In this document: positions 1 through 64,000 of the stretch, piece by piece
Position numbering within the stretch: the stretch's first letter is position 1
How the letters are laid out: each line of letters begins with the position of its first letter
NCBI GenBank assembly: GCA_028287235.1
Contig: JAQBQB010000023.1
Span: forward strand, 186,001 to 250,000
Reading direction: 5' to 3'
DNA length: 64,000 bases
Source of the DNA: Gemmatimonadota bacterium
GTDB lineage: Bacteria > Gemmatimonadota > Gemmatimonadetes > Gemmatimonadales > Gemmatimonadaceae
Translations under genes and position numbers: made by a program
The notes under the pieces: generated by a model
Database searches by the model: none
Told to the model about the DNA's origin: nothing
What the model saw: only the letters and a program-made list of their open reading frames with translations

Positions 1-320
1 TTCCGGTAGAACTGCGTCAGCGCGCGAACGTCGGGCCCGAGCCCCACGCTCGGATAGCAGCGCGGCGTTCCGAACACGCGGAGATACCGCTTGGCGAACG
101 ACGAGGGCGTCGTGAGCACGCGGGCCGAGAGGTCGTCGTCGGTGAATGTCCTGTTCCCTTCGAAGCTGAGGACCCGCACTTCCTTGCGACCGTCATCGCA
201 GGCGACGTCCTGTGCGTGCGCCACGGCCGGCAACGCCGTCAGCGCGGTCAGTGCAGACAGGAGCGCGAGCGCCGCCACGACGAACGGCTGGACGGGCACT
301 CCTCCGAACCGGAAACGCAT
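1..320 (-). CDS. Omp85/BamA-type outer-membrane assembly protein, N-terminal part
   Basis: The gene reads leftward from ATG at 320 and runs off the window, so only about 106 residues are present. They begin with a Sec signal peptide: basic MRFRF, a long Ala/Leu/Val core and a likely AHA cleavage site near residue 36. After it comes a segment typical of a first POTRA domain, with VRVLSFEGNRTFTDDDL followed by an LGPDVRALTQFYR-like helix. POTRA domains sit in the periplasm in front of an Omp85 beta-barrel that inserts or secretes outer-membrane proteins. The start overlaps the stop of the 77-residue gene upstream (TGATG), suggesting translational coupling. The barrel is outside the window, so BamA, TamA or a ShlB-type protein cannot be distinguished. 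Confidence 0.65.
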   Translation of the reverse strand, partial: MRFRFGGVPVQPFVVAALALLSALTALTALPAVAHAQDVACDDGRKEVRVLSFEGNRTFTDDDLSARVLTTPSSFAKRYLRVFGTPRCYPSVGLGPDVRALTQFYR

Positions 321-553
321 CACCCGTCGCGCTGTCCGCCGTCGGGCAATCGCCAACGCGCGGCGGCAATCCGACCGCCGCGATCGGGTACGAGCGGCGT
401 GCGCTCGCGATAGAGCCGCGCGAGGTAGAATGCGGCGACTCCCGCGGCCACCCCAACCCCGATGACGGGCAGCAGCTCGCGAACGCTCAGCGAGCGCCGA
501 TAGAAATACTCAGGAACCGCACGCTCGGCGCGCGGATCGCTCTTTGCAGGCAT
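320..553 (-). CDS. small single-pass membrane protein
   Basis: This 77-residue protein has a charged N-terminus, one hydrophobic segment at about residues 26-43 (LLPVIGVGVAAGVAAFYLA) and a basic tail, so it should be anchored in the inner membrane. ATG at 553 is chosen over the further upstream start at 610 because a GAGG ribosome-binding motif lies just before it. Its stop overlaps the start of the POTRA protein gene. I do not recognise the family. Its position suggests an accessory to the outer-membrane protein it is coupled to, but that is inference only. Confidence 0.55.
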   Translation of the reverse strand: MPAKSDPRAERAVPEYFYRRSLSVRELLPVIGVGVAAGVAAFYLARLYRERTPLVPDRGGRIAAARWRLPDGGQRDG

Positions 554-593
554 GCCAACCTCGTGTGCCCCGGGGCCGCGTCGCACAAACAAC

Positions 594-624
594 GCGCCCG
601 CACGGGACAATGTCCGGCGGGCGC
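594..624. other. nested hairpin in divergent intergenic region
   Basis: An 8-bp outer stem (GCGCCCGC at 594-601 with GCGGGCGC at 617-624) encloses a second 5-bp stem (GGACA at 605-609 with TGTCC at 611-615). It lies between the divergent genes starting at 553 (minus) and 684 (plus). There is no T-tract, so it is not a standard terminator. It could be an operator or a leader structure. Confidence 0.4.
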
Positions 625-630
625 ATCTGA

Positions 631-660
631 TTGACGCTTAACGGCGGCACCGGGTAAGTT
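631..660 (+). promoter_or_regulatory. candidate sigma-70 promoter for the peptide ABC operon
   Basis: TTGACG at 631-636 and TAAGTT at 655-660 are separated by 18 bp, 23 bp upstream of the ATG at 684. The -35 element is good and the -10 element is weak. Confidence 0.3.
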
Positions 661-683
661 CTCGCGCCACTTTGCCACTGTCA

Positions 684-2252
684 ATGAAATGTATACGCTC
701 GCTCGTCCTCTCGGTGGCCGCACTCGTGATCACCGGGTGCGGATCGACTGGCGCACCCACCCGGCATGAGCTGATCGACTCGCGGGACCAGTACGATCCG
801 CGCTCGCTCGACCCGGCGCTCTCCACCGACGTACCCACCGGCCGCGCCGTCGGCTACGTGTTCGACGGCCTCACCCGCTTCGACCCCAACGCCCGGGTCG
901 AGCCGGGGCTCGCCGAACGATGGGAGGTCACGCCCGACGGCCTCACCTACACCTTCCACCTCCGGCACGGCGTTCTGTTTCACGACGGAACGCCGTTCAC
1001 CGCGAAGCACGTCGTCAACAGCTGGCAGCGGGCGCTCGACCCGGTCACCAAGAGCGGCGCCGCGCAGTTTCTCTTTCCAATCCGGGGCGCGCGCGAGCTC
1101 AACGCCGGAACGGCCAAGATCCTGTCGGGCGTCACCGTGCACGACGACAGCACGCTCGTCGTCACCCTCGCCGAGCCGCTGGCCATCTTCACGAAGATGC
1201 TCGCCATGCCCGTCGCCGCGGTCGTTCCCAACGACGTGCCCGCGAACTTCGGCGAGCACCCCATCGGCACCGGGCCGTGGAAGCTCGTCGAGTGGAAGCA
1301 CGACGACTATCTGCTCTTCGCGCGGAACCCGTCCTACTTCGGCGGCGCGCCGAAGACCGACAGCCTCCGCGCCCGCATTATCGCCGAGCCGAGCACCGGC
1401 GTGGCCGAGTTCGAGAGCGGCAACGTCGACATCCTCCAGATCCCGGCCAGCGAAGCGTCGGACTGGCAGGAGGATGAGAGCAAGAAGCCGCTGCTCATGT
1501 CCACGCCGGCGCTCGAGCTGGTGTACGTCGGCATCAATACCACGCGCGGTCCACTCACCGACGTCCGCGTCCGCCAGGCGATCAACTACGCCATCGACAT
1601 CAACCGCATCATCGAGCGGCTGATCAGCGGGCGCGGTACACGCGCGGCGGGCGTCATACCGCCGGCGCTCCCGGGATACGACAGCACGCGCAAAGCGTAT
1701 CCGTACGATCCGGCCAAGGCGAAGCAACTGCTCGCCGCCGCCGGCCATCCCGACGGCATCGACATCGAGCTCTGGACGTCGGTGGCGCCGATCTACCTCC
1801 GCATGGCCGAGACGATGCAAGCGTACCTCAAGGCCGTGGGGATCCGCGCCAAGATCGTGCAGCGCGAATCGGCCGCGGTGCGCGGCGCGGCGCGCAAGGG
1901 CCAAGTGGACATGATCCTCAAGGACTGGTACGCCGACTACCCTGACGCCGAGGATTTTCTCTATCCATTGTTGCACAGCGCGAACCGAGGCGCCGGCGGC
2001 AACGTGTCGTTCTACTCGAACCCGGTGTTCGATTCGATCGTGACGAAGTCGCGGCACGAGCTCGACGAGACGAAACGCAACGCGCTCTACCGGCAGGCGG
2101 ACTCGATCGCCTTCGAGGCGGCGCCCATGGTGTTCCTCTACTTCTATGATGAGCTCTACGCGGTGCAGCCCTGGCTCAAGCATTTCGTTCCGCCCGTCAT
2201 CTTCAATGGCCAGCGGTGGACCGACGTGACCATCGATACGAAACGGAAGTGA
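684..2252 (+). CDS. oligopeptide/dipeptide ABC transporter substrate-binding lipoprotein
   Basis: This 522-residue protein is a family-5 extracellular solute-binding protein (DppA/OppA/NikA type). Residues 1-19 form a lipoprotein signal ending in the lipobox LVITGC, so the mature protein would be lipid-anchored at Cys19. Family hallmarks include RSLDPALSTDVPTG near the N-terminus, LAERWEVTPDGLTYTFHLRHGVLFHDGTPF and the PIGTGPWKL segment. ATG at 684 is preferred to a TTG 12 bp upstream because the signal peptide starts cleanly there. The permease gene follows after 7 bp. No ATPase or second permease gene follows, so the transporter is incomplete here. The substrate could be peptides or another small ligand. 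Confidence 0.88.
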   Translation: MKCIRSLVLSVAALVITGCGSTGAPTRHELIDSRDQYDPRSLDPALSTDVPTGRAVGYVFDGLTRFDPNARVEPGLAERWEVTPDGLTYTFHLRHGVLFHDGTPFTAKHVVNSWQRALDPVTKSGAAQFLFPIRGARELNAGTAKILSGVTVHDDSTLVVTLAEPLAIFTKMLAMPVAAVVPNDVPANFGEHPIGTGPWKLVEWKHDDYLLFARNPSYFGGAPKTDSLRARIIAEPSTGVAEFESGNVDILQIPASEASDWQEDESKKPLLMSTPALELVYVGINTTRGPLTDVRVRQAINYAIDINRIIERLISGRGTRAAGVIPPALPGYDSTRKAYPYDPAKAKQLLAAAGHPDGIDIELWTSVAPIYLRMAETMQAYLKAVGIRAKIVQRESAAVRGAARKGQVDMILKDWYADYPDAEDFLYPLLHSANRGAGGNVSFYSNPVFDSIVTKSRHELDETKRNALYRQADSIAFEAAPMVFLYFYDELYAVQPWLKHFVPPVIFNGQRWTDVTIDTKRK

Positions 2253-2259
2253 GCGCGCC

Positions 2260-3180
2260 ATGACGACGTTCATCCTCCGCCGCATCCTGCTCTCTGTGCC
2301 CACGCTCTTCGGCGTGCTGGTCGTCGCGTTCCTGCTGCTGTACGTCGCGCCCGGCGATCCGGTCGAAGCGATGGTCGGCGAGCGCGCCGACTCGGCCACG
2401 ATCGTGAGGCTGCGCGCGCAGCTGCACCTCGACGATCCGCTTCCCTCGCGCTTCGGCCACTACGTGGCGAGCGTCGTCACGGGCGACCTCGGCCGGTCGT
2501 ACATCACGAATCGTCCAATCACCCAGGACATTCGCGAGCGTTTTCCGAAAACGCTGCAGCTCGCCGGCGCGGCCATGCTCATGGCCACGCTCGTCGGCCT
2601 CACGCTCGGCGTGCTCAGCGCCATGCGCCCCGGCGGTCTCGCCGACCGCCTCGCGTTGGGGATCGCGTATCTCGGCATCTCCTTCCCTGTATATTGGGTC
2701 GGATTGCTACTAATTCTACTGTTCGCCGTCACGCTGCGCTGGCTACCGCCGTCGGGGTATGGCGGGCTGCGTTTTCTCATCTTGCCGGCGCTCACGCTCG
2801 GCATGCGCTCGATCGCCTTTCTCGCCCGCATGACGCGCTCGGCGATGCTCGAGGCGTTGAGCGCCGACTACGTGCGCACGGCGCGCGCGAAGGGATTGAA
2901 CGAATGGGCCGTCACGCTCAAGCACGCTTTGCGCAACGCGCTCATTCCCGTGATCACGGTGCTGGGACTCGACTTTGGCGCGTATCTTACAGGAAGCATT
3001 CTCACCGAGACGATCTTTTCCTGGCCCGGCATCGGCCGCTACGTCGTGAACGCGATCTCGCGCCGCGACCTGCCGGCGATCCAGGGCACCGTGCTCTTTC
3101 TCAGCACGGTGTTCGTGTTGGTGAACCTGATCACCGATCTCGCCTACGCGAAAGCGGACCCGCGCGTGAGCTTCGATTGA
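2260..3180 (+). CDS. ABC transporter permease, DppB/OppB type
   Basis: This 306-residue inner-membrane permease has about six transmembrane helices. It starts with the characteristic MTTFILRRILLSVPTLFGVLVV helix, followed by the APGDP motif of the DppB family. The cytoplasmic EAA loop that docks to the ATPase is visible as ALSADYVRTARAKGLNEW with the downstream HALRNALIPV. It would form half of the import channel for the ligand delivered by the upstream binding protein. The usual partner DppC permease and the DppD/F ATPases are missing from the operon, which continues with an unrelated MazG-like gene 2 bp downstream. Confidence 0.88.
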   Translation: MTTFILRRILLSVPTLFGVLVVAFLLLYVAPGDPVEAMVGERADSATIVRLRAQLHLDDPLPSRFGHYVASVVTGDLGRSYITNRPITQDIRERFPKTLQLAGAAMLMATLVGLTLGVLSAMRPGGLADRLALGIAYLGISFPVYWVGLLLILLFAVTLRWLPPSGYGGLRFLILPALTLGMRSIAFLARMTRSAMLEALSADYVRTARAKGLNEWAVTLKHALRNALIPVITVLGLDFGAYLTGSILTETIFSWPGIGRYVVNAISRRDLPAIQGTVLFLSTVFVLVNLITDLAYAKADPRVSFD

Positions 3181-3182
3181 CG

Positions 3183-3518
3183 ATGACACTCGACGACTAT
3201 CAGCAGGCTGCGCTGCGCACGATCAACCCCGCCCTCGACGACCGCGATCGCCTGCTCGACGCGAGCGCCGGCCTCGCCGAAGAAGCGGCCGAAGTCCTGG
3301 GCCTGGTGCGCAAACGCACCTTCCAGCAGCGCACGATCGATCCCGCGAAGCTCACCGAAGAGCTGGGCGACGTGCTCTGGTGCCTCGCCGTGACGGCGAG
3401 CTCGCTCGGCCTCTCGCTGTCCGACGTCGCCGAGGCAAATCAAGCGAAGCTGGCGAAGCGCCATCCGGATGGATTCACGCGCGGGCCGGAGAGCTGGTCT
3501 CGGGCGGCGAAGGAGTAG
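3183..3518 (+). CDS. MazG-like nucleotide pyrophosphohydrolase
   Basis: This 111-residue all-alpha NTP pyrophosphohydrolase homologue carries the metal-binding signature of the superfamily: E34xxE37 in LAEEAAEV and E60xxD63 in EELGDVLW. Family members hydrolyse nucleoside triphosphates, often non-canonical ones, to monophosphate and pyrophosphate. It is one-domain length, like the short MazG-related phage and bacterial enzymes rather than the two-domain E. coli MazG. The ATG lies 2 bp after the permease stop, so the genes are probably co-transcribed. Its TAG stop at 3516-3518 is followed on the very next base by a heptamer repeat array. Confidence 0.8.
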   Translation: MTLDDYQQAALRTINPALDDRDRLLDASAGLAEEAAEVLGLVRKRTFQQRTIDPAKLTEELGDVLWCLAVTASSLGLSLSDVAEANQAKLAKRHPDGFTRGPESWSRAAKE

Positions 3519-3957
3519 CGTGGGGCGTGGGGCGTGGGGCGTGGGGCGTGGGGCGTGGGGCGTGGGGCGTGGGGCGTGGGGCGTGGGGCGTGGGGCGAAG
3601 TTACGCTAGCTGTCGCTGCCGGAGAGGTTGTTACGCCGAAAGGCGCATGCCCAAGAAACAAGACGGCACTGGCGACCGACTCGTCGGGCAGGAGTTCCGC
3701 CGCAGCCACTTCCGCACGCGTTGCGCACTAATCCCAAACGCCGATACGGACCAGCGATCCCGCAGTACGCGTTCGGCGAGACGCACTCGCCCAGTAAACG
3801 CCAGCCGTGCGTCTTTGACTTTGCACCCATCACGACCGAGTGAACAGAGCGAACCAACGTATCCGCTAACAGCTAGCTACGCCCCACGCCCCACGCCCCA
3901 CGCCCCACGCCCCACGCCCCACGCCCAACGCCCAACGCCCAACGCCCCACGCCTCAA
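3519..3957. repeat. inverted heptamer-array element A (unit CGTGGGG)
   Basis: The left arm at 3519-3595 is 11 perfect tandem copies of CGTGGGG. The right arm at 3881-3950 has 10 copies in opposite orientation (GCCCCAC, with three GCCCAAC variants), plus one degenerate copy to 3957. Just inside the arms is a further perfect 9-bp inverted match, GCTAGCTGT near 3608 with ACAGCTAGC near 3869, so the pairing extends into the spacer. The spacer of about 285 bp has no convincing gene. The element fills the gap between two convergent genes: the left arm starts right after the mazG-like stop codon, and the last degenerate unit of the right arm contains the stop codon of the ferredoxin reductase gene. 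The G-rich strand fits a four-tract G-quadruplex several times over. Confidence 0.85.
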
Positions 3958-4976
3958 TCGTCCGTCTGCCCGAAGATCGACATGTTCGACGAATGTCCCG
4001 GCGCGACCTTCTTCTCGGGATAGACCCAGTGCACCGCCTGGTTCACCGCCGTCGCCGCCTCGGCAAAGCCGGTCGCGATCAGCTTGAGCTTTCCGGGATA
4101 CGTCGTGATGTCGCCCGCCGCATAGATGCCGGCGCGCCCGGTTTCCATCATGCTGTTCACGACGATCTCCTCCTTCTCGAGCGTCAGCCCCCACTCGGCA
4201 AGCGGACCGAGATCGCTCACGAAGCCGAGCATCGGGAGCACGACGTCGGCCTCGAGCTCGCGCGTCGTCTTCGCCTTCACGTCGCGGATGTCCACGTGCG
4301 AGAACGCATCGGGATTCGACGTGCAGCGGATGTCGGCCAATTCATGAAACGTGAAGAGGCCGGCGCGATCCGCCTCGACCGCGGCCTGAAACTGCGCCAC
4401 CGTCGCGCCGTGCGCGCGGAACCGATCGCTGCGATGAATGATCGTCACGCGCTCAGCGCGGTCGAGCAGTTGCGTGCCCCAGTCGAACGCCGAGTCGCCG
4501 CCGCCCACGATGATCACCCGCCGCCCGCGAAACGCTTCCGGATCGGTGACCACGTCGAACACGCCGCGCCCGTACCATGGTTGCGCGCACGGCTGCGGCA
4601 GCCGGCGCGGCGAGAATGCACCGATGCCCGCGGCGATCACGATCGACCGCGACGGAAACCGGCCCTTGTCGGTGATCAACACGAAGTGATCCGCTTCCTG
4701 CTCCAATCCCACGACGCGTTGATTGAGATGCATCGGCGGATCGAACTGGCGCGCCTGTTCGGCGAGCGACTTCACGAGGTCCTTCGCCAGCACCTTGGGA
4801 AATCCGGCGACGTCGAAGATGTATTTCTCGGGGTACAGCGCGGTGAGCTGTCCGCCGAGCTCCGGGAGCGCGTCGACGATCTGCGCCGTTGCGCGGCGCA
4901 TGCCGGCGTAGAACGAGGCGAAGATCCCGGTGGGACCGCCGCCGATGATGGTGATGTCTTTGATGTCGTGGGGCAT
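3954..4976 (-). CDS. ferredoxin/flavodoxin-NADP+ reductase, thioredoxin-reductase-like (type 2)
   Basis: This 340-residue flavoprotein has two Rossmann motifs. The FAD site is ITIIGGGPTG at about residues 8-17 and the NAD(P)H site is VIIVGGGDSAFDW in the middle. A C-terminal GIYAAGDITTYPGK segment closes on the flavin. The CxxC redox pair of true thioredoxin reductases is absent, which is typical of the YumC/TrxR-like ferredoxin-NADP reductases. It would pass electrons between NADPH and ferredoxin or flavodoxin in the cytoplasm. ATG at 4976 is chosen because the longer frame reaching 5084 overlaps the divergent gene at 5083 and adds a low-quality extension. Its stop lies in a degenerate unit of repeat element A. 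Confidence 0.88.
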   Translation of the reverse strand: MPHDIKDITIIGGGPTGIFASFYAGMRRATAQIVDALPELGGQLTALYPEKYIFDVAGFPKVLAKDLVKSLAEQARQFDPPMHLNQRVVGLEQEADHFVLITDKGRFPSRSIVIAAGIGAFSPRRLPQPCAQPWYGRGVFDVVTDPEAFRGRRVIIVGGGDSAFDWGTQLLDRAERVTIIHRSDRFRAHGATVAQFQAAVEADRAGLFTFHELADIRCTSNPDAFSHVDIRDVKAKTTRELEADVVLPMLGFVSDLGPLAEWGLTLEKEEIVVNSMMETGRAGIYAAGDITTYPGKLKLIATGFAEAATAVNQAVHWVYPEKKVAPGHSSNMSIFGQTDD

Positions 4977-5082
4977 GGGGGAGAAACGTAATGTCTGAGT
5001 GGTCGCTGTGCTCGCCTTCGGCGCGCGGTGAAAGCGGTCGAACCGTGCGCCGCCAGGCGCACCGCCGTACATTCCCTCCCCC

Positions 5083-5628
5083 ATGAAGATCTACACCAAA
5101 ACCGGCGACAACGGCGACACCGGCTTGTTCGGCGGCGGACGCGTTCCCAAGAGCCATCCGCGCGTCGAAGCCTACGGCGACGTCGACGAATTGAACGCTG
5201 TCCTCGGCCTCGCGCGCGCCGCCGGCGAGATGCCGCGCATCGACGACGTGCTCGTGCCGATCCAAAAAGATCTCTTCGCCATCGGCGCGCTGCTCGCCAC
5301 GCCCGACCGCGAGAAGATGCGCCAGCATCTCGAGAAGGCGAACGTCGACGAGGCGCGCATCGCGGAGCTCGAGCGCGCCATCGATGCCGGCGACGACGAG
5401 CTCGAGCCGCTCAAAACGTTCATCATTCCCGGCGGCACGCCGAAGGCCGCGGCGCTCCACGTCGCGCGCACGGTGTGCCGGCGCGCCGAGCGACGCGTCG
5501 TCGAGCTGGGTGCGGATACCGAGATTCCGCAGCTCGTCGTGATCTATCTGAACCGTCTGTCCGACCTGCTGTTCACGCTGGCGCGCGTTGCCAACCGGCG
5601 CGCGAACGCAACCGAGGTGGCCTGGTAG
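5083..5628 (+). CDS. pduO: ATP:cob(I)alamin adenosyltransferase, PduO type
   Basis: This 181-residue protein transfers the 5'-deoxyadenosyl group of ATP to cob(I)alamin, making coenzyme B12. The PduO/MMAB signature is clear: KIYTKTGDNGDTGLFGGGRVPK at the N-terminus, the VEAYGDVDELNAVLGLAR helix, then FIIPGGTPKAAALHVARTVCRRAERR and the VVIYLNRLSDLLFTLAR helix. It is divergent from the ferredoxin reductase gene with about 106 bp between starts, and a reductase could supply the cob(I) state. The stop overlaps the GTG of aroB. MetH elsewhere in the window uses methylcobalamin, so B12 metabolism is active in this organism. Confidence 0.92.
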   Translation: MKIYTKTGDNGDTGLFGGGRVPKSHPRVEAYGDVDELNAVLGLARAAGEMPRIDDVLVPIQKDLFAIGALLATPDREKMRQHLEKANVDEARIAELERAIDAGDDELEPLKTFIIPGGTPKAAALHVARTVCRRAERRVVELGADTEIPQLVVIYLNRLSDLLFTLARVANRRANATEVAW

Positions 5629-6719
5629 TGCACGAGCGCCTCGTGCCGTTGCCGACCTACCGCGTCACGATCTCCAACGATGGCCTCGCGCGCATCGGAG
5701 ACGTCGTGCGCGAGAGCGCGCCGGCGCATCGGTACGCGATCGTCACCGACAGCAACGTCGGGCCGGTGTACGCCGCGCACGTCCGCAATGCGCTCGATGC
5801 GTCGCGGGCGACCGTGTTCACGATTCCCGCCGGCGAGGCGCACAAGACGCGCGACATCTGGGCGCGGCTCACCGACGAGCTGCTTGCGTCGGGCTTCGGC
5901 CGCGACACGACCGTCGTCGCGCTCGGCGGCGGTGTCGTCGGCGACCTCGCCGGCTTCGTCGCCGCCACGTTCATGCGCGGCGTGCCGTACGTCCAGGTGC
6001 CCACCAGCCTCCTCGCGATGATCGACGCCTCGGTCGGCGGAAAGACGGGCGTCGACACCGCGGCGGGGAAAAATCTCGTCGGCGCGTTCCACCAGCCGGC
6101 CGCCGTCGTCGCCGACACGAGCGTGCTCGCCACGCTGCCGCTCGAGCATCTGCGCGCCGGCCTCGCCGAGGCGATCAAGCACGGCGTGATCGCCGACGCC
6201 GCGTACTTCGAGTCGGTGTGCCGGTTCGCGTCGAGCCTCTCCACCGCCGACGTCACGGGCGACGCGATGCTCGACCTTGTGGCGCGGAGCGTCGAGATCA
6301 AGGCCGACGTCGTGCGCCGCGACGAGCGCGAGGGCGGCGTGCGCAAGTCGCTCAACTTCGGACACACCATCGGCCACGCCGTGGAGCTGTGCAGCAACTA
6401 CACGCTGCTGCACGGAAATGCCGTGGCGATCGGCATGGCGTACGAGAGCGTGCTCGCCGAACGGATGGGCGTCGCGGCGCAGGGCACCGCGGCGCTCGTG
6501 CGCGTGGCGGTGCGCGCCGCCGGCCTGCCCGACGTGCGGCCCTCGTCGATCGCGGTCGACGACGTGGTCACCGCGGCGCGCGCCGACAAAAAGGCGCGGG
6601 CGGGAACGGCCGAGTACGCGCTGCCGTCGCGCATTGGCGCCATGGCGGGCGCCGACAGCGGGTGGTCGGTGCCGGTGAGCGAGTCGCTCGTCGCGGACGT
6701 GCTCCGGGCGCCGGTGTGA
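5628..6719 (+). CDS. aroB: 3-dehydroquinate synthase
   Basis: This 363-residue enzyme converts DAHP to 3-dehydroquinate, the second step of the shikimate pathway, using NAD+ and a divalent metal. Visible signatures are GGGVVGDLAGFVAATFMRGVPY for NAD binding, the PTSLLAMIDASVGGKTGVD segment, the LAEAIKHG motif and the metal-ligand stretch NFGHTIGHAVE. The start is GTG at 5628, overlapping the upstream stop (TAGTG), with GAGGTGG a few bases before it. The end overlaps the start of the next gene (GTGTGA). Length is normal for AroB. No other aro gene is nearby. Confidence 0.95.
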   Translation: MHERLVPLPTYRVTISNDGLARIGDVVRESAPAHRYAIVTDSNVGPVYAAHVRNALDASRATVFTIPAGEAHKTRDIWARLTDELLASGFGRDTTVVALGGGVVGDLAGFVAATFMRGVPYVQVPTSLLAMIDASVGGKTGVDTAAGKNLVGAFHQPAAVVADTSVLATLPLEHLRAGLAEAIKHGVIADAAYFESVCRFASSLSTADVTGDAMLDLVARSVEIKADVVRRDEREGGVRKSLNFGHTIGHAVELCSNYTLLHGNAVAIGMAYESVLAERMGVAAQGTAALVRVAVRAAGLPDVRPSSIAVDDVVTAARADKKARAGTAEYALPSRIGAMAGADSGWSVPVSESLVADVLRAPV

Positions 6720-7222
6720 GGCGCTTCATTAGTGTTGTCATATCGCTCGCGTGCGCTGGTCTCGTCGGCTGCGCCCGTAACGAGGATCCGCTGCGCTATC
6801 CGCCGGCCGTCGTGACGAGCCCGTTTCGCCTGCCGGGCGCCGTCGTGAAGGGCGCGGCGCGCGGGTGGTGGAAGCTTGCGTCCCAGCCGGTGCGATACGG
6901 CGATCCCCTTCCCGTGGGCGTCACGATGTACTGCCTGCAGGGCACGACGCGGCGCGGGCGGTACGTGCGCGGCGGGATCGTCGCCGCTGACCCGCGCTTC
7001 TTTCCGCTGGCCAAGTACATCGAGCTGTACGTGGGACGGAAATATCTCGGGCGCTTTCTCGTCGACGACACGGGCAAGAAGATCCACGGCGCGCGCATCG
7101 ACATCTGGACGAACAGTTGCCGCGAGGCGCGCCGGTTCGGAATCGCGCGCGGCACGGCTGTGCTCGTTCACCAGACCCAGAGCGACGTCCGACTGGCCGG
7201 CGCGGTCCGCAAACCGAAGTGA
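6716..7222 (+). CDS. 3D-domain lipoprotein (MltA-like beta-barrel fold)
   Basis: This 168-residue protein starts with a short lipoprotein signal (RRFISVVISLACAGLVGC), placing the lipidated Cys near residue 20. The C-terminal half is a 3D domain, named for three conserved aspartates: VAADPRFFPLAKYIEL, then GRFLVDDTGKKIHGARIDIW. In other proteins this fold is the catalytic part of lytic transglycosylases or resuscitation factors that cleave peptidoglycan. It is probably an envelope-attached peptidoglycan-acting protein. The GTG start overlaps the aroB stop, so the two genes are translationally coupled although functionally unrelated. Confidence 0.75.
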   Translation: MRRFISVVISLACAGLVGCARNEDPLRYPPAVVTSPFRLPGAVVKGAARGWWKLASQPVRYGDPLPVGVTMYCLQGTTRRGRYVRGGIVAADPRFFPLAKYIELYVGRKYLGRFLVDDTGKKIHGARIDIWTNSCREARRFGIARGTAVLVHQTQSDVRLAGAVRKPK

Positions 7223-7274
7223 GCGGCTCGGCCTTTGCTTGGTTGACGCGTATCATCAACGCCAGGCCAGGACC

Positions 7275-7487
7275 ATGTCCTCATTCGCTACGTATCTCAT
7301 CGGTTTTCTGATCTTGATCGGCGGGCTCGGACTCGCCGCGTATCTGCTCAACATTCCGGCCATGTGGATCGGTGTCGGCGTCATCGTGTTGATCGGCATC
7401 GGCGTGCTGAGCGCAACGAGCCGTACGAAGATGCGCGACCCGGCCGATACCCCCACGACGCGCCCACCGTCGTCGCCGACGAGCTGA
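7275..7487 (+). CDS. small two-helix membrane protein
   Basis: This 70-residue protein has two adjacent hydrophobic segments, at about residues 5-24 (FATYLIGFLILIGGLGLAAYLL) and 30-47 (WIGVGVIVLIGIGVLSA), then a polar Pro/Thr/Ser-rich tail. It should form a hairpin in the inner membrane. I do not recognise a named family, and its function is unknown. ATG at 7275 is the only start that gives a compact membrane protein. It lies 52 bp after the 3D-domain gene and is the last gene before the sigma factor unit. Confidence 0.5.
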   Translation: MSSFATYLIGFLILIGGLGLAAYLLNIPAMWIGVGVIVLIGIGVLSATSRTKMRDPADTPTTRPPSSPTS

Positions 7488-7604
7488 CGCTGGTATTTCA
7501 GGCGTTTCGGGCGCTGCGCGGGGCCTGGGACGACCCGGCTAGACCTCTGTGACGAGCCGCCGTCTGGGGATCACCAAGCGTGCTCGACCACGAGTTTCGA
7601 CAAA

Positions 7605-7645
7605 ACGAGCGCCATTTCGGTCACCGTGACCGAAATGGCGCTCGT
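7605..7645. other. 41-nt perfect palindrome
   Basis: ACGAGCGCCATTTCGGTCAC at 7605-7624 is followed by a single C and then its exact reverse complement at 7626-7645. The 20-bp stem has no mismatch and only a one-base centre. It lies in the 379-bp gap 3' of the small membrane protein and 5' of the sigma factor gene. No long T-tract follows on either strand, so a classical terminator is uncertain. A bidirectional terminator, a large operator or a processing site are all possible. Confidence 0.8.
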
Positions 7646-7741
7646 CGCTTTGGTATACCGAAGTAACCTGCAAATCACTATTAAATCAACGACATACAAC
7701 CATTCGCACGCACGCACTCGAGCAGGTGCCGGAAATCTCTG

Positions 7742-7770
7742 TTGACGCTTCTGGAGCCCACGTATATCCT
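7742..7770 (+). promoter_or_regulatory. candidate sigma-70 promoter of the sigma factor gene
   Basis: TTGACG at 7742-7747 and TATCCT at 7765-7770 are spaced by exactly 17 bp, about 97 bp upstream of the ATG at 7867. Both boxes are close to the housekeeping consensus. The rest of 7488-7866 holds the palindrome at 7605-7645 and no gene I can support. Confidence 0.45.
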
Positions 7771-7866
7771 GCCCGTCCCTGCTACGAGGTTCTGCCGCAG
7801 GGCACCATCGCGCGAGCGGACGTGCGCTCGCTCCAGTAACCGGCGATTTTTCGGGAAGGAGCGTGT

Positions 7867-8760
7867 ATGGAGCAAGTGACCGAGACCAGATCGTCGAAAG
7901 GCTATTTCCGATCGTCTCCGTCGACCGCGTTTGATCAGTATCTGCAAGACATCCAGAAGCTCCCGCTGATCAGCGATCCCGAAGAAGAGCGCCGCCTGGC
8001 GCGCCGGGCACAAAAGGGGGATGAAACAGCGGCGGAACGCCTCGTTACTGCCAACCTCCGATTCGTCATCTCCTACGTCAAGAAGTACCAAGGTCACGGA
8101 CTCGACCTGAGCGAGCTGGTCGCCATCGGCAACGAAGGCCTGCTCAAAGCCGTGCGAAAGTTCGACCCCGATCAGGGCGTCAAGTTCATCTCCTACGCCG
8201 TGTGGTGGGTCCGCCAAGCCGTCTTGAAGGCGCTCGCCGAACAAACGCGCTCCGTGCGCATTCCGCTCAATCAGAATTCGCAGCTCATTCGTCTCGCTCG
8301 CGCCGAGACGATCCTCGCGCAAGTGCTCAAGCGCGACCCCACCGAAGATGAAGTCAGCCGTCTGCTCGAAGAGACGCCGGAGATCGTCCGCGCCGCGAAG
8401 CAGATGTCTGCCACCGAAGTCTCGCTCGACGCTCCCATTGATCGATCGGATCGCGAAGCTTCCACGCTCGGCGAGCGCTTCGCCGGTGTCGACGGTACGG
8501 AGATCGAGGAAGTAACCGACTACAAGTTGATGCGCGAGTTCATCGACCGCGTATTCAAGAAGTATCTCACGCCGCGTGAACGAAAGATCCTCTATCTGTA
8601 CTATGGATTGGAGGAAGGCTCCGAGGCGATGACGCTCGAGAAGATCGGCGCGTTGATGGGCGTGACGCGCGAGCGCATTCGTCAGATTCGCGAGCGCGCA
8701 TTCGAAAAGCTGCGTGAATCGCCCGACGGCAAGGCGCTCTGCGGCTTCTGGGCGGCCTGA
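7867..8760 (+). CDS. rpoD: RNA polymerase sigma-70 factor, RpoD/SigA family
   Basis: This 297-residue sigma factor carries regions 1.2 to 4.2. Region 1.2 is FDQYLQDIQKLPLIS, region 2 contains LRFVISYVKKYQGHGLDLSELVAIGNEGL and the -10 recognition helix FDPDQGVKFISYAVWWVRQAV, and region 4.2 holds the helix-turn-helix GALMGVTRERIRQIRERAFEKL that reads the -35 box. Region 1.1 and the large non-conserved region are missing, as in the short primary sigma factors of Bacteroidota and relatives. It may be the housekeeping factor or a group-2 paralogue. AAGGAG precedes the ATG, and a strong intrinsic terminator follows at 8817, so it is probably a single-gene unit. Confidence 0.85.
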   Translation: MEQVTETRSSKGYFRSSPSTAFDQYLQDIQKLPLISDPEEERRLARRAQKGDETAAERLVTANLRFVISYVKKYQGHGLDLSELVAIGNEGLLKAVRKFDPDQGVKFISYAVWWVRQAVLKALAEQTRSVRIPLNQNSQLIRLARAETILAQVLKRDPTEDEVSRLLEETPEIVRAAKQMSATEVSLDAPIDRSDREASTLGERFAGVDGTEIEEVTDYKLMREFIDRVFKKYLTPRERKILYLYYGLEEGSEAMTLEKIGALMGVTRERIRQIRERAFEKLRESPDGKALCGFWAA

Positions 8761-8816
8761 CGTCGCGTCAGCAGTCGTCATTGGCTATTGGATAATCGTA
8801 GGCGTACAGCACGGTG

Positions 8817-8845
8817 AAAGGCCGGGACTTTGTCCCGGCCTTTTT
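8817..8845 (+). terminator. intrinsic terminator of the sigma factor gene
   Basis: A 12-bp perfect stem (AAAGGCCGGGAC at 8817-8828 with GTCCCGGCCTTT at 8832-8843), a TTT loop and a run of T through 8845. This is a textbook Rho-independent terminator 57 bp after the stop codon. Confidence 0.9.
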
Positions 8846-8927
8846 CATCTCGTTTGGTACTCGCCATTACCATCGATGTTTGGTTCCTTCCTAGCGAAAC
8901 CGTTGGGTCCCCTGATCGTCCTGAGAC

Positions 8928-11900
8928 GTGCCCCCTAGAGACGAAACACGCAGGCGCCGCGCCGTCGCGGTAGCTGGAACAGTCACCGCCGCCGCAGTGC
9001 TGGCGCTGGTGGTTGGCCTGCACATGTCGAGTCTCCGTTCCACGACGCTCGCCGCGGCACAGCGGCAGATGACCGGCGGTGCGGCGCGCGCCGCGCGCAT
9101 GCTCGACTCCTGGATCGCCGAGCGCGAAGGAGACGCCACGATGCTCGCCGATCTCGCGGGCATTCACGGCACCGACTCCACGACGATCTCGCCCGCGATT
9201 GCCGGACGCATTCTCCGCATGCAGATGGAATCGCTGATGCGGCGCGGCAACTACGAGAGCATCTGGATGGTCGGCGAGCACGGAGGCGTCGCCGGCTCCG
9301 TCGGCGGGCGCACTTTGAGCGCGACCGAAGACAGCACGGTGCGCCGCGCGCTCGCCACCGGGGTCGTGCAGATCAGTCTTCCGGAGCAGCGCGACAGCGC
9401 GGTCAGCGTCGGGATCGCCAAGCCCATCATGGTGCCCGACGCGCATGGGCAGGAGCACGCCGCCGGCGCCGTGGTGCTGCGCGCCGAGTTGAACAAGATC
9501 ATGCCGGCCAGTGGAGGCGCGCGCCTTCCGGCGAACACGAGAGTCGCGATCGTCGTGCCCGTGGGCGACTCGGTGATCGGTCTCCGCGTTTGCGGTACGC
9601 GGTCGGACAGGCTCTGCGTCTTCGCCGCGTCGGACAGTCTCGCGCGCATCGCCGTTGCGCGGGACTCGTCTTTTGGAACGTATTCCGACACCGGCGTGTC
9701 GATGTTCGCCGCGGCGCATCGCGCCAAGACGCTGCGGTGGAGCATCTATTACGCCGTCGAGGAGAGCGCGATCTTCGCGCCGATGCGCGACCGGCTGAGC
9801 TTCGAGGCGCTGCTGCTCGTCGGCATCCTCTTCATGGCCGGCCTCGCGATCTACAGCTACGACCGCTCGGCTCACCTGCGCCGCCTCACGGAGCGCGCGC
9901 AAACCGAGGCGCGCTTCTCCGCGATCGTCAACACGGCGATGGACGCGATCATCATCGTCGACCAGAGCTACAACATCGCGGTCGTGAACAGGGCGGCCGA
10001 GTTCATGTTCGGTTATCCGACGCAGGACGCGATCGGCCGCTCGGTGCTCGAGCTCATTCCCCAGGCGTCCACCGAAGAGTTGAAGCGCACGCTCGAGCAG
10101 ACGATGCGCGCCGGAGAGCAGCCGCGTCTCTTTTCCGCCGAGCGCTACGCCGCCGGCAAGCGGCGCGACGGCACGACCTTCCCCATCGATCTGAGCATCT
10201 CGCGCACGCAGATCGACGGACATCCGCATCTCACGATCGTGATCCGCGACGTGACCGACTGGAAGCGCGCCGAGGAGAGCTCGGAGTGGCAGCGGCGCGT
10301 GCTCGAGTCGATCGCCACGGGAATGGAGCTGCGCGACGTGCTCACCACGATCGTGCGCTTCCACGAGACGCAGTGCGCGGGCGTCGAGTGCGCGTTTCAT
10401 CTGATCGACGACGACGGGTTGACGCTGCGCTCCGCGTCGGCGCCGTCGATGCGCCCCGAGTTCATCGACGGCATGGACGAGATCGTGGTCGGCCCGCACG
10501 CCTCCACGTGCGGCACGGCGGTGTACCGCCGCGAGCAGGTGATCACGACCGACATCACCACCGACCGGCTCTGGAACGACTACCGGGCGCTTGCCGTCGA
10601 GCAAGGCTATCGCTCGTGCTGGTCCATGCCGATCCGCTCGCCGCAGGGGCGCGTGCTCGGCGCGCTCACGATGTACCGCCGACAGGTGCACACGCCGTCG
10701 CCCTCGGAGCTGCGCGTCTCGGCGCTGGCCACGCAGCTCGCCGGGATCGCGGTGGATCGCGCGCACGCGGCCGAATCGCTGCGGCAGTCGGAGGCGAGCT
10801 TCCGCTCGTTCGTCGAGAACTCGCCGATCGGCATTTATCGCGCAACGGGCACGGGCCGCCTGCTCGCCGTGAACGCCTCGCTCGTACAGCTGCTCGGCTA
10901 CGAATCGTCGCTCGAGCTGCTGCAGGTCGACATGGCGCAGCAGCTCTTCGTGTCGATCGTCGATCGCGACCGCCTGCTGCGCCAGCTCGAGGCGCACGGC
11001 GAGTTGCGCAGCGCGGAGATGGAGTGGCGCCGCAAGGATTCCACGACGCTCACGGTGCGCATCAGCGCGCGCGCGTATCGCGACGAGCGCGGGTCGGTGT
11101 GGTTCACCGAAGGATTCGTCGAGAACGTCACGCCGCTGCGCGTCGCGGAGCTCGCGCTGCGCCAGTCGGAGAAGCTCGCCGCGCTCGGCCAGCTCGTGTC
11201 CGGAGTGGCGCACGAGCTGAACAACCCGCTCGCCGCCATCCTGCATTTCGCCGAAGACCTGCTCGACGACGAGCGCACGTCGGCCGACCTCGAGGCGCTC
11301 TCGGTGATTCGCGACCAGGCGCGCCGCTCGCGCTCCATCGTGCGCGACCTGCTGTCGTTCGTGCGCTTCCGCGACGCGTCGCGCGAGCGAGTGCCTCTGA
11401 CCGACGCGCTCGCGGCGAGCGTGAAGGCGCTGCAGCCGAGCGTGGAAGATCTCGGCGCGCGGCTGGTCACGGAGCTGCCGGCGGCCGACGCGTGGGGCAA
11501 CACCGACCGCGCGGGACTGCAGCAGATCGTCACCAACCTGGTGATCAACGGCGCGCAGGCGTCGGGACGCGGCGGCACGGTGCGGCTCAACGCCGGCGTG
11601 TCGGACAAGGAGCTGACCCTCGTCGTCGAAGATACGGGGCCCGGAATTCCCGCCGCGGTGATGGATAGAATCTTTGAGCCCTTCTTCACCACCAAACCGC
11701 TTGGCGAAGGCACGGGCCTCGGGCTGTCGGTGACGCTCGGCATCGTGCAGCAGCTCGGCGGCAAGATCGCGGTGGAGAATCGCACGAGTGACGGCACGGG
11801 CACCGGCGCACGCTTCACGGTGACGCTGCCGATCGACGGCATCGCCGCGAGCGACCTCGGGGTCCGCGTGCCGCGGGCGATCATCATGCCCACGGCGGCG

Positions 11901-12305
11901 CAGATGGTCGTGGATCCGGCGAATCCACCGCGCGCGCTGATCATCGACGATGAGGCGTCCATTCGCGCGGCGCTGCGCCGCTTCTTCACACGCCGTGGAT
12001 GGCAGGTGGACGAAGCGGAAGACGGCGCCGAGGGGCTGTCGGCGATCCTCACCGCGAAGTTCGACTACGCGGCGGTGATCTCCGATCTGAAGATGCCGGG
12101 GTGTTCGGGCGTCGAGCTGCACGACCATGTCGCCGCGGTCGCGCCCGAGTTGCTGGATCGCATCATCTTCTCCACGGGCGACGTGGCGTCGAAGGAAGCC
12201 GCCGAATTCGTTCGGCGCACGCGGTGCACGGTGCTGCAAAAACCTTTCGAGCTTCGCGCGCTGGAGGCGATCGTGTCGCGCATGCGGCAGATGGCGACGG
12301 CCTGA
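8928..12305 (+). CDS. large hybrid sensor histidine kinase with C-terminal receiver
   Basis: This 1125-residue protein has an N-terminal transmembrane helix (about residues 12-32), an extracytoplasmic sensor to about 290 and a second helix at about 292-312. In the cytoplasm come a PAS domain (about 325-440), a GAF domain (about 450-605), a second PAS (about 625-740), a HisKA domain with phospho-acceptor His762 in GVAHELNNPLAAI, an ATPase domain (NLVINGAQASGRGG, DTGPGIP, GTGLGLSV) and a receiver from about 1002 (LIIDDEASIR, acceptor Asp in ISDLKMPG, Lys in QKPF). Signal passes from sensor to His and then to the attached receiver. The start is GTG at 8928. No DNA-binding output regulator is encoded beside it, so the downstream target is unknown. 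Confidence 0.9.
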   Translation: MPPRDETRRRRAVAVAGTVTAAAVLALVVGLHMSSLRSTTLAAAQRQMTGGAARAARMLDSWIAEREGDATMLADLAGIHGTDSTTISPAIAGRILRMQMESLMRRGNYESIWMVGEHGGVAGSVGGRTLSATEDSTVRRALATGVVQISLPEQRDSAVSVGIAKPIMVPDAHGQEHAAGAVVLRAELNKIMPASGGARLPANTRVAIVVPVGDSVIGLRVCGTRSDRLCVFAASDSLARIAVARDSSFGTYSDTGVSMFAAAHRAKTLRWSIYYAVEESAIFAPMRDRLSFEALLLVGILFMAGLAIYSYDRSAHLRRLTERAQTEARFSAIVNTAMDAIIIVDQSYNIAVVNRAAEFMFGYPTQDAIGRSVLELIPQASTEELKRTLEQTMRAGEQPRLFSAERYAAGKRRDGTTFPIDLSISRTQIDGHPHLTIVIRDVTDWKRAEESSEWQRRVLESIATGMELRDVLTTIVRFHETQCAGVECAFHLIDDDGLTLRSASAPSMRPEFIDGMDEIVVGPHASTCGTAVYRREQVITTDITTDRLWNDYRALAVEQGYRSCWSMPIRSPQGRVLGALTMYRRQVHTPSPSELRVSALATQLAGIAVDRAHAAESLRQSEASFRSFVENSPIGIYRATGTGRLLAVNASLVQLLGYESSLELLQVDMAQQLFVSIVDRDRLLRQLEAHGELRSAEMEWRRKDSTTLTVRISARAYRDERGSVWFTEGFVENVTPLRVAELALRQSEKLAALGQLVSGVAHELNNPLAAILHFAEDLLDDERTSADLEALSVIRDQARRSRSIVRDLLSFVRFRDASRERVPLTDALAASVKALQPSVEDLGARLVTELPAADAWGNTDRAGLQQIVTNLVINGAQASGRGGTVRLNAGVSDKELTLVVEDTGPGIPAAVMDRIFEPFFTTKPLGEGTGLGLSVTLGIVQQLGGKIAVENRTSDGTGTGARFTVTLPIDGIAASDLGVRVPRAIIMPTAAQMVVDPANPPRALIIDDEASIRAALRRFFTRRGWQVDEAEDGAEGLSAILTAKFDYAAVISDLKMPGCSGVELHDHVAAVAPELLDRIIFSTGDVASKEAAEFVRRTRCTVLQKPFELRALEAIVSRMRQMATA

Positions 12306-12321
12306 CATTTCGGCCGAGCCG

Positions 12322-12348
12322 GGCGGTATGCTTCTCGCCAATACCGCC
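12322..12348. other. hairpin overlapping the lipid kinase start region
   Basis: GGCGGTAT at 12322-12329 pairs perfectly with ATACCGCC at 12341-12348 around an 11-nt loop, 17 bp after the histidine kinase stop. The first possible ATG of the next gene (12328) lies inside the stem and the second (12355) lies just after it. The hairpin could lower translation from 12328 or act as a weak attenuator. Confidence 0.5.
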
Positions 12349-13221
12349 TGTGAAATGATCCCCGCCTTCGTGAATCCCCTCGCCGGCAACGCCGACGCCG
12401 CGCGCGGCGCGCTGCGCGTCATGGGGGACGGGGTGTTCGACATTCGCGAGGTGCCGCCGCAGACGCTCGCCGACCGCGTGAAAGAAGCGATCGACGAAGG
12501 CGCCGCGCGCATTCTGGTCGCCGGTGGTGACGGGACAATCGGCAGCGCGGCGAGCGCGTTGAGCGGCACCGGCGTGGAGTTGGCGATCCTGCCGTGCGGC
12601 ACGCTCAATCATCTGGCGAAGGACTTGGGTTTGCCGCTCCAGCTCGAGGAGGCCGCGCGCGTTGCCGCGACCGGCAAGGCGATTTCGGTGGACGCCGCGG
12701 CGGTGAACGACCGCCTCTTTTTGAACACGAGCTCGGTTGGCGCGTACGTCACGTTCGTTCGTGCGCGAGAGCGGCTGGAGAAGCGACTCGGCTATCACAT
12801 CGCCTCGGTCGTCGCCGGAATCCGCCTGCTGTTCAGGATGCCGCTGTTCCGAGTCACGCTCGAAGTCGAGGGTGTGTCGCGCGAGTATCTCACGCCGCTC
12901 GTCTTCATCGGCGTGGGCGAGCGAGAGCTTCAGCTTCCCACACTCGGCGCGCGCGTGGCGGGCGGCAAGACTGGCCTGCATGTAATGGTGGTGCGCCGGC
13001 GCTCGGGCGCGCGCGCGTTGGCCACCGGACTCGCCGCCGCGGCGCGCGGCATCAACGCCGTGGCCCGCACGCCGGCGATGGACGTCTTTCTCGTCGACGC
13101 GTGCCGCATCGCGCCGCGCACGCGAATGGCGGCGGTGGATGGAGAGCTCGTCCGAGTCACGCCGCCGTTGACGTACCGGCACGTTCCCGGGTGCCTACGC
13201 GTGGTGGTGGCGGAGAAGTAG
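12328..13221 (+). CDS. diacylglycerol/lipid kinase family protein
   Basis: This protein of about 297 residues belongs to the DAGK catalytic-domain family (DgkB/YegS/LpxX-like), which phosphorylates diacylglycerol or other lipids with ATP. The P-loop-like motif AGGDGT is at residues 65-70, after the family opening AFVNPLAGNAD. Other landmarks are ILPCGTLNHLAKDLGLP, the NTSSVGAYV segment and the C-terminal AAVDGELV motif. ATG at 12355 is an equally possible start, because homologues begin close to the FVNPLAGN stretch. It is the first gene of a close-packed plus-strand run; glcD begins 9 bp downstream. Confidence 0.83.
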   Translation: MLLANTACEMIPAFVNPLAGNADAARGALRVMGDGVFDIREVPPQTLADRVKEAIDEGAARILVAGGDGTIGSAASALSGTGVELAILPCGTLNHLAKDLGLPLQLEEAARVAATGKAISVDAAAVNDRLFLNTSSVGAYVTFVRARERLEKRLGYHIASVVAGIRLLFRMPLFRVTLEVEGVSREYLTPLVFIGVGERELQLPTLGARVAGGKTGLHVMVVRRRSGARALATGLAAAARGINAVARTPAMDVFLVDACRIAPRTRMAAVDGELVRVTPPLTYRHVPGCLRVVVAEK

Positions 13222-13230
13222 CTTTACCGT

Positions 13231-14694
13231 GTGACGCTCACCGCCGCGCCAGCCTCCAAGATCGACCAAGCGCTCGCCTCGCGCCTCGCCGCCATCGTCG
13301 GGGAGCGGCGGGTACTCTTTCGGCCGAGCGAGCTGCTCACGTATGCGTCGGATGGGCTGCCGTCGTACTCGAAGCAGCCGGGGCTCGCGGTATTTCCCGG
13401 CACGCGGGAAGAGGTCATCGCCGTGGTGCGCGAGCTCGCGCGACTCGGGCTTCCCTTCGTTCCGCGCGGCGCGGGAACGGGGCTTTCCGGGGGCGCGTTG
13501 GCCGACGGCGTCGTGCTCGTGGGACTCAATCGCCTGAGTCGCATCCTGTCGATCGACGCCGAGAACGGCCGCGCGGTCGTGGAGCCGGGCGTGGTGAACG
13601 TTTCGCTCAGCCGCGCGGTGGCTGCTCTTGGATACCACTACGCCCCCGACCCGTCGAGCCAGACGGCGTGCACGATCGGCGGCAACGTGGCCGAGAATGC
13701 GGGCGGCCCGCACTGCCTCAAGTACGGCGTGACGACGAATCACGTCGTCGCGCTCACGGTGCTGCTGCCGAGCGGCGAGGTCGTCACGCTCGGCAACGCG
13801 AGCGGCGAGCAGGAAGGGTACGATCTCGTCGGAACGTTCGTCGGATCGGAGGGCTGCTTCGGCATCGCGCTCGACGTCACGGTGCGGCTGTCGCGGAACC
13901 CGGAGTCGGTGCGCACGCTGCTCGCCGATTTCCTGTCGATCGACGCCGCGGCGCGGGCCGTGTCGGCGATCGTCGCCACCGGCATCGTTCCCGCCGCGCT
14001 CGAGATGATCGACCAGGCGACGATTCGCGCCGTGGAGTCGTCGATCTACGCCGCGGGCTATCCGGTGGACGCGGCGGCGGCGCTGCTCATCGAGCTCGAT
14101 GGCGCCACGGCGGGACTCGAGCACGACGTGGCCACGGTCGAAGCGCTCTGCGCGAGCAACGGCGCGCGCACGGTACGCGTCGCGCGCGACGACGCCGAGC
14201 GCGCGCGGCTGTGGCAGGGGCGCAAGAAAGCGTTCGGCGCAATGGGACGTCTGGCGTCGCACCTCGTCGTGCAGGATGCCGTGGTGCCGCGCACCAAGCT
14301 GCCTGAGGTGCTCGCGCAGATCGCCGAGATCGGCGTGCGGCAGCGCGTGCGCATCTGCAACGTTTTTCACGCCGGCGACGGCAACCTGCATCCGAACATT
14401 CCGTACGACGCGTCGGATGCCGACGAGTCGGCGCGGGTGCATCTCGCCATGCGCGAGATCATGACGGCGTGCGTGAACGCGGGCGGATCGATCACCGGCG
14501 AGCATGGCGTGGGACTCGACAAGCTGCCGTACATGGATCTCATCTTCACGCCCGAGTCGCTCGCCACGATGTGCGCGCTGCGCGAGGTCTTCGATCCGGA
14601 TCGCCGGTCGAATCCTGGCAAGGTCGTCCCGGTGCATGCCTGCCGCGAATGGCACATGGCGCCTTCTGCCCGGCCGCATCGAGAAATCCTATGA
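13231..14694 (+). CDS. glcD: glycolate oxidase FAD-binding subunit GlcD
   Basis: This 487-residue FAD-linked oxidase oxidises glycolate (or a related 2-hydroxyacid such as D-lactate) to glyoxylate. The PCMH-type FAD domain shows PFVPRGAGTGLSGGAL near residues 76-91 and DPSSQTACTIGGNVAENAGGPHCLKYG. The C-terminal oxidase domain shows NVFHAGDGNLHPNI and GSITGEHGVGLDK, which bring His ligands to the active site. GTG at 13231 is the start. The stop overlaps the glcE ATG (ATGA). With GlcE and GlcF it forms the three-subunit complex that donates electrons to the respiratory chain. Confidence 0.92.
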   Translation: MTLTAAPASKIDQALASRLAAIVGERRVLFRPSELLTYASDGLPSYSKQPGLAVFPGTREEVIAVVRELARLGLPFVPRGAGTGLSGGALADGVVLVGLNRLSRILSIDAENGRAVVEPGVVNVSLSRAVAALGYHYAPDPSSQTACTIGGNVAENAGGPHCLKYGVTTNHVVALTVLLPSGEVVTLGNASGEQEGYDLVGTFVGSEGCFGIALDVTVRLSRNPESVRTLLADFLSIDAAARAVSAIVATGIVPAALEMIDQATIRAVESSIYAAGYPVDAAAALLIELDGATAGLEHDVATVEALCASNGARTVRVARDDAERARLWQGRKKAFGAMGRLASHLVVQDAVVPRTKLPEVLAQIAEIGVRQRVRICNVFHAGDGNLHPNIPYDASDADESARVHLAMREIMTACVNAGGSITGEHGVGLDKLPYMDLIFTPESLATMCALREVFDPDRRSNPGKVVPVHACREWHMAPSARPHREIL

Positions 14695-15836
14695 CGGAAA
14701 CGCTCACCGCGTCCGTCGACGCGCTGCGTGAGTGCGTGCTCGATGCCGGTGCGCGCGGCGTCGCGCTGCGCGTCGTGGGCCGCGGAGCGTGGCTGGACGC
14801 CGGACGTGGCGCGCGCACGACAGAATCCATCTCGACGCGCGAGCTGGCCGGAATCATTGAATACGTCCCCGGCGATCTCACGCTCACCGCGCGCGCCGGC
14901 ACCACGCTCGCCGAGATCCGCGAGGCCACGGCGGAGCACAATCAGCGGCTCGCGCTCGATCCGCACGGCACCGACGACGGCACGCTCGGCGCCACCGTCG
15001 CCACGGCGTCCGCCGGTCCGCTCGCCGCATCGTTCGGTACGCCGCGCGATCTCACCCTCGGCGTCGAGTTCGTGATGGGCACGGGCGCGGTGGCGCGCGG
15101 CGGTGGGCGCGTGGTGAAGAACGTGGCGGGGTTCGACCTCACGCGCTTGCTCACCGGCTCGTGGGGAACGCTCGGCATTCTCACGGAGATCACCGTCCGC
15201 CTGCACGCGCGCCCCGAGGCCGACGAGTCGTTCGCGGTCTCGCTCGAGCGGCCCGGCTCCGCCGAGTCGGTGCGTCGTGTGCTACGCCGCCTTCCCTTCA
15301 CGCCGTACGCTTGCGAGATCGTGAACGACACGTTCGCGGCGTTTCTCGGCATTGGACATGGGGAGACCGCGCTGCTTCGTCTGGGTGGCAACGCCGCGGC
15401 GGTCCGCGCGCAGCGCACGGCATTCGCGGAGCTCGGCGTGCCCCGAGAGATCGACGCCGCGGTGTGGACGCGCCTGCGCCAGGCGGAGCCGGCCGGTGCG
15501 ATCGTCTTTCGCATGTCGCACAGCGCGTCGGAGATCGCGCGCACGTGGACCGAGGCGAACGCGGTCGCGGTAGGCTGTGCCGGTACGCTGTTGCATGCGT
15601 CGCCCACGCGCGGCGTGGTGCGATGCATCGTTCCGTCGAGCGACGGCGCGGCGGGGTGGCTGCGCCGCGCGTTCGGCGCGCCAACGATGACCACGCGCAT
15701 CGGCGAGCGCCTGCCGGTCGACCTCTGGCCGATGGTGTCGAGCGCGCCTGCGTCCGACCCGATCTCGTCGGGGATCAAGCGTACGTTCGATCCCAAGTCG
15801 GTGCTCAACGCCGGCATTCTCGGAGAGGTGCAGTGA
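14691..15836 (+). CDS. glcE: glycolate oxidase FAD-binding subunit GlcE
   Basis: This 381-residue second flavin-type subunit is typical of GlcE length. It keeps the PCMH FAD fold: GDLTLTARAGTTLAEIREATAEHNQRLALDP, then TLGATVATASAGPL and RVVKNVAGFDLTRLLTGSWGTLGILTEIT. It lacks the C-terminal catalytic His motifs found in GlcD, as expected. It begins with ATG overlapping the glcD stop and ends with a GTGA overlap to glcF, so the three subunits are translated together in fixed stoichiometry. Confidence 0.92.
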   Translation: MTETLTASVDALRECVLDAGARGVALRVVGRGAWLDAGRGARTTESISTRELAGIIEYVPGDLTLTARAGTTLAEIREATAEHNQRLALDPHGTDDGTLGATVATASAGPLAASFGTPRDLTLGVEFVMGTGAVARGGGRVVKNVAGFDLTRLLTGSWGTLGILTEITVRLHARPEADESFAVSLERPGSAESVRRVLRRLPFTPYACEIVNDTFAAFLGIGHGETALLRLGGNAAAVRAQRTAFAELGVPREIDAAVWTRLRQAEPAGAIVFRMSHSASEIARTWTEANAVAVGCAGTLLHASPTRGVVRCIVPSSDGAAGWLRRAFGAPTMTTRIGERLPVDLWPMVSSAPASDPISSGIKRTFDPKSVLNAGILGEVQ

Positions 15837-17119
15837 GCACGCCCGTCGTGGTTCCACCGGAGTGCGCGCTTCCCGGCAGCCCGCTGTCCAATGCGCAGGC
15901 GGGAATCGACGCGTGCGTGCACTGCGGCTTCTGCCTGCAGGCCTGTCCCACGTACCTCACGCTCGAAGACGAGAACGACAGTCCGCGCGGACGGATCGTG
16001 CTCATGCGCGCGTTGCTCGAGGGCACGCTGGCCCCGGGCAACGAGAGTGTCGAGACCCACATCGGCCAGTGCCTCGGCTGTCGCGCGTGCGAAACGGCGT
16101 GTCCGTCGGGCGTGCCGTACGGCCAACTGCTCGAGGCGACGCGCGAGACGCTCGCGCAGCATCGCCCCATTCCCGCGATTGCGCGAATCATTCTCTGGAT
16201 ATTCGAGCGGCCGTTGCTGCTCACGATCGCGATGGCCGGCGGCCGCGTGACGCGCGCGCTGGGTATCGCGAAGTTGCTGGCGCGGCTGCCGGGCAGGCCG
16301 GGGTTCGCGATGGCGATGTTGAGCTCGACCAGCCGCTCGAAGACGTCGGCGCGCGCCGCGGTTCGGTCCACGGGAGAGAAGGGGCGCGTCGCGCTGCTCA
16401 CGGGCTGCGTCATGGAAGGGTTGTTCACCGAGACGAACCGCGCGACCGAGCGAGTGCTGGCGACGAATGCGTATGCAATGGCGAGCGCGCCGGGCCAGGG
16501 CTGTTGCGGTGCGCTGCACGTGCACGCCGGTGACGCCGACGCGGCGCGACGGCTGGCGAAGACGAACATCGCGGCCTTCGAGCGTACGAACGCCGATTAC
16601 ATCTGCGTGAATGCCGCCGGCTGCGGCGCGATGATGAAGGAGTATCCGCACCTGTTGGCCGCGGAGCCGGAGTGGGCGGCGCGCGCGGCGCAACTTTCGT
16701 CAAAGGTGCGCGACGTGAGCGAGCTGCTGTCCGCCGCGGGCCCGGTGCGCGGTGGCGCGGTGCGGACGCTCGTAGCCTACGATGCCCCCTGCCACCTCGT
16801 GCACGCACAGCGCATCGTGGCGCCGCCGCTCGACGTGCTCCGGGCCATTCCTGAGCTCGAGCTCGTTCCGTTGAACGAGAGCGACGTGTGCTGCGGAAGC
16901 GCGGGAATCTACAACCTCGTGGAGCCGCACGTGTCCGACGTGGTGTTGGCGCGCAAGCTCGAGAACATCAGCGCGGCCCGGCCCGATCTTGTAGCCACCG
17001 GAAATCCTGGCTGCCTCATGCAGATCGGCGCCGGCTTGTTGCGCGCCGGATCGCCGACGCGTGCGGTGCATCCGGTGGAGCTATTGGACGAGAGTTATGC
17101 GAGGCGCGCTCCGCGCTGA
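15833..17119 (+). CDS. glcF: glycolate oxidase iron-sulfur subunit GlcF
   Basis: This 428-residue protein carries two 4Fe-4S ferredoxin motifs, C28xxC31xxC34xxxC38 and C80xxC83xxC86xxxC90. Two cysteine-rich CCG domains follow (GCCGALHVHAGD and DVCCGSAGIYN), as in heterodisulfide reductase-like electron-transfer proteins. It passes electrons from the GlcD/GlcE flavins toward the quinone pool at the membrane. Start GTG at 15833 overlaps the glcE stop. The domain order matches GlcF closely, so the call is firm. A 61-bp gap separates it from the HAD gene. Confidence 0.93.
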   Translation: MSTPVVVPPECALPGSPLSNAQAGIDACVHCGFCLQACPTYLTLEDENDSPRGRIVLMRALLEGTLAPGNESVETHIGQCLGCRACETACPSGVPYGQLLEATRETLAQHRPIPAIARIILWIFERPLLLTIAMAGGRVTRALGIAKLLARLPGRPGFAMAMLSSTSRSKTSARAAVRSTGEKGRVALLTGCVMEGLFTETNRATERVLATNAYAMASAPGQGCCGALHVHAGDADAARRLAKTNIAAFERTNADYICVNAAGCGAMMKEYPHLLAAEPEWAARAAQLSSKVRDVSELLSAAGPVRGGAVRTLVAYDAPCHLVHAQRIVAPPLDVLRAIPELELVPLNESDVCCGSAGIYNLVEPHVSDVVLARKLENISAARPDLVATGNPGCLMQIGAGLLRAGSPTRAVHPVELLDESYARRAPR

Positions 17120-17180
17120 TCGCTGCCGTTCATCGTGCAGCCCGTGGCGCGGCCAGACCACCCCGGTTTACTTACGAAAC

Positions 17181-17867
17181 ATGGTGGACGTAGCGCTTTT
17201 CGAGCTCGAAGGTGTGCTCTTCGACACAGCGGAATCACGGCGGGCGAGTTTGCGCGAGGCGCTTCTCGCGCAGGGGATCGTGCTCGCGCTCGATTCCGAC
17301 GTTGTCGACGGGCTGCCGCCGCGCGCCGCCGTGGCCGCTGCGCTGACGTTTGGACGCATGGCGTATGACGACGTCATGATCGACCTCGTGGCCCACCGCG
17401 CCGAGCGTGCGTTCACCGATTCCATCGCGTCGGGCGGCGCCGCGCTGCGCGAAGGCGCGCTGGATTTCTTCGAGCAGGCCGCGAGCAGCGCGCGCCTCGC
17501 CGTGGTGACGCGCATGAACCGCGGCGACGCGGGCACGTTGCTTCGCCTCGCCAACCTCGAGAGCGTGGCGACGATCATCGTGTGCGCCGACGAGCTGCTC
17601 GACGGCAAACCGTCGCCCGAGGGACATCGCGCGGCGCTCGAGCGGCTCGGCCGGCAGAAAGCCGTGTCGCCGCAGGCGGTCATCGCGCTCGAGGACGGAC
17701 CGCTGGGCATTCGCGCGGCCCGTGCCGCCGGTGCGCGCTGCATCGCGGTGGGACCGTTGGCTCCGCACGTGGCGATGGACGCAGACGCGTACGTCCCGTC
17801 GCTCGAGGGCCAGACGCTCAAATCGCTCGACGCGCTGTCGGCGCCCGGGCGGGAACAGGTGCAATGA
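17181..17867 (+). CDS. HAD-like protein with altered motif I (phosphoglycolate-phosphatase relative)
   Basis: This 228-residue HAD-superfamily protein resembles Gph/CbbY-type phosphatases. Motif I normally reads DxDG, with the first Asp as nucleophile and the second as general acid-base. Here it reads FELEGVLFD, so both positions (8 and 10) are Glu. Motif II Thr (AVVTRMNRGD), motif III Lys (DGKPSPEGH) and motif IV acidic pair (ALEDGPLGIRAA) are kept. A Glu nucleophile is not expected to support normal phosphoaspartate chemistry, so the protein may be inactive, regulatory or altered in mechanism. Its place behind glcDEF, which use the product of phosphoglycolate phosphatase, makes that family link attractive. 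The stop overlaps the ygfZ ATG. Confidence 0.78.
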   Translation: MVDVALFELEGVLFDTAESRRASLREALLAQGIVLALDSDVVDGLPPRAAVAAALTFGRMAYDDVMIDLVAHRAERAFTDSIASGGAALREGALDFFEQAASSARLAVVTRMNRGDAGTLLRLANLESVATIIVCADELLDGKPSPEGHRAALERLGRQKAVSPQAVIALEDGPLGIRAARAAGARCIAVGPLAPHVAMDADAYVPSLEGQTLKSLDALSAPGREQVQ

Positions 17868-18907
17868 CGATTCCCAGCACGGAGATCGGCGGACAGGACG
17901 TCGTTCTCGCCTACGCCGGCGTGAATTCCGAGTACGAGGCGTTGCGCAGCCACGCGATCGTGGTGGACCGCAGTCACCGCGGTCGCATGCGCTTCTTCGG
18001 CGAGAAGTCGGGCGAGGCGCTCACCGGGCTCGTCACCAACGACGTCGTGGCGATGCAGCCTGGCCACGGCCAATACGGTGCGGCGCTGTCGGCGAAGGGA
18101 CGGATCGTGGCCGACCTCCGCATCTTCGCCTCGCCGGGATCGTATCTCGTCGATGCGCCGGCGCGCGCGTGGGCGAACTGGATGGGAATGGTGAAGAAGT
18201 ACGTGAACCCGCGCATCTCCGGCTACCGCGACGACTCGCACGCCGTGCGCGACATTGGGCTCTTCGGTCCCGACGCGCGCCGCATCGTCGCCGCCATTGC
18301 CGGCCTGAACGCCGACGGACTCGCCGCGCTCACACCGTACGCCCACGCCGAAGTCGCGATCGACGGCGTCGCGGCCACGGTGGCGCGCGCCGTCGACATC
18401 GGTGTCGAAGGCTTCGACCTCTTCGTGCCCTTCGAGTCGTTCGACGCCGTGTGGAAGCGGGCGGTCGCCGCGGGCGCGTCGCCGGCGGGGCTCGGCGCGT
18501 GGGAGATCGCGCGCGTCGAAGCGGGCCGCCCGGAGTGGGGCATCGACATCGACGACACGACGATTCCGCAGGAGGCGAATCTCGACGACTTCGACGCGAT
18601 CTCGTACACCAAGGGCTGCTACATCGGTCAGGAAGTCGTGGCGCGGGTACACTTTCGCGGGCACGTCAACAAGCATCTGCGCGGACTGCGCGCGGCGAGC
18701 CTCGAGCCCGCGCCCACCGGCGCGCAGCTCATCGACGACTCGGGCAACCATGTCGGCGACGTGCGCAGCGCGGTCGCGTCGCCGCGGCTCGGCGGCATCT
18801 CGCTGGCAATGATTCGGCGCGAAGTCGAGCCCGGAATGAGCCTCACCGCCAAGTGGGAAGGGGGCGAGCGGCGCGTCGACGTGACGGCGCTGCCCTTCCC
18901 CGTCTAG
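17864..18907 (+). CDS. ygfZ: YgfZ/GcvT-family folate-binding iron-sulfur maintenance protein
   Basis: This 347-residue protein has the aminomethyltransferase fold and the YgfZ signature KGCYIGQE at residues 250-257, containing the conserved cysteine. YgfZ proteins bind tetrahydrofolate and help build or repair certain Fe-S enzymes. True GcvT proteins lack this motif, so glycine cleavage is unlikely. The N-terminal stretch (IVVDRSHRGRMRFFGEKSGEALTGLVTNDV) is the usual GcvT-like opening. It starts with an ATGA overlap to the HAD gene and sits downstream of the Fe-S protein GlcF, a possible client. Confidence 0.87.
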   Translation: MTIPSTEIGGQDVVLAYAGVNSEYEALRSHAIVVDRSHRGRMRFFGEKSGEALTGLVTNDVVAMQPGHGQYGAALSAKGRIVADLRIFASPGSYLVDAPARAWANWMGMVKKYVNPRISGYRDDSHAVRDIGLFGPDARRIVAAIAGLNADGLAALTPYAHAEVAIDGVAATVARAVDIGVEGFDLFVPFESFDAVWKRAVAAGASPAGLGAWEIARVEAGRPEWGIDIDDTTIPQEANLDDFDAISYTKGCYIGQEVVARVHFRGHVNKHLRGLRAASLEPAPTGAQLIDDSGNHVGDVRSAVASPRLGGISLAMIRREVEPGMSLTAKWEGGERRVDVTALPFPV

Positions 18908-18916
18908 GAGCGCGGC

Positions 18917-19915
18917 GTGGCACGCGCGCTCGTGACCGGTGCTACGGGGCTGGTCGGTTCGCACATCGTCGATCAGTTGCTGCGCGACGGATGGGACGTG
19001 CGCGCGCTCGTGCGCACGCCGAACCCGGAGCTCGAGGCGCGCGGCGTGGAGACGGCGCGCGGCGACGTGCTCGATGCGGACAGCTTCGCGCGAGCCGCGG
19101 CCGGACGCGACGTCGTCTTTCACACCGCCGCGGCCATCACGCCGAGTGGCGGGTGGGAGGCGTATCGCGGGCTCAATGTGGACGGAACGTCGAACGCGAT
19201 CGCGGCCGCCGAACGCGCCGGCGCGCGGCTGCTGCAGTTGAGCAGCGTGGCGGTGTATGGACCCACCGGCCGGTATCGCGCGGTCGCGGGCAAGACCGAT
19301 GAGCTCGCGCCGCCCGGCCCGTTGCCCGAGAAGGCGTATTACGCGCGCTCGAAGCGCGAGTCGGAGCAGCTCGTGATGGATGCCCACGCGCAGGGGCGCA
19401 TCTGGGCCACCGCGGTTCGGCCCGACGTGATCTACGGCAACCGCGACCGGCAGTTCGTACCGCGCATCGCGAGGCTGTTGCAGCGCGGCGTGGCGCCGGT
19501 GATCGGCGGTGGCCGCTCGACGCTCGCGATCGTGCACGCGGCGAACGTCGCCGACGGGGCGATTCGCGCGGCGATGCATGACGGTGCCGGCGGCCGCGCG
19601 TACAACCTCGCGAACGACTTCGACGTGACCGTGCGCGACTTCTTCAAGCTTGGCGCGCAGGGGCTCGGCCGGTCGCTGCGTTTGATTTCCGTTCCGCTGC
19701 CGCTGGCGAACGCGCTCTTTCGCGCCGCGATGGCGACGTTGAATGTCGTGACCGGCGGGACATCGAGCGTGTTGTCGACCGCGTCGCTGTCGATGGTCAC
19801 GCGCGACAATCCTTTCACCTCCGACCGCGCGCGGCGCGAGCTCGGGTGGGCGCCGGCCGTTCGGCCGGAGCAGAGCATTCCGGAGGCGTTTCGCTGGTGG
19901 CTGAGACATCACTAG
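18917..19915 (+). CDS. NAD(P)-dependent epimerase/dehydratase (extended SDR)
   Basis: This 332-residue extended short-chain dehydrogenase opens with the Rossmann motif ALVTGATGLVGSHIVDQLL. The catalytic YxxxK is YYARSKRESE and the catalytic Ser is in LLQLSSVAVYG. The insert and length fit sugar-nucleotide epimerases or 3-beta-hydroxysteroid-dehydrogenase-like proteins (FAQLNVDGT equivalent is RGLNVDGTSN), but the substrate cannot be read from sequence. The start is GTG at 18917 with AGGAG 6 bp upstream. It lies 9 bp after ygfZ and overlaps the DUF1802 gene that follows. Confidence 0.83.
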   Translation: MARALVTGATGLVGSHIVDQLLRDGWDVRALVRTPNPELEARGVETARGDVLDADSFARAAAGRDVVFHTAAAITPSGGWEAYRGLNVDGTSNAIAAAERAGARLLQLSSVAVYGPTGRYRAVAGKTDELAPPGPLPEKAYYARSKRESEQLVMDAHAQGRIWATAVRPDVIYGNRDRQFVPRIARLLQRGVAPVIGGGRSTLAIVHAANVADGAIRAAMHDGAGGRAYNLANDFDVTVRDFFKLGAQGLGRSLRLISVPLPLANALFRAAMATLNVVTGGTSSVLSTASLSMVTRDNPFTSDRARRELGWAPAVRPEQSIPEAFRWWLRHH

Positions 19916-20475
19916 TCGAGCGCACCGCGCTCAAGGAATGGGCGGTGCTCGTCGACGCCATGGGGCGCGGCGACGTGATTGCCATGGTGCGCAAGGGCGG
20001 CATTCGCGAGCAGCGCGCCGGCTTCACCGTGCGCCACGAACGCTTTCTCCTCTATCCCACCTTTTTTCATGAGAAGGTGAACGACCTCGCGCCGCGCTTC
20101 TCCGCGCAACTCGACGAGAGCCACGCGCGGAAACCCGGCGCGAGCACGATTCGCATCGAGTACGTGGCAAGCGTTGTTGGGCTGTGGGAGGTGAAGGAGC
20201 TCGAGGCGCTGCGCGCGATCGAAGCGGAGCACGGGCTGTCGTGGAGCGCGGTGGAGTCGCGCTTCCACTACAAGAACAAGCCGGGCGTGCAGGTCGTCGC
20301 GGTGCGCGTGTCGCGATTGCTGGAGGCGGTCGTCATCCCCGAGATCAAGCGCTACCAGGGATGCGTCTCGTGGGTGGAGCTCGACGAGGACGTGGACGTC
20401 TCGAGCGTCACGCCGGTGCTCGACGACACGAGCTTGATGACGCGCGCGTCGGCCGTGCGAAACGCGCTTGGTTGA
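19897..20475 (+). CDS. DUF1802 family protein
   Basis: This 192-residue protein matches the pattern of DUF1802: the ALKEWAVLVDAMGRGDVIAMVRKGGIRE opening, then FLLYPTFFHEK and a C-terminal HYKNKPGVQVVAVRVSRL segment. The biochemical role of the family is not known to me. GTG at 19897 is chosen because GGAGG precedes it and the protein aligns from there; it overlaps the end of the epimerase gene by 19 bp. It is the last gene of the long plus-strand run that starts at 12328. Confidence 0.65.
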   Translation: MAETSLVERTALKEWAVLVDAMGRGDVIAMVRKGGIREQRAGFTVRHERFLLYPTFFHEKVNDLAPRFSAQLDESHARKPGASTIRIEYVASVVGLWEVKELEALRAIEAEHGLSWSAVESRFHYKNKPGVQVVAVRVSRLLEAVVIPEIKRYQGCVSWVELDEDVDVSSVTPVLDDTSLMTRASAVRNALG

Positions 20476-20494
20476 GCGCTGACTTGCGGACAGC

Positions 20495-20524
20495 AAAAAG
20501 GGCGCGACAGACTGTCGCGCCCTT
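20495..20524 (-). terminator. terminator between convergent genes
   Basis: A perfect 13-bp stem (AAGGGCGCGACAG at 20498-20510, one-base centre, reverse complement at 20512-20524). Read on the minus strand it is followed by TTTTT, giving an intrinsic terminator for the lipoprotein gene at 20548-20823. On the plus strand it has no T-run but may still help end the DUF1802 transcript. Confidence 0.85.
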
Positions 20525-20547
20525 GAAGCACCTGGAGAAGCGAACGA

Positions 20548-20823
20548 CTACGGCTTCTTGGCGGCCTTCGCGCCGGCCTTGGCACCAGCCTTTTCGCCAG
20601 CAGCGGCACCGGCGGCAGCACCAGCCGCGGCACCCTTCGAGCTATCGGCCTTGACGGTCGAGTCCATCTTGTGCGTGGTGTCCATCTTCATGCCAGTGTC
20701 CACGGCGGCGGCCGGAGCCGGCGCGGGAGCCATCGCGGGCGTGGTCGTATCCTTGGCGGCACTGTCGGACTTGGAGCAAGCGGCGACCGCGATGACGGCG
20801 GCAGCGAAGGCCAGGCGCTTCAT
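20548..20823 (-). CDS. small Ala-rich lipoprotein
   Basis: This 91-residue protein starts with a lipoprotein signal (MKRLAFAAAVIAVAAC, lipidated Cys16). The rest is low complexity: an Ala/Pro linker, a Met/Asp/Thr/Lys stretch (GMKMDTTHKMDSTVKADSS) and a C-terminal tail of AAAG and AGAKAG repeats ending in Lys. The tail resembles histone-H1-like or envelope spacer proteins and would be strongly basic. No enzymatic domain is present. A terminator lies directly downstream. The role is unknown; an outer-envelope structural or metal-binding lipoprotein is possible. Confidence 0.7.
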   Translation of the reverse strand: MKRLAFAAAVIAVAACSKSDSAAKDTTTPAMAPAPAPAAAVDTGMKMDTTHKMDSTVKADSSKGAAAGAAAGAAAGEKAGAKAGAKAAKKP

Positions 20824-21038
20824 GACATTCTCCTAAAGAGTAGGTCGATTGGGTCTCACGCGTGGTTCGTGCACGCGATTCGGGCGCTCGGGAGGGAGCG
20901 GCGTGAAACTTACCAACCAAAGGGGCCAAGTCAAGCCCGTGCCCCCCGGGCAAGTGCGTCAGAGGCAACGAGTTCCTATCATTCACTGGCCGGCAACATC
21001 CCGAATTCATAGGTTGCTCCTTCCGCGCCGGAGGCCGC

Positions 21039-23150
21039 GTGTCCGCCCAGCCCATTTCGACCGATAGCATCGCCACCCGCGCTAGCCAAGTCGTCCGCGG
21101 CGCATGCCCGCACGACTGCCCGGACACCTGCGCCATGCTCGTGACGGTGGAGGGGGGCAAGGCCACGCGCGTCGCAGGCGACCCCGACCATCCCTTCACG
21201 CGCGGCTTCCTGTGCGCCAAGGTGAACCGGTACGTCGAGCGTACGTACCACCGCGACCGCCTCCTGTTTCCGTTGCGCCGCGTGGGGCCGAAAGGCTCGG
21301 GCCGCTTCGAGCGCTGCTCCTGGGATGACGCGCTCACCGAGATCGCCGCACGGCTGAATGCCATCCGCGAATCGGCCGATGGTCCGCAGGCGATCCTGCC
21401 GTACTCGTACGCGGGCACGATGGGCCTCATCCAGGGCTCGTCGATGGACCACCGCTTCTTTCACCTCATCGGCGCGTCGCTGCTCGATCGCACGATCTGC
21501 TCGATGGCCGGCACGATGGGCATGCGCATGACCGTCGGCGCGAACATCGGCGCCGATCCCGAAGGCGTGCCGGAGAGCGATCTGATCCTGCTCTGGGGAA
21601 CGAACACGCTCACCGCCAACCCGCATTTCTGGCCGTTTGTGCTCGAGGCCAGAGAGCGCGGGGCACGCGTGATCGCCATCGATCCCATCCGGACGCGGAC
21701 CGCGGCGCAGTGCGACGACTGGATCGGCATTCGCCCGGGCACCGACGCGGCGCTAGCCCTGGGGATGATGCACGTGATGCTCGACCGCGGGCTCGAGGAC
21801 GCGGCCTTCATCGCCGATCATACGCTGGGGTTCGACGAGCTGCGCGAGCGCGTGCGCGAGTACCCGCCCGAACGCGTCGCCGCCATCACCGGGGTTCCGG
21901 TCGAGACGATCGTGTCGCTCGGCGAACAGTACGGCCGCGCCAGAGCGGCGTTCATTCGCGTGAATTACGGCCTGCAGCGCCACGCGGGTGGCGGGATGGC
22001 CGTTCGCACCATCGCCTGCCTGCCTGCGCTGGCGGGCCACTGGAAGCGCGCCGGCGGCGGCGTGCAGCTGTCGTCGAGCGCAAACTTTCAGTTCGACAAG
22101 CGTGCGCTCGAGCGCCCCGACCTGTCGCCGCCCGTCCGCACGATCAACATGATCCGGCTCGGCGAAGCCCTCACGACTCGCGACGCCGGCGTGGGCGGCC
22201 CACCGGTGCGCGCGATGGTCGTGTACAACTCCAACCCCGCCGCCGTGGCGCCCGACCGGAACGAGGTCCTGCGCGGCATGGCCCGCGAAGATTTGTTCAC
22301 GGTCGTCCTCGAGCATTTTCAGACCGACACCGCCGACTACGCCGACTTCGTGCTCCCGGCCACGACGCAGCTCGAGCACTGGGACCTGCACCTGTCGTAC
22401 GGCCACCACTACGTCACGCTCAACCAGCCGTCGATCGAGCCGGTGGGCGAATCGCTGCCGAACAGCGAGATCTTCCGCCGCCTGGGCGCCCGCATGGGTC
22501 TCGACCACACGGTGCTGCAGGACGACGACGTGACGATGATCAAGCAGGCGCTCGGCTCGAAGAGCGAGAAGCTCGCGGGCGTCACCTTCGAGACGCTCGT
22601 AGAAAAAGGATGGACGCGCCTGAACGTGCCGACGCCGTACCTCCCCTTCGCGGCGGGGGCCTTTCCCACTCCGTCGGGCAAGTGCGAGCTCTACTCGGCC
22701 CGCATGGCCGGCATGGGCCTCGACCCCCTGCCCGCCTTTACGCCGCCGTACGAGTTCCCCGACACGGCGCCGGAGCTGGCCGCGCGCTACCCGCTGACGC
22801 TGATCTCGTCGCCGGCACACCAGTTCTTGAATACTACTTTTGTGAACATCGACTCGCTGCGAAAGAGCGCTCGGGAGCCGGAGTGCCTGCTGCATCCGCT
22901 CGACGCCGAGCGGCGCGGCATCGCGCCCGGGATGCGGGTGGTGGTGCACAACGACCGCGGCGCGTTCACGGCCGTGGCGCGCGTGGAGGAAACGATTCGT
23001 CCGGGCGTCGTCTGGGCGCCGTCGATCTGGTGGGGAAAGTTCGCGGCCGACGGGGCGAACGCCAACCAGACAACGTCGCAGCGGGAGACGGACATGGGAC
23101 ATGGGCCGGTGTTCTATGACAACTTGGTGGAGGTCGGTCTGGCTGATTAG
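21039..23150 (+). CDS. molybdopterin-dependent oxidoreductase (DMSO-reductase family)
   Basis: This 703-residue enzyme is of the COG0243 type. An N-terminal 4Fe-4S motif is visible as CPHDCPDTC (C23, C27, C31) plus the fourth cysteine in FLCAK. The molybdopterin guanine dinucleotide domains follow, with LILLWGTNTL, VIAIDPIRTRTAAQCDDWIGIRPGTDAALALGMMH and a C-terminal MopB segment (HPLDAERRGIAPGMRVVVHNDRG). The cysteine in DRTICSMAG (residue 154) is the likeliest molybdenum ligand. No twin-arginine signal or in-frame TGA selenocysteine is seen, so it is probably cytoplasmic. The substrate is unknown: formate, thiosulfate and others are possible. GTG at 21039 follows GGAGG. No partner electron-transfer subunit is adjacent. 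Confidence 0.85.
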   Translation: MSAQPISTDSIATRASQVVRGACPHDCPDTCAMLVTVEGGKATRVAGDPDHPFTRGFLCAKVNRYVERTYHRDRLLFPLRRVGPKGSGRFERCSWDDALTEIAARLNAIRESADGPQAILPYSYAGTMGLIQGSSMDHRFFHLIGASLLDRTICSMAGTMGMRMTVGANIGADPEGVPESDLILLWGTNTLTANPHFWPFVLEARERGARVIAIDPIRTRTAAQCDDWIGIRPGTDAALALGMMHVMLDRGLEDAAFIADHTLGFDELRERVREYPPERVAAITGVPVETIVSLGEQYGRARAAFIRVNYGLQRHAGGGMAVRTIACLPALAGHWKRAGGGVQLSSSANFQFDKRALERPDLSPPVRTINMIRLGEALTTRDAGVGGPPVRAMVVYNSNPAAVAPDRNEVLRGMAREDLFTVVLEHFQTDTADYADFVLPATTQLEHWDLHLSYGHHYVTLNQPSIEPVGESLPNSEIFRRLGARMGLDHTVLQDDDVTMIKQALGSKSEKLAGVTFETLVEKGWTRLNVPTPYLPFAAGAFPTPSGKCELYSARMAGMGLDPLPAFTPPYEFPDTAPELAARYPLTLISSPAHQFLNTTFVNIDSLRKSAREPECLLHPLDAERRGIAPGMRVVVHNDRGAFTAVARVEETIRPGVVWAPSIWWGKFAADGANANQTTSQRETDMGHGPVFYDNLVEVGLAD

Positions 23151-23176
23151 GGAACGGAATCATGACGGAACGCCGG

Positions 23177-23479
23177 TCGACTGGCCGCTACACCGGGACG
23201 ATTCCGTCGTTTTGTTTACGGATCACGCGGATGGCGCGGAAAAATCCGGATCGCTCCATGGGCATTCGATTCTCCGATCGCCACGAGCCGGGAATTTTTC
23301 TTTGGCACTGCCGCTCGGGATGCTACTAGAAGCGTCTCGAGGTCGTTCTAAAAAAAGAGTTCGTCCCGGCTCGTTGCGCGAGGAGTTTTCGCGCGTATCG
23401 GAGCGATCCGGCCCTTTCCGCGTCATCCGCGTGATCCGTGTGAAAATGACGGAATCGTTCCGGTAGAGCGGCCAGCCGA
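23177..23479. repeat. long inverted repeat element F with nonamer repeats
   Basis: An arm of about 81 bp at 23177-23257 matches the reverse complement of 23400-23479 with few mismatches, including TGGCCGCT, CGATTCCGTC and CGGATCACGCGGAT. Each arm holds two to three tandem copies of a nonamer close to CGCGTGATC. Inside lies a second inverted pair: ACGAGCCGGGA at about 23283 and its complement near 23362, each next to a T- or A-rich run. The whole 303-bp unit could fold into one extended hairpin or cruciform. It fills most of the 411-bp gap between the molybdopterin enzyme and the AAA+ gene. No gene is seen in it. Confidence 0.8.
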
Positions 23480-23561
23480 CGACCTGAGCGGCACCAAGTC
23501 TTGCGATCAGGCAGTACACGCCCGTTGATTGCAGAAGGTTATCGATTTCCCAGGAGTGCTC

Positions 23562-25040
23562 GTGCCCCCTCATTCGTCCTTTCCGGAAACCCTCGGCGCT
23601 CTCAAGCGCTCCCCGTTCGGCGTTCCCGATCGCGCGTTCCGATCCGTGAAAGCCGAGATTCGCCAGAACTTGCTGGATCGCCTCTGCCAGGGTGGTCCGC
23701 TGTTCGCCGGCGTCGTCGGCTACGAAGACACCGTCATGCCGCAGATCGTGAACGCGCTCTTGTCGCGGCACAACTTCATTCTGCTCGGACTGCGCGGGCA
23801 GGCGAAGTCGCGAATTCTGCGGGCGCTCGTGGGGCTGCTCGACGACGCCATGCCGATCATTGCCGGGTCGGAGATCAACGACAATCCGTTCGCGCCGATC
23901 TCGAAGTACGGGCGCAACCTCATCGCCGAAGCGGGCGACGATACGCCCATCGCGTGGGTGGGCCGAGAGAATCGCTTCGTCGAGAAGCTGGCGACGCCCG
24001 ACGTCACGATCGCCGACCTCATCGGCGATCTCGATCCGATTCGCGCGGCGCGCGGCGGGCACGTGCTCTCCGATGAATTGACCATCCACTATGGCATGCT
24101 GCCGCGCGCGAACCGCGGCATCTTCGCCATGAACGAGCTGCCAGATCTCGCCGGCAAGGTGCAGGTGGGTCTGTTCAACGTCATGCAGGAAGGCGACGTG
24201 CAGATCAAGGGCTATCCCGTTCGCCTGCCGCTCGACGTGCAGCTCTGCTTCACCGCGAACCCCGAGGACTACACCGCGCGCGGCAAGATCATCACGCCGC
24301 TCAAGGACCGCATCGGCAGCGAGATCACGACGCACTACCCGGAGAGCGTCGAGCTGGGCATGGACATCACGCGGCAGGAGGCGTGGACCGATCGCGACAG
24401 CCGCCAGGTGCGCATACCCGACTTCATCGCCGAGGTGATCGAGCGGATCGCCTTCGAGGCGCGCAGCGATCGTCGCATCGACAAGCGCTCCGGCGTATCG
24501 CAGCGCATGCCGATCACGGTCACCGAGAACGTGGTGTCGAACGCCGAGCGTCGCGCCATCGTCTCGGGCGACGCCGACATCGTGCCGCGCATCTCCGACA
24601 TCTACGCGGCGCTGCCGGCGATCACCGGCAAGATCGAGCTCGAGTACGAGGGCGAGCTGGTGGGCGGCGCGACGATCGCGCGCGAGTTGATCCGCCGCGC
24701 GGCCGACGCCACCTTCCAGGAGCGCGCCGGCGGCGTGAACGTCGACGACGTGATCATGTGGTTCGACGAGGGCGGCGCGCTGCAGGTGGCCGACGAAGCG
24801 CGCGCCGACATCGCGATCACGGGCTTCGAAGCGGTGCCCGACCTGCTGCGCATCGTGCACCACGTGGGCCTCGCGCCCGAAGATGACCCGGGCATGTCCG
24901 TCGCGGCATGCGAGCTCGTGCTCGAGGCGCTCGTGGCGCGCAAGAAGATCTCGCGCTCCGACATCGGCGAATACGGCCGCGCGAATCCCGAGCCACGCCG
25001 CCGCCCCAACCAGGATCTCTTTGGCGGCGGACTGTCGTGA
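23562..25040 (+). CDS. MoxR/magnesium-chelatase-like AAA+ ATPase
   Basis: This 492-residue AAA+ protein is related to ChlI/MoxR ATPases. Walker A is GLRGQAKS from residue 76. The Walker B position reads GIFAMNELPDL, with Asn where Asp is usual but with the catalytic Glu kept. Sensor 1 is in CFTANPEDYT and an Arg-rich PLKDRIGSEI segment follows. Such ATPases work with von Willebrand factor A proteins to remodel or load cofactors into client proteins, and a VWA protein is encoded at 28671. GTG at 23562 is chosen because CAGGAG precedes it. The stop overlaps the GNAT gene start (GTGA). Confidence 0.85.
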   Translation: MPPHSSFPETLGALKRSPFGVPDRAFRSVKAEIRQNLLDRLCQGGPLFAGVVGYEDTVMPQIVNALLSRHNFILLGLRGQAKSRILRALVGLLDDAMPIIAGSEINDNPFAPISKYGRNLIAEAGDDTPIAWVGRENRFVEKLATPDVTIADLIGDLDPIRAARGGHVLSDELTIHYGMLPRANRGIFAMNELPDLAGKVQVGLFNVMQEGDVQIKGYPVRLPLDVQLCFTANPEDYTARGKIITPLKDRIGSEITTHYPESVELGMDITRQEAWTDRDSRQVRIPDFIAEVIERIAFEARSDRRIDKRSGVSQRMPITVTENVVSNAERRAIVSGDADIVPRISDIYAALPAITGKIELEYEGELVGGATIARELIRRAADATFQERAGGVNVDDVIMWFDEGGALQVADEARADIAITGFEAVPDLLRIVHHVGLAPEDDPGMSVAACELVLEALVARKKISRSDIGEYGRANPEPRRRPNQDLFGGGLS

Positions 25041-25528
25041 CGCACCCGCTCGCGGTGCGCGAGGCCCGGCTCGATGATCTGCAGGTGATCGTCGAGTTGC
25101 GTCTCGCGCTGCTCCGCGAGTACGGCGATCACCCGTTGTACGCCAACCTGCGCACCGACGCGGCGGAGCGCGCGCGCGCGTTGTACTCCGCGCAAATTAT
25201 TTCGCCCACCGAAACGATCTTCGTCGCCGAGCGAGAGCGCGCCATCGTCGGCCTGCTCCGCTGCGTCGACTCGCCGAGCTCTCCCCTGCTCCTGCCCGAA
25301 CGGTACTGTTACGTCTCCTCGGTGTACGTGCTGCCGGCCGAGCGACAGAAAGGCGTGCTGCGCGCGCTGCTATCGGCGGCGGATCGATGGTGCGCCGGCC
25401 GCGGTATCGACGAGATGCGGCTGCACAACGCGAGCAGCTCCATCGTGGCGCAGCAGGCCTGGAGCTCGCTCGGCTTCGAGGTCGTCGAGCACGTGCGCCG
25501 GCGAAGTCTGAGCGTGGGAGCGCACTGA
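25037..25528 (+). CDS. GNAT-family N-acetyltransferase
   Basis: This 163-residue GCN5-related acetyltransferase shows the strand VREARLDDLQVIVELRLALL at the start, beta-4 YCYVSSVYVLPAERQKGVLRALL with the acetyl-CoA-binding R-x-x-G/A-like loop (variant QKGVLRAL), and a C-terminal LHNASSSIVAQQAWSSLGFEVVEHVRR motif. It would move an acetyl group from acetyl-CoA to an unknown amine or protein. GTG at 25037 overlaps the AAA+ stop, and its own stop overlaps the next ATG (TGATG), so three genes are coupled. Confidence 0.8.
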   Translation: MTHPLAVREARLDDLQVIVELRLALLREYGDHPLYANLRTDAAERARALYSAQIISPTETIFVAERERAIVGLLRCVDSPSSPLLLPERYCYVSSVYVLPAERQKGVLRALLSAADRWCAGRGIDEMRLHNASSSIVAQQAWSSLGFEVVEHVRRRSLSVGAH

Positions 25529-26160
25529 TGCCGGTCATCACCATCTCGCGCATGTACGGCTCCGGCGGGTCGGAAGTCGCCGAGCGGGTGGCGAACGCAC
25601 TCGGCTGGCCGCTGTTCGACAATTCGATGATCGACGCCGTGGCCGAGCGCTCGGGGCTCACGCGCGCCGAGGTGAGCGCGCAGGACGAGCGCGTGCCGTC
25701 GATGGTGGAACGGCTCGCGGCGGCGCTGTCGCTCGGTTCGCCCGAGATCATGCCGCCCGTGCCGTCGGGCCCGATGGAGACGACGGAGGAGCGCGTCGTC
25801 GCCGTGACCAAGCGCGTGATCGACGAAGCCGTGCAGACCGGGCCCGCGGTGTTCGTGGGACGAGGCGCGCAGAGTCTGCTCGCCGAGCGGTCGGACACGC
25901 TGCACGTCTTCTGCTTCGCGCCGCGCGCCGCGCTGTGCCGCTACGCCAAGGAGAAGTTCGGCGTGACCGCGGCGGAGGCGGAAAAGATGGTGAGCGATCA
26001 GAACAAGCAGCGCGAGCAGTACGTGAAGCGGCACTGGAATCGGAACTGGCTCGCGCATGAGAATTATCATCTGTGCGTCAACACCGCGTGGCTGGGAATC
26101 GACGGGGCGGCGGACTTGGTGGTGGACGCGGCGCGGAGGCAGTTCGGGTTGGGCGCTTAG
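25528..26160 (+). CDS. cytidylate kinase-like family protein
   Basis: This 210-residue protein belongs to the cytidylate_kin2 group. It has a P-loop-like N-terminus ITISRMYGSGGSEVAERVA, a PAVFVGRGAQSLL motif in the middle, a FCFAPRAALCRYAKE lid region and the NYHLCVNTAWLGIDGAADLV segment near the end. Related proteins phosphorylate nucleoside monophosphates or unknown small molecules with ATP; the true substrate of this subgroup is not established. It is translationally coupled to the GNAT gene by TGATG. Its TAG stop is inside the first copy of a direct repeat at 26156-26190. Confidence 0.75.
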   Translation: MPVITISRMYGSGGSEVAERVANALGWPLFDNSMIDAVAERSGLTRAEVSAQDERVPSMVERLAAALSLGSPEIMPPVPSGPMETTEERVVAVTKRVIDEAVQTGPAVFVGRGAQSLLAERSDTLHVFCFAPRAALCRYAKEKFGVTAAEAEKMVSDQNKQREQYVKRHWNRNWLAHENYHLCVNTAWLGIDGAADLVVDAARRQFGLGA

Positions 26161-26190
26161 AGATCTCGATGCACTTAGAGATCTCGATGC
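26156..26190. repeat. 17-bp direct repeat pair at a stop codon
   Basis: CTTAGAGATCTCGATGC occurs at 26156-26172 and again at 26174-26190, one base apart (period 18). Each copy holds the palindrome GAGATCTC. The first copy contains the stop codon of the kinase-like gene. Nothing else is seen in 26161-26286. Confidence 0.85.
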
Positions 26191-26286
26191 GCTGTGAGTT
26201 TTCGGTCGTGCGCTATCGGTGTCGAGTGACTGATGGACCTCGACAGTCCGTCCTGGCGAATGCGCGGCCGGAAAACTTGAGAGGTT

Positions 26287-27327
26287 TCAGCGCGGCTCGG
26301 AGTCTTTGAGCTGTTTGAACCGCTCCCTGGTTTCCTCCGACACGAACATCTCGTCCGCGATGGCCGCGATCTCTTCCGCGCGCTGCCACTCAGCCTCGAG
26401 CAGCCCGAGCTCTCCTTCGAGCGCGCGCCGCTCGCTGTTCTCGTGCGTCGCCATCTCCAGCGCGAGCCGTACTTCTTTGGGCAGCTGCATGAGCAGATGC
26501 CCCTGTGACACGCCGGCCGGCCGGCTCGCATAGCGCGCGAAGAGGTTCTCCGGCTCGGCCACCTCGCCGATCATGCGCACCGCGGCATCCACTTCGTCTC
26601 GCTTCGCGCCCTGCGCGTTGATCGCCGGCAGCAGCGTGCTCGCCGCCCGGAGTGCCGCGGCGCCGCTGACGATCGCCGTCACCTCGCGCTCGGTTGGCGC
26701 CGACGCGGTGCGCACCTGCGCGGCGTGAAAGGGAATGCGCAGCCCCCAGCCGCCCTCGCTCTCCACGATGCTGATGCGGCTGAGCTGTTTGAGACGAATC
26801 GCCACGGGCGTGTCGAAGTCGGGTAGCATCAGCCGCGCGCGAACGCGCCGTTGCTGATACGCTGTGTTGCCCATGTTGAGGACGTTCCACAGGCCCCACG
26901 ATCCGCCGGCGATGATTCCCGTGGCCGGTCCGAGAATGACGAGACCCGCCGCCGCGGCGACGCCCGCGCCGGTGTAGAGCAAGTATCTCTTGCGGCGGCG
27001 GCCGAACTGGTCGCCGTATCGCCAAGCGGCCATCTCCGGCCGAAGCGGCGACCCGATGCGCACGAGCTCCAGCCCGTCGCGTAGCCGCGCCATGCCGATG
27101 TTGTCGGTCGACACGCGGAGACGCGTGGCGACGAACAGCCGCTCGCACTCCTCGATCGCCTCCCATCGCTCCTCGATCGGCGTGAGGTTCCATCGCTCGC
27201 ACTTGCGGCACACCACCCACAGCCGGCCGCGCGCGGCGTCGAACACCAGGCGGCGTCCGACGGGAAAATGCTCGACCGCCTCGTTGGTGCCGAGGCTCGC
27301 GTGGCAGAAGATGCAGGTCGAGTACAT
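26287..27327 (-). CDS. zinc-ribbon membrane protein of unknown function
   Basis: This 346-residue protein begins with a treble-clef or zinc-ribbon motif: CIFCHASLG at residues 5-8 and VCRKCERWNLTPIEERWEAIEECERLF about 30 residues later, a C-x2-C ... C-x2-C arrangement. After a basic FGRRRKRYLL stretch come one or two hydrophobic segments (LYTGAGVAAAAGLVILGPATGIIAGG). The C-terminal half is soluble and helical, ending in a charged coiled-coil-like region (SERRALEGELGLLEAEWQRAEEIA). I do not recognise a named family or function. It lies 9 bp downstream of the MFS gene and is probably co-transcribed with it. Confidence 0.7.
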   Translation of the reverse strand: MYSTCIFCHASLGTNEAVEHFPVGRRLVFDAARGRLWVVCRKCERWNLTPIEERWEAIEECERLFVATRLRVSTDNIGMARLRDGLELVRIGSPLRPEMAAWRYGDQFGRRRKRYLLYTGAGVAAAAGLVILGPATGIIAGGSWGLWNVLNMGNTAYQQRRVRARLMLPDFDTPVAIRLKQLSRISIVESEGGWGLRIPFHAAQVRTASAPTEREVTAIVSGAAALRAASTLLPAINAQGAKRDEVDAAVRMIGEVAEPENLFARYASRPAGVSQGHLLMQLPKEVRLALEMATHENSERRALEGELGLLEAEWQRAEEIAAIADEMFVSEETRERFKQLKDSEPR

Positions 27328-27336
27328 CGACGACCT

Positions 27337-28557
27337 CTACACCGCTCGAAGCTCAGATTTCCGCTGAAAGACCCAGTAGGAGTATACGAGCATGACCGCC
27401 GCGCCGGCGCCGATGGCCCACGACACGCCGATCAGGTGGGCGATGGTTCCTCCGATCAGCGAGCCGGCCACCGACGACAATCCCACGTTGATGAACGAGT
27501 ACGCCGCCATCATCCGGCCGCGCAGCTCGTTCGGCACGAGGTGCTGGAGCGTCGCGTTCGCCACCGCGCCGTTGAGGATCATGGAGAATCCGACCCCGAG
27601 CAAAATGGGATACGCCAGCGACGCGCTGCGCACCAGCGAGAACACCAGTAACGCGCCGCCGAAGGCGAACGACGAGACACGGAGCATGCGTCCGCGCTGA
27701 ATGCGGTCGCCGATCGCGGCGAGGAACAGCGCCCCCGACACGCCGCCGATTCCCACGCACGCGAGCAGCGCGCCGTAGCCGGCGGCGTCGAGGCCGAGGC
27801 GGTCGCGCGCCATCACGGGCATCAGCGTCAGATACGGCGTGCCGAGCACCGAGTATACCGCCACGAGTCGCATGAGCGCGGCCACGGCGGGCGTGTCGCG
27901 CATGTAGCGGATGCCCTCGCGAATGCCGTCCATGGGCGCGATCAGATGCTCCGGCGGCGTCCACGCCGGGAGCTTGATGAGGAAGAGTCCGGCGAGCACC
28001 GCCGCGTAGCTGAGCGCGTTCACGCCGAAGCACCAGGCGAGTCCGAGCTTCGCGATGATGATCGCGCCGATGCTCGGCCCGATGATCCGTGCGAGGTTGA
28101 AGCCGCTCGAGTTCAGGGCGATGGCGCCGGGCAGGTCGTCGCGGCCGACGAGCTCGATGACGAGCGACTGCCGCGCCGGGATCTCGAACGCGGTGATGAG
28201 CCCGTTGATCGACGCCATGGCGACCAACCAGCCCACGGTGACGTGTCCCGACCAGGTGAGCCACCAGAGCGCCGCCGCCTCGACGCCGAGGAGCGTCTGG
28301 GCGACCTTCACGAGCCGGAGCTTGTCCGTGCGGTCGACGACGACGCCGGCGTTGAGCGAGAACAGCAGCACGGGAAAGGACTGCGCCGCGGCGACGAAGC
28401 CAACGACGAACGCGCTGTTCGAGAGCTTCAGCGCCAGCCAGCCCTGCGCCATGACCTGCATCCAGGTGCCGATGAGCGACAGCGTCTGTCCGAACCAGAA
28501 CAGTCGGAAGTTCCGATGCCGCTGAAGGGTCTGGAAGGGATTGAGAGACGCGGGCAC
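27337..28557 (-). CDS. MFS transporter, EntS-like (MFS_3) family
   Basis: This 406-residue permease has about 12 transmembrane helices. It opens with FQTLQRHRNFRLFWFGQTLSLIGTWMQVMAQGWLAL, the pattern of the MFS_3 group that includes the enterobactin exporter EntS. The cytoplasmic loop motif between helices 2 and 3 is seen as GVVVDRTDKLRLVKVAQ, and DRIQRGRMLRVSS marks the second half. It is probably a proton-driven exporter in the inner membrane; the substrate is unknown. The start is GTG at 28557. It is divergent from the VWA gene, with 113 bp between the starts. Confidence 0.85.
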   Translation of the reverse strand: MPASLNPFQTLQRHRNFRLFWFGQTLSLIGTWMQVMAQGWLALKLSNSAFVVGFVAAAQSFPVLLFSLNAGVVVDRTDKLRLVKVAQTLLGVEAAALWWLTWSGHVTVGWLVAMASINGLITAFEIPARQSLVIELVGRDDLPGAIALNSSGFNLARIIGPSIGAIIIAKLGLAWCFGVNALSYAAVLAGLFLIKLPAWTPPEHLIAPMDGIREGIRYMRDTPAVAALMRLVAVYSVLGTPYLTLMPVMARDRLGLDAAGYGALLACVGIGGVSGALFLAAIGDRIQRGRMLRVSSFAFGGALLVFSLVRSASLAYPILLGVGFSMILNGAVANATLQHLVPNELRGRMMAAYSFINVGLSSVAGSLIGGTIAHLIGVSWAIGAGAAVMLVYSYWVFQRKSELRAV

Positions 28558-28670
28558 GACTAATACTAAATCGGCCGGCCGAATCGCGGTTTCGCGACCC
28601 TGCGAGGCAGCGCGCCACTGACCTCGCGGCTGCCCGCTCCCACGGCTATCCTTTGAAAAGGAGGCCTGCT

Positions 28671-29951
28671 ATGCGATTCCACACGTACACCAAGTTCAGT
28701 CACGAGCTCGCCGACGCCGTCGACCTGCAGTCGCTGCTCGACAAGCTCGCCGACTTTCTCCTGTCGTCCGGCTTCGCCGGCGGCGCCAACGAGTCGTACT
28801 ACGGCATGGATGGCTCCGACGACGGCGACCGCTCGCTCGACGCGCTGAAGCAGGCGATCCTCGACGCGCTCATGGAGGGCGGTCAGTTCACGCCCGAGAT
28901 GCTCGAGGCGCTGCGCGGCGGCGACGACGAAGAGGGCCAGGCGAAGCTCGCCAAGCTCCTCGACGATCTCGTGCAGCGGCTGATGCAGGAGGGCTACCTC
29001 AACCTCGAGCACGCCCCGCAGATGCCGGCGGGCCATCAGCCGGTCACCGGCCCGGGCAGCATCGCCAAAGCAGCGGCGCGCGACGTGAAGTTCAATCTCA
29101 CCGAGAAAGGCATCGACTTCCTCGGCTATAAGACTTTACGAAACCTCCTCGGCTCGCTCGGCAAGTCGAGCTTCGGCAGCCACGACACCGCGTATCTCGC
29201 CACGGGCATCGAGTCCGACGGCTGGAGCAAGCCGTACGAGTTCGGCGACGTGCTGAACATCGACGTCAACGAAACGCTCAAGAACTCGCTGGCGCGCACC
29301 GGATCGCTCGAGGTGCCCATGGACCTCGACTACAGCGATCTCATGGTGCGCCAGGCGGAGTACCGCTCGTCGTGCGCCACGGTGCTGATGCTCGACTGCT
29401 CGCACTCCATGATCCTCTACGGCGAGGATCGCTTCACGCCGGCGAAGAAGGTCGCGCTGGCGCTCACCCACCTCATCCGCACGCAGTTCCCCGGCGACAC
29501 GCTCAAGGTGGTGCTCTTTCACGACTCCGCCGAAGAGATTCCGCTCGCCACGCTGGCGACGGCGCAGGTCGGCCCGTATCACACCAACACCGCCGAGGGG
29601 CTCAAGCTGGCGCGCCGGTTGCTGATGGCGCAGAAGAAGGACATGAAGCAGATCATCATGATCACCGACGGCAAACCGAGCGCGCTGACGATGCCGAACG
29701 GGCAGATCTACAAGAACTCTTTCGGGCTCGACACCACGGTCATCGCGCAGACGATCAAGGAAGTGGCGCAGTGCCGGCGCTCGGGCATCATGATCAACAC
29801 CTTCATGCTGGCGCGCGACCGCACCCTCGTGGAGTTCGTGAAGAAGGTGTCGGAGATCAGTCGCGGCAAAGCGTACTTCACCTCCACGATGACGCTCGGG
29901 CAGTTCATTCTCATGGACTTCCTCAAGCGCAAGACGAAGAAGGTCAGCTAG
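28671..29951 (+). CDS. von Willebrand factor type A domain protein
   Basis: This 426-residue protein has an N-terminal helical region (about 1-190) followed by a VWA domain. The MIDAS metal site is intact: D242-C-S-H-S in MLDCSHSMI, Thr in YHTNTAEGL and D333 in ITDGKPS. VWA proteins pair with MoxR/ChlI-type ATPases in cofactor insertion or complex assembly, and the AAA+ protein at 23562 is the obvious partner even though unrelated genes lie between them. Start ATG at 28671 follows a strong AAAAGGAGG site. The protein is predicted cytoplasmic. Confidence 0.85.
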
Positions 29952-29957
29952 CCCTCT

Positions 29958-30815
29958 ATGCAGCGCAGCACAATCGACGCGGTACGACGTACCGCGATTG
30001 CCGCGGCCGTCTGTCTCTCGGCGGCCTGCGGCGGCGGCAGCGGGGGCTCGGGCGTCACAGGGCCGATTCCCACACCGCCCCGCACCGACACCGTTCCAAG
30101 CTTTGCCGGCTTCGACATCGGCGTATATCCCGGCGACGCCGCGATGCACGCGTGGGTGCATCCGGCGTCGCCGTACTATTGGGCGGGCTACTACCTCCCG
30201 GCGCCCTGCCATCGCGATACGACGTGGTCGAACAAGTACGCCGCGGTCACGAGCATGGGGTGGGGCGTGGCGGCGCTGTATGTCGGACAGCAAGACTTTT
30301 CGCAGATGTCGGCGTCGGCGGCGCGCGCCGAACAGGCCGGACAGGAGTTGGTCACGTGTTCGTCGACGCTCCTGACCACGACGCAGGGCACGGACGAAGC
30401 GACCGATGCCGTGACCAAGATGCGCGCCGACGGGTTTCCGGACAGGAGCGTGATCTTTCTCGACGTGGAGCCGGTCACCACGGTGACGCCCGCGTTATTA
30501 CAGTACTATCACGCCTGGATCGCCGGCGTGCTGCACGACGGCCGCTACCGCCCGGGGGTTTACGCCGCGAAGGCCAACGCCCCAACGTTGTACGCGGCGG
30601 CGCTCGAAGACTTCCGCGCCGCGGGATCGACTGACGTTCCGTTCTTCTGGATCGCGGCGAGCGGCAACTTCTCGCTCACGTCGCCACCTACCGCCGTCGG
30701 CTTGGACTACGCAAAGCTCTGGCAAGGCATGTTCAACGTGACGCAGACGTGGAACGGCGTGTCGCTCAACATCGATGCCGACGTAGCGTGGAGCAAATCT
30801 CCGAGCGCGCCTTGA
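29958..30815 (+). CDS. DUF1906 (Rv2525c-like) glycoside-hydrolase-fold lipoprotein
   Basis: This 285-residue protein starts with a lipoprotein signal ending in LSAACGGG, with a Gly/Ser-rich linker after the lipidated Cys. The rest fits the DUF1906 or Rv2525c TIM-barrel related to family-25 lysozymes: FAGFDIGVYPGDAAMHAWV, then GWGVAALYVGQQ, the acidic strand SVIFLDVEPV and DGRYRPGVYA with a C-terminal LNIDADVAW. The D and E residues in FLDVEP lie where the catalytic acids of lysozyme relatives sit. It may act on peptidoglycan or another envelope glycan, but activity is not proven for the family. It lies 6 bp after the VWA gene. Confidence 0.75.
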   Translation: MQRSTIDAVRRTAIAAAVCLSAACGGGSGGSGVTGPIPTPPRTDTVPSFAGFDIGVYPGDAAMHAWVHPASPYYWAGYYLPAPCHRDTTWSNKYAAVTSMGWGVAALYVGQQDFSQMSASAARAEQAGQELVTCSSTLLTTTQGTDEATDAVTKMRADGFPDRSVIFLDVEPVTTVTPALLQYYHAWIAGVLHDGRYRPGVYAAKANAPTLYAAALEDFRAAGSTDVPFFWIAASGNFSLTSPPTAVGLDYAKLWQGMFNVTQTWNGVSLNIDADVAWSKSPSAP

Positions 30816-30835
30816 TCGCGCTCCGTGAAACCAGC

Positions 30836-30868
30836 TCCTTCGACTCGTTGCGCTCGCTCAGGATGACA
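30836..30868. repeat. candidate dispersed repeat ending GGATGACA
   Basis: The segment contains TTCGACTCGTTGCGCTCGC followed by TCAGGATGACA, between two convergent genes. Near-identical strings are common as dispersed intergenic repeats in several soil-bacterium genomes; that is from memory and not tested here. Within the window a related GGATGACA-ended hairpin occurs at 49629-49657. Confidence 0.45.
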
Positions 30869-30874
30869 GGCGCG

Positions 30875-31885
30875 CTACACCTGCTTCGCCAGTATCCGCT
30901 GCAACATCCCGCTGTCGATGTTCCCGCCGCAGAAGATGACCGCCACCTTCTTTCCGGCGAGTCGGTCGCGCAGCTTCGCCAGCCCGGCGAACCCCATCGC
31001 CCCGGCGCCCTCGACGAGATTGTGCGTCACCGACAGGATGGTGCGCAGACTCTCCGCGATCTCGGCGTCCGTCACCGTCACGAAACCGGCGAGGCCCGCA
31101 CGCAGCGCGGGAAAGGTGAGATCGTACGTCGCACGCGTCGCGACACCTTCCGCGAACGTATCGACGCGTGACGTGGTGAGCCGCTTACCGGCATGCCACG
31201 AGTCGTGAATCGCCGGCGCGCCGGCCGCCTGCACGCCGTACACGTCGAGACGCGGCGCGAGCTCGCGCGCCACGGTCAACGCGCCCACGGCCTGTGACCC
31301 TCCGCCGACCGCGATCACGATCGCGTCGAGGGTCGAATCCTGCTCGAGAATCTCGAGCGTCATCGTGCCCGCGCCGGCGATGATTCGCGGATCGTTCGTC
31401 GAGTGCGCCACCACGCGTCCTTCGCTCGCGGCGAGCCGCTGCATCACCGTCACCGCCTCGTCGTAGTCGCGTCCCTCTTCGACTACCGTGCCGCCCAGCG
31501 CACGCATGGCGGCGTTCTTCTCCGGGTTGTTCCCGGCGGGAACGCAGATCGTGGTCTTCACGCCGAGCAACTTGCCGCCGTACGCGATTCCCTGGCCGTG
31601 ATTTCCCGTCGACGCGGCCACCACGCCGCGGCGCCGCTCGTCGTCGTTCAGCGACGTCATGAACGACAGTCCATTCCGGATCTTGAACGAGTTGGTCGGC
31701 TGATGGTTCTCGTGCTTGGCGAAGACCCGCATGCCGCTGCCGGCGAGCTCGCCGAGCTGCGGATACTCGCGCAGCGGCGTTGGCTGCAGATACGGCGACA
31801 ACCGCTCGCGCGCCGCGCGCACGTCGTCGAGGGTGATCGGCCATTCCGTCTTGGGCGTCGTGGACGTCGTGGACATGTCGGTCAT
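30875..31885 (-). CDS. threonine/serine dehydratase, PLP-dependent
   Basis: This 336-residue fold-type-II PLP enzyme binds the cofactor at Lys68 in PTNSFKIRNG. The phosphate-binding glycine loop is seen in GGGSQAVGALTV, and STGNHGQGIAYGGKLLG is the typical asparagine loop. It would deaminate threonine to 2-oxobutyrate or serine to pyruvate in the cytoplasm. There is no C-terminal ACT domain, so it looks like the short catabolic TdcB or serine-racemase-like group rather than feedback-controlled IlvA. ATG at 31885 is the likely start, with another at 31876. It lies 7 bp after the CopC-CopD gene on the same strand. Confidence 0.87.
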   Translation of the reverse strand: MTDMSTTSTTPKTEWPITLDDVRAARERLSPYLQPTPLREYPQLGELAGSGMRVFAKHENHQPTNSFKIRNGLSFMTSLNDDERRRGVVAASTGNHGQGIAYGGKLLGVKTTICVPAGNNPEKNAAMRALGGTVVEEGRDYDEAVTVMQRLAASEGRVVAHSTNDPRIIAGAGTMTLEILEQDSTLDAIVIAVGGGSQAVGALTVARELAPRLDVYGVQAAGAPAIHDSWHAGKRLTTSRVDTFAEGVATRATYDLTFPALRAGLAGFVTVTDAEIAESLRTILSVTHNLVEGAGAMGFAGLAKLRDRLAGKKVAVIFCGGNIDSGMLQRILAKQV

Positions 31886-31892
31886 CGGGTTG

Positions 31893-33302
31893 TCAGTGCA
31901 TGGGAAGCGCCGTGCCGACGAGAAACGCCGTCGCGGCGACGACGAGCGCACCGAGCAACAGCTCGGCGGTCGCGCTCCGTTGGAAACGGAATTTAGTGTC
32001 CGAATCCCACTCCGGCCGCACCGCGGTGCGTTGGTGATACAACCCGAAGGCGAGCAGGCCGAGCACGAGGACGATCTTCCGGAACAGGATCTTGCCGTAG
32101 TCGGTCGTCCACAGGTCGCCGACGGCGCCGAGCCGCAGCCAGCTCGCGACGAGTCCCGTGACGAGAACGATCGCGACGCACTCGATCGCCGCGCGGTGGT
32201 ACGATCGCACGAGCCGCGAACCGGCGCGCGCACGCTCCACGTCGTCGAGCGAGCGCAGCGACGGGAATCCGCACAACAACAGCGCGGTCAACGCGCCCAA
32301 CCATCCGCCGCCGCCGATGAAGTGCGCGAGATCCATCGCGATCGCGAGTGGCAGATAGCGCAGCGACGCACCGGCGTGGCCGGTGGCGCCCTCGGACGCC
32401 GCAATCGCGACGGCGCCCAGCCCCGCCACGATCCACCCCGTTCGCGATCCGCGCGCCAAGAGCAGCCCCACGAGCGCGATCGCCGCACCAACGAGGCCGA
32501 TCAGCCACCCGTGCCCCCAGCGCGTGCTCTCGGCCACCATCATGACCGCGCGAAAGCGCCCGCTCGACGCGTTCGGAATCAGATCCGATTCGGCGACCAC
32601 GCGCGTGAGTGTCGCGATGACGAACAGCAACAGCGCCGATTGCGCGAGCCGGCGCACGCGATCGTCGCTCTCCGCCACCACCGCCGCGGGCAGCGCCGCG
32701 CCGGGCAGCACCACGACACGAAACACCACGGTGCCGATCAGGACGAGCACCGCGACGAGCTCCGCCCAGCGGAGGGCGACGGGAAACTCGACGATCGGCG
32801 CCGGAGTGACGATGGCGTTCGACTTGGCCCGCGGCATTGCCGTCACGGGCGTCACCGGCGCCGAGACCGGCTGCTCGGCCATCGGGAGAACGGCGGGTGC
32901 TGGAGGCGCTGCTGCCGAGATGACGGTGAACGTGTACTTCCCATTGGACGGGTGACCGTCGGCCGCGGCGGTGTTCCAGACCACGGTGTACCGTCCGCCC
33001 GCCAACGCCGCGGGAATCGCCGCGGTGATCGCCATCTTGTCGCCCGTCATCGCGGCCACTGGGCCCAACGCGACCTCGGCTCCGGCCGAGTCGAGCAGCT
33101 TGAGGCCCGTGAACTTGAGCTCCGGACTCTCCGAGAACCAGAGCGACAGCGCCGCGGGTGTCGCGTTCAATTTGGCGTTCGCCGCCGGCGTGCTGCGAAC
33201 GAGATGCGCGTGAGCGAAGAGGAGGGCGGGAGTGACGATCACCGCCAGCGCTGCGCACAGAAGCGCCAGAATTCGTGTTCTGATTGTGTATTGCACGCGC
33301 AT
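31893..33302 (-). CDS. CopC-CopD fusion, copper-binding and copper-transport protein
   Basis: This 469-residue fusion has a signal or membrane segment (about 7-30), then a periplasmic CopC domain. His31 and His33 in FAHAHLV begin the mature domain, and the second copper ligand region is TAAADGHPSNGKYTFTV. A Pro/Ala linker leads to a CopD membrane domain of about eight helices (from ALRWAELVAVLVLIGTVVF to the end, including MDLAHFIGGGGWLGALTALLL and TDYGKILFRKIVLV). Such YcnJ/PcoCD-like proteins bind Cu in the periplasm and move it inward. ATG at 33302 is chosen over one 24 bp upstream. The divergent mutY starts only 11 bp away. Confidence 0.9.
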   Translation of the reverse strand: MRVQYTIRTRILALLCAALAVIVTPALLFAHAHLVRSTPAANAKLNATPAALSLWFSESPELKFTGLKLLDSAGAEVALGPVAAMTGDKMAITAAIPAALAGGRYTVVWNTAAADGHPSNGKYTFTVISAAAPPAPAVLPMAEQPVSAPVTPVTAMPRAKSNAIVTPAPIVEFPVALRWAELVAVLVLIGTVVFRVVVLPGAALPAAVVAESDDRVRRLAQSALLLFVIATLTRVVAESDLIPNASSGRFRAVMMVAESTRWGHGWLIGLVGAAIALVGLLLARGSRTGWIVAGLGAVAIAASEGATGHAGASLRYLPLAIAMDLAHFIGGGGWLGALTALLLCGFPSLRSLDDVERARAGSRLVRSYHRAAIECVAIVLVTGLVASWLRLGAVGDLWTTDYGKILFRKIVLVLGLLAFGLYHQRTAVRPEWDSDTKFRFQRSATAELLLGALVVAATAFLVGTALPMH

Positions 33303-33313
33303 AGATTGGTCGC

Positions 33314-34030
33314 ATGGGGCGAACAACGCAAACGGTCGGGCGAAAGATAGATCCGGCGATCAGCAGCGTCTTCGGGCGAAAGCTGCGGTCGTGGTACCGG
33401 CGCAACGCGCGCGACCTGCCCTGGCGGCGCACGCGCAACGCCTACGAGATCCTCGTCTCGGAGTTGATGCTGCAGCAGACGCAGGTCTCGCGCGTGGTCA
33501 CCAAGTACGGGGAGTTTCTCGAGCAATTCCCCACGCTCGCCGACGTCGCACGCGCGAAGCCGGCCCGCGTCATGGAAGCGTGGGAAGGCCTTGGCTACTA
33601 CGCCCGCGCGCGGAACCTCCACGCGCTGGCGCGTGAGGTGACCGACCACGGACGTACACCGAACGTGGCGATTCCGGCCGATCCGCTGTCGCTGCGCGCG
33701 CTGCCGGGCATCGGCGCCTACACCGCCGGAGCGGTCGCGTCGTTCGCCTACGAGCGGCGTGCCGCGCTGGTGGACACGAACGTCGCGCGGGTGCTCAAGC
33801 GCGTCTTCGCGCCGCATGCCGACGTGAAGTCGACCAAAGGCCAGAAGGTGCTCTGGGGCATCGCCGAGTCGATCCTGCCACGCACCGGCCGCACGACGTG
33901 GACGCACAACCAAGCGCTCATGGAGCTCGGCGCATTGGTCTGCACGGCCCGCATCGCCCACTGCGACAAGTGCCCCGTGCGGAGCGTTTGCCGTTCGGCG
34001 GCGAAACAACCGGGTGGGTATCGCGCGTAG
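33314..34030 (+). CDS. mutY: A/G-specific adenine DNA glycosylase, short form
   Basis: This 238-residue HhH-GPD DNA glycosylase is of the MutY/Nth superfamily. MutY features are the LMLQQTQVSRV motif, the HhH loop LPGIGAYTAGAV with Tyr136 where endonuclease III has its catalytic Lys, and the catalytic Asp154 in LVDTNVARV. The 4Fe-4S cluster ligands are C210-x6-C217-x2-C220-x5-C226. MutY removes adenine mispaired with 8-oxoguanine. The C-terminal NUDIX-like 8-oxoG recognition domain of about 120 residues is absent, so the protein ends right after the cluster. That is closer to the short thermophile MIG/MutY forms. Confidence 0.87.
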   Translation: MGRTTQTVGRKIDPAISSVFGRKLRSWYRRNARDLPWRRTRNAYEILVSELMLQQTQVSRVVTKYGEFLEQFPTLADVARAKPARVMEAWEGLGYYARARNLHALAREVTDHGRTPNVAIPADPLSLRALPGIGAYTAGAVASFAYERRAALVDTNVARVLKRVFAPHADVKSTKGQKVLWGIAESILPRTGRTTWTHNQALMELGALVCTARIAHCDKCPVRSVCRSAAKQPGGYRA

Positions 34031-34074
34031 GGCCTCGAGGCCAACTGGGGCCGATCGTCCCGAGGAGGAGAGCG

Positions 34075-34389
34075 ATGGACCGCGCGGTATTGGAAGACTT
34101 CCTTGTATTCACAGCGCTGATCGTGGGCACCGGATGTCTGACCGGCATCATCATCACGTGGCTCAAGCGGCGCGGCCGCGCCGAGCTCACCTCGTCGCAG
34201 CTCATGAACCGGCTCGACGACATCTCCGAGCGCCTCGCGCGGCTCGACGGGTCGGTAGACACGATGGCCGTCGAGGTCGAGCGCATCTCCGAAGCCCAGC
34301 GCTTCACGGCTCGCGTGTTGGCCGAGCGTGCCGCGCAGCCGGCCCTGCCCGAGAAGCCCCGTTCAGCCGGCTCCTCGACTCCGCACTAG
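34075..34389 (+). CDS. small membrane protein with coiled-coil tail
   Basis: This 104-residue protein has one transmembrane helix at about residues 7-28 (LEDFLVFTALIVGTGCLTGIIITWL), a basic stop-transfer KRRGR, then a heptad-like segment (LMNRLDDISERLARLDGSVDTMAVEVERISEAQRF). The layout suggests an inner-membrane anchor with a cytoplasmic coiled coil that could dimerise. A strong GAGGAGGAG site precedes the ATG. The family is not recognised. It follows mutY by 44 bp and converges with the sulfite-exporter-like gene. Confidence 0.65.
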   Translation: MDRAVLEDFLVFTALIVGTGCLTGIIITWLKRRGRAELTSSQLMNRLDDISERLARLDGSVDTMAVEVERISEAQRFTARVLAERAAQPALPEKPRSAGSSTPH

Positions 34390-34391
34390 CG

Positions 34392-35264
34392 CTAACGACC
34401 GCCGGGGCGGTGCGCTGAGTAGAGCAACCAGAATCCGCCGGTGAGACCAATGGCGATGACCGCGCGGCGGATGTAGCGCTGAGGCACCCGCTGCGCCGCC
34501 CGCGCGCCCAAGTAGCCGCCGCCGATCGATCCGACCGCCATGCTCAGCGCCACCGACCAGGTCACCAGGCTGCTGAAGGCGAACATCGCCGCGGCGACGA
34601 AGTTCATGCAAAGGCCGCCCCAATTCTTGAGGCCGTTCATGCGATGGATGTTCGTCAGTCCCATGAAGCCGAGGATTGCCAGCATCATGATGCCCACACC
34701 GGCGCCGAAGTAGCCGCCGTAGATCCCCAAGCAGAACTGCACGAACAGGATCGACGGCTTGGGGAAGTGCCGCGTGCGCTCGGCGTCGGACGCGTCGTCG
34801 GCCGTGGAGGCGCCGGGCGACAGGCGCGCGGCGCGGCGTTCCCGGACCTTCTTCATGACCACCGGCTGGAGCATGAAGAGCGACGTGGCGCCCAGGACGA
34901 GCCAGGGCACCAGCTCGGCGAAGCGCTCGGGCGGCGTTCGCAGGAGCAGCCAGGCCCCAACCGCGCCGCCGGTCAGGCTCGGAAGCGCGAAGCCGATTGC
35001 CCACTTTCGTGCCCCGGCGAGCTCGCCGCGATAGCCCCACATGCTGCTGACGGCGCCCGGCCAGAGGGCCACCGTGCTCGTTGCGTTGGCCACGATCGGC
35101 GTGATGCCGAGTCCGACCAGCGCGGGAAAGGTGAGGAGGGTGCCGCCGCCGGCGATTGCGTTCATGCCGCCCGCGACCACCGAGATCAAAACGACGGCGA
35201 GGAGCTTCAAACCTTGAGGAAGTAGCATCGAAAGAAGCCTAAGCCGTTGGCGGTCAGGCTTCAT
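34392..35264 (-). CDS. TauE/SafE family anion exporter
   Basis: This protein of up to 290 residues has eight or so membrane helices in two halves, typical of the TauE/SafE (DUF81) family that moves sulfonates, sulfite or related organic anions across the inner membrane. The signature glycine-rich helix openings are VVAGGMNAIAGGGTLLTFPALVGLGI and LCLGIYGGYFGAGVGIMMLAILGF. A charged loop of about 30 residues (after residue 135) separates the halves. An internal ATG at 35228 would remove 12 residues and is also possible. It is divergent from gltA. Confidence 0.83.
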   Translation of the reverse strand: MKPDRQRLRLLSMLLPQGLKLLAVVLISVVAGGMNAIAGGGTLLTFPALVGLGITPIVANATSTVALWPGAVSSMWGYRGELAGARKWAIGFALPSLTGGAVGAWLLLRTPPERFAELVPWLVLGATSLFMLQPVVMKKVRERRAARLSPGASTADDASDAERTRHFPKPSILFVQFCLGIYGGYFGAGVGIMMLAILGFMGLTNIHRMNGLKNWGGLCMNFVAAAMFAFSSLVTWSVALSMAVGSIGGGYLGARAAQRVPQRYIRRAVIAIGLTGGFWLLYSAHRPGGR

Positions 35265-35340
35265 CCCTTAGATTTCGCCGCACGTGAGACGGAGCCCGCG
35301 ACGAGTTGCTCCGCCTTGACCTCTCTGGGAGATCGTGAGC

Positions 35341-36705
35341 ATGGGCAACACGCAACCGACGCCGCCATCCGGCGAGCTTCGGGCGACGGGAACGCTTGAC
35401 ATCAAGGATTCTCGCACCGACAAGACTTACTCCGTTCAGATCCTGCAGGGTGGCCCCGAAGGGGACACCGCCACGCGGGCGATGGACCTTCGCCAGATCA
35501 AGACGTCGCCCGACGAGTTTGGGATGATGACCTACGATCCGGCGTTCATGAATACGGCATCGTGCAAGAGCGCGATCACGTTCATCGACGGCGACAAAGG
35601 AATCCTACGGTATCGTGGGTACCCCATCGAGCAGCTGGCCGAGAAATCGACCTTCCTCGAAGTCGCGTGGCTGCTGCGCAACGGCGAGCTGCCGGCGCAG
35701 CCCGAGTACGACAAGTGGGTGCACGACATCACGTACCACACGTACGTGCACGAGAACATCAAGACGTTCCTGCAGGGCTTCCGCTACGACGCGCATCCGA
35801 TGTCGATGATGTGCTCCGCGGTCGCGGCGCTGTCGTCGTTCTATCCGGAAGCCAAGAACATTCACGATCCGGCATCGCGCGACATTTCCATCATTCGCCT
35901 GCTGGCGAAGATGCCGACGCTCGCCGCGTTCTGTTATCGCCACAGCAAGGGCCTGCCGTTCATCTACCCCGACAACGACCTGAGCTACACCGAGAATTTC
36001 CTCTCGATGGTGGCGCGCATGTCGGAGCCGAAGTACGAGGCGAACCCGATCTTCGTGAAGGCGCTGGAGATTCTGTTCATCCTCCACGCGGACCACGAGC
36101 AGAACTGCTCGACGAGCGCGGTGCGCGCCATCGGGTCCTCGCAGGTCGATCCCTTCTCGGCCATCGCCGGCGGCGTGGCGGCGCTCTACGGTCCGCTGCA
36201 CGGCGGCGCGAACGAGCAGGTGCTGCGCATGATCGCCGAGATCGGCGATCCGAAGAACGTGCCCAAGTTCATCGACGAGGTGAAGGGCGGAAAGGGCAGC
36301 AAGCTGATGGGCTTTGGCCACCGCGTGTACAAGAGCTACGACCCGCGCGCCAAGATCGTGAAGAAGCTGGCCGACGAAGTGTTCAAGGTCGTGGGCGTGG
36401 ACAAGGATCTCGAGATTGCGCTCAAGCTCGAGGAAGCGGCGTTGAACGACGAGTACTTCGTGTCGCGGAAGCTCTACCCGAACGTGGACTTCTACACGGG
36501 CTTGATCTACCGCTCGATGGCGTTCCCCACGGACTTCTTCACCGTGCTGTTCGCGGTGGCGCGTACGTCGGGCTGGCTGGCGCAGTGGGAAGAGATGCTC
36601 AACGACAAGGAGCAGAAGATCGCTCGTCCGCGGCAGATCTACGTGGGCTATGGCGAGCGGCCGTTCGCGAGCAAGCTGACGGATCGGTTTCCCAAGGCGA
36701 AGTAG
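35341..36705 (+). CDS. gltA: citrate synthase
   Basis: This 454-residue type-II-like citrate synthase condenses acetyl-CoA and oxaloacetate to enter the TCA cycle. The catalytic residues are visible: His287 in GPLHGGANEQ, His327 in GFGHRVYK and Asp383 in LYPNVDFYTG. The N-terminal region with IDGDKGILRYRGYPIEQLAE is standard. ATG at 35341 is preferred over GTG at 35335 given GGGAG upstream. The stop TAG at 36703-36705 is followed at once by the CGTGGGG array of element B. Other TCA genes are not adjacent. Confidence 0.95.
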   Translation: MGNTQPTPPSGELRATGTLDIKDSRTDKTYSVQILQGGPEGDTATRAMDLRQIKTSPDEFGMMTYDPAFMNTASCKSAITFIDGDKGILRYRGYPIEQLAEKSTFLEVAWLLRNGELPAQPEYDKWVHDITYHTYVHENIKTFLQGFRYDAHPMSMMCSAVAALSSFYPEAKNIHDPASRDISIIRLLAKMPTLAAFCYRHSKGLPFIYPDNDLSYTENFLSMVARMSEPKYEANPIFVKALEILFILHADHEQNCSTSAVRAIGSSQVDPFSAIAGGVAALYGPLHGGANEQVLRMIAEIGDPKNVPKFIDEVKGGKGSKLMGFGHRVYKSYDPRAKIVKKLADEVFKVVGVDKDLEIALKLEEAALNDEYFVSRKLYPNVDFYTGLIYRSMAFPTDFFTVLFAVARTSGWLAQWEEMLNDKEQKIARPRQIYVGYGERPFASKLTDRFPKAK

Positions 36706-36787
36706 CGTGGGGCGTGGGGCGTGGGGCGTGGGGCGTGGGGCGTGGGGCGATGACTACGCGCCCCACGCCCCACGGCCAACGCTCAAC
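36706..36787. repeat. inverted heptamer-array element B (unit CGTGGGG)
   Basis: The left arm at 36706-36747 has six perfect copies of CGTGGGG. A short loop (36748-36759) separates it from a right arm of two perfect GCCCCAC copies (36760-36773) and two degenerate ones (to 36787). It is a compact version of element A, again between convergent genes. It begins on the base after the gltA stop codon, and its right arm encodes the last residues of the EVE-domain protein. The hairpin could act as a two-way terminator. Confidence 0.85.
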
Positions 36788-37239
36788 GCCTGCACGATCT
36801 CCCATTCCTTCGCCGTGACCGGCTGAGCTGACAGCCGGCCGATCTTGATCAGGGCCATGTTCTCGAGGCCCTTGGTCTTTTTCAGCTCGTCGAGCGACAG
36901 CGGCCGCTTCAGCCGCTCGACACCCCGCAAGTCCACCATGAACCAGGTGGGCGCGTCCGCCTTGCTCTTGGGATCGAAGTGCGGGTCCTTTGGATCGAGC
37001 GCCGTGGGGTCGGGGTACGCCTCGCGGACCACCTCGGCCACTCCCACCACCGCCGCTGGATTGGCGTTCGAGTGGTAGAAGAAGACGAGATCGCCCTTCT
37101 TCATGGCGCGGAGATGATTTCGCGCCGCGTAATTGCGAATGCCGTCCCAGTGCGTCGTCTTCTTGGGCAGCGCGAGCAGGTCGTCGAACGAGAACACCTC
37201 GGGCTCGGACTTTACGAGCCAGTATTGGCGGTCTGGCAT
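36754..37239 (-). CDS. EVE-domain protein with repeat-encoded C-terminus
   Basis: This 161-residue protein is an EVE (PUA-like, DUF55) domain from near the start: YWLVKSEPEVFSFDDLL, HWDGIRNYAARNHLRAMKKGDLVFFYHSN, then PTWFMVDLRGVERLKRPLSLDELK. EVE domains bind modified DNA or RNA bases and are found in thymocyte nuclear protein 1 and in restriction-like contexts. The last nine residues (SVGRGAWGA) are encoded by the right arm of repeat element B, so the original stop codon seems to have been replaced by repeat sequence. No methylase or nuclease partner is adjacent. Confidence 0.88.
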   Translation of the reverse strand: MPDRQYWLVKSEPEVFSFDDLLALPKKTTHWDGIRNYAARNHLRAMKKGDLVFFYHSNANPAAVVGVAEVVREAYPDPTALDPKDPHFDPKSKADAPTWFMVDLRGVERLKRPLSLDELKKTKGLENMALIKIGRLSAQPVTAKEWEIVQALSVGRGAWGA

Positions 37240-37288
37240 GTCGGGTCGTGGAAGGGGTGCATCCCGTCTATCAAAGAATTACCATAGG

Positions 37289-39433
37289 ATGATGAAGTAC
37301 TTCGCGGTTCGGTGCTCCGTTCGACTCGGCTTCGTGAGCCTGCTGGCGCTCACGCTAGTGCGCGCCGGTTCGGCCGGCGCGCAAGCCGGACCTGCCGATC
37401 CGTACCGGTGGCTGGAGAACGTCACGGCCGTCGACGTTCACGCCTGGGCCGCCGCGCAGAATGTCTCGACGGAGACCTTCCTCGCGCAACTCCCGCGGCG
37501 GAAGGAGATTCAGGAGCGGCTCGCGCGCGCGTGGGCGTACCCCAAGCTCAGTGCCCCGTTCGGCGGCGGCGAGCGGCTGTTCTACTACGAGAACAGCGGC
37601 GTGGAGAACCAGCCCGCGCTGTATGTGCAGGACAGCCCCAAGACCGCGCCGCGCGTGTTGATCGACCCGAACGCTTTCTCGCGCGACGGTCTCATCGCCA
37701 TTGTCGACCAGGCAGCATCGCCCGACGGCCGCTATCTCGCCTATGCCGTGGCCACGCAGGGTTCGGCGTGGCGGGTCGTGCGCGTGCGCGACGTTCGCTC
37801 CGGCCAGGACACCGGCGAGGAGCTTCAGGGCATCAAGGACGGTCCGCTCTCGTGGACGCGCGACGAGCGCGGCTTCTTTTACGTTCGCTCCGACCTGAAT
37901 CGTCCCGCGCCGACGTCGAACCCGCTTGCGCCGGACGGACGCCAGCGTGTGTTCTATCACCGCGTGGGCCGCGCGCAAGCCGACGACGAGCTTCTGTACG
38001 AGGACATGCGCCACCCCGACTGGCTGCTCCGTGCCGACGTGAGCGAGGACGGCCAGTACCTGGTGATCGCCGCGCGCGTCGGAGCGGGCGCCGACGTCGC
38101 GAGCCGGCTCTACTTCATCGACCTCGACAACCCGAAGCGTCCGAACCTCGGCGCGCCCATCGTGAAGCTGTTCGACGAGGGCGACGCGATGTACGAGTTC
38201 GTGGCGAACAACGGGCCGGTCTTCTTCATCCGCACCACGAAGAACGCGCCGCGCGCGCGCCTCGTCGCCGTCGACATCAACGCCGCGGACGAGAATCACT
38301 GGACGCCCGTGGTGCGCGAGACGTACGACCCGCTCGTGGGCGTGACCCGCGTGGACGATCGCATCGTGGCGCACCGGATCCACGACGCGCATTCGGTGCT
38401 CGAGCTGTATGCGTTGGACGGAGGTAACCGCGGCGTGATTCCCCTTCCGGGCGTCGGCACCGTGACCGAGATCAACGGCCGCGGCGACTTTCGCGAGCTC
38501 TACTTCCGCTACGCGTCGTTCATCCACCAGCCCGCCGTCTTCCGCTTCGATCTCGAGACACGGGCCACCGTGCCCTACAAGGAGACGCACGCCGACAGCG
38601 CGCTCGCGGCGTACGAGACGACACAGCTCTACTTCACGAGCAAGGACGGCACGCGCGTGCCGATGTTCCTCACGGCGCGCCGCGGCATCACGCTCGACGG
38701 GTCGCACGCCGCGCTGTTGAGCGGCATCGGGAGCTTCGGTGCGGCCGCGACGCCGGTCTTTTCGCCGGCGGTGGCGGCGTGGCTCGAGCTGGGCGGCGTG
38801 TACGCCGTCGCCAACGTTCGGGGCGGCGGAGAGTATGGGCGCGCGTGGCACGAAGCCGCCACCGGCGCACATAAACAAGTTGCCGTAGACGACTTCCTCG
38901 CGGCCGCGCAATTCCTCGTGGATCAGCGCTACACGCGCGCGTCGATGCTCGGCGCAGCGGGCCGTGGAGCGGGCGCTTTGCTGGCCGGCGCGGCGGTGGT
39001 CGAGCGTCCCGAGCTGTTCGGCGCCGCCGCGCTCGACGCCGGTCTGCTCGACATGGCGCGCTTCAGCCGGTTCACCATCGGGCCGCGCTGGATTCCGGAG
39101 TTCGGATCGCCCGACAGGCCGGCCGACCTGCGCGCGCTGCTCGGCTATTCTCCGCTGCAGAATCTGCGAAGCGGCGTGCGCTATCCGCCCATGCTCGTCA
39201 GCGTGGGCGAGCACGACGAGGTGGCGACACCTGCCCATTCGTACAAGTTCGCCGCCACGCTCCAGGCGCTTCAGGCGCTTCAGGCGCTTCAAGCCGGCGG
39301 CTCGCCGGCGCCGGCGCTGCTTCGCGTGGAGTACGACGCTGGCTTCGGGCCGGGAGTTCCCGCGGCGAAGCAGATGGCGCTCGAGGCGGACCAGCTCGCG
39401 TTTCTCGCCAACGCGCTGCATATCGTGCGCTGA
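37289..39433 (+). CDS. prolyl oligopeptidase (S9A) homologue lacking the catalytic Ser and His
   Basis: This secreted protein of 714 residues has a signal peptide (VRLGFVSLLALTLVRAGSAGAQA), an S9A seven-blade beta-propeller and a C-terminal alpha/beta-hydrolase domain. The nucleophile elbow, normally GGSNGG, reads GAAGRGAG at 555-562 with no Ser. The loop that normally holds the catalytic His reads AGFGPG, with Phe686. Only the Asp is kept (D643, in GEHDEVATP). These fall at the spacing of S554/D641/H680 of pig prolyl oligopeptidase, so the alignment is convincing. The fold is intact but hydrolysis should be lost, suggesting a binding or scaffolding role. A short in-frame LQA repeat lies near residues 660-672. 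Confidence 0.85.
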   Translation: MMKYFAVRCSVRLGFVSLLALTLVRAGSAGAQAGPADPYRWLENVTAVDVHAWAAAQNVSTETFLAQLPRRKEIQERLARAWAYPKLSAPFGGGERLFYYENSGVENQPALYVQDSPKTAPRVLIDPNAFSRDGLIAIVDQAASPDGRYLAYAVATQGSAWRVVRVRDVRSGQDTGEELQGIKDGPLSWTRDERGFFYVRSDLNRPAPTSNPLAPDGRQRVFYHRVGRAQADDELLYEDMRHPDWLLRADVSEDGQYLVIAARVGAGADVASRLYFIDLDNPKRPNLGAPIVKLFDEGDAMYEFVANNGPVFFIRTTKNAPRARLVAVDINAADENHWTPVVRETYDPLVGVTRVDDRIVAHRIHDAHSVLELYALDGGNRGVIPLPGVGTVTEINGRGDFRELYFRYASFIHQPAVFRFDLETRATVPYKETHADSALAAYETTQLYFTSKDGTRVPMFLTARRGITLDGSHAALLSGIGSFGAAATPVFSPAVAAWLELGGVYAVANVRGGGEYGRAWHEAATGAHKQVAVDDFLAAAQFLVDQRYTRASMLGAAGRGAGALLAGAAVVERPELFGAAALDAGLLDMARFSRFTIGPRWIPEFGSPDRPADLRALLGYSPLQNLRSGVRYPPMLVSVGEHDEVATPAHSYKFAATLQALQALQALQAGGSPAPALLRVEYDAGFGPGVPAAKQMALEADQLAFLANALHIVR

Positions 39434-39484
39434 GCGCCGCGCGCGCGCCTTGCTGCGCGTGGGGTGCAACGCCACCTTTCGCCC

Positions 39485-40066
39485 ATGAGCGTGCTCGCGA
39501 GCTACGAATCATTCATCCCTGTCGCTCGAAGCGCGCTGCTCTTCATTGGCGCGCTCGTCGCGGTGATCTGCGCCTTCGATTGGGCAGTGCGCACGCGGCG
39601 CATCAATCCGTTCAACCGCGCGGCGCGTTTTTTTCGCGGGCGCGTGGACCCGCTGATGCATCCCATCGAGCGCGTGCTCGTTCGAACCGGCGGCAACCCC
39701 GCCACCGCGCCTTGGTGGGCGCTCGCGGCGTACGCCATCTGCGGCATTCTGCTGATCAGCCTTCTCCAGTTCATCGGCTCGATCCTGTCGCAGATCATGT
39801 TCGCGTCGCAGAATCCGGGGAGCATTCCGCTGCTGCTCCTGTCGTGGGTGTTCGCGGTGCTTCGGCTCGCGCTCCTCGTTCGGGTGCTGTCGTCCTGGTT
39901 TCCGATTTCGCCGTTCTCGAAATGGATTCGCTGGTCGTACGTGCTCACCAACTGGATGATCACGCCGCTCAGCCGGATCATTCCACGAATCGGGATGATC
40001 GACATCACGCCGATCGTCGCCTGGTTTTTGCTAAACATCATCCAGCGGCTGTTGGGCATTCCCTGA
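39485..40066 (+). CDS. YggT family membrane protein
   Basis: This 193-residue membrane protein has four or five helices arranged as two YggT-type halves. The second half shows the family pattern: LLVRVLSSWFPISPFSKWIRWSYVLTNWMITPLSRIIPRIGMIDITPIVAWFLLNIIQRLL. YggT proteins are inner-membrane proteins linked to cell division or osmotic tolerance, but the exact role is unclear. ATG at 39485 is the likely start, 51 bp after the prolyl oligopeptidase homologue. The 155 bp after it contains no gene I can support. Confidence 0.85.
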   Translation: MSVLASYESFIPVARSALLFIGALVAVICAFDWAVRTRRINPFNRAARFFRGRVDPLMHPIERVLVRTGGNPATAPWWALAAYAICGILLISLLQFIGSILSQIMFASQNPGSIPLLLLSWVFAVLRLALLVRVLSSWFPISPFSKWIRWSYVLTNWMITPLSRIIPRIGMIDITPIVAWFLLNIIQRLLGIP

Positions 40067-40221
40067 GCGACTCGGACGGCCGAGGCCGGCACTCGATTTG
40101 CCCATTTGCATCTTCGCAGCAGGTGCGCCGGCAGTTATGATTCTCGCCGTGTGTTCGAAGCGAATCACCAAGCGGGCGTGTACGACGACGCCGGAGTCAC
40201 TCACCGCTGAAGCAGGAATCC

Positions 40222-40644
40222 ATGACGAAGATTTTGTTGGTGGGCACGGAGCTGGCGCTCCTGGAAGGATTGTCGCAATCGCTCGCCAGTGCCGGGTTCA
40301 CCCCGCAGGTCGCCCAAACGCTGCATGAAGCTCGCGAGCTCGCGCTGCAGAGTCCTCCACTCGTCGCCGTCGTCAGCCGCGTGCTGGCCGCGGCCGCAAG
40401 CGGCGAAGCGCTGAGCATTCCGCTGGCAGCCGGCGGCGCGCTGCTGCTGTATCGCTCCGTCGGGAGCCTGCTCGTCACGCTCTCTCCCACGATGCAGCGC
40501 GCGGTGCTGGCGGATCTCACGCTACCCCTCGAGCGAAACCGCCTGATGGCGCTCGTGCAGTATGTCGGAGACCGGCTCAAGGTCACCGGGCGGGGACGGA
40601 CGAGCGGAGAAAACGAGAGCGTGCCGCCCGAAAGCAGGGTTTAG
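40222..40644 (+). CDS. degenerate receiver-domain protein (pseudo-receiver)
   Basis: This 140-residue protein starts like a response-regulator receiver (TKILLVGTELALLEGLSQSLASAGFTPQVAQTLHEARELALQSPP). The acidic pair that binds Mg2+ is missing (VGTELA rather than VDDD), and the strand that normally ends in the phospho-acceptor Asp reads LVAVVSR. Phosphorylation is therefore unlikely. It could be a protein-interaction module. The C-terminal 20 residues are polar and look unstructured. The stop codon falls inside the first G-rich heptamer of element D, so the final residues may have been changed by the repeat. Confidence 0.65.
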   Translation: MTKILLVGTELALLEGLSQSLASAGFTPQVAQTLHEARELALQSPPLVAVVSRVLAAAASGEALSIPLAAGGALLLYRSVGSLLVTLSPTMQRAVLADLTLPLERNRLMALVQYVGDRLKVTGRGRTSGENESVPPESRV

Positions 40645-40805
40645 GGTATTGGGTATAGGGTTTAGGGAAGGTGTGCGGGCGCGCCGTGGGCGCGCCCGCT
40701 TCGTTAGATGGCCTTTCTCGGTCCATCCATCAAGTCGCGCCGCAGGCGCGACGTACCTCCCCTAAACCCTGGACCCCGGCCCCTAGCCCCCGGTATCGGG
40801 GGCCC
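40633..40805. repeat. inverted heptamer element D (unit GGGTTTA) with internal hairpins
   Basis: The left arm (about 40637-40667) is read as GGGTTTA, GGGTATT, GGGTATA, GGGTTTA, GGG. The right arm (about 40758-40791), read on the minus strand, is GGGTTTA preceded by GGGTCCA, GGGGCCG and GGGGGCTA-like units, also about 7 bp apart. Between them are two perfect hairpins, GCGGGCGCGCC with GGCGCGCCCGC (about 40676-40700) and GTCGCGCC with GGCGCGAC (about 40734-40752). GCCCCCG at 40786-40792 pairs with CGGGGGC at 40797-40803. The left arm supplies the stop codon of the pseudo-receiver gene. The layout matches elements A-C but the unit differs. Confidence 0.7.
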
Positions 40806-40854
40806 TCTTCTCTGACCGTCCGCCCGCTATTAAGCTTCTGGTTACATCCGAGTT

Positions 40855-40906
40855 CGTGGCGATTTCAGGCAACTTGCGGCCACGTTAAATATTTCGCTAA
40901 AGCGCC
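40855..40906 (+). promoter_or_regulatory. candidate SAM-II-like riboswitch upstream of metH
   Basis: A 6-bp stem P1 (CGTGGC at 40855-40860 with GCCACG at 40879-40884) is followed by TTAAAT and GCTAAAGC, the order seen in SAM-II riboswitches. The P1 loop opens with GATTTCA, like the GATTT of SAM-II. Two pseudoknot helices form at the expected places: GCG 40876-40878 with CGC 40895-40897, and GGC 40868-40870 with GCC 40904-40906, with the six bases TAAAGC between them. SAM-II elements bind S-adenosylmethionine and reduce expression of methionine genes. An alternative hairpin (AAGCGC 40900-40905 with GCGCTT 40914-40919) would exclude the pseudoknot, and a T6 run follows at 40932. The metH ATG is at 40954. 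Confidence 0.65.
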
Positions 40907-40953
40907 GGCCCCAGCGCTTGCGTTGTGGGCATTTTTTCTATTCCGGCCTAACG

Positions 40954-43900
40954 ATGTCCGAAACGACCCTTCCGTATCCCGTCGCAGCACCGTCCTCGAA
41001 CGACACGTCGCCGAGCGCGTATCTGAGCGCCCTTGCCGACCGGGTCCTCGTGTACGACGGCGCGATGGGAACGAGCATCCAGCGCTTTCACCCCACCCCG
41101 GACGACTTCGGCGGAAAGTCGCTCGAGGGCTGCAACGACGTCCTCGTGCTCACGCGGCCCGACATCATCGGCGCGATCCACGAGTCGTTCCTTGCGGTGG
41201 GCTGCGACGTCGTCGAGACGTGCACCTTCCAGTCGACGCCGCACCGGCTGCGCGAATGGGGCATCGAGGAAAAGACCGCGGAGCTGAACATCGCCGCCGC
41301 GCGGTTGGCCCGCGCCGCCTGCGACAAGTATTCCACGCCCGACAAGCCACGCTTCGTCGCCGGCTCGATCGGACCCACCGGCATGCTGCTGTCGAGCAGC
41401 GATCCGGTGCTGTCGAAGACCACGTTCGCGGAGCTCGAGGAGAACTACTACATCCAGGCGAAGTATCTCGTCGAAGGCGGCGTCGACGTGCTGCTCGTCG
41501 AGACGGCGCAGGACATCCTCGAGATGAAGGCTGCCGTCGCCGGCTTCGAGCGGCTGTTCGCCGAGATCGGACATCGCGTGGCGGTTCAGGCGCAGGTCAC
41601 GCTCGACACGAGCGGACGCATGCTGCTCGGCACCGACATCGCGAGCGCGATGACGACGCTCGAGGCGCTGCGCGTCGACGTCATCGGGTTGAATTGCTCG
41701 ACGGGGCCCGAGCACATGCGCGAGCCGATCCGCTTCCTCGCGGAAAGCTCCACGCGGCCGGTGTCGTGTATTCCGAACGCCGGTCTGCCGTTGAACACGG
41801 GAACGGGCGACGCGGTCTATCCGCTCGAGCCGGTGCCGATGGCCGAAATGCTCGGCGAGTTCGTCGAGAAGTTCGGCGTGCGCATCGTGGGCGGGTGTTG
41901 CGGCACGACGCCGGATCATCTGGCGGCGATTGTCAAACGCGTGGGGCGTGGAGCGTTGGGCGTTGGGCGCGATGGCGACTCACTGCCTATGCCCCACGCC
42001 TCACGCCCCACGCCCAACGCCCCACGCCCAACGCCCCACGCCGGCTCGACTCGCGGGTCCAAGATTCCCCGCGCCTCGTCGGCCATGCGCGCCACCGACT
42101 TCGACCAGAACCCCAAGCCGCTGCTCATCGGCGAGCGCGTGAACGCGCAGGGCTCGCGGAAAGTGAAGCGTCTGCTCCTGGCCGAGGACTACGAGGGCAT
42201 CTCGGACGTAGCGCGCGAGCAGGTGGAGTCGGGCGCGCACGTGCTCGACGTCTGCGTGGCCGTCACCGAGCGCGGCGACGAAGCGGAGCAGATGGCGAAG
42301 GTCGTCAAGCTGCTCTCGATGACCGTCGACACGCCGATCATGATCGACTCCACCGAGCCGGCCGTGATTCAACGGGCACTCGAAGCGATTCCGGGGCGCG
42401 CGATCATCAACTCCATCAACATGGAGAATGGGCGCGAGCGCATCGACGCCGTGGTGCCGCTCGCCAAGAAGCATGGCGCGGCGCTCGTCGCGCTCACGAT
42501 CGACCCGATCGGCATGGCCAAGACGCGCGAGCGGAAGCTCGAGATCGCGAAGAAGATTTACGACATCGTCGTGCACGAGTATGGGCTCAAGCCGGAAGAT
42601 CTGATCTATGACGATCTGACCTTCACGCTCGCGACCGGCGATGCCGAATGGATCGACTCCGCCGTGGAGACGATCGAAGGCATTCGCCTCATCAAGCGCG
42701 AGCTGCCGGGCGTCTTCACGAGCCTCGGCGTGTCGAACGTGAGCTTCGGACTCAATCCGGAAGCGCGCGGCGTGCTCAACTCGGTGTTCCTGCATCACTG
42801 CGTCGAAGCGGGCCTCGACATGGCGATCGTGAACCCCGCGCACGTGCAGCCGTACGCCGAGATTCCGGACGAAGAGCGCGCGCTCGCCGACGACCTCGTC
42901 TTCAATCGCCGGCCCGACGCGCTGCAACACTTCATCGAGCGCTTCGATGGACGCGGCGCCGGCGCGGCGCGCGAAGTCGAAAAGGAAGATCCCACCGCGG
43001 GCATGACCGCCGATCAGAAAGTGCACTGGATGGTCGTGCACCGAAAGAAAGAGGGCATCGAGGCGGCGCTCGACGAGGCCGGCGTGCGCGAGCAGCCGGT
43101 GCGCGTGCTCAACGAGGTGCTGCTGCCCGCGATGAAGGAGGTCGGCGACAAGTTCGGCGCGGGCGAGCTGATTCTGCCCTTCGTGCTGCAATCGGCCGAA
43201 GCGATGAAAAAAGCGGTGAAGCACCTCGAGCAGTTCCTGGAGCGCGCCGAGGGCTATACCAAAGGACGCGTCGTGCTCGCGACGGTGTACGGCGACGTGC
43301 ACGACATCGGCAAGTCGCTCGTCAACACGATTCTCTCGAACAACGGCTACACCGTGTTCGACTTGGGCAAGCAGGTGCCGGTGAACACGATCATCGAGAA
43401 GGCGCTCGAGGTGAACGCCGACGCGATCGGTCTGTCGGCGCTGCTCGTCTCGACGTCGAAGCAGATGCCGTTGTGCGTGCAGGAGCTCGACCGGCGCGGC
43501 ATTCACATTCCGGTGCTCATCGGCGGCGCGGCGATCAACCGCCGCTTCGGCCGGCGCGCGTTGTACGTGGAAGGCGAGCGCGCGTACGACTCGGGTGTGT
43601 TCTACTGCAAGGACGCGTTCGAGGGGCTCGACACGATGGACAAGCTCCAGGATGTCGAGGGTCGTTCCGCGTACATCGGCAAACTCCTCGAGGATGCGCG
43701 CAACGACAAATTCCTGCACGCTAACGTGGGCAAAGACATGTCGTCGGGCACGTCCGACGGAAAGCGCAGCGAGGTCTCCGCGGACAATCCGGTGCCGAGC
43801 TCGCCCTTCTTCGGCACGCGCACGCTCACGGACATTCCGCTCGACGAAGTGTTCGCGCTGCTCGACCTCGACGAGCTCTATCGCCTGCAGTGGGGCGGTC

Positions 43901-44574
43901 GCGGCTCCGGTCCGGAATACGAAGCGACGGTGAAGAACGAGTTCGAGCCCACGCTCGCGCGCCTCAAGGAATCGGCGAAGCGCGAAAGGTGGCTGCAGCC
44001 AAAGGCCATCTATGGCTTGTTCCCCGTGCAGACACTGGGGAACGATCTCATCGTCTACGATCCCGACGCCTACAAGGCCGACGAAACGAAGACGGAGATC
44101 GGCCGCTTTCACTTCCCTCGTCAGGAAGATCGCGAGCGCTTGTGCATCGCCGACTACTTCCGCGCGGTGGAGACGGGCGACGTCGATGTCGTCGCGCTCC
44201 AGATCGTGACCGTGGGAGATGCCGCGTCGGAGAAGTTCCAGACGCTGCAATCCGCGAACGAGTACACCGAGGCGTTCTACGTCCACGGGCTCGGCGTGGA
44301 GACGGCCGAAGCGGTCGCCGAATGGATGCATCGCAAGATCCGCCACGACCTGGGCGTGCCGGCCGGACAGGGCAAGCGATATTCGTGGGGCTACGGCGCG
44401 TGTCCCGACCTCGAGGATCACGCGCAGGTGTTCAAGCTGTTGCCGGCCGAGCGCGAGCTCGGCATGCAGATGACCTCGTCGTTCCAACTCATGCCCGAAC
44501 AGAGCACCGCGGCGATCATCGTCCATCACCCGCAGGCGAAGTACTACGCCGTGCGCGCCGAGACCAGCCGATGA
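40954..44574 (+). CDS. metH: cobalamin-dependent methionine synthase with a repeat-encoded linker
   Basis: This full-length MetH of 1206 residues methylates homocysteine using methyl-THF through methylcobalamin. Domains in order: homocysteine/Zn domain (about 20-328, with NCS and GGCCGTTPDH ligands), pterin domain (about 370-640, LLIGERVNAQGS), cap and B12 domain (about 660-910, with lower-ligand His783 in YGDVHDIGKS), and the SAM-dependent reactivation domain (about 930-1206, ending KRYSWGYGACPDLEDH and AKYYAV). Residues 329-363, between the first two domains, are encoded by an inverted CGTGGGG array and read as low-complexity GRGALGVGR and RPTPNAPRPTPHA. ATG at 40954 is the start. The stop overlaps the next gene (ATGA). 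Confidence 0.95.
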   Translation: MSETTLPYPVAAPSSNDTSPSAYLSALADRVLVYDGAMGTSIQRFHPTPDDFGGKSLEGCNDVLVLTRPDIIGAIHESFLAVGCDVVETCTFQSTPHRLREWGIEEKTAELNIAAARLARAACDKYSTPDKPRFVAGSIGPTGMLLSSSDPVLSKTTFAELEENYYIQAKYLVEGGVDVLLVETAQDILEMKAAVAGFERLFAEIGHRVAVQAQVTLDTSGRMLLGTDIASAMTTLEALRVDVIGLNCSTGPEHMREPIRFLAESSTRPVSCIPNAGLPLNTGTGDAVYPLEPVPMAEMLGEFVEKFGVRIVGGCCGTTPDHLAAIVKRVGRGALGVGRDGDSLPMPHASRPTPNAPRPTPHAGSTRGSKIPRASSAMRATDFDQNPKPLLIGERVNAQGSRKVKRLLLAEDYEGISDVAREQVESGAHVLDVCVAVTERGDEAEQMAKVVKLLSMTVDTPIMIDSTEPAVIQRALEAIPGRAIINSINMENGRERIDAVVPLAKKHGAALVALTIDPIGMAKTRERKLEIAKKIYDIVVHEYGLKPEDLIYDDLTFTLATGDAEWIDSAVETIEGIRLIKRELPGVFTSLGVSNVSFGLNPEARGVLNSVFLHHCVEAGLDMAIVNPAHVQPYAEIPDEERALADDLVFNRRPDALQHFIERFDGRGAGAAREVEKEDPTAGMTADQKVHWMVVHRKKEGIEAALDEAGVREQPVRVLNEVLLPAMKEVGDKFGAGELILPFVLQSAEAMKKAVKHLEQFLERAEGYTKGRVVLATVYGDVHDIGKSLVNTILSNNGYTVFDLGKQVPVNTIIEKALEVNADAIGLSALLVSTSKQMPLCVQELDRRGIHIPVLIGGAAINRRFGRRALYVEGERAYDSGVFYCKDAFEGLDTMDKLQDVEGRSAYIGKLLEDARNDKFLHANVGKDMSSGTSDGKRSEVSADNPVPSSPFFGTRTLTDIPLDEVFALLDLDELYRLQWGGRGSGPEYEATVKNEFEPTLARLKESAKRERWLQPKAIYGLFPVQTLGNDLIVYDPDAYKADETKTEIGRFHFPRQEDRERLCIADYFRAVETGDVDVVALQIVTVGDAASEKFQTLQSANEYTEAFYVHGLGVETAEAVAEWMHRKIRHDLGVPAGQGKRYSWGYGACPDLEDHAQVFKLLPAERELGMQMTSSFQLMPEQSTAAIIVHHPQAKYYAVRAETSR
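41940..42042. repeat. inverted heptamer-array element C inside metH
   Basis: The left arm at 41940-41967 has four units (one perfect CGTGGGG, then CGTGGAG and two CGTTGGG). A 23-bp loop follows, then a right arm of seven units at 41991-42039 (GCCCCAC, with GCCTCAC and GCCCAAC variants). The metH frame reads through all of it without a stop. Because the unit is 7 bp, three units make a 21-bp, seven-residue period in the protein. Confidence 0.85.
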
Positions 44575-46448
44575 CGACGAAACTGGACCGCCTGCTCGAC
44601 CCACACGCCATCATCATGTTCGACGGCGCGATGGGCACGATGCTGTACAGCAAGGGCGTGTTCATCAACCAGTGCTACGACGAGCTGAATCTCCGCGCGC
44701 CGGACATGGTGCGCGACATTCACAAGCAGTACGTCGATGCCGGCGCCGACGTCATCGAGACGAACAGCTTCGGCGCGAACCGCCTCAAGCTCACGCAGCA
44801 TGGACTGCAGGAGCAGGTGCTCGAGCTGAATCGAGCCGCGGCCAAGCTGGCGCGCGAAGCGGCGGGCGATCGCGCACTCGTCGCGGGCGCCGTTGGCCCG
44901 CTCGGCGTTCGGCTCGAGCCGTACGGCCCCACGAGCAAGGACGAGGCGTGCGCCATCTTCCGCGAGCAGATGGAAGGGCTCGTCGACGGCGGGGTGGACT
45001 GCTTCATTCTCGAGACGTTCGGCGACCTCGAGGAGATCGAGCAGGCCATCCGCGCCGCGCGCTCCGTGGCGCCCGACATGCCGATCATCGCGCAGATGAC
45101 GATCGGCGCCGACTGCCTCACGCCCTACGGCGCGAGTCCCGAAGACGTCGTGCGCGAGCTCGACGCGTGGGGCGCCGACGTGATCGGTCTCAATTGCTCG
45201 GTGGGCCCGCAAACGATTCTCGATTGCATCGAGAAGATGGCGCCGCAGACGCGCCGCAAGCTGAGCGCGCAGCCGAACGCCGGCATGCCGCGCGACGTCG
45301 GCGGCCGCAGCTTTTACATGGCGAGCCCCGAGTACATGGCGACGTACGCGCGCCACCTCGTACAGGCGGGCGCAAAGATCGTGGGCGGCTGCTGCGGCAC
45401 GACGCCCGACCACATCCACGCGATGGTCGAGGGCATTCGTCCGCTCGCGCCGCGTCTCGAGAACATGGCGACGGTGTTCGCCGGTCCGGACCGCCGCGCG
45501 ACCGGCGCGGTCGGCGCCACCGAGGTCCGCGCCAAGGAAGGCGTGGAGCCCGTGCCCTTCGCCGAGCGCTCGCGCTGGGCGGGGAAGCTGGCGCGCGGAC
45601 AGTTCGTCACGTCGGTGGAGATCGTACCGCCGCGCGGGGTGGACGCCACGCGCATGCTCGCCGACACCGCGCGCCTCAAGACGGCCGGCGTCGACGCGGT
45701 GAACGTCCCCGACGGCCCGCGCGCGCAAAGCCGCATGGGCGCGCTCATGACGAGCGTGCTGATCGAGCAGCAGGTGGGCATCGAGACGGTGACGCACTAC
45801 GCCTGCCGCGACCGCAACCTGCTGGGCATGCTCAGCGACTTGCTGGGTGCGTCGGCCGTGGGGCTTCGCAATCTGCTCGTCATCACCGGCGACCCGCCGA
45901 AGATGGGCCCCTACCCCGACGCCACGGCGGTGTTCGACGTCGACGCGATCGGCTTGACGAACCTCGTCAGCAACCTGAATCGCGGGCTCGATCCCGGCGG
46001 CAACGCCATCGGACAGCCCACGCGCTACGCCATCGGCGTTGGCGTGAATCCGGTTGCGATCGATCCGGGCCACGAGCTCCGCCGCTTCGAGTGGAAGGTG
46101 GAAGCGGGCGCCGAATACGCGATCACGCAGCCGGTGTTCGACCCGAGCCAGCTCGAGGCGTTCTTCACCCGCATCGGCAGCGATCACATTCCCATCATCG
46201 CGGGCATCTGGCCGCTGGTGTCCGTGCGCAACGCGGAGTTCCTTGCCAACGAAGTGCCCGGCGTCGAAGTGCCCGATGCGATCATCGCGCGGATGCGGAA
46301 GGCGAACGACAAGTCGAAGGAGCACGCGGTGGCCGAAGGCATTGCGATCGCGCGCGAGATGCTCGAGCGAATCAAGCCGCTCGTGCAGGGCGTGCAGGTC
46401 TCGGCGCCGTTCGGAAAGGTGGAGTTGGCGTTGCAGGTGTTCGCGTAG
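44571..46448 (+). CDS. bifunctional homocysteine S-methyltransferase / methylenetetrahydrofolate reductase
   Basis: This 625-residue fusion is like Bacillus YitJ. The N-terminal half (about 1-300) is a homocysteine-binding methyltransferase domain with Zn ligands in GLNCSVGP and GGCCGTTPDH. The C-terminal half (about 335-625) is an FAD-dependent MTHFR barrel: GQFVTSVEIVPPRGVD, THYACRDRNLLGMLSDLLG, LLVITGDPPKMGPYPDATAVFDVD and a GAEYAITQPVFDP motif. It would reduce methylene-THF to methyl-THF, feeding the MetH reaction encoded just upstream. The N-terminal domain could act as a second, cobalamin-independent methyltransferase. It starts with an ATGA overlap to metH, so supply and use of methyl-THF are expressed together. 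Confidence 0.92.
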   Translation: MTTKLDRLLDPHAIIMFDGAMGTMLYSKGVFINQCYDELNLRAPDMVRDIHKQYVDAGADVIETNSFGANRLKLTQHGLQEQVLELNRAAAKLAREAAGDRALVAGAVGPLGVRLEPYGPTSKDEACAIFREQMEGLVDGGVDCFILETFGDLEEIEQAIRAARSVAPDMPIIAQMTIGADCLTPYGASPEDVVRELDAWGADVIGLNCSVGPQTILDCIEKMAPQTRRKLSAQPNAGMPRDVGGRSFYMASPEYMATYARHLVQAGAKIVGGCCGTTPDHIHAMVEGIRPLAPRLENMATVFAGPDRRATGAVGATEVRAKEGVEPVPFAERSRWAGKLARGQFVTSVEIVPPRGVDATRMLADTARLKTAGVDAVNVPDGPRAQSRMGALMTSVLIEQQVGIETVTHYACRDRNLLGMLSDLLGASAVGLRNLLVITGDPPKMGPYPDATAVFDVDAIGLTNLVSNLNRGLDPGGNAIGQPTRYAIGVGVNPVAIDPGHELRRFEWKVEAGAEYAITQPVFDPSQLEAFFTRIGSDHIPIIAGIWPLVSVRNAEFLANEVPGVEVPDAIIARMRKANDKSKEHAVAEGIAIAREMLERIKPLVQGVQVSAPFGKVELALQVFA

Positions 46449-46468
46449 CTCTGGGTTCGCTGCGCGGA

Positions 46469-46738
46469 TCACACGCTCGTCTTCGCGGCGGTGAGCAGCG
46501 CTAGCAGCTCGGCGTCCGAAAGTTTCTGCCACCCGACGGGACACGGCCATACCCTGCGCCGCCCGTCTCTCGACGCGAAGATCAGACCCGGATTCTCCGT
46601 CTGCGGCAGAAAATCCCACTCGAGGGCGAGCTCGATGCTCCAGGTCGACTCGTCGTAGACCTCCCACTCCGTGCCGCGCTCGTCGACGATCACCCGTGCC
46701 CGGTCCCCGGGCGTCGCCCAGTAGCCCACAGCGGCCAT
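46469..46738 (-). CDS. small protein of unknown function
   Basis: This 89-residue soluble protein has no membrane segment or signal peptide. It is rich in Trp (six) and acidic residues, with VIVDERGTEWEVYDESTW, LEWDFLPQTENPGLIFASRDGRRRVWPCPVGW and a C-terminal helix LSDAELLALLTAA. The compact mixed sequence with a strong hydrophobic pattern and no low-complexity shadowing suggests a real gene. No family is recognised. It converges with the MTHFR fusion gene, leaving 20 bp between the stops. Confidence 0.5.
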   Translation of the reverse strand: MAAVGYWATPGDRARVIVDERGTEWEVYDESTWSIELALEWDFLPQTENPGLIFASRDGRRRVWPCPVGWQKLSDAELLALLTAAKTSV

Positions 46739-46875
46739 CCGTCAGGGAGAGGAGGACTACGATGCCTCGCAGACGGGCTACAATGTATCGGCGGCGCGCC
46801 GGCGCGCTACGTCACGCCGTTTCAGCGGCCGCGGCGAGCGCGAGACAGCGGGCGCAGCGAGCTATATTTCCCTCC

Positions 46876-47358
46876 ATGCGCGCCATCCTGCTCATCGACC
46901 ACGGCTCCGTCCGCGCCGAGGCGAACCATATGCTCTCCTGCGTCGCCAACCTGCTCCAACAAATGGTGGGCGACTCGGTGCTCGTGCGGTATGCGCACAT
47001 GGAGCTCGCCGAGCCGTCGATCGCCACGGGGTTCGGCGACTGCGTGGCGGCGGGAGCGACGGAAGTCGTCGCGTTTCCCTACATGCTGTCGCCAGGCAAG
47101 CACGTCACGCGCGACATTCCGCGGCTCGTGCACGAAGCGGCGTCGGCGTTCCCGCAAGTCACCTTCCGTGTGACGCCGGCGTTCGGCGTCCACGAAAAGC
47201 TCGCCGAGCTGATCGCCCTGCGCGCCGGCATCGAGATCGCGAAGCCGGTGGCCGCGGGCGATGCGTGCCGCTGCTGGGAGCCGAACGGCGCGGTGGGTGC
47301 CTGCGGTTCGGCGTGCGCCGCTCGGACCGAGTCGGCGCCGGCGCTCGCGTCCAAGTGA
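46876..47358 (+). CDS. CbiX/SirB-like cobalto- or ferrochelatase domain protein
   Basis: This 160-residue protein has the short CbiX fold. It begins AILLIDHGSVRAEANHML, where His8 is the position of a metal-binding chelatase residue, followed by YAHMELAEPSIATGFGDCVAAGATEVVAFPYMLSPGKHVTRDIPRLV with a second conserved His. CbiX inserts Co2+ or Fe2+ into sirohydrochlorin for cobalamin or siroheme synthesis. The C-terminus is unusual: a Cys-rich tail (CRCWEPNGAVGACGSAC) that may bind metal or an Fe-S cluster. ATG at 46876 is the best start. It is close to the B12-dependent metH but not clearly in the same operon. Confidence 0.78.
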   Translation: MRAILLIDHGSVRAEANHMLSCVANLLQQMVGDSVLVRYAHMELAEPSIATGFGDCVAAGATEVVAFPYMLSPGKHVTRDIPRLVHEAASAFPQVTFRVTPAFGVHEKLAELIALRAGIEIAKPVAAGDACRCWEPNGAVGACGSACAARTESAPALASK

Positions 47359-47406
47359 GCCGACCCTGAGCTGACCCTCTTCTCTTCCCCCTCTCACCTC
47401 TCCGAC

Positions 47407-48573
47407 ATGTCGACCGACACCTCGCTCTCGCATTCGCCGTTGACGATCCTGTCCGACGACGAGGAGATGTTCCGCGACGCTGTCGCCGGCTTCGCGAACG
47501 ACGAGGTGCGGCCGCTCGTGCAGCAGATGGAGCGCGACGCGAAGATCGATCCCTCGCTCATCAAGAAGTTCTTCGAGATGGGACTCATGGGCATCGAGGT
47601 CGCCGACGAGTACGGCGGCGCCGGCGGCTCGCTCTTCATGGTCGCGCTGGGCGTCGAGGAGATCAGCAAGGTCGACCCCGCCGCCGCGATTCTCATGGAC
47701 GTGCAGAACACGCTCGTGAACTTTCCTATCCGCACCTACGGCAGCGACTACATCAAGTCGACCTATCTGCCGCAGCTCACCGGTGAGAAAGTCGGCGCGT
47801 ACGCCCTGTCCGAAGCGTCATCGGGGTCGGACGCCTTCGGCATGCAGACGCGCGCCGAACAGCGCGGTGACAGGTGGATCTTGAACGGCCGCAAGATGTG
47901 GATCACCAACGGCGCCGAAGCGCAGATCTACGTCGTGTTCGCCAACGCGAATCCCTCGGCGGGCTACAAGGGGATCACGGCGTTCGTCGTCGAGCGCGGC
48001 TTCAAGGGCTTCAGCGTCGGCAAGAAAGAGGACAAGCTCGGCATCCGCGCGTCGAGCACCACGGAGTTGATCCTCGACGACGTCGAGGTGCCCGCCGAGA
48101 ACGTGCTGGGGCCGGTGGGCCAGGGCTACAAGGTCGCGATCGAGACGCTGAACGAAGGACGCATCGGCATCGGCGCGCAGATGATCGGCGTCGCCGCCGG
48201 CGCGTTGCGGGCCGCGACCGACTACGTGAAAGAGCGCACGCAGTTCGGCAAGAAGCTCGGCGACTTCCAGGGCATTCAGTTCCAGCTCGCGCAGGCGCGC
48301 ACGGAGCTCGAGGCGGCGCGGCTCATGGTGTACAACGCCGCGCGGCTGAAGGACGCCGGCCGGGACATCGCGATGGAAGGCGCCATGGCGAAGCTCTTCT
48401 CGTCGCAGGTCGCCGAGCGCGTGACGTCGATCTCGCTCGAGCTGTTTGGCGGGTACGGGTACACCAAGGATTATCCGGCCGAGAAGTTCTATCGCGACGC
48501 GAAGATCGGCGCGATCTACGAAGGCACGTCGAACATGCAGCTGCAGACCATCGCGAAGGGGATGTTGAAGTAA
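47407..48573 (+). CDS. acyl-CoA dehydrogenase
   Basis: This 388-residue flavoenzyme performs the first step of fatty-acid or branched-chain acyl-CoA oxidation, passing electrons to ETF. Family signatures are KVGAYALSEASSGSDAFGMQT and WILNGRKMWITNG for FAD and substrate binding. The catalytic Glu lies in the C-terminal segment IGAIYEGTSNMQLQTIAKGM. Length and motif pattern resemble the short/branched-chain or butyryl-CoA class; chain length cannot be fixed from sequence. The quinone oxidoreductase gene follows 15 bp later. No ETF genes are in the window. Confidence 0.92.
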   Translation: MSTDTSLSHSPLTILSDDEEMFRDAVAGFANDEVRPLVQQMERDAKIDPSLIKKFFEMGLMGIEVADEYGGAGGSLFMVALGVEEISKVDPAAAILMDVQNTLVNFPIRTYGSDYIKSTYLPQLTGEKVGAYALSEASSGSDAFGMQTRAEQRGDRWILNGRKMWITNGAEAQIYVVFANANPSAGYKGITAFVVERGFKGFSVGKKEDKLGIRASSTTELILDDVEVPAENVLGPVGQGYKVAIETLNEGRIGIGAQMIGVAAGALRAATDYVKERTQFGKKLGDFQGIQFQLAQARTELEAARLMVYNAARLKDAGRDIAMEGAMAKLFSSQVAERVTSISLELFGGYGYTKDYPAEKFYRDAKIGAIYEGTSNMQLQTIAKGMLK

Positions 48574-48588
48574 GAGGAGAGACGCGAG

Positions 48589-49557
48589 ATGAAAGCGATT
48601 CGGATTCACGAGACGGGCGGGCCCGAGGTGCTGCGGCTCGAGGAACTACCTGAGCCGACCCCCGGCGACGGCGAGCTGTCGATCGACGTCGAAGCGATCG
48701 GGGTCAACTTCATCGAGATCTATCAGCGCGACGGTCACTACAAGCTGCCGCTGCCTCTCACGCTTGGAACTGAAGCCGCAGGTGTCGTGACGGCGCTCGG
48801 CTCGGGTGTCGTCGACTTCAAGGTTGGCGACCGCGTCGTGTCGCAAGGCGTGAAGGGCGCGTACGCCGAGCGGGCCGTGGTGCCCGCGGAGAAGGCGGTG
48901 CGCATTCCGGAGGGCGTGAGCAGCAAGCAGGCGGCCGCCGTCTTTCTGCAGGGACTCACCGCGCACTATCTGTCGACGTCCGTTTTTCCGCTCGCGAACG
49001 GCCATCGCGCGCTCGTGCACGCGGCGGCGGGTGGCGTCGGACTACTGCTCTGTCAGATGGCGAAGAAGCGCGGGGCGTTCATCATCGGCACGGCGTCGAC
49101 CGAGGAAAAGCGGAAGCTCGCGCACGCGGCCGGCGCCGACGAAGTCATCGATTACACGACGCAGGACTTTGCGGTCGAAGCGCGGCGCATCACGAACGGC
49201 GCGGGTATGCACGTCGTCTACGACTCCGTCGGCAAGACGACGTTCGACAAGTCGCTCGACTCGCTCGCGCCGCGCGGAATGATGGCGCTGTTCGGCCAGT
49301 CGAGCGGGCCGGTGCCGCCCATGGATCCCCAAGTATTGAATCGCAAGGGTTCGCTCTTTCTCACGCGGCCCACGCTCAACCACTACGTCGCGACGCGCGA
49401 CGAGCTGCTGATGCGCGCCAACGAGCTGCTCGGCTGGGTTGCGAACGGCGAGCTGTCGGTGCGGATCGGCGCGGAATATCCTCTTGGGCAGGCAGCCGAG
49501 GCGCAACGCGCGCTCACCGGCCGAAAGACGACGGGCAAGGTACTCCTCATTCCGTAG
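48589..49557 (+). CDS. NADPH:quinone oxidoreductase (MDR family, QOR-like)
   Basis: This 322-residue zinc-free medium-chain dehydrogenase is of the zeta-crystallin type. It begins [21 protein letters not shown], contains the [15 protein letters not shown] motif and the NADPH-binding turn [19 protein letters not shown], then [12 protein letters not shown]-like residues ([17 protein letters not shown]). It reduces quinones by one-electron steps or related enones in the cytoplasm. Catalytic zinc cysteines of alcohol dehydrogenases are absent. A GGAGAGACGCG stretch precedes the ATG at 48589, 15 bp after the acyl-CoA dehydrogenase gene, so the two may be co-transcribed. Confidence 0.9.
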
Positions 49558-49628
49558 GCGGGCTGGCGGGATCCTTTTGGCCCGGCGACGGGTATTTGGA
49601 TACAATCTTGCAGCCGGAACGGACATCA

Positions 49629-49657
49629 TGTCATCCTTCGCATCCGCTCGGATGACA
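49629..49657. other. hairpin upstream of the carboxypeptidase-like gene
   Basis: TGTCATCC and GGATGACA form an 8-bp perfect stem around 13 nt, just before the GGAGG site of the gene at 49670. The GGATGACA half matches the end of the repeat at 30836-30868. It may be a copy of the same dispersed family or a leader structure. Confidence 0.5.
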
Positions 49658-49669
49658 ACAGGAGGGACG

Positions 49670-50497
49670 ATGCGCGTCTTCACGAAAGTCGTATCAATCG
49701 CACTGTTGTCCGCCGCCGCGATCGCCGGCGCGCAGACCGTGCCGCCGGTGCCGCACGCCTACGTCCGCGTCTCGGCGCGCGACTCGTTGGGAACGCCGAT
49801 CCCCGGCGCGGAGTTGACCGTCGTTCGCGGACTGCGCGACGTCATCGCCGCCGGCACCACCGACGACGCCGGCCTCGGGCTGCTGGCCTTCGACGCGAAG
49901 GATTCCGTCGACCTCCAGGTGACGATGCGCAAGATCGGCTACGCGCGCACCGACCACTTCTTCGCCGCCGGCCCGCGCGACACGGCGATCGTGAAGCTCG
50001 TCGCGGCGCGCCCGCAGGGACCGCAGGGACAGGCGCTCGACGGCGTGAAGATCACGGCCAAGCGCGACGTGAAGAGCGCGAGCTACGACCTCAACGCCGA
50101 CGACATCGCGAACGCAAACGTTCCGCTCCTCGACGGCTGGGACGTCGTGAAGAAGCTGCGCCCCGACATGCTGACGAGCCGCGGCGGCTGCGCCACCGGC
50201 ATCCGCGACGTCTGGGTGAACGGCAAGCGGATCGTGCTGCCGCTGCCGCCCACCGGCATCACCGCGGAGCGCGCTCGCGTCGGCGTGCCGCCCCGCGCGC
50301 GCTTCTCGTACATCCCGGTGTCGGTGCTCTCGGACATCGCGCCAGAGCACATCCAGGAGCTCATATATCACGATTGCTTCGACGCGACGATGGCCAAGGT
50401 GGGCACCACCGACGCCCTGTTCGTCGTCCTCAAGCCGGGGATCGTCTACGAGCGCGGCGTCGGCAGCTTCGTCGATGACGTGAGCGGCCGGCCGTAA
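49670..50497 (+). CDS. secreted carboxypeptidase-regulatory-like domain protein
   Basis: This 275-residue exported protein has a signal peptide (RVFTKVVSIALLSAAAIAGAQ) and an N-terminal beta-sandwich of the carboxypeptidase-regulatory-like or CarbopepD type: YVRVSARDSLGTPIPGAELTVVRGLRD, then the TTDDAGLGLLAF and LQVTMRKIGY strands that are typical of TonB-receptor N-terminal plugs. The C-terminal part has a TonB-plug-like feel (DVWVNGKRIVLP, ISPEHIQELIYHDCFDA pattern, here APEHIQELIYHDCFD) but no beta-barrel, so it is not a full receptor. Role unknown; periplasmic or surface binding is likely. GGAGG precedes ATG 49670. Confidence 0.7.
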   Translation: MRVFTKVVSIALLSAAAIAGAQTVPPVPHAYVRVSARDSLGTPIPGAELTVVRGLRDVIAAGTTDDAGLGLLAFDAKDSVDLQVTMRKIGYARTDHFFAAGPRDTAIVKLVAARPQGPQGQALDGVKITAKRDVKSASYDLNADDIANANVPLLDGWDVVKKLRPDMLTSRGGCATGIRDVWVNGKRIVLPLPPTGITAERARVGVPPRARFSYIPVSVLSDIAPEHIQELIYHDCFDATMAKVGTTDALFVVLKPGIVYERGVGSFVDDVSGRP

Positions 50498-50528
50498 TAG
50501 ATTAAGCCGACCCGAACCAGGATCGGCG

Positions 50529-52211
50529 ATGCGCGAAGGAGACCGTCGGAACAGAGAAGACGATGTGGACATGTCGCGCCGCGCGTTCGTCACTACGACG
50601 GTCGCCGGCGCGATTGCTTTTGACTCGTCCGTCGCGCGTGCGAGCACCGTTCGCGTAGCGGGCACGCGCCCACACAGCCAAGCCTTCGCGCTCGATGAAG
50701 CGACGATCGACGACCTGCAGTCGCGCATGCGCGCCGGCGGCGAGACGTCGCGCTCGCTCACGCAGCAGTATCTCGCCCGCATCGACGCCATCGACCAGCG
50801 CGGGCCGGCGATCAACGCGGTGATCGAGCTCAATCCCGACGCGCTGGCCATCGCCGACCAGCTCGACGCCGAGCGTAAGAGCGGAAAGGTCCGCGGCCCC
50901 ATGCACGGCATTCCGGTGTTGATCAAGGACAACATCGACACCGCCGACCGGATGCACACCACGGCCGGATCGCTCGCGTTGGCCGACAACATCGCGCCCC
51001 GCGATTCGTTCGTGGCCGAGCGGCTGCGCGCGGCGGGCGCGGTGATCCTCGGCAAGACGAACTTGAGCGAGTGGGCCAACTTTCGCTCGACGCATTCGTC
51101 GAGCGGATGGAGCGGCCGCGGCGGACAGACGCGCAATCCCTACGCGCTCGACCGCACGCCGTCGGGCTCGAGCTCCGGGTCCGGTTCGGCGACGGGGGCG
51201 AATTGCTGCGTCGTCGCCATCGGAACGGAGACCGACGGCTCGGTGACGTCTCCCGCCGCGGCGGCGGCGCTCGTCGGCATCAAGCCCACGCTCGGCTTGA
51301 TCAGCAGGTCGGGCATCATTCCGATCGCGCACAGCCAGGACACGGCCGGCCCCATGGCGCGCACGGTCAAGGACGCCGCGATCCTCCTCGGCGTGCTCAC
51401 CGGCGTGGATGCGCGCGACGGCGAGACGCGCCACAGTACGGGTCACGCGCTCACCGACTACACGGCGTCGCTCGACAAGAACGGCCTGCGCGGCGCGCGC
51501 ATCGGCGTGGCGCGCAAGCGGTACACGGGCTATTCCGTTGCGACCGACAAGCTGCTCGACGCCGCGCTCGATCTCATGAAGCAGCAGGGTGCCACGATCG
51601 TCGATCCCGCCGACATCGCCACCGCGGGGCAGGTGGACAACTCGGAGTTCGAGCTGCTGTTGTACGAGTTCAAGGCCGATCTCAACGCGTATCTGAGCCA
51701 GCTCGGGCCACACGTGGCTGTGCGGTCGCTGGCCGACGTCATCGCGTTCAACAGCCGGAATGCGTCGCGCGAGCTGCGCTACTTCGGCCAGGAGATCATG
51801 GAGCTGGCGCAGAAGAAGGGGCCGCTGACGGAGAAGAAATATCTCGCCGATCTCGCGAGGAACCGCCGGCTGATGCGGGAGAAGGGCATCGACGCGACGA
51901 TGGCCAAGTACAAGCTCGACGCGCTCGTGGCGCCCACGCAGGGCCCCGCGGCGCTCATCGACCTCGTGAATGGCGACCCGGGCGGTGGCGGCTCGTTCAC
52001 CGGTCCAGCCGCTGTGGCCGGCTATCCGCACGTCACGGTGCCGATGGGCTTCTCGCGCGGGCTGCCCGTGGGTATCTCGTTCGTGGGGCGCGCGTGGAGC
52101 GAGCCGACATTGCTCAAGCTCGCCTATGCGTTCGAGCATGCCGCGCCGGCGCGGCGCGCGCCGACGTTCGCGGCGACGGTCGACGTTGGGGACACGCGAC
52201 GCGGAATGTGA
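50529..52211 (+). CDS. amidase-signature hydrolase with twin-arginine signal
   Basis: This 560-residue amidase-signature enzyme hydrolyses amide bonds in an as yet unknown substrate. The catalytic Lys is K133 in VLIKDNID; the cis-Ser and nucleophile Ser lie in TPSGSSSGSGSATG and TETDGSVTSPA, the Ser-cis-Ser-Lys triad layout. The N-terminus has a twin-arginine motif (MSRRAFVTTTVAGAIAF), so export through the Tat pathway is likely. ATG at 50529 is the first start, with AGGA upstream; starting at 50571 would begin directly at the Tat motif. The closest functional groups are glutamyl-tRNA amidotransferase subunit A relatives and 6-aminohexanoate-type amidases. Confidence 0.85.
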   Translation: MREGDRRNREDDVDMSRRAFVTTTVAGAIAFDSSVARASTVRVAGTRPHSQAFALDEATIDDLQSRMRAGGETSRSLTQQYLARIDAIDQRGPAINAVIELNPDALAIADQLDAERKSGKVRGPMHGIPVLIKDNIDTADRMHTTAGSLALADNIAPRDSFVAERLRAAGAVILGKTNLSEWANFRSTHSSSGWSGRGGQTRNPYALDRTPSGSSSGSGSATGANCCVVAIGTETDGSVTSPAAAAALVGIKPTLGLISRSGIIPIAHSQDTAGPMARTVKDAAILLGVLTGVDARDGETRHSTGHALTDYTASLDKNGLRGARIGVARKRYTGYSVATDKLLDAALDLMKQQGATIVDPADIATAGQVDNSEFELLLYEFKADLNAYLSQLGPHVAVRSLADVIAFNSRNASRELRYFGQEIMELAQKKGPLTEKKYLADLARNRRLMREKGIDATMAKYKLDALVAPTQGPAALIDLVNGDPGGGGSFTGPAAVAGYPHVTVPMGFSRGLPVGISFVGRAWSEPTLLKLAYAFEHAAPARRAPTFAATVDVGDTRRGM

Positions 52212-52292
52212 GCGGCGGCGCGCGCCATTGGCGATATTTCCAGGGATCGCTCGAGTAGCACTCGCGTAGCCGTCCCTCTAGTCGCCGTGCCT

Positions 52293-52532
52293 ATGTCGAA
52301 GTATCCGGAGTTCCGACGTGAATTGCGCCGATTGTTCCGCGGTCCCGCGGGAGACTTGCTCGACGGCGTACGGATCGGAATCTCAACGGCGGCCTGTGCC
52401 GTGTGCAAAGCCGATGAAGGCAAGCTCTTCACCGACGAAGACGAGGTCTCGCGGCTGCCACACGCCGGGTGCACCTGCGAGCCGCATGGATGTCGCTGCG
52501 AGCTGATCGCGATTCGGGCGGCCGGCGCGTAG
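52293..52532 (+). CDS. small Cys-rich protein of unknown function
   Basis: This 79-residue protein has an N-terminal helix (YPEFRRELRRLFRGPAGDLLDGV) and a C-terminal Cys cluster: AACAVCKADEG and later GCTCEPHGCRCELI, six cysteines and two histidines in all. The spacing suggests a zinc-binding site. A GTG 6 bp upstream is another possible start. There is no signal peptide. The family is not recognised. It lies between the amidase and the convergent SDR gene. Confidence 0.5.
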   Translation: MSKYPEFRRELRRLFRGPAGDLLDGVRIGISTAACAVCKADEGKLFTDEDEVSRLPHAGCTCEPHGCRCELIAIRAAGA

Positions 52533-52564
52533 CAACTGCACTCGCGCGCGATGCCAGGTGGTCG

Positions 52565-53308
52565 CTACATCATCAGATCGCCGCCGTTGATGTCGAGCGA
52601 CGCCCCGGTGATGTACCCTGCCTGTTCCGACGCCGCGAAGCAGATGAGATCGGCCACCTCCAGCGGCGTGCCGAGTCGCCGCATCGGATAGCTCGCCGCC
52701 AACTGTTCCAAGCGCTCCGGCGTTGCGTGCTCGCGCGTCAGCTCCGTGTCGATCATCCCCGGACACACCGCGTTGACGGTGATGCCGAACGCCCCGAGCT
52801 CCTTCGCCGCGGCGCGCGTGAAGCCGAGCAGTCCGGCCTTTGACGCGGTGTAGTGTGCGCCGGCGAGTGTGCTCACCATGCGCCCCGCCGTCGACGAGAC
52901 GTTGACGATCCGTCCATACCCCCGCGACTTCATGGCTGGAAGCACGGCCTTCGCGAGCAGGAAGGGCGCCGTGAGATTCACCTCGAGCGTCTCGCGCCAC
53001 TCGGCCGCCGACAGCTCGGACAACCGCGTCGAGTGCGCGACCGCGGCGTTGTTCACGAGAATGTCGATGCGGCCGAACCGTTCGAGCGTGGCGCGCGCAA
53101 TGTCGTCGGCGACGCCTTCGCTCGAGAGATCGCCCGGCACGGCGAGCGCCCGCTCACCCAGCGACTTCGCGACTTCATCGGCGCGCGCCGCGTCGCGAAC
53201 GTTCACCGCGACGGATGCCCCGCGCTCGTACAGACGCTCCGCCGTCGCGCGTCCGAGTCCGCGAAATGCGCCGGTGACGATCGCGACGCGACCGGCGAAG
53301 TCAGCCAA
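52565..53308 (-). CDS. short-chain dehydrogenase/reductase (FabG-like)
   Basis: This 247-residue classical SDR uses an NAD(P)H cofactor bound by TGAFRGLGRA (a TGxxxGxG loop). The active site has Ser in INVSST (IVNVSSTAGR), Tyr-x3-Lys in YTASKAG and the NNA motif near residue 87 (LVNNAAVAH). Close relatives are 3-oxoacyl-ACP reductase FabG and glucose-1-dehydrogenase-like enzymes; the substrate cannot be read from the sequence. The TTG start at 53308 overlaps the stop of the upstream gene by 8 bp, so the pair is coupled. Confidence 0.88.
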   Translation of the reverse strand: MADFAGRVAIVTGAFRGLGRATAERLYERGASVAVNVRDAARADEVAKSLGERALAVPGDLSSEGVADDIARATLERFGRIDILVNNAAVAHSTRLSELSAAEWRETLEVNLTAPFLLAKAVLPAMKSRGYGRIVNVSSTAGRMVSTLAGAHYTASKAGLLGFTRAAAKELGAFGITVNAVCPGMIDTELTREHATPERLEQLAASYPMRRLGTPLEVADLICFAASEQAGYITGASLDINGGDLMM

Positions 53309-53759
53309 GCGCGCTCGCCTGCCGTCCCTCGGCCGCCAACCCGGCCTGTCGCTGCATGTAGCGCCCGAAGGTCTCCAACCGCGCCTCGGCGTTTGGCGCC
53401 GCGAGCACCACCTGCTCGAGCGACGCGAGATAGTCCGGGTACGCCGTCTTCGCGCGAAGCTCGGGCAGAAACGGCCGCAGCTTCGCGTAGAAGGCGAAGT
53501 GCTCCGTATTCGCCGCGTTGAACATCGGCGCGTCGATCGCGCCCTGCACGACGAGCGACGCGGCCATGTCCCAGTAGGTCGTGACCATGCGGTATGGCGC
53601 GCTTTCGTGGCCGGGGCCAAGCCAGGTCTCGAGCACGTCCTTCGTGGTGCGCGGGTGAAACTCGAACCCGAACCACGCTCGCGCGCGGCGCAGCTTTTCT
53701 TCCGTCCGCAGCTCGTAGAGCTTGAGCAGGAGCGCGGCTCCGTCGGCAGGGCTGTTCAT
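53301..53759 (-). CDS. helical protein of unknown function
   Basis: This 152-residue protein is mostly alpha-helical with many aromatic residues: LLLKLYELRTEEKLRRARAWFGFEFHPRT, then YRMVTTYWDMAASLVVQGAIDAPMFNAANTEHFAFYAKLRPFLPELR. The even mixture of hydrophobic and charged residues and lack of a signal suggest a soluble cytoplasmic protein. I do not recognise its family. ATG at 53759 is preferred to upstream starts that run into repeat element E. It is translationally coupled to the SDR gene. Confidence 0.6.
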   Translation of the reverse strand: MNSPADGAALLLKLYELRTEEKLRRARAWFGFEFHPRTTKDVLETWLGPGHESAPYRMVTTYWDMAASLVVQGAIDAPMFNAANTEHFAFYAKLRPFLPELRAKTAYPDYLASLEQVVLAAPNAEARLETFGRYMQRQAGLAAEGRQASALG

Positions 53760-53829
53760 GTTTTTACGATACGGCGCGAGGCCATGCCGCGCCAGCGGCT
53801 CGCGAGCGTGGAGAGGTGGAACTGTTTCG

Positions 53830-53979
53830 GAACGGCAATGAACAACAATGAACCGCAATGAAAAACGCAGAGCTATGAATTCGTCATCGGCGGAGACGCC
53901 GGTGTGAAGGGCGAAACCGATTTACAGCCTTGCGGGGTTATTGCCGTTCATTGCCGTTCATTGCGTTTCATTGTCCTTC
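53830..53979. repeat. inverted decamer-array element E (unit GAACGGCAAT)
   Basis: The left arm at 53830-53869 is four 10-bp units: GAACGGCAAT, GAACAACAAT, GAACCGCAAT and a decayed GAAAAACGCA. The right arm at 53940-53979 is four units of the complement: ATTGCCGTTC twice, ATTGCGTTTC and ATTGTCCTTC. The spacer of about 70 bp has no gene. The element lies between the 152-residue protein gene and the S9 peptidase gene, both on the minus strand. The architecture is the same as elements A-D, with a different unit length and sequence and no strong G-tracts. Confidence 0.85.
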
Positions 53980-54038
53980 AACTCTGTTCCCATCGTCCGG
54001 TTTCTCCGTGTCGCGCAATTGCGAAGAGCTCCGCGCGC

Positions 54039-56903
54039 TTACTGAATCGGCCCACCCTTCTTGGTCTGCGGCACACCGTCCGTCATCCACTTCGGCGCGG
54101 GCGTTCCTTTGAGGTAGTGGTCGAAGAACTGCTTCATCCGCTCCTGGAAATCCTTCTGGTTTTCCTTGCGCGCCAGGTGGTGCGGCTCGCCCGGATACGA
54201 GAGCAGGATCACCTGCTTGCCCCAGCGGCGCGCGGCGCCGTAGAGCTCGAGGCCCTGGTGCCAATCCACCGCGTTGTCCGCCGTGCCGTGCAGGATCATG
54301 AACGGCGTCGTGATGTCGCGCACGTGGAAGAGCGCCGACTGGTCCTCGAACAGCGCGTGCGACTCCCACGGGTTCGTGCCCATGCGCACCTGTCCGACTT
54401 CCACGATGCCCTGCTGCAGCGTGCCCGAGCCGGGATACGTCTCGTCGTAGAAGCTGACGAGGTTCGTCGGCGGCGCGCCGGTCACCACGGCCGCGAACAT
54501 GTTCGACCGCGTGAGGATGTACGAGCTCTGGTATCCGCCCCAGCTGTGTCCCTGCATGCCGATGTGCTTCGGATCGGCGTAGCCCATCTCGATCACCTTC
54601 TTCACGCCGCTCGTCACGCAGTCGAGCGCCGAGCTGCCCGGCTTTCCGGTTTCATACACGATGTCCGGCTGGAACACGAGGTAGCCGTCGCTCGCGTATT
54701 CGGCGAAGTGCGGCCGGTCGTCGAACGCCGGCATCGCGAACGCATGGTGCGTGTTCGACAGCAGCTCGTAGAAGTAGACGAGCATCGGATACTTCTTGCC
54801 CGGCTGGTAGCCCGCCGGAAGCGTCAGCGTACCCTGGAGCCGCTGGCCCTTGCTGTTCTTGAAGTCCACGAGAACCTTGCTGCCCCACGCGTACTCGTCG
54901 ATGAACGGATTCGCGTTCGTCACCTTGGCCGGCGCCGCGAAGCTGCTGTTCGACAGCCAGTAGTCGGGCGACTGCGTGAAGCTCTGCTTCGTGAACAGCA
55001 CGCGGTCGGCCTTCTCCGCCTTCACGGCCTGGCCGATCTGCGCGTCGTCGTAGATGAGCGGCGCCGGCTTGGCGCCCGGCGCCACGGTGTAGTAGCCCGA
55101 CTTCTTCGTCCACTCGCCATACGCCGAGAGCAGCAATGGCTTGGAGAGATCCACGCCCTCGTCCTCGTCGGCATTGGCCGCGCCGAACGCCGCGGCGCCG
55201 CCGCGCCCGCCCCGTCCACCGCCGCCCGCGCGATCGAGGCGCACGAGACGGAAGACGATCTGCTGCGCGTCACCCGTACCGCCGGTGAGGTTCGTCGCCT
55301 TGCCGCCGTCGAGCGGCACGCTGTAGAGATCGTACTTGTGGTTGAGGATCACCGACTTGCCGTCCTTCGCCCACCCCGCGACGCCGTACGTCGGCACCTC
55401 GTACGGATGATCGTCGGCCGCGTCGAGAAAGCTGATCTTGTCGCCGGCCGCGAGCATCGTGCTGCGGCCCGACTCCATGTTGTAGGCGTAGACTTTCTTG
55501 TCCTTCAGGTAGAGGAACCACTTGCCGTCGGGCGAGCTGCCCATGGTGCGCGTGAGCGACTTGTCGATCAGCGCACGCTCGGCGTTGTCGGTGCTCACGC
55601 GATAGTAGTCCGACTTGCTGCCGCCCCACTCGACCGAGCCGCGATACGTGGTGTCGATGCGGCCGATCGCCCACTTGGGATCGGGCGTCGGCGTCACGTT
55701 GCGCATCACCTCGTCCGACACGCGCACGAGCGTGTTCGACGCGAGGTTGAAGACGGCAGGTAACGTTGCGCGGCGCTCCTGCGCCAGGCGAACGATCTGC
55801 ACCGACTGCACTTCCGGGTCCTTCCAATGCCAGACGTCGACGTTGGCCTGCGGCTCGCTGCTCGCCGCCTTGTCCGGCTCCTGGTCCTTGAGCCCCACGT
55901 ACACGCGCGAGCCGTCGCGCGTCCAGCGCAGCGGTGTGAGCTCGCTCACGACGTACTGCTTCGGAAAGCCCGCGTCCTTCGACGGGTCGTACTCCACCGC
56001 CTGAGGCTTCGCGGAGACGACGTCGCGCCAAACGAGCAGCGCGTTGTCGCGCTGGAGATTTTCTTTCTTCTTGATCCCGCGCAGCACCGCGAGCGCGCCG
56101 CCCTTGTCGCCCCAGGTGAGCTGGTCGTAGTCGAGCGCGGCGGAGCTCAGCACCTTCGACTGGCTCGTCGCGAGATCGACGACGTATACGCCGTTGCCGC
56201 TCCGGTCCGCGGCGTCCACGGTGTAGGCGAGCATGCGGCCGGCGTCGTCGAAGTCGTAGAGGTTGACGTTGCCGACGTTCTGGGTGATGCCCGTCGCCAG
56301 CTCGCGGAGCACGAGATCGGTACCGTTATGCGTGGCCGACACGTTCGCCTTGTTCGTCTTGACGGCCACGAACTTCGAGCCTTTAGAGAACTTGAACGTG
56401 TTCGCGTCGGGCACCGAATACTTTTCGCCCGTCGCGAGGTCGAGGAGCTCGAACCGTTTTGCCGGCCCGCCGAACGAGACCGTCGTCGCGTTCGCCCCGC
56501 GGCCGCCGCCCCCGCGTCCGGCACGTCCGCCGGCCGGCGCGCTCGGCGGGCTCACGAAGTAGCCGGCGAAGCGCGAGTCGTCGGAGAACACCGGCGCCGA
56601 GCCCACGGGGATCATGTAGCTCTTGGTGCCGGACGTCTGCCTGATCAGCAGGTCGCCGTCGCCTTCGTTCGGCGAGATGACGAAGGTCATCCACTGGCCG
56701 TCAGCCGAGAGCGCGGCGTTGGCGATCCGATTCCAACGGCCGATGTCGGCGAGGCCGAGCACCTTCTTGGCCGTGGGGTCGGTCTTGGCCGCGCCCTGGA
56801 GCGTGGCGGGGGCCGAGGCGTTCTGCTGCGCGACGAGCGCGAGCGGGGCGAAAAGGCTGAACGCGCACGCGAGCGCGAAGCGGGCGGGGGTGTAGCGGGG
56901 CAT
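54039..56903 (-). CDS. secreted S9 (dipeptidyl-peptidase-IV-like) serine peptidase
   Basis: This 954-residue peptidase has a signal peptide (ARFALACAFSLFAPLALVAQ), an N-terminal beta-propeller and a C-terminal alpha/beta hydrolase. The catalytic set is intact: Ser787 in GHSWGG, Asp876 in HGTADNAVDW and His at 908 or 909 in GEPHHLAR, with supporting VYFYELLSN-like elements. It would cleave peptides in the periplasm. Two glycine/arginine-rich inserts (GGRAGRGGGGRGAN and GGGGRGGRGG) stand out in the propeller; they look like long flexible loops. ATG 56903 follows CAGGAG. This protein is enzymatically complete, unlike the S9 homologue at 37289. Confidence 0.9.
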   Translation of the reverse strand: MPRYTPARFALACAFSLFAPLALVAQQNASAPATLQGAAKTDPTAKKVLGLADIGRWNRIANAALSADGQWMTFVISPNEGDGDLLIRQTSGTKSYMIPVGSAPVFSDDSRFAGYFVSPPSAPAGGRAGRGGGGRGANATTVSFGGPAKRFELLDLATGEKYSVPDANTFKFSKGSKFVAVKTNKANVSATHNGTDLVLRELATGITQNVGNVNLYDFDDAGRMLAYTVDAADRSGNGVYVVDLATSQSKVLSSAALDYDQLTWGDKGGALAVLRGIKKKENLQRDNALLVWRDVVSAKPQAVEYDPSKDAGFPKQYVVSELTPLRWTRDGSRVYVGLKDQEPDKAASSEPQANVDVWHWKDPEVQSVQIVRLAQERRATLPAVFNLASNTLVRVSDEVMRNVTPTPDPKWAIGRIDTTYRGSVEWGGSKSDYYRVSTDNAERALIDKSLTRTMGSSPDGKWFLYLKDKKVYAYNMESGRSTMLAAGDKISFLDAADDHPYEVPTYGVAGWAKDGKSVILNHKYDLYSVPLDGGKATNLTGGTGDAQQIVFRLVRLDRAGGGGRGGRGGAAAFGAANADEDEGVDLSKPLLLSAYGEWTKKSGYYTVAPGAKPAPLIYDDAQIGQAVKAEKADRVLFTKQSFTQSPDYWLSNSSFAAPAKVTNANPFIDEYAWGSKVLVDFKNSKGQRLQGTLTLPAGYQPGKKYPMLVYFYELLSNTHHAFAMPAFDDRPHFAEYASDGYLVFQPDIVYETGKPGSSALDCVTSGVKKVIEMGYADPKHIGMQGHSWGGYQSSYILTRSNMFAAVVTGAPPTNLVSFYDETYPGSGTLQQGIVEVGQVRMGTNPWESHALFEDQSALFHVRDITTPFMILHGTADNAVDWHQGLELYGAARRWGKQVILLSYPGEPHHLARKENQKDFQERMKQFFDHYLKGTPAPKWMTDGVPQTKKGGPIQ

Positions 56904-56973
56904 GTCGGGTCTCCTGCGAAACGGCGGGGGTTGCCGAATATACGCGCGGGGCGGCTGGACTGTTCTGCGCACT

Positions 56974-57639
56974 CTAGCCGAACTGACCCTTGAACGCGTC
57001 GAACCTCTCCTGAAGGTCCGCCAGCTGGCGGCGCAGCTCTTCGACCGTAGCCTCGAGCGCCGCAATGCGATCGCTGCCAGGTCCGAATGGCGCCGTCGAG
57101 GAGGTCGGCGCCGCACGCTCCTCGCCGGCAACGCTGGCCTCGACCGCCCCCGAGAGCAGGTGCGCATATCGCACCTCCTTCTGCCCCGGCCGCCTCGGCA
57201 GCTCCACGACGAGCTCCCGCGCCGCCAGCGCGGCCAACGTCTCGTCGACGTCGGACAGGCTCGCGAACTCGTTGAGACGGCCCGTTCTTCCCTTGATCTC
57301 GCCCACCGTCTGCGGTCCGCGCAGCATCAGCACGCACATCACGGCGAGGCCGGGTGCGTCGAGGCTCATCGTCTCCGTCATGAGATGCTGATACTTCATG
57401 ACGCGCGAGTCGCTGCGCTGCACCGCGCGCACGAGCGACTGCTGCCGGAGATTGTTGATCGCCCAGCGCACCGCGTCTTCGGCGAGCTCCATGACCGGAT
57501 CGCGGTTGGACGTCTGGTTGCACGCGTTCACGAGCGCGTTCAACGAGAGCGGGTAAACGTCCGGCGTGGTCGTCTCCTTCTCGACGAGCGAGCCGAGGAT
57601 CCGGACTTCGACGGCGGTGAGTTGCGTCGGGGAAAGCAC
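56974..57639 (-). CDS. YceH/DUF480 family protein
   Basis: This 221-residue protein is typical of DUF480 (YceH). The N-terminal winged-helix pair is seen in LTAVEVRILGSLVEKETTTPDVYPLSLNALVNACNQTSNRDPVMEL, then RGPQTVGEIKGRTGRLNEFASLSDVDETLAALAAREL and a C-terminal coiled coil from RIAALEATVEELRRQLADLQERF. These proteins have two winged-helix domains and are widely conserved but poorly characterised. DNA binding is plausible. It lies upstream of the S9 peptidase gene on the same strand, with a 70-bp gap. Confidence 0.88.
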   Translation of the reverse strand: MLSPTQLTAVEVRILGSLVEKETTTPDVYPLSLNALVNACNQTSNRDPVMELAEDAVRWAINNLRQQSLVRAVQRSDSRVMKYQHLMTETMSLDAPGLAVMCVLMLRGPQTVGEIKGRTGRLNEFASLSDVDETLAALAARELVVELPRRPGQKEVRYAHLLSGAVEASVAGEERAAPTSSTAPFGPGSDRIAALEATVEELRRQLADLQERFDAFKGQFG

Positions 57640-57806
57640 TAGACGACCGGCCGGTCGCGCAGTCGATGATGAGTGGCGATCATCCGCAGAATCTCTCGGT
57701 GGCGTGCGAGCTCCGCAACCAGCTCACGGTCGACACGGTCGTTGGCCACGCCGGCAAGCTATCATTGATGACCGATCCTGACACCCGTGACTTTCATTTC
57801 ATCCAA

Positions 57807-58562
57807 ATGAGCCACCGGCCGACGAAGAAGCGCGCGCAATTGCTCGGCGTGCTTTCCATGGCGTTCGCGGTCGCGGCCTGCGCCCCGCGGGTGCATCTCC
57901 CGCCGTTGCCGCTCGCTCCGCCGGGCCTCCTGTCACCGGATGATTCAGCGGCGCAGCTTGCGATGCGTCTCGCGCCACGGCTGTTCCTCCAGCGCGACGA
58001 GCCCTTTCCACTCGTGCGCGTCGCGGCGGTCGTGCATCCGCGCCGGCCGGTCATCGCCTATCACCTGCTCTGGCAGCACGACGTCAACGGACAGTGGCTG
58101 CCCTGGGCAAAGCCGAGCGACGAGGAGGTCGTGTGGGTTGGGTATGATTCCACCACGCACGCGCCGACGGATCTCTGGACGTACTGGCATGGAACGATCC
58201 TCCACACCGATTGGCGCGGCCACGGCGAGCCGGCGGTCGATGTGCAGTGGGGCAAGCACGGCTCGCTGCCGCATGGCGTCATCGAGAGCGACCTGCCGCG
58301 CACGAAAACGCTCAACGCCTTCTACGCGGTCGAGTTCGCGCTCCTTCCGGACATCCTCATGGGGAAGCTGGCGCACGGCGGCCCGTGGGGCTTCTTTCAC
58401 GGCTATCGGCGCTACCGCGAGTTCACCGACTCGCTTCCGCTGTCCGCGCGCCTCGACGCGATCATCCGCACCGCCGATCCTCGCGAAGCGCTGCACGCCG
58501 TGTTCGGCGCGCGGTACTCCAACAAAGTCCACTGGCCGTGGAAGTCCGATACGGTTGACTGA
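57807..58562 (+). CDS. lipoprotein of unknown function
   Basis: This 251-residue protein starts with MSHRPTKKRAQLLGVLSMAFAVAAC, a lipoprotein signal with lipidated Cys near residue 25. The mature part has many Trp, His and Tyr residues: PLVRVAAVVHPRRPVIAYHLLWQHDVNGQWLPW, EVVWVGYD and TDLWTYWHGTILHTDWRGHGEPAVDVQWGKHGSLPHG. It resembles the DUF1906-free, His-rich outer-membrane lipoproteins seen near transport genes, but I cannot assign a family. ATG at 57807 is chosen because the signal starts there; earlier in-frame starts reach 57666. It converges with the ADOP permease gene. Confidence 0.6.
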   Translation: MSHRPTKKRAQLLGVLSMAFAVAACAPRVHLPPLPLAPPGLLSPDDSAAQLAMRLAPRLFLQRDEPFPLVRVAAVVHPRRPVIAYHLLWQHDVNGQWLPWAKPSDEEVVWVGYDSTTHAPTDLWTYWHGTILHTDWRGHGEPAVDVQWGKHGSLPHGVIESDLPRTKTLNAFYAVEFALLPDILMGKLAHGGPWGFFHGYRRYREFTDSLPLSARLDAIIRTADPREALHAVFGARYSNKVHWPWKSDTVD

Positions 58563-58603
58563 TCCGCTCTGCACATCGGCTGCAGGGTCGTGCGTGGGGC
58601 CGT

Positions 58604-61246
58604 TCAGTCCGCCCGCAGCGCGAGCACGGGATCCACTCCGCTCGCCCTGACCGCTGGAATCCACGACGCCGCCAGACTCGCCGCGGCGAGCAGCGCCGCC
58701 ACTCCGGCGAACGTTGCCGGATCATTGGGCGTGACGCCAAACAGGAGCTTGGTCAACAGCCGCGTCGCGAAGAGCGCGCCGACTCCGCCCACGACCAGCC
58801 CCGCCACCGTGAGCCGCAGTCCGTGGCGCACGAGCAGCCAGCGCACCTCCGCGGGCTGCGCGCCGAGCGCGATGCGGATTCCCGTTTCGCGGGTGCGGTT
58901 GCGGGCCAGCTGCGCGAGCATGGCGTAGACGCCCACGACCGACAGCGCGAGGCCCACCACGGCGAACACGAGCAACAGCGCGGCGAAGAAGCGGGGCCGC
59001 GCGATCGAGCGATCGACGATGTCGTCGATCGCTTGCGGCGCGATGATGAGTCGTGGGTCGACGTTGCGCACGATCGAACGCACCGGCTCCGTGAGCGACC
59101 GCGGATCGCCCGTGGTGCGCACCATCAGCGTGAGACCGCTCAACGGCGATTGCATCGTCGACTTGTAGATCGCGATGCGCGGCGCTTCGTCGAGCGCGCT
59201 GTCGTGCACGTCGCCGACCACGCCCACGATGGTGAACCAGTGCGACGTGTCCGTCGGCGCCTTGTCGAACGAGAGCGATTGGCCGATGGGATTCTCGCCG
59301 GCGAAGTACGTGCGCGCGAGCGTCTCGTTGATCAGGATCACCGGAGCGGTGCCGCGGCGGTCCGCCTCGGTGAACGAACGCCCTCGCAACAGGGGAATGC
59401 GCATCGTCGCGAAGTAGCTCGGCGACACGTAGTAGTGCGGGACCGAAATACCGTAGCCGCCCGGCGCGCGTCCGCGCGCGATGAAGTCGCTGCTCCAAGC
59501 GAACTTGTTGAACGGCGGCACCGACACGAGGGCGACGTTCGTCACACCGGGCAGAGCGCGCACGCGCGCCGTGACCCGATCGAAGAACGCCGTGTAGTCC
59601 GTGATGGTGCCGTATGCGTTGATCGACGCCGAGAGCACGCCGTGTGGCTCGAAGCCGGGATTCACGCGCGTGATGGTCCAGTAGCTCCGCACGAGCAATC
59701 CCGCACCGGTCGTCATCAACAGCGCGAGCGCCACCTCGCCGATCACCAGCGCGTCGCCCCAGCGCTTCATGCGGCGACTCTGTGTTCCGCCGCGCGCGCC
59801 GGCCTTGAGCACCTCGCCGGGATCGCGCTCCCGCGTCCACAGCGCCGGCGCCACGCCGAACAGCAGTCCGGCGAACATCGTGATCGCGACGACGTACGTC
59901 GTCACCGCGGTATCCACGCCGAAGTCGTGAACGGGAAGCAAGCCTTTCGGCTGCAGCGCGACCAGCGCGCGCGTGCCGGCCCATCCCAGCGTCAATCCCA
60001 GCGCCCCGCCGATCGTCGATACGACGAGACTCTCCGTGATCGCCTGCCGCGTCACCCGCCCGCGTCCCGCGCCGAGCGCGAGACGAAGCGCGACTTCGCG
60101 CTGGCGGCCGGCGGCCTGCACGAGCATGAGGTTGCCCACGTTGGCGCACGCGATGAGCAGCAGAATGGCCACCGATGCGAGCAGCACGAGCAGCGGCAGT
60201 CGCGTGCCGCCCACGATGAAATCATGAAGCGGCGTGATGCTCGCGCCGGCGAGCTTGTTCGTCGTCGGATAGTCGTGCTGCAGTCGCTTCACGACTTGCT
60301 GCAGCTGCGCATCCGCGGTCGCGATGCTCGCACCCGGCGCGAGGCGTCCGATCACCGGCATCCAGCGCTCGCGGCGGTACATCTCCTTCTGCCTGACGCT
60401 CGCCTCCCATCGCTCGGCCACCCACAGGTCGAGATTGTCGAATGGAAACATGAAGGTCGCCGGCATGACGCCGACGATCTGGTACGAGTCGCCGTCGAGC
60501 GTGATCGAGCGCCCCACGACCGACGGGTCGGCGCCGAACTCGCGCTGCCATGCGCCGTGGCTCAGCACCGCGGTGCGCGGCGTGCTGCTCCACGTCTCCG
60601 CGTCCTCGAGCGTCCGGCCGAGCTCCGCGCGAACGCCAAGCGTCGCGAAGAAGTTTCCGGTGACGTCGGCGGCGCGGAGCTTTCGCGGATCGCCGCTGCC
60701 CGTGAGGATCATTCCCGACGCCGAGTAGCCGTACGCCGCGAGCTGCTGGAAGGCGGGCACGCCGTCGCGCCAGTCGAGGTAGTTCGCGGTCGACGCGTTC
60801 TGGTGATACCAGTGCCGCTCGGGGTTCTCCTCCGCCACCATGACCAACCGCTCGGAATGCGGAAAGGGCAGCGGCTGGAGCACGACGGCGTTCACCGCCG
60901 AGAAGATGGCGGCGTTCGCGCCGATGCCGAGGGCGATGGTGATGACGGCCGCGGCGGCGAGGACCGGCGTTCGGCGCAGCGTGCGGAGGGCGAAGCGCAC
61001 GTCGCCGATGAGCTCTTCGATCCATCGCAGACGGCGCACGTCGCGGTGTTCCTCACGCACGCGCTGCACGCCGCCGAAGTGCGCCATGGCCACGCGCCTC
61101 GCCTCGGCGGGCGACATCCCGAGGCGGATGTTCTTCTCCGTCTCGAGCTCCGCGTGGAACGCGATCTCGTCGGCGAGATCGCGGTCCGCGGCACCGGGCC
61201 GCAGGAGCGCACGAATCCGAGCACGAACACCGCGAAGGAGGCTCAT
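58604..61246 (-). CDS. ADOP-type MacB/FtsX-family permease
   Basis: This 880-residue permease has the architecture of the acidobacterial duplicated orphan permeases. A cytoplasmic helical extension (RARIRALLRPGAADRDLADEIAFHAELETEKNIRLGMSPAEARRVAMAHFGG) leads to two FtsX/MacB-like halves. Each half has a large periplasmic MacB core region and a set of helices (ALGIGANAAIFSAVNAVVL, VGNLMLVQAAGRQREVALRLALGA, VVGLALSVVGVYAMLAQLARNRTRETGIRIALGAQ). No ATP-binding domain is fused or nearby, as usual for these orphan permeases. The role is thought to be antimicrobial export or lipoprotein handling. ATG 61246 follows AGGAG. Confidence 0.9.
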   Translation of the reverse strand: MSLLRGVRARIRALLRPGAADRDLADEIAFHAELETEKNIRLGMSPAEARRVAMAHFGGVQRVREEHRDVRRLRWIEELIGDVRFALRTLRRTPVLAAAAVITIALGIGANAAIFSAVNAVVLQPLPFPHSERLVMVAEENPERHWYHQNASTANYLDWRDGVPAFQQLAAYGYSASGMILTGSGDPRKLRAADVTGNFFATLGVRAELGRTLEDAETWSSTPRTAVLSHGAWQREFGADPSVVGRSITLDGDSYQIVGVMPATFMFPFDNLDLWVAERWEASVRQKEMYRRERWMPVIGRLAPGASIATADAQLQQVVKRLQHDYPTTNKLAGASITPLHDFIVGGTRLPLLVLLASVAILLLIACANVGNLMLVQAAGRQREVALRLALGAGRGRVTRQAITESLVVSTIGGALGLTLGWAGTRALVALQPKGLLPVHDFGVDTAVTTYVVAITMFAGLLFGVAPALWTRERDPGEVLKAGARGGTQSRRMKRWGDALVIGEVALALLMTTGAGLLVRSYWTITRVNPGFEPHGVLSASINAYGTITDYTAFFDRVTARVRALPGVTNVALVSVPPFNKFAWSSDFIARGRAPGGYGISVPHYYVSPSYFATMRIPLLRGRSFTEADRRGTAPVILINETLARTYFAGENPIGQSLSFDKAPTDTSHWFTIVGVVGDVHDSALDEAPRIAIYKSTMQSPLSGLTLMVRTTGDPRSLTEPVRSIVRNVDPRLIIAPQAIDDIVDRSIARPRFFAALLLVFAVVGLALSVVGVYAMLAQLARNRTRETGIRIALGAQPAEVRWLLVRHGLRLTVAGLVVGGVGALFATRLLTKLLFGVTPNDPATFAGVAALLAAASLAASWIPAVRASGVDPVLALRAD

Positions 61247-61272
61247 GATCGCTCCTGTAGGATACCGACAGA

Positions 61273-61300
61273 ACATTATGCAACTCCTGTCGGAACGCAA
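61273..61300 (-). promoter_or_regulatory. candidate promoter for the ADOP permease gene
   Basis: On the minus strand, TTGCGT (61300-61295) and TAATGT (61278-61273) are 16 bp apart, 27 bp upstream of the ATG at 61246. The -10 is close to consensus. Confidence 0.35.
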
Positions 61301-61358
61301 CAGGAGAGTCGCGGACGGTGCGCTTGGCCCGCTCCGGCTGCCGTATCATGTTGTGGGT

Positions 61359-63359
61359 ATGCGCATTTACGCCATTGCCGCCGCCACCGCCGCCGCCCTC
61401 GGCCTCGTCGGCTGTTCAACCATCGCGCGCCTCCGCCAACCGGAGCCTGTCGCGGCGGTAGTCTCGCCTGTGGCGGCGGCCGGGCGTTCGCGGCCGCTCC
61501 CCTATCCCGTCTTCGAGACGAAGGCCTTCGCGCGCGCCGTCGAGCGCGGAACGCGAACGCGCACCGGCGTTCCCGGGCCCAACTACTGGCAGCAGTTCGC
61601 CAGGTACAGGATCACCGCCGAGCTCGTGCCGGCCACGAGCCAGATCAACGGCCGCGAGACAGTGCGCTACTTCAACAGGTCGCCCGACACGCTGAAGACG
61701 GTCTGGGTGTACCTCAATCAGAATCTGTTCGCCCCGCAATCGCCGCGCGTCGTGGAGACGCCCGTCACTGGCGGAACGGAGATCCTGCGCGTCGCCGCGG
61801 CCGGCCAGGCGCTGGCGAAGCGCGACACGGGCGCCGGCTACTCGGTCGACGCGACGCTCATGCGCATCGGCCTTCCCCGCGCGCTCGCGCCGCACGACTC
61901 GCTCGACCTCGACATCGCGTGGGCCTTCCAGCTCCCGCCCGACGGCGCGCCGCGCGAAGGAACCACGGGCGACGTCTTCATGGTCGCCTACTGGTATCCG
62001 CAGCTCGCCGTGTACGACGACGTGAACGGTTGGCAGACCGACCCCTACCTCGGCGGCGCCGAGTTCTATATGAACTACGCCGACTACGACGTCACGCTGA
62101 GCGTGCCGCAGGGCTGGCTCGTCGCGGCGACTGGCGAGCTCACGAACGCCGACCAGGTGTTGTCGAAGCAGACGCGCGACCGGCTGGCCGAGTCGAAGCG
62201 CAGCGGCACCGTGGTGCACGTGGTGCGCGACCAGGATCGCGGTGCCGGCGCCACGAAGGCGACCAACACCGGGTTCGACGGCATCGTGCAGTGGAAGTTT
62301 CGCGCGAACAACGTGCGCGACTTCGACTGGGGCGCGTCGGCGAAATTCCTTTGGGACGCGACCATCGCCGTGGTCGGTGACCGCGATGGCGACGGCCGCA
62401 CCGACACCACGGCGATCAACACCTTCTACCGTCCCGAGGCGCGCGCCTGGTCGTGGGGCCGGTCGGGAGAATACGAGCGCAGCGTCGTCGAGTTCCTGTC
62501 GAAATATTTGTGGCCATATCCGTGGGCGCAGATGACCGCGCTCGAGGGACCGGTGTCGTGCACCGGCATGGAGTATCCCATGCTGACGTGCATCGGCGGA
62601 CCACGCGACACGCTGTCGCTCTACTCGGTGCAGGTGCACGAGACGGGACACATGTGGTTCCCGATGCAGGTGGGCTCCGACGAGCGCCGCTTCGCCTGGC
62701 AGGACGAAGGGCTCACGCGCTTCAACCAGGCGCAGGGAATGCAGGCGTACTTCAAGGGCTACGACCGCGAGCGCGTGTCGCGCGAGGCTTATCTCGACTT
62801 TGCGCGCACCGACGGTGAAGTGCCCTTGATGCGTCCCGGCGACCAATACCCCTACGACACGCCGGCGTACGGCATCGCGTCGTACGACAAGATGGCCACG
62901 AACATGGTCGCGCTGCGCGCGCTGCTCGGCAACGAGCCCTTTCTCTCGAGCTACCGCACGTACGGCCTGCGCTGGCTGGGCAAGCATCCCACGCAATATG
63001 ATTTCTTTAATAACTTCGACTCGCTGAGCGGGCAGGACCTCTCCTGGTTCTGGCGCACGTGGTGGTACGAGACGTGGACGTTGGACCAGGCCATCGGCGA
63101 GGTGACGACGCAGGGCGACAAGCTGGTGGTGACGATCGAGGACAAGGGGCTCGCGCCCATGCCGGTGCGGCTGGCGATCACGCGCACCGACGGGCGCGTC
63201 GAGCGGCAGATCGTGCCGGTCTCCGTGTGGCTCGCCGGCGTTCGGCGCACGACGGTGACGATCGACGGCGCATCGACGGTGTCGGTGATCGAGATCGATC
63301 CGGAGCAGGTCTTTCCGGACGTGGATCGGTCGAACAACCGGTGGGTCCCGCGGCACTAG
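61359..63359 (+). CDS. M1-family metallopeptidase lipoprotein
   Basis: This 666-residue lipoprotein has a signal ending in LGLVGC (Cys near residue 17) and an M1 aminopeptidase fold. The zinc site is complete: H427-E428-T-G-H431, with Glu450 exactly 18 residues on in WQDEGLTRF. The substrate-binding motif that is usually GAMEN reads GMEYP here, a known variation in this bacterial group. Other marks are RYFNRSPDTLKTVWVYLNQN and LSWFWRTWWYETWTLDQAI at the C-terminus. It should trim N-terminal residues of peptides outside the inner membrane. It is divergent from the ADOP permease gene, with 112 bp between the starts. Confidence 0.9.
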   Translation: MRIYAIAAATAAALGLVGCSTIARLRQPEPVAAVVSPVAAAGRSRPLPYPVFETKAFARAVERGTRTRTGVPGPNYWQQFARYRITAELVPATSQINGRETVRYFNRSPDTLKTVWVYLNQNLFAPQSPRVVETPVTGGTEILRVAAAGQALAKRDTGAGYSVDATLMRIGLPRALAPHDSLDLDIAWAFQLPPDGAPREGTTGDVFMVAYWYPQLAVYDDVNGWQTDPYLGGAEFYMNYADYDVTLSVPQGWLVAATGELTNADQVLSKQTRDRLAESKRSGTVVHVVRDQDRGAGATKATNTGFDGIVQWKFRANNVRDFDWGASAKFLWDATIAVVGDRDGDGRTDTTAINTFYRPEARAWSWGRSGEYERSVVEFLSKYLWPYPWAQMTALEGPVSCTGMEYPMLTCIGGPRDTLSLYSVQVHETGHMWFPMQVGSDERRFAWQDEGLTRFNQAQGMQAYFKGYDRERVSREAYLDFARTDGEVPLMRPGDQYPYDTPAYGIASYDKMATNMVALRALLGNEPFLSSYRTYGLRWLGKHPTQYDFFNNFDSLSGQDLSWFWRTWWYETWTLDQAIGEVTTQGDKLVVTIEDKGLAPMPVRLAITRTDGRVERQIVPVSVWLAGVRRTTVTIDGASTVSVIEIDPEQVFPDVDRSNNRWVPRH

Positions 63360-63407
63360 GACAACGTTTTGGAGGACCTGGCCCGGGTTAGGCTAGCGCC
63401 AACCAAT

Positions 63408-63462
63408 GTTTAGTGATATTGTTGTTTTTAGTGATTCACTGAAAAACAGAACTTCACTAAAC
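63408..63462. promoter_or_regulatory. operator-like inverted and direct repeats upstream of the partial gene
   Basis: GTTTAGTGA at 63408-63416 and its exact complement TCACTAAAC at 63454-63462 frame a second site, TTTTTAGTGA next to TCACTGAAAAA (63425-63446). Three copies of the TTAGTGA core are thus present in palindromic arrangement, within 65 bp of the start codon. The sequence is AT-rich compared with the rest of the window. It looks like an autoregulator binding region. Confidence 0.5.
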
Positions 63463-63472
63463 AACCCTTTCC

Positions 63473-64000
63473 ATGAATCGGGCGAACCCGGGCGACCTTG
63501 ATCGGGTGGCTGAGAGGCTGGTGACCCTCTGGCGAGCACACCGCGGGTTGTACGCCGATCTGCGCCCGAGCTCGCCAAGACGCCGATCGGTCCTCAAAGT
63601 CCCAGACGCACAGGCGACCTCTAACTGGCAAATCGATCTTGAATTCCAACTTCAGGTCGACGGCGACTCATGGCCGATCTACGCCGTAGTCAAAAGGCGG
63701 ATGCCTTCATCGGGCGAGATCATCGACCTGCGGCACATGGCGGACGCCAGCCAACGGCGGGAGCCGAAGGCAATTCTATGCTTGGTGATACCACGTCTCC
63801 TGCAACGCCACCGTCGCGCTTTGCGCGAGGCGGGAATCAGCCATGCTGATTTTCGCGGCGTGCTATATCTACGCGGCCCGGGGCTCGTCATCGACATCGA
63901 TAGTCGAGATGCCGAGGCCGGCGACGCTGCGACCGAAGATCTTGGCGGCGTCGAGCCATCTGAGTACGCGGCAAATCCGTTCGTCGATCGGACGAGCCTA
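63473..64000 (+). CDS. partial protein resembling AbiEi-type/restriction-like antitoxin N-terminus
   Basis: An open frame from ATG 63473 runs off the right edge (176 codons, no stop). The product begins with a polar helical region and then has LEFQLQVDGDSWPIYAVVKRR, EIIDLRHMADASQRREPKAILCLVIPRLLQRHRRALREAGISHADFRGVLYLRGPGLVIDID. This pattern (a nuclease-fold-like strand and helix with a late DFRGVLYLR-x-PGL motif) is what I associate with the N-terminal domain of AbiEi-like antitoxin or transcription-regulator proteins; that link is from memory and moderate. Codon composition is less GC-rich than neighbouring genes, which fits recent acquisition. The upstream palindromes would suit an autoregulated operon. 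Confidence 0.45.
   Translation, partial: MNRANPGDLDRVAERLVTLWRAHRGLYADLRPSSPRRRSVLKVPDAQATSNWQIDLEFQLQVDGDSWPIYAVVKRRMPSSGEIIDLRHMADASQRREPKAILCLVIPRLLQRHRRALREAGISHADFRGVLYLRGPGLVIDIDSRDAEAGDAATEDLGGVEPSEYAANPFVDRTSL

Follow-up and report, generated by a model that had tools for sequence, protein, structure and literature searches.

Element A and its neighbours

The window analysed here is a stretch of 64,000 nucleotides from a genome of the Gemmatimonadota (G000; 5.73 Mb in 31 contigs). Element A occupies a junction in this window on which two genes converge: on the left a gene for MazG (PF03819), and on the right a gene for a Pyr_redox_2, thioredoxin-reductase-like protein, called FNR-like below. 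The arms of the element are opposed tandem arrays of the heptad CGTGGGG, and their positions, together with those of the other features in the window, are collected in Table 1. The preliminary description of this DNA had reported 11 + 10 inverted copies filling the convergent gap, with the left arm beginning directly behind the MazG stop and the FNR-like stop lying inside the last, degenerate unit of the right arm. We found the same arrangement on each count, with the refinement that the ten units of the right arm comprise seven CGTGGGG and three CGTTGGG; this arm ends 2 bp short of the FNR-like stop, which falls within the degenerate unit ATTGAGG. The heptad array is not a product of chance: the two-unit 14-mer has 41 matches in the window at up to two mismatches, against 1.6 expected in shuffled sequences. 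Each arm also contains two non-overlapping matches to the G-quadruplex (G4) rule, which is a rule on sequence only, and both converging genes have the G strand as their coding strand, which agrees with the earlier statements that the rule is met several times and that both transcripts would read into the array.

Table 1. Positions of element A, its parts and the other heptad-armed elements within the window
Feature	Position	Strand	Remarks
Left arm of A, 11 perfect CGTGGGG units, plus partial CG at 3596-3597	3519-3595	+	Flush with the MazG stop TAG, 3516-3518
Original loop of A, left piece CGAAGTTAC	3596-3604	+	
GCTAGC target duplication, copy 1	3605-3610	.	Hexamer also flanks both ends of the intact IS481-family element in G008
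IS481-family insertion remnant, 261 bp, TGT...ACA ends	3611-3871	.	Left end matches IS ends of the family; right-end match marginal; IS481 transposase in the G008 copy
GCTAGC target duplication, copy 2	3872-3877	.	
Original loop of A, right piece TACG	3878-3881	+	
Right arm of A, 10 CGTGGGG/CGTTGGG units	3882-3951	-	FNR-like stop TGA (3954-3956) in the next, degenerate unit
Copy B, 6 units on +, 2 perfect units on -, 13-bp loop	36706-36774	.	Left arm flush with TAG; right arm forms the C-terminal tail of an EVE-domain protein
Second-family member, GGGTNTA heptads on either side of a hairpin core, the second set inverted	40636-40793	+	Upstream of metH
Copy C, 4 units on +, 7 units on -	41940-42040	.	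In frame, in the MetH linker between homocysteine and pterin domains

A probable IS481-family remnant in the spacer

The arms of A are separated by a gap of 286 bp, in which the hexamer GCTAGC occurs twice and encloses a segment with TGT...ACA ends (Table 1): the loop of A contains a target duplication together with IS481-type ends. The IS481 target is quoted as NCTAGN, with a 6-bp duplication cited in the reference list, in PMC3053399, and the two hexamers in the spacer have this CTAG-centred, 6-bp form. The left end of the enclosed segment matches sequence in the family genome G018 at 94% over 34 bp, with shorter matches in other family genomes, and in several of these genomes the matching sequence is preceded by GCTAGC or CTAGC. 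In G008, a similar left end heads an element of 1,033 bp that has GCTAGC on both sides and encodes an IS481 transposase. When the remnant was compared with this element, none of 2000 shuffles scored as well as its left end, while 108 of 2000 scored as well as its right end, which is thus a marginal match. The spacer resembles the IS481 family in its TGT...ACA ends, its 6-bp CTAG-type target duplication and its left-end sequence, and differs from it in being only 261 bp long, with no transposase gene left.

With the remnant removed, the loop of A reads CGAAGTTACGCTAGCTACG, a near-match to the loop CGAAGTTGCGCAGCTACG of another copy in the same genome (L207). The spacer is explained, then, as a putative loop of about 19 bp that was split by a 261-bp IS481-family remnant, and this accounts for a spacer that had looked like part of element A. 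The 9-bp inverted pair that the preliminary description placed next to the arms does exist exactly (GCTAGCTGT at 3605-3613, ACAGCTAGC at 3869-3877). Given the GCTAGC duplication and the IS481-type ends, however, it is made up of the tips of the transposon together with the palindromic target duplication, and is a transposon footprint outside the array.

Other origins for spacer sequence were considered and set aside. For the spacer of A as a gene or cargo, no match was found in plasmids or elsewhere in G000, and the IS481 remnant explains it instead. A likeness of 40 bp to a gene in G093, which may be release-factor-like, was put down to probable chance. The spacer of a further locus (L039) was considered as an IS256 relic, and this resemblance found no support from Pfam or NCBIfam.

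The heptad family across the genome

The heptad is dispersed through G000: a three-unit 21-mer pattern, allowing up to two mismatches, has 136 matches genome-wide, while the reversed control pattern has none. We examined 36 loci, comprising the three sites in the window and 33 fetched from the rest of the genome. Both arms (at least two units each, no more than 400 bp apart) are present at 16 of them, and the polarity is uniform, with the G-rich arm first in all 16 and the opposite order in none. The placement of 39 arms of at least three units was scored against genes from a simple codon-based gene caller. Of these arms, 25 are intergenic: convergent genes flank 8 of them, divergent genes 3, and tandem genes the rest, with the G strand coding in 7 and template in 7. 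The arms that are not intergenic lie within called genes (10) or at contig edges (4). Neighbouring gene pairs in a background sample of 264 kb were 141 tandem, 32 divergent and 31 convergent. Copies B and C in the window (Table 1) show that, as their predicted frames read, arms can be translated.

Many arms are flush with gene ends. When a sense gene lies just upstream (n = 17), the distance from its stop to the arm is 0 bp for 9 arms and 2 bp for 4, and the other four lie at -12, -5, 8 and 252 bp from it; when the upstream neighbour points away, 6 of 11 arms lie 3-11 bp from its start codon. The stop that adjoins an arm is TAG in 11 of 16 cases, compared with 67 of 198 sample genes (p 0.005), and TAG directly precedes 12 of the 54 arms that have two or more units, compared with 21 of 14,624 CGT sites in the sample. 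At some loci a terminator-like hairpin could be recognized by eye between the arms, and a search for a loop motif common to all elements yielded no enriched 7-mer beyond the arms themselves. The arms of two loci (L048, L052) contain 14-bp higher-order repeats, which point to slippage.

Congeners and unit turnover

Arrays of CGTGGGG, sought by the three-unit pattern, are absent from all five same-genus genomes; weaker related heptads were detected by BLAST in one of these, G003. The junction that holds A is only 2 bp long in the congener G005, so that A is extra DNA there, and it is about 23 bp long in G001. In G003, MazG is flipped relative to its neighbours (L230, G003:C9:34800-38200) and no array is present. 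Other heptads occupy some of the shared junctions: congener heptads were found at three of six compared junctions and at none of the other three. At the junction of copy B, G005 carries GGACCGT units, and at that of copy C an inverted pair of GTGGAGA units, while at the L048 junction G003 has a pair of 7/8-bp arrays flanking a terminator-like hairpin. At the L207 and L214 junctions no heptads were seen in congeners, where other palindromes or terminator-like hairpins are present. Separately, at three places where G000 has heptads, namely the metH linker of G003 (L228), a locus in G001 (L313) and another in G003 (L333), we observed a different palindromic repeat, of the type GTCATCC...GGATGAC / GGAATGAC.

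The period-7 runs in 400 kb of G005 are mostly intergenic. Six distinct heptad units from this genome were tested against the G4 rule, which one meets and five fail. With all samples pooled, an inverted mate lies no more than 350 bp away for 11 of 30 period-7 runs, compared with 19 of 172 runs that have another period (p 0.001); the reversed control gave 0 of 30 and 1 of 172, respectively. By sample, the period-7 signal amounts to 7 of 13 runs in G005, 4 of 5 in the window, 0 of 9 in G003, 0 of 2 in another sample of G000 and 0 of 1 in G004. Because relatives build like structures from different seven-base words, layout appears to be more important than letters. In this genus the unit changes, and its G4 capacity with it, while the 7-bp period, the inverted arrangement and part of the sites come back, offering a natural way to tell the role of period from that of G4.

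Arrays of CGTKGGG also occur elsewhere, in at least 116 named stretches. Among the 119 arrays listed, an inverted mate of the type searched for lies within 400 bp in 6 cases, so pairing is not a general feature of arrays of this unit. Long mixed CGTTGGG/CGTTGAG arrays, several of them close to gene ends, were observed in Limnohabitans genomes (L072, L074, L076, L088, L093, L103, L105, L116, L123, L124, L136).

A second family with GGGTNTA arms

An element upstream of metH in the window belongs to a second family, found at 25 places in G000 (the window and 24 others at E ≤ 1e-20; among them L339-L358, L040, L213 and L215). Alignment of 22 copies gives an element of about 158 bp, in which four or five heptads, which are plant-telomere-like, are followed by a core with two strong conserved hairpins and then by inverted heptads. 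The family shares with the CGTGGGG family a common plan of inverted heptad arms. Among 99 family genomes it was found at E ≤ 1e-6 in G000 only, with none seen in the other 98, and the element has no match in Rfam at gathering thresholds. Of 35 pairs, 4 showed double changes and the covariation term was close to zero; for this reason we do not claim conservation at the RNA level. Adjoining the window copy, and likewise upstream of metH, is a match to the SAM_alpha riboswitch (40846-40920; 44.4 bits, gathering threshold 36).

Comparison with known repeat systems

As quoted in PMC4679880, heptamers outnumber every other class of long simple repeats in most surveyed bacterial genomes. G-quadruplex formation is one idea for their role. 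Measured against the published accounts cited in this section, in the parts drawn on here, the G-rich heptamer repeats of Xanthomonas and Nostoc come closest, and A belongs to their kind, with a different unit. Rehm et al. 2015 (PMC4692102) describe the units GGGNATC and GGGGA(C/T)T, mostly intergenic, near ORF ends and with the G strand directed away from the ORF, with no function found; convergent inverted pairs number 70 in Xcc and 75 in Xac, and 83% of the Xcc repeats share their context with Xac. The A family likewise has a tandem 7-bp unit with a G-tract of at least three, is dispersed with a non-coding bias and a similar placement, and forms convergent inverted pairs with the G strand away from the ORF at all 16 two-armed loci. 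As far as that account goes, the differences are that the unit of A is GGGGCGT and neither of the Rehm units; that many of its arms are exactly flush with a stop; that the unit is absent in congeners, in contrast to the sharing between Xcc and Xac, indicating faster turnover; and that the congeners have other units, which in G005 are mostly not G4-forming.

Two further systems are less similar. The TAACTGA repeats of marine Beggiatoaceae are, like A, intergenic 7-bp tandem repeats adjoining gene ends, but by the portion of PMC4679880 cited here they are direct, run mostly toward start codons and are not G-rich, with one indirect repeat beside 169 sets. The REP/BIME elements with their RAYT transposase resemble A in that they are palindromes scattered outside genes, paired in inverted orientation at gene ends and uncertain in their role; in contrast to A, they are described in the cited part of PMC2817692 as single palindromes of 20-35 bp, often starting with GTAG and served by a dedicated transposase, whereas the arms of A are 7-bp tandem arrays. 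A search for the Y1 transposase (PF01797; RAYT) found no match in G000 and a match in one of the six genomes of the genus, and on this test A does not qualify as REP/BIME with RAYT. A search of open-licence papers found no description of a GGGGCGT or GGGTNTA family.

Origin and role of the elements

With a probability of roughly 0.6, we interpret A as a copy, at a gene junction, of a lineage-specific, fast-changing family of palindromic heptad repeats, whose arms are opposed 7-bp tandem arrays, the G-rich arm coming first whichever strand is read. The arms would grow and shrink by 7-bp slippage, probably coupled to the formation of a hairpin or cruciform in which one arm templates the other. 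Copies would persist where extra DNA is tolerated, that is, past stops, ahead of starts and in protein linkers, and the sequences of their units would change rapidly. Later, an IS481-family element would have inserted into the loop of A at its CTAG target and then decayed to the present remnant. Transcription from either side would give RNA with a 3′ hairpin of very high stability. This hairpin may stabilise or terminate transcripts, an effect that we read as a by-product; folding of the arms with the relic removed, representing the element before insertion, is predicted at -188.7 kcal/mol, and its stability makes an effect on transcript ends possible. In favour of our interpretation are the dispersal and uniform polarity of the arrays, the arms flush with stops, the absence of the unit from congeners and their use of other heptads at some shared junctions, the excess of inverted mates among period-7 runs, the 14-bp repeats within arms, the resemblance of the relic-free loop to that of L207, and the IS footprint. 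Three points count against our interpretation: the three of six junctions at which congeners lack heptads, the lack of an exact inverted mate for any of the nine period-7 runs in G003, and the marginal right end of the relic. In addition, slippage alone does not explain the presence of one unit at dozens of loci, and the close fit of arms to stops, like the overrepresentation of TAG, goes beyond what plain tolerance would give; targeting or function could account for both.

The preliminary description regarded A as a genuine element, which stands, and suggested that it acts as a bidirectional terminator or roadblock. In such a mechanism the G-rich arm, as a G-quadruplex or R-loop, followed by the perfect hairpin would stop polymerase from both sides, or would shield 3′ ends. 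At A itself this is possible, as judged from the sequence: the G strand is coding for both genes, the G4 rule is met, the predicted fold is very stable, and a pattern scan of 3300-4200 for an intrinsic terminator (a short GC-rich hairpin followed by a T-run) found 0 sites, so that an ordinary terminator is absent. By this pattern A itself does not qualify as an intrinsic terminator, and the absence of a T-run speaks against the proposed mechanism. The many arms flush with stops also agree with a terminator, but the arms close to start codons and within genes do not, nor does the even use of the two strands between tandem genes (7 and 7). Five of the six G005 units fail the G4 rule, and several loci have what by eye is a separate terminator-like hairpin between the arms. 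Because placement is mixed, most G005 units lack G4 capacity and separate hairpins are present at some loci, termination as a general role is not supported, and we consider this explanation unlikely.

A broader proposal is that a process specific to period 7 and independent of G4 continues to write inverted heptad arrays, with species-private units, into the gene junctions and linkers of this genus. Palindromes with heptad arms, the telomere-like GGGTNTA elements among them, would then be non-autonomous elements of a new class, with repeated 7-bp enzyme sites as their ends. In our estimate this combination is rather unlikely. A reverse transcriptase was considered as the writer and rejected: the heptad-bearing G005 has no PF00078 match, while G000 and G003 have one each.

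We regard as distinctly improbable the related explanation that the elements are non-autonomous transposable elements, moved by some enzyme that binds the iterated 7-bp sites at their ends. It would account for one unit at dozens of loci in a single species among its congeners, for the loop common to A and L207, and for the 25 places at which a GGGTNTA element combines a conserved core with arms. Yet no target duplication was seen outside the arms of A, unit numbers vary freely, the loops have no common motif, and G000 has no Y1 transposase match.

An assembly artefact is scarcely credible: each of the 36 loci has its own flanks, and similar structures are present in separately assembled congeners. 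Errors in copy number are still conceivable. What speaks for an artefact is that heptad arrays lie at or near the start of contigs C1 and C16 and the end of C15 (L041, L043, L052), the end of C15 running into an implausible poly-C tract; these breaks suggest that the arrays hinder sequencing or assembly.

Follow-up and report, generated by a model that had tools for sequence, protein, structure and literature searches.

RESULTS

The metH gene contains an inverted pair of heptamer arrays between two domains

The window analyzed here is the whole stretch of 64,000 nucleotides, and it lies on a 287-kb contig of a single Gemmatimonadaceae genome of 5.73 Mb (G000), from a soil bacterium. Within the window, an intact metH gene encodes a cobalamin-dependent methionine synthase (Table 1). 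Its single open reading frame holds all of the metH domains (S-methyl_trans, Pterin_bind, B12-binding_2, B12-binding, and Met_synt_B12), in agreement with the first-pass annotation, which had described the enzyme as otherwise complete. Orthologues in genomes of the same family share 71–85% identity, and the closest named relatives of this metH are likewise Gemmatimonadaceae. Immediately 3' of metH lies a gene that, judged from its open reading frame, carries a homocysteine S-methyltransferase-like domain (a partial match) in what seems to be a fusion with a methylenetetrahydrofolate reductase-like region.

Between the homocysteine and pterin domains of metH, two arrays of the heptamer GCGTKGG form an inverted pair that is in frame with the gene. 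The arms lie within one open reading frame, between S-methyl_trans and Pterin_bind, which bears out the earlier placement of the element at a domain boundary; its extent, previously given as 41940–42042 (103 bp), is now 41939–42042 (104 bp). The left arm reads GCGTGGG, GCGTGGA, GCGTTGG, GCGTTGG, and a closing GCG, and the right arm encodes ...RPTPNAPRPTPHA. Since the heptamer contains no stop codon in any frame on either strand, as read from the sequence, and the net length is divisible by three, the frame stays open. The RNA of positions 41925–42060 is predicted to fold into a hairpin of -79.3 kcal/mol (z = -5.3 relative to dinucleotide shuffles).

Table 1. Features of the window discussed in the text
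Feature	Coordinates	Strand	Description
Element A	3518–3956	.	Same GCGTKGG family; convergent gene pair, with one arm directly at each gene's stop; ~280 bp unique spacer between the arms
Element B	36705–36789	.	Same GCGTKGG family; array begins within the citrate synthase stop codon, TAG
Second dispersed element	40635–40791		Upstream of metH
SAM-II (SAM_alpha, RF00521) riboswitch	40846–40920		Directly upstream of metH
metH	40954–44574	+	Cobalamin-dependent methionine synthase, 1206 aa, intact; ATG 40954, stop 44574; Pfam domains, orthologues
Homocysteine S-methyltransferase domain (PF02574)	41047–41943	+	Pfam; terminates at the array
Left arm	41939–41969	+	Period 7, GCGTGGG/GCGTTGG, sense orientation, G-rich (Tandem Repeats Finder)
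Loop	41970–41990	+	Unique, 21 bp, CGATGGCGACTCACTGCCTAT; separates the two arms
Right arm	41991–42042	-	Period 7, GCCCCAC, C-rich; CCCACGC as read on + (Tandem Repeats Finder)
Pterin-binding domain (PF00809)	42130–42834	+	Pfam; begins ~88 bp past the array
Gene immediately 3' of metH	44571–46448

The metH element belongs to a dispersed family whose unit appears nearly private to the species

A 181-bp query matched 83 pieces of the G000 genome, and the perfect trimer GCGTKGGGCGTKGGGCGTKGG occurred 89 times, compared with 0 for the reversed control. One congener has 10 occurrences of this trimer, every one GCGTTGG, and a single genome from another genus has 3; 37 of the 40 genomes scanned have none. 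As assessed by perfect trimers, the GCGTKGG unit thus appears nearly private to this species. Because of the 83 matches, the 89 trimers against none in the control, and the z-score of the RNA fold, chance is excluded and the metH element is real.

We counted ~39 elements of at least two units in the part of the genome that was covered (1.25 Mb plus the regions around further matches); the two-unit elements on contig C1 at 143019, 185112, and 254046 may be chance occurrences. All paired elements (14/14) are convergent (+/-), with the G-rich plus-strand arm coming first. Among the arms counted, 19 have two units, 14 have three, and 7 have four. Arm length differs among copies, and the loops are not common to them: an all-against-all comparison of loops revealed no shared core, with matches confined to short stretches at the flanks of the heptamers. 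No match to the element was found among plasmids.

Heptamer arrays also lie at the ends of contigs C1, C8, and C16, and genome-wide array counts are likely to be low because arrays break assemblies. Such contig ends show that the arrays trouble assembly, and an assembly or binning artefact might in principle have put the repeat into metH. We regard this as extremely improbable, given that the metH copy sits as 104 bp inside a 287-kb contig, with degenerate units, a unique loop, and the frame kept, and that an analogous arrangement is found in independent genomes.

A second dispersed element, upstream of metH (Table 1), is ~150 bp long and has telomere-like heptamer arms (AGGGTTTAGGGTATTGGGTATAGGGTTTAGGG ... 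CCCTAAACCC) that enclose two internal GC-rich hairpins. In the part of G000 that was read, it has at least about a dozen copies at 70–93% identity; no long match was found in the relatives' loci that were fetched. It looks like a REPIN- or MITE-like element with heptamer arrays as its ends. One copy (C1:84354–84490) falls within a large called gene, on the opposite strand, and this family may enter coding sequence too.

Most elements are intergenic and adjoin a gene

The positions of 53 arms were compared with G000 genes called by a simple codon-usage script, whose calls are approximate. On this basis, 35 arms are intergenic, 13 lie within called genes, and 5 lie at contig edges, in line with the earlier claim that the same heptamer family occupies both intergenic and coding DNA of this genome. 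Among G-rich-sense arms downstream of a gene, 21 of 22 begin no more than 7 nt from the stop codon, compared with ~3 expected for random placement in the gap, and 7 of 13 arms are equally close to an antisense start. That is, most elements are intergenic, with a gene adjoining the 5' end of their G-rich strand.

The stop codon is often finished by the array itself, either as TA completed by G or as T completed by GA. Specifically, 13 arms supply the final G of a TAG stop, a codon that makes up 31% of all stops. The congener G005 shows the same pattern: several of its arrays, built of the unit GAGAGTG, supply the end of a TGA or TAG stop. Within the window, elements A and B (Table 1) illustrate the arrangement, and the second arm of element B is translated as the C-terminus of a convergent EVE-domain gene. 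With its array, the G000 citrate synthase (gltA) ends ~7 residues before the version found in relatives. In G005, a different heptamer, GGACCGT, directly follows the citrate synthase gene, and no such array follows it in the congeners G002, G003, and G004.

The metH linker carries different heptamers in different relatives

We examined 68 distinct metH linkers, which range in length from 43 to 87 residues within the family. Seven of these score for period 7, and the six that are convincing have six different units: GCGTKGG, GAGAGTG, GGGCGAC, GGGAACG, CTCGCAT, and CGCAATC. By comparison, the period-7 signal appears in 0.6% of the control windows drawn from these genes, and any other period is found in at most 1 of the 68 linkers. 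In four of the five genomes tested (G000, G005, G001, and G015), the unit of the linker is the host's own dispersed and near-exclusive unit. Trimers of that unit number 37 in G005 (GAGAGTG), 37 in G001 (GGGCGAC), and 57 in G015 (CTCGCAT), and they are essentially absent elsewhere. For G032, the linker unit GGGAACG has no perfect trimers in its own genome (77% complete), and its status as a private unit is unconfirmed. In addition, the metH linker of the congener G003 holds, at the same place, an in-frame REP-like palindrome (TGTCATCCCGAG...GGATGACA).

These comparisons bear on whether the segment is an old, conserved MetH linker that is repetitive in appearance only. The wide range of linker lengths could be accommodated by such a reading. 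However, no relative has the GCGTKGG repeat in its metH at the level of either DNA or peptide, their linkers being unrelated or built of other heptamers, and the unit is dispersed across the G000 genome; the comparison refutes the old-linker reading, to which we attach almost no probability, and the objection raised in the first-pass annotation, a linker repeated at DNA level in many metH genes, does not hold. Given six linkers with six different heptamers, and a match to the host's own unit in four of five tested genomes, the linker sequences themselves indicate that a permissive linker has been invaded recurrently. The first-pass annotation had further proposed a single tolerated, in-frame insertion. 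Tolerance and frame hold, but singleness does not, given that the linkers of several relatives were invaded separately and that other G000 genes have in-frame arrays.

A further possibility is that the hairpin or the G-rich tract has a function in metH, for example by slowing the ribosome between domains to aid folding or by controlling expression. The predicted RNA is very stable and is located exactly at the domain boundary, where similar arrays recur. Nevertheless, 61 of the 68 linkers, including those of G002 and G004, fall below the period-7 threshold, G003 holds its REP-like palindrome instead, and the same GCGTKGG family is found at many unrelated genes. Since a tolerant site accounts for the recurrence, we consider a functional role improbable.

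The array appears mostly to have replaced native linker

The linker is highly variable, and the array-less congeners G002 and G004 stand in here for the pre-insertion sequence of the G000 lineage. The distance from the conserved Arg-Val to Arg-Gly-Ser is 20 residues in G004, 23 in G002, and 36 in G000. While the array encodes ~35 residues, the net gain over the array-less congeners is thus ~13–16, and the gain of about 35 residues that had been attributed to the protein is not borne out. As the net gain is so much smaller than the encoded length, we infer from the congeners that the array mostly replaced native linker.

The initial GCGTG of the left arm is itself native sequence, belonging to the Arg-Val codons CGC GTG. 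Because these codons are identical in G002 and G004, the array starts at a native near-unit. At the matching junction of G005, the Arg codon is AGA, which accounts for 0.9% of Arg codons in that genome and spells G005's own unit.

This coincidence is also what would be expected if replication slippage expanded a near-heptamer at the site itself, a native one that already spells most of the unit, with no copying from elsewhere; polymerase slippage has been offered as the cause of heptamer excess in bacteria (see the discussion in PMC4692102). Yet slippage in place does not account for the match, in four of five tested genomes, between the linker unit and the private unit dispersed through the host, an inverted right arm and a unique loop are beyond simple slippage, and single 7-bp steps would break the frame. 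We therefore judge slippage in place unlikely, although it is the most probable of the alternatives weighed here, and prefer copying of a dispersed repeat.

To place the array in the protein, we used an AlphaFold2 model of the first 640 residues of MetH, built from 44 sequences, with residue 1 set at the Ser that follows the start Met (mean pLDDT, 88.5). Residues 337–365 have pLDDT values below 50 and are flanked by two confident domains, and the array codons correspond to residues 328–362. Our model thus predicts that the array codons fall in a disordered segment between two confidently predicted domains. The array is tolerated because this segment is a flexible spacer between two intact domains, and as part of the best explanation, which we hold to be likely as a whole, it would be translated as a disordered Gly/Arg-rich and then Pro/Thr-rich spacer.

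Arrays lie in frame within other genes

Array-derived peptides, for example GVGRGAW or RPTPHAQ, appear in further G000 proteins, whose names were read from the translations rather than from database matches. Translated arrays are found in kdsA, ctaG, TrpE, and IspF, and at termini in agmatine deiminase and the EVE-domain protein (both C-terminal) and in a sensor kinase and an aminotransferase (both N-terminal). A two-unit array in the PDH-E2 linker is weak evidence. The G000 kdsA is ~7 residues longer than that of G002, corresponding to 21 bp, or three units. In G007, the same kdsA loop carries GGGAATC heptamers as an inverted array, and in G010 it carries other heptamers; the loop of ctaG, which has an array in G000, carries a GGGAAAC palindrome in G003. 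The in-frame arrays of kdsA (G000, G007, and G010) and ctaG (G000 and G003) sit at variable loops.

DISCUSSION

Altogether, the metH element is probably one copy of a dispersed, near-species-private palindromic repeat that overwrote part of the hypervariable linker between the homocysteine and folate (Hcy-Fol) domains and is close to neutral. We propose that convergent arrays of the G-rich heptamer GCGTKGG spread within the genome and would overwrite existing sequence up to the limit of what a gene tolerates. They would usually halt at stop or start codons, and occasionally settle within variable, disordered coding segments when the net change in length is a multiple of three. Either template switching or gene conversion may be the copying step, starting from a native near-unit such as CGC GTG; sequence next to this short match would then be overwritten, with the frame maintained by selection. 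Both the CGC GTG of G002 and G004 and the AGA of G005 fit copying seeded at short matches. On this account, near-neutrality is the most likely selective status of the metH array.

The closest known parallel is the G-rich heptameric repeats of Xanthomonas and Nostoc, with the unit GGGNATC or GGGGA(C/T)T and a preference for four units (Rehm et al. 2015, PMC4692102). Those repeats are dispersed and mostly intergenic, with a minority that are intragenic; they form convergent inverted pairs, and the 5' end of their G-rich strand lies near or overlaps the stop of the 5' neighbor (PMC4692102). G-quadruplex formation in vitro is another trait of that family. The G000 arrays resemble them in having 7-nt units in tandem that include a run of at least three Gs (GGGGCGT), in convergent pairing, in stop-codon overlap and orientation, and in being mostly intergenic. 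They differ in their unit, GCGTKGG, which differs between congeners, and in showing no four-unit preference among the arms counted; for these two reasons, we keep them apart from that family. In addition, the in-frame copies in housekeeping enzymes are compared here with relatives and found to be recurrent. GGGARTC trimers are absent from G000, present in G007 and G010, and few in G015; G007 and G010, two other Gemmatimonadaceae genomes, use GGGAATC itself, as in the repeats of Rehm et al.

Other repeats share part of this pattern. As cited in PMC2229807, the Rickettsia palindromic elements form homologous families of 105–146 bp (Ogata et al. 2000, 2002, 2005), and coding palindromes occur also in Wolbachia and M. 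jannaschii (Ogata et al.; Suyama et al. 2005). They are, like the G000 element, palindromic hairpins that lie between genes and in frame within conserved proteins, apparently tolerated, whereas the G000 element has no conserved sequence beyond the heptamer unit and variable loops, and its arms vary in length. The tandem repeats of archaeal Borgs are direct repeats that encode perfect amino-acid repeats, evolve rapidly, and arise independently (PMC9879509). They too give disordered protein regions when in open reading frames and recur at a conserved hotspot, but the G000 unit of 7 bp is no codon multiple and its arms are inverted. The TAACTGA heptamers of Beggiatoaceae are also dispersed 7-nt tandem repeats; they are direct and lie just upstream of start codons (PMC4679880), whereas the G000 arrays are G-rich, often in convergent pairs, and mostly at stop codons. 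Unlike REP, REPIN, or MITE sequences, the copies in G000 have no conserved core among their loops. We found no heptamer repeats reported for Gemmatimonas in the literature searched. Two aspects are new here: the units are private and differ between congeners, and the same coding loops have been occupied more than once.

Many bacteria carry an excess of heptameric repeats. Here, the same linkers can be followed through species with different units, and such comparisons allow direct tests of how the arrays are copied, in which direction (with the G-rich strand meeting gene edges at its 5' end), and at what cost to the protein. More tentatively, a copying process in Gemmatimonadaceae may keep a species-specific heptamer, replace that unit as lineages diverge, and rewrite the same gene edges and coding loops (the metH linker, the kdsA loop, the ctaG loop, and the gltA 3' end); this would be a protein-coding repeat system in which sites persist and sequence turns over. 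These loci offer a natural record, beyond Rickettsia, of non-coding repeats turning into disordered segments of housekeeping enzymes.
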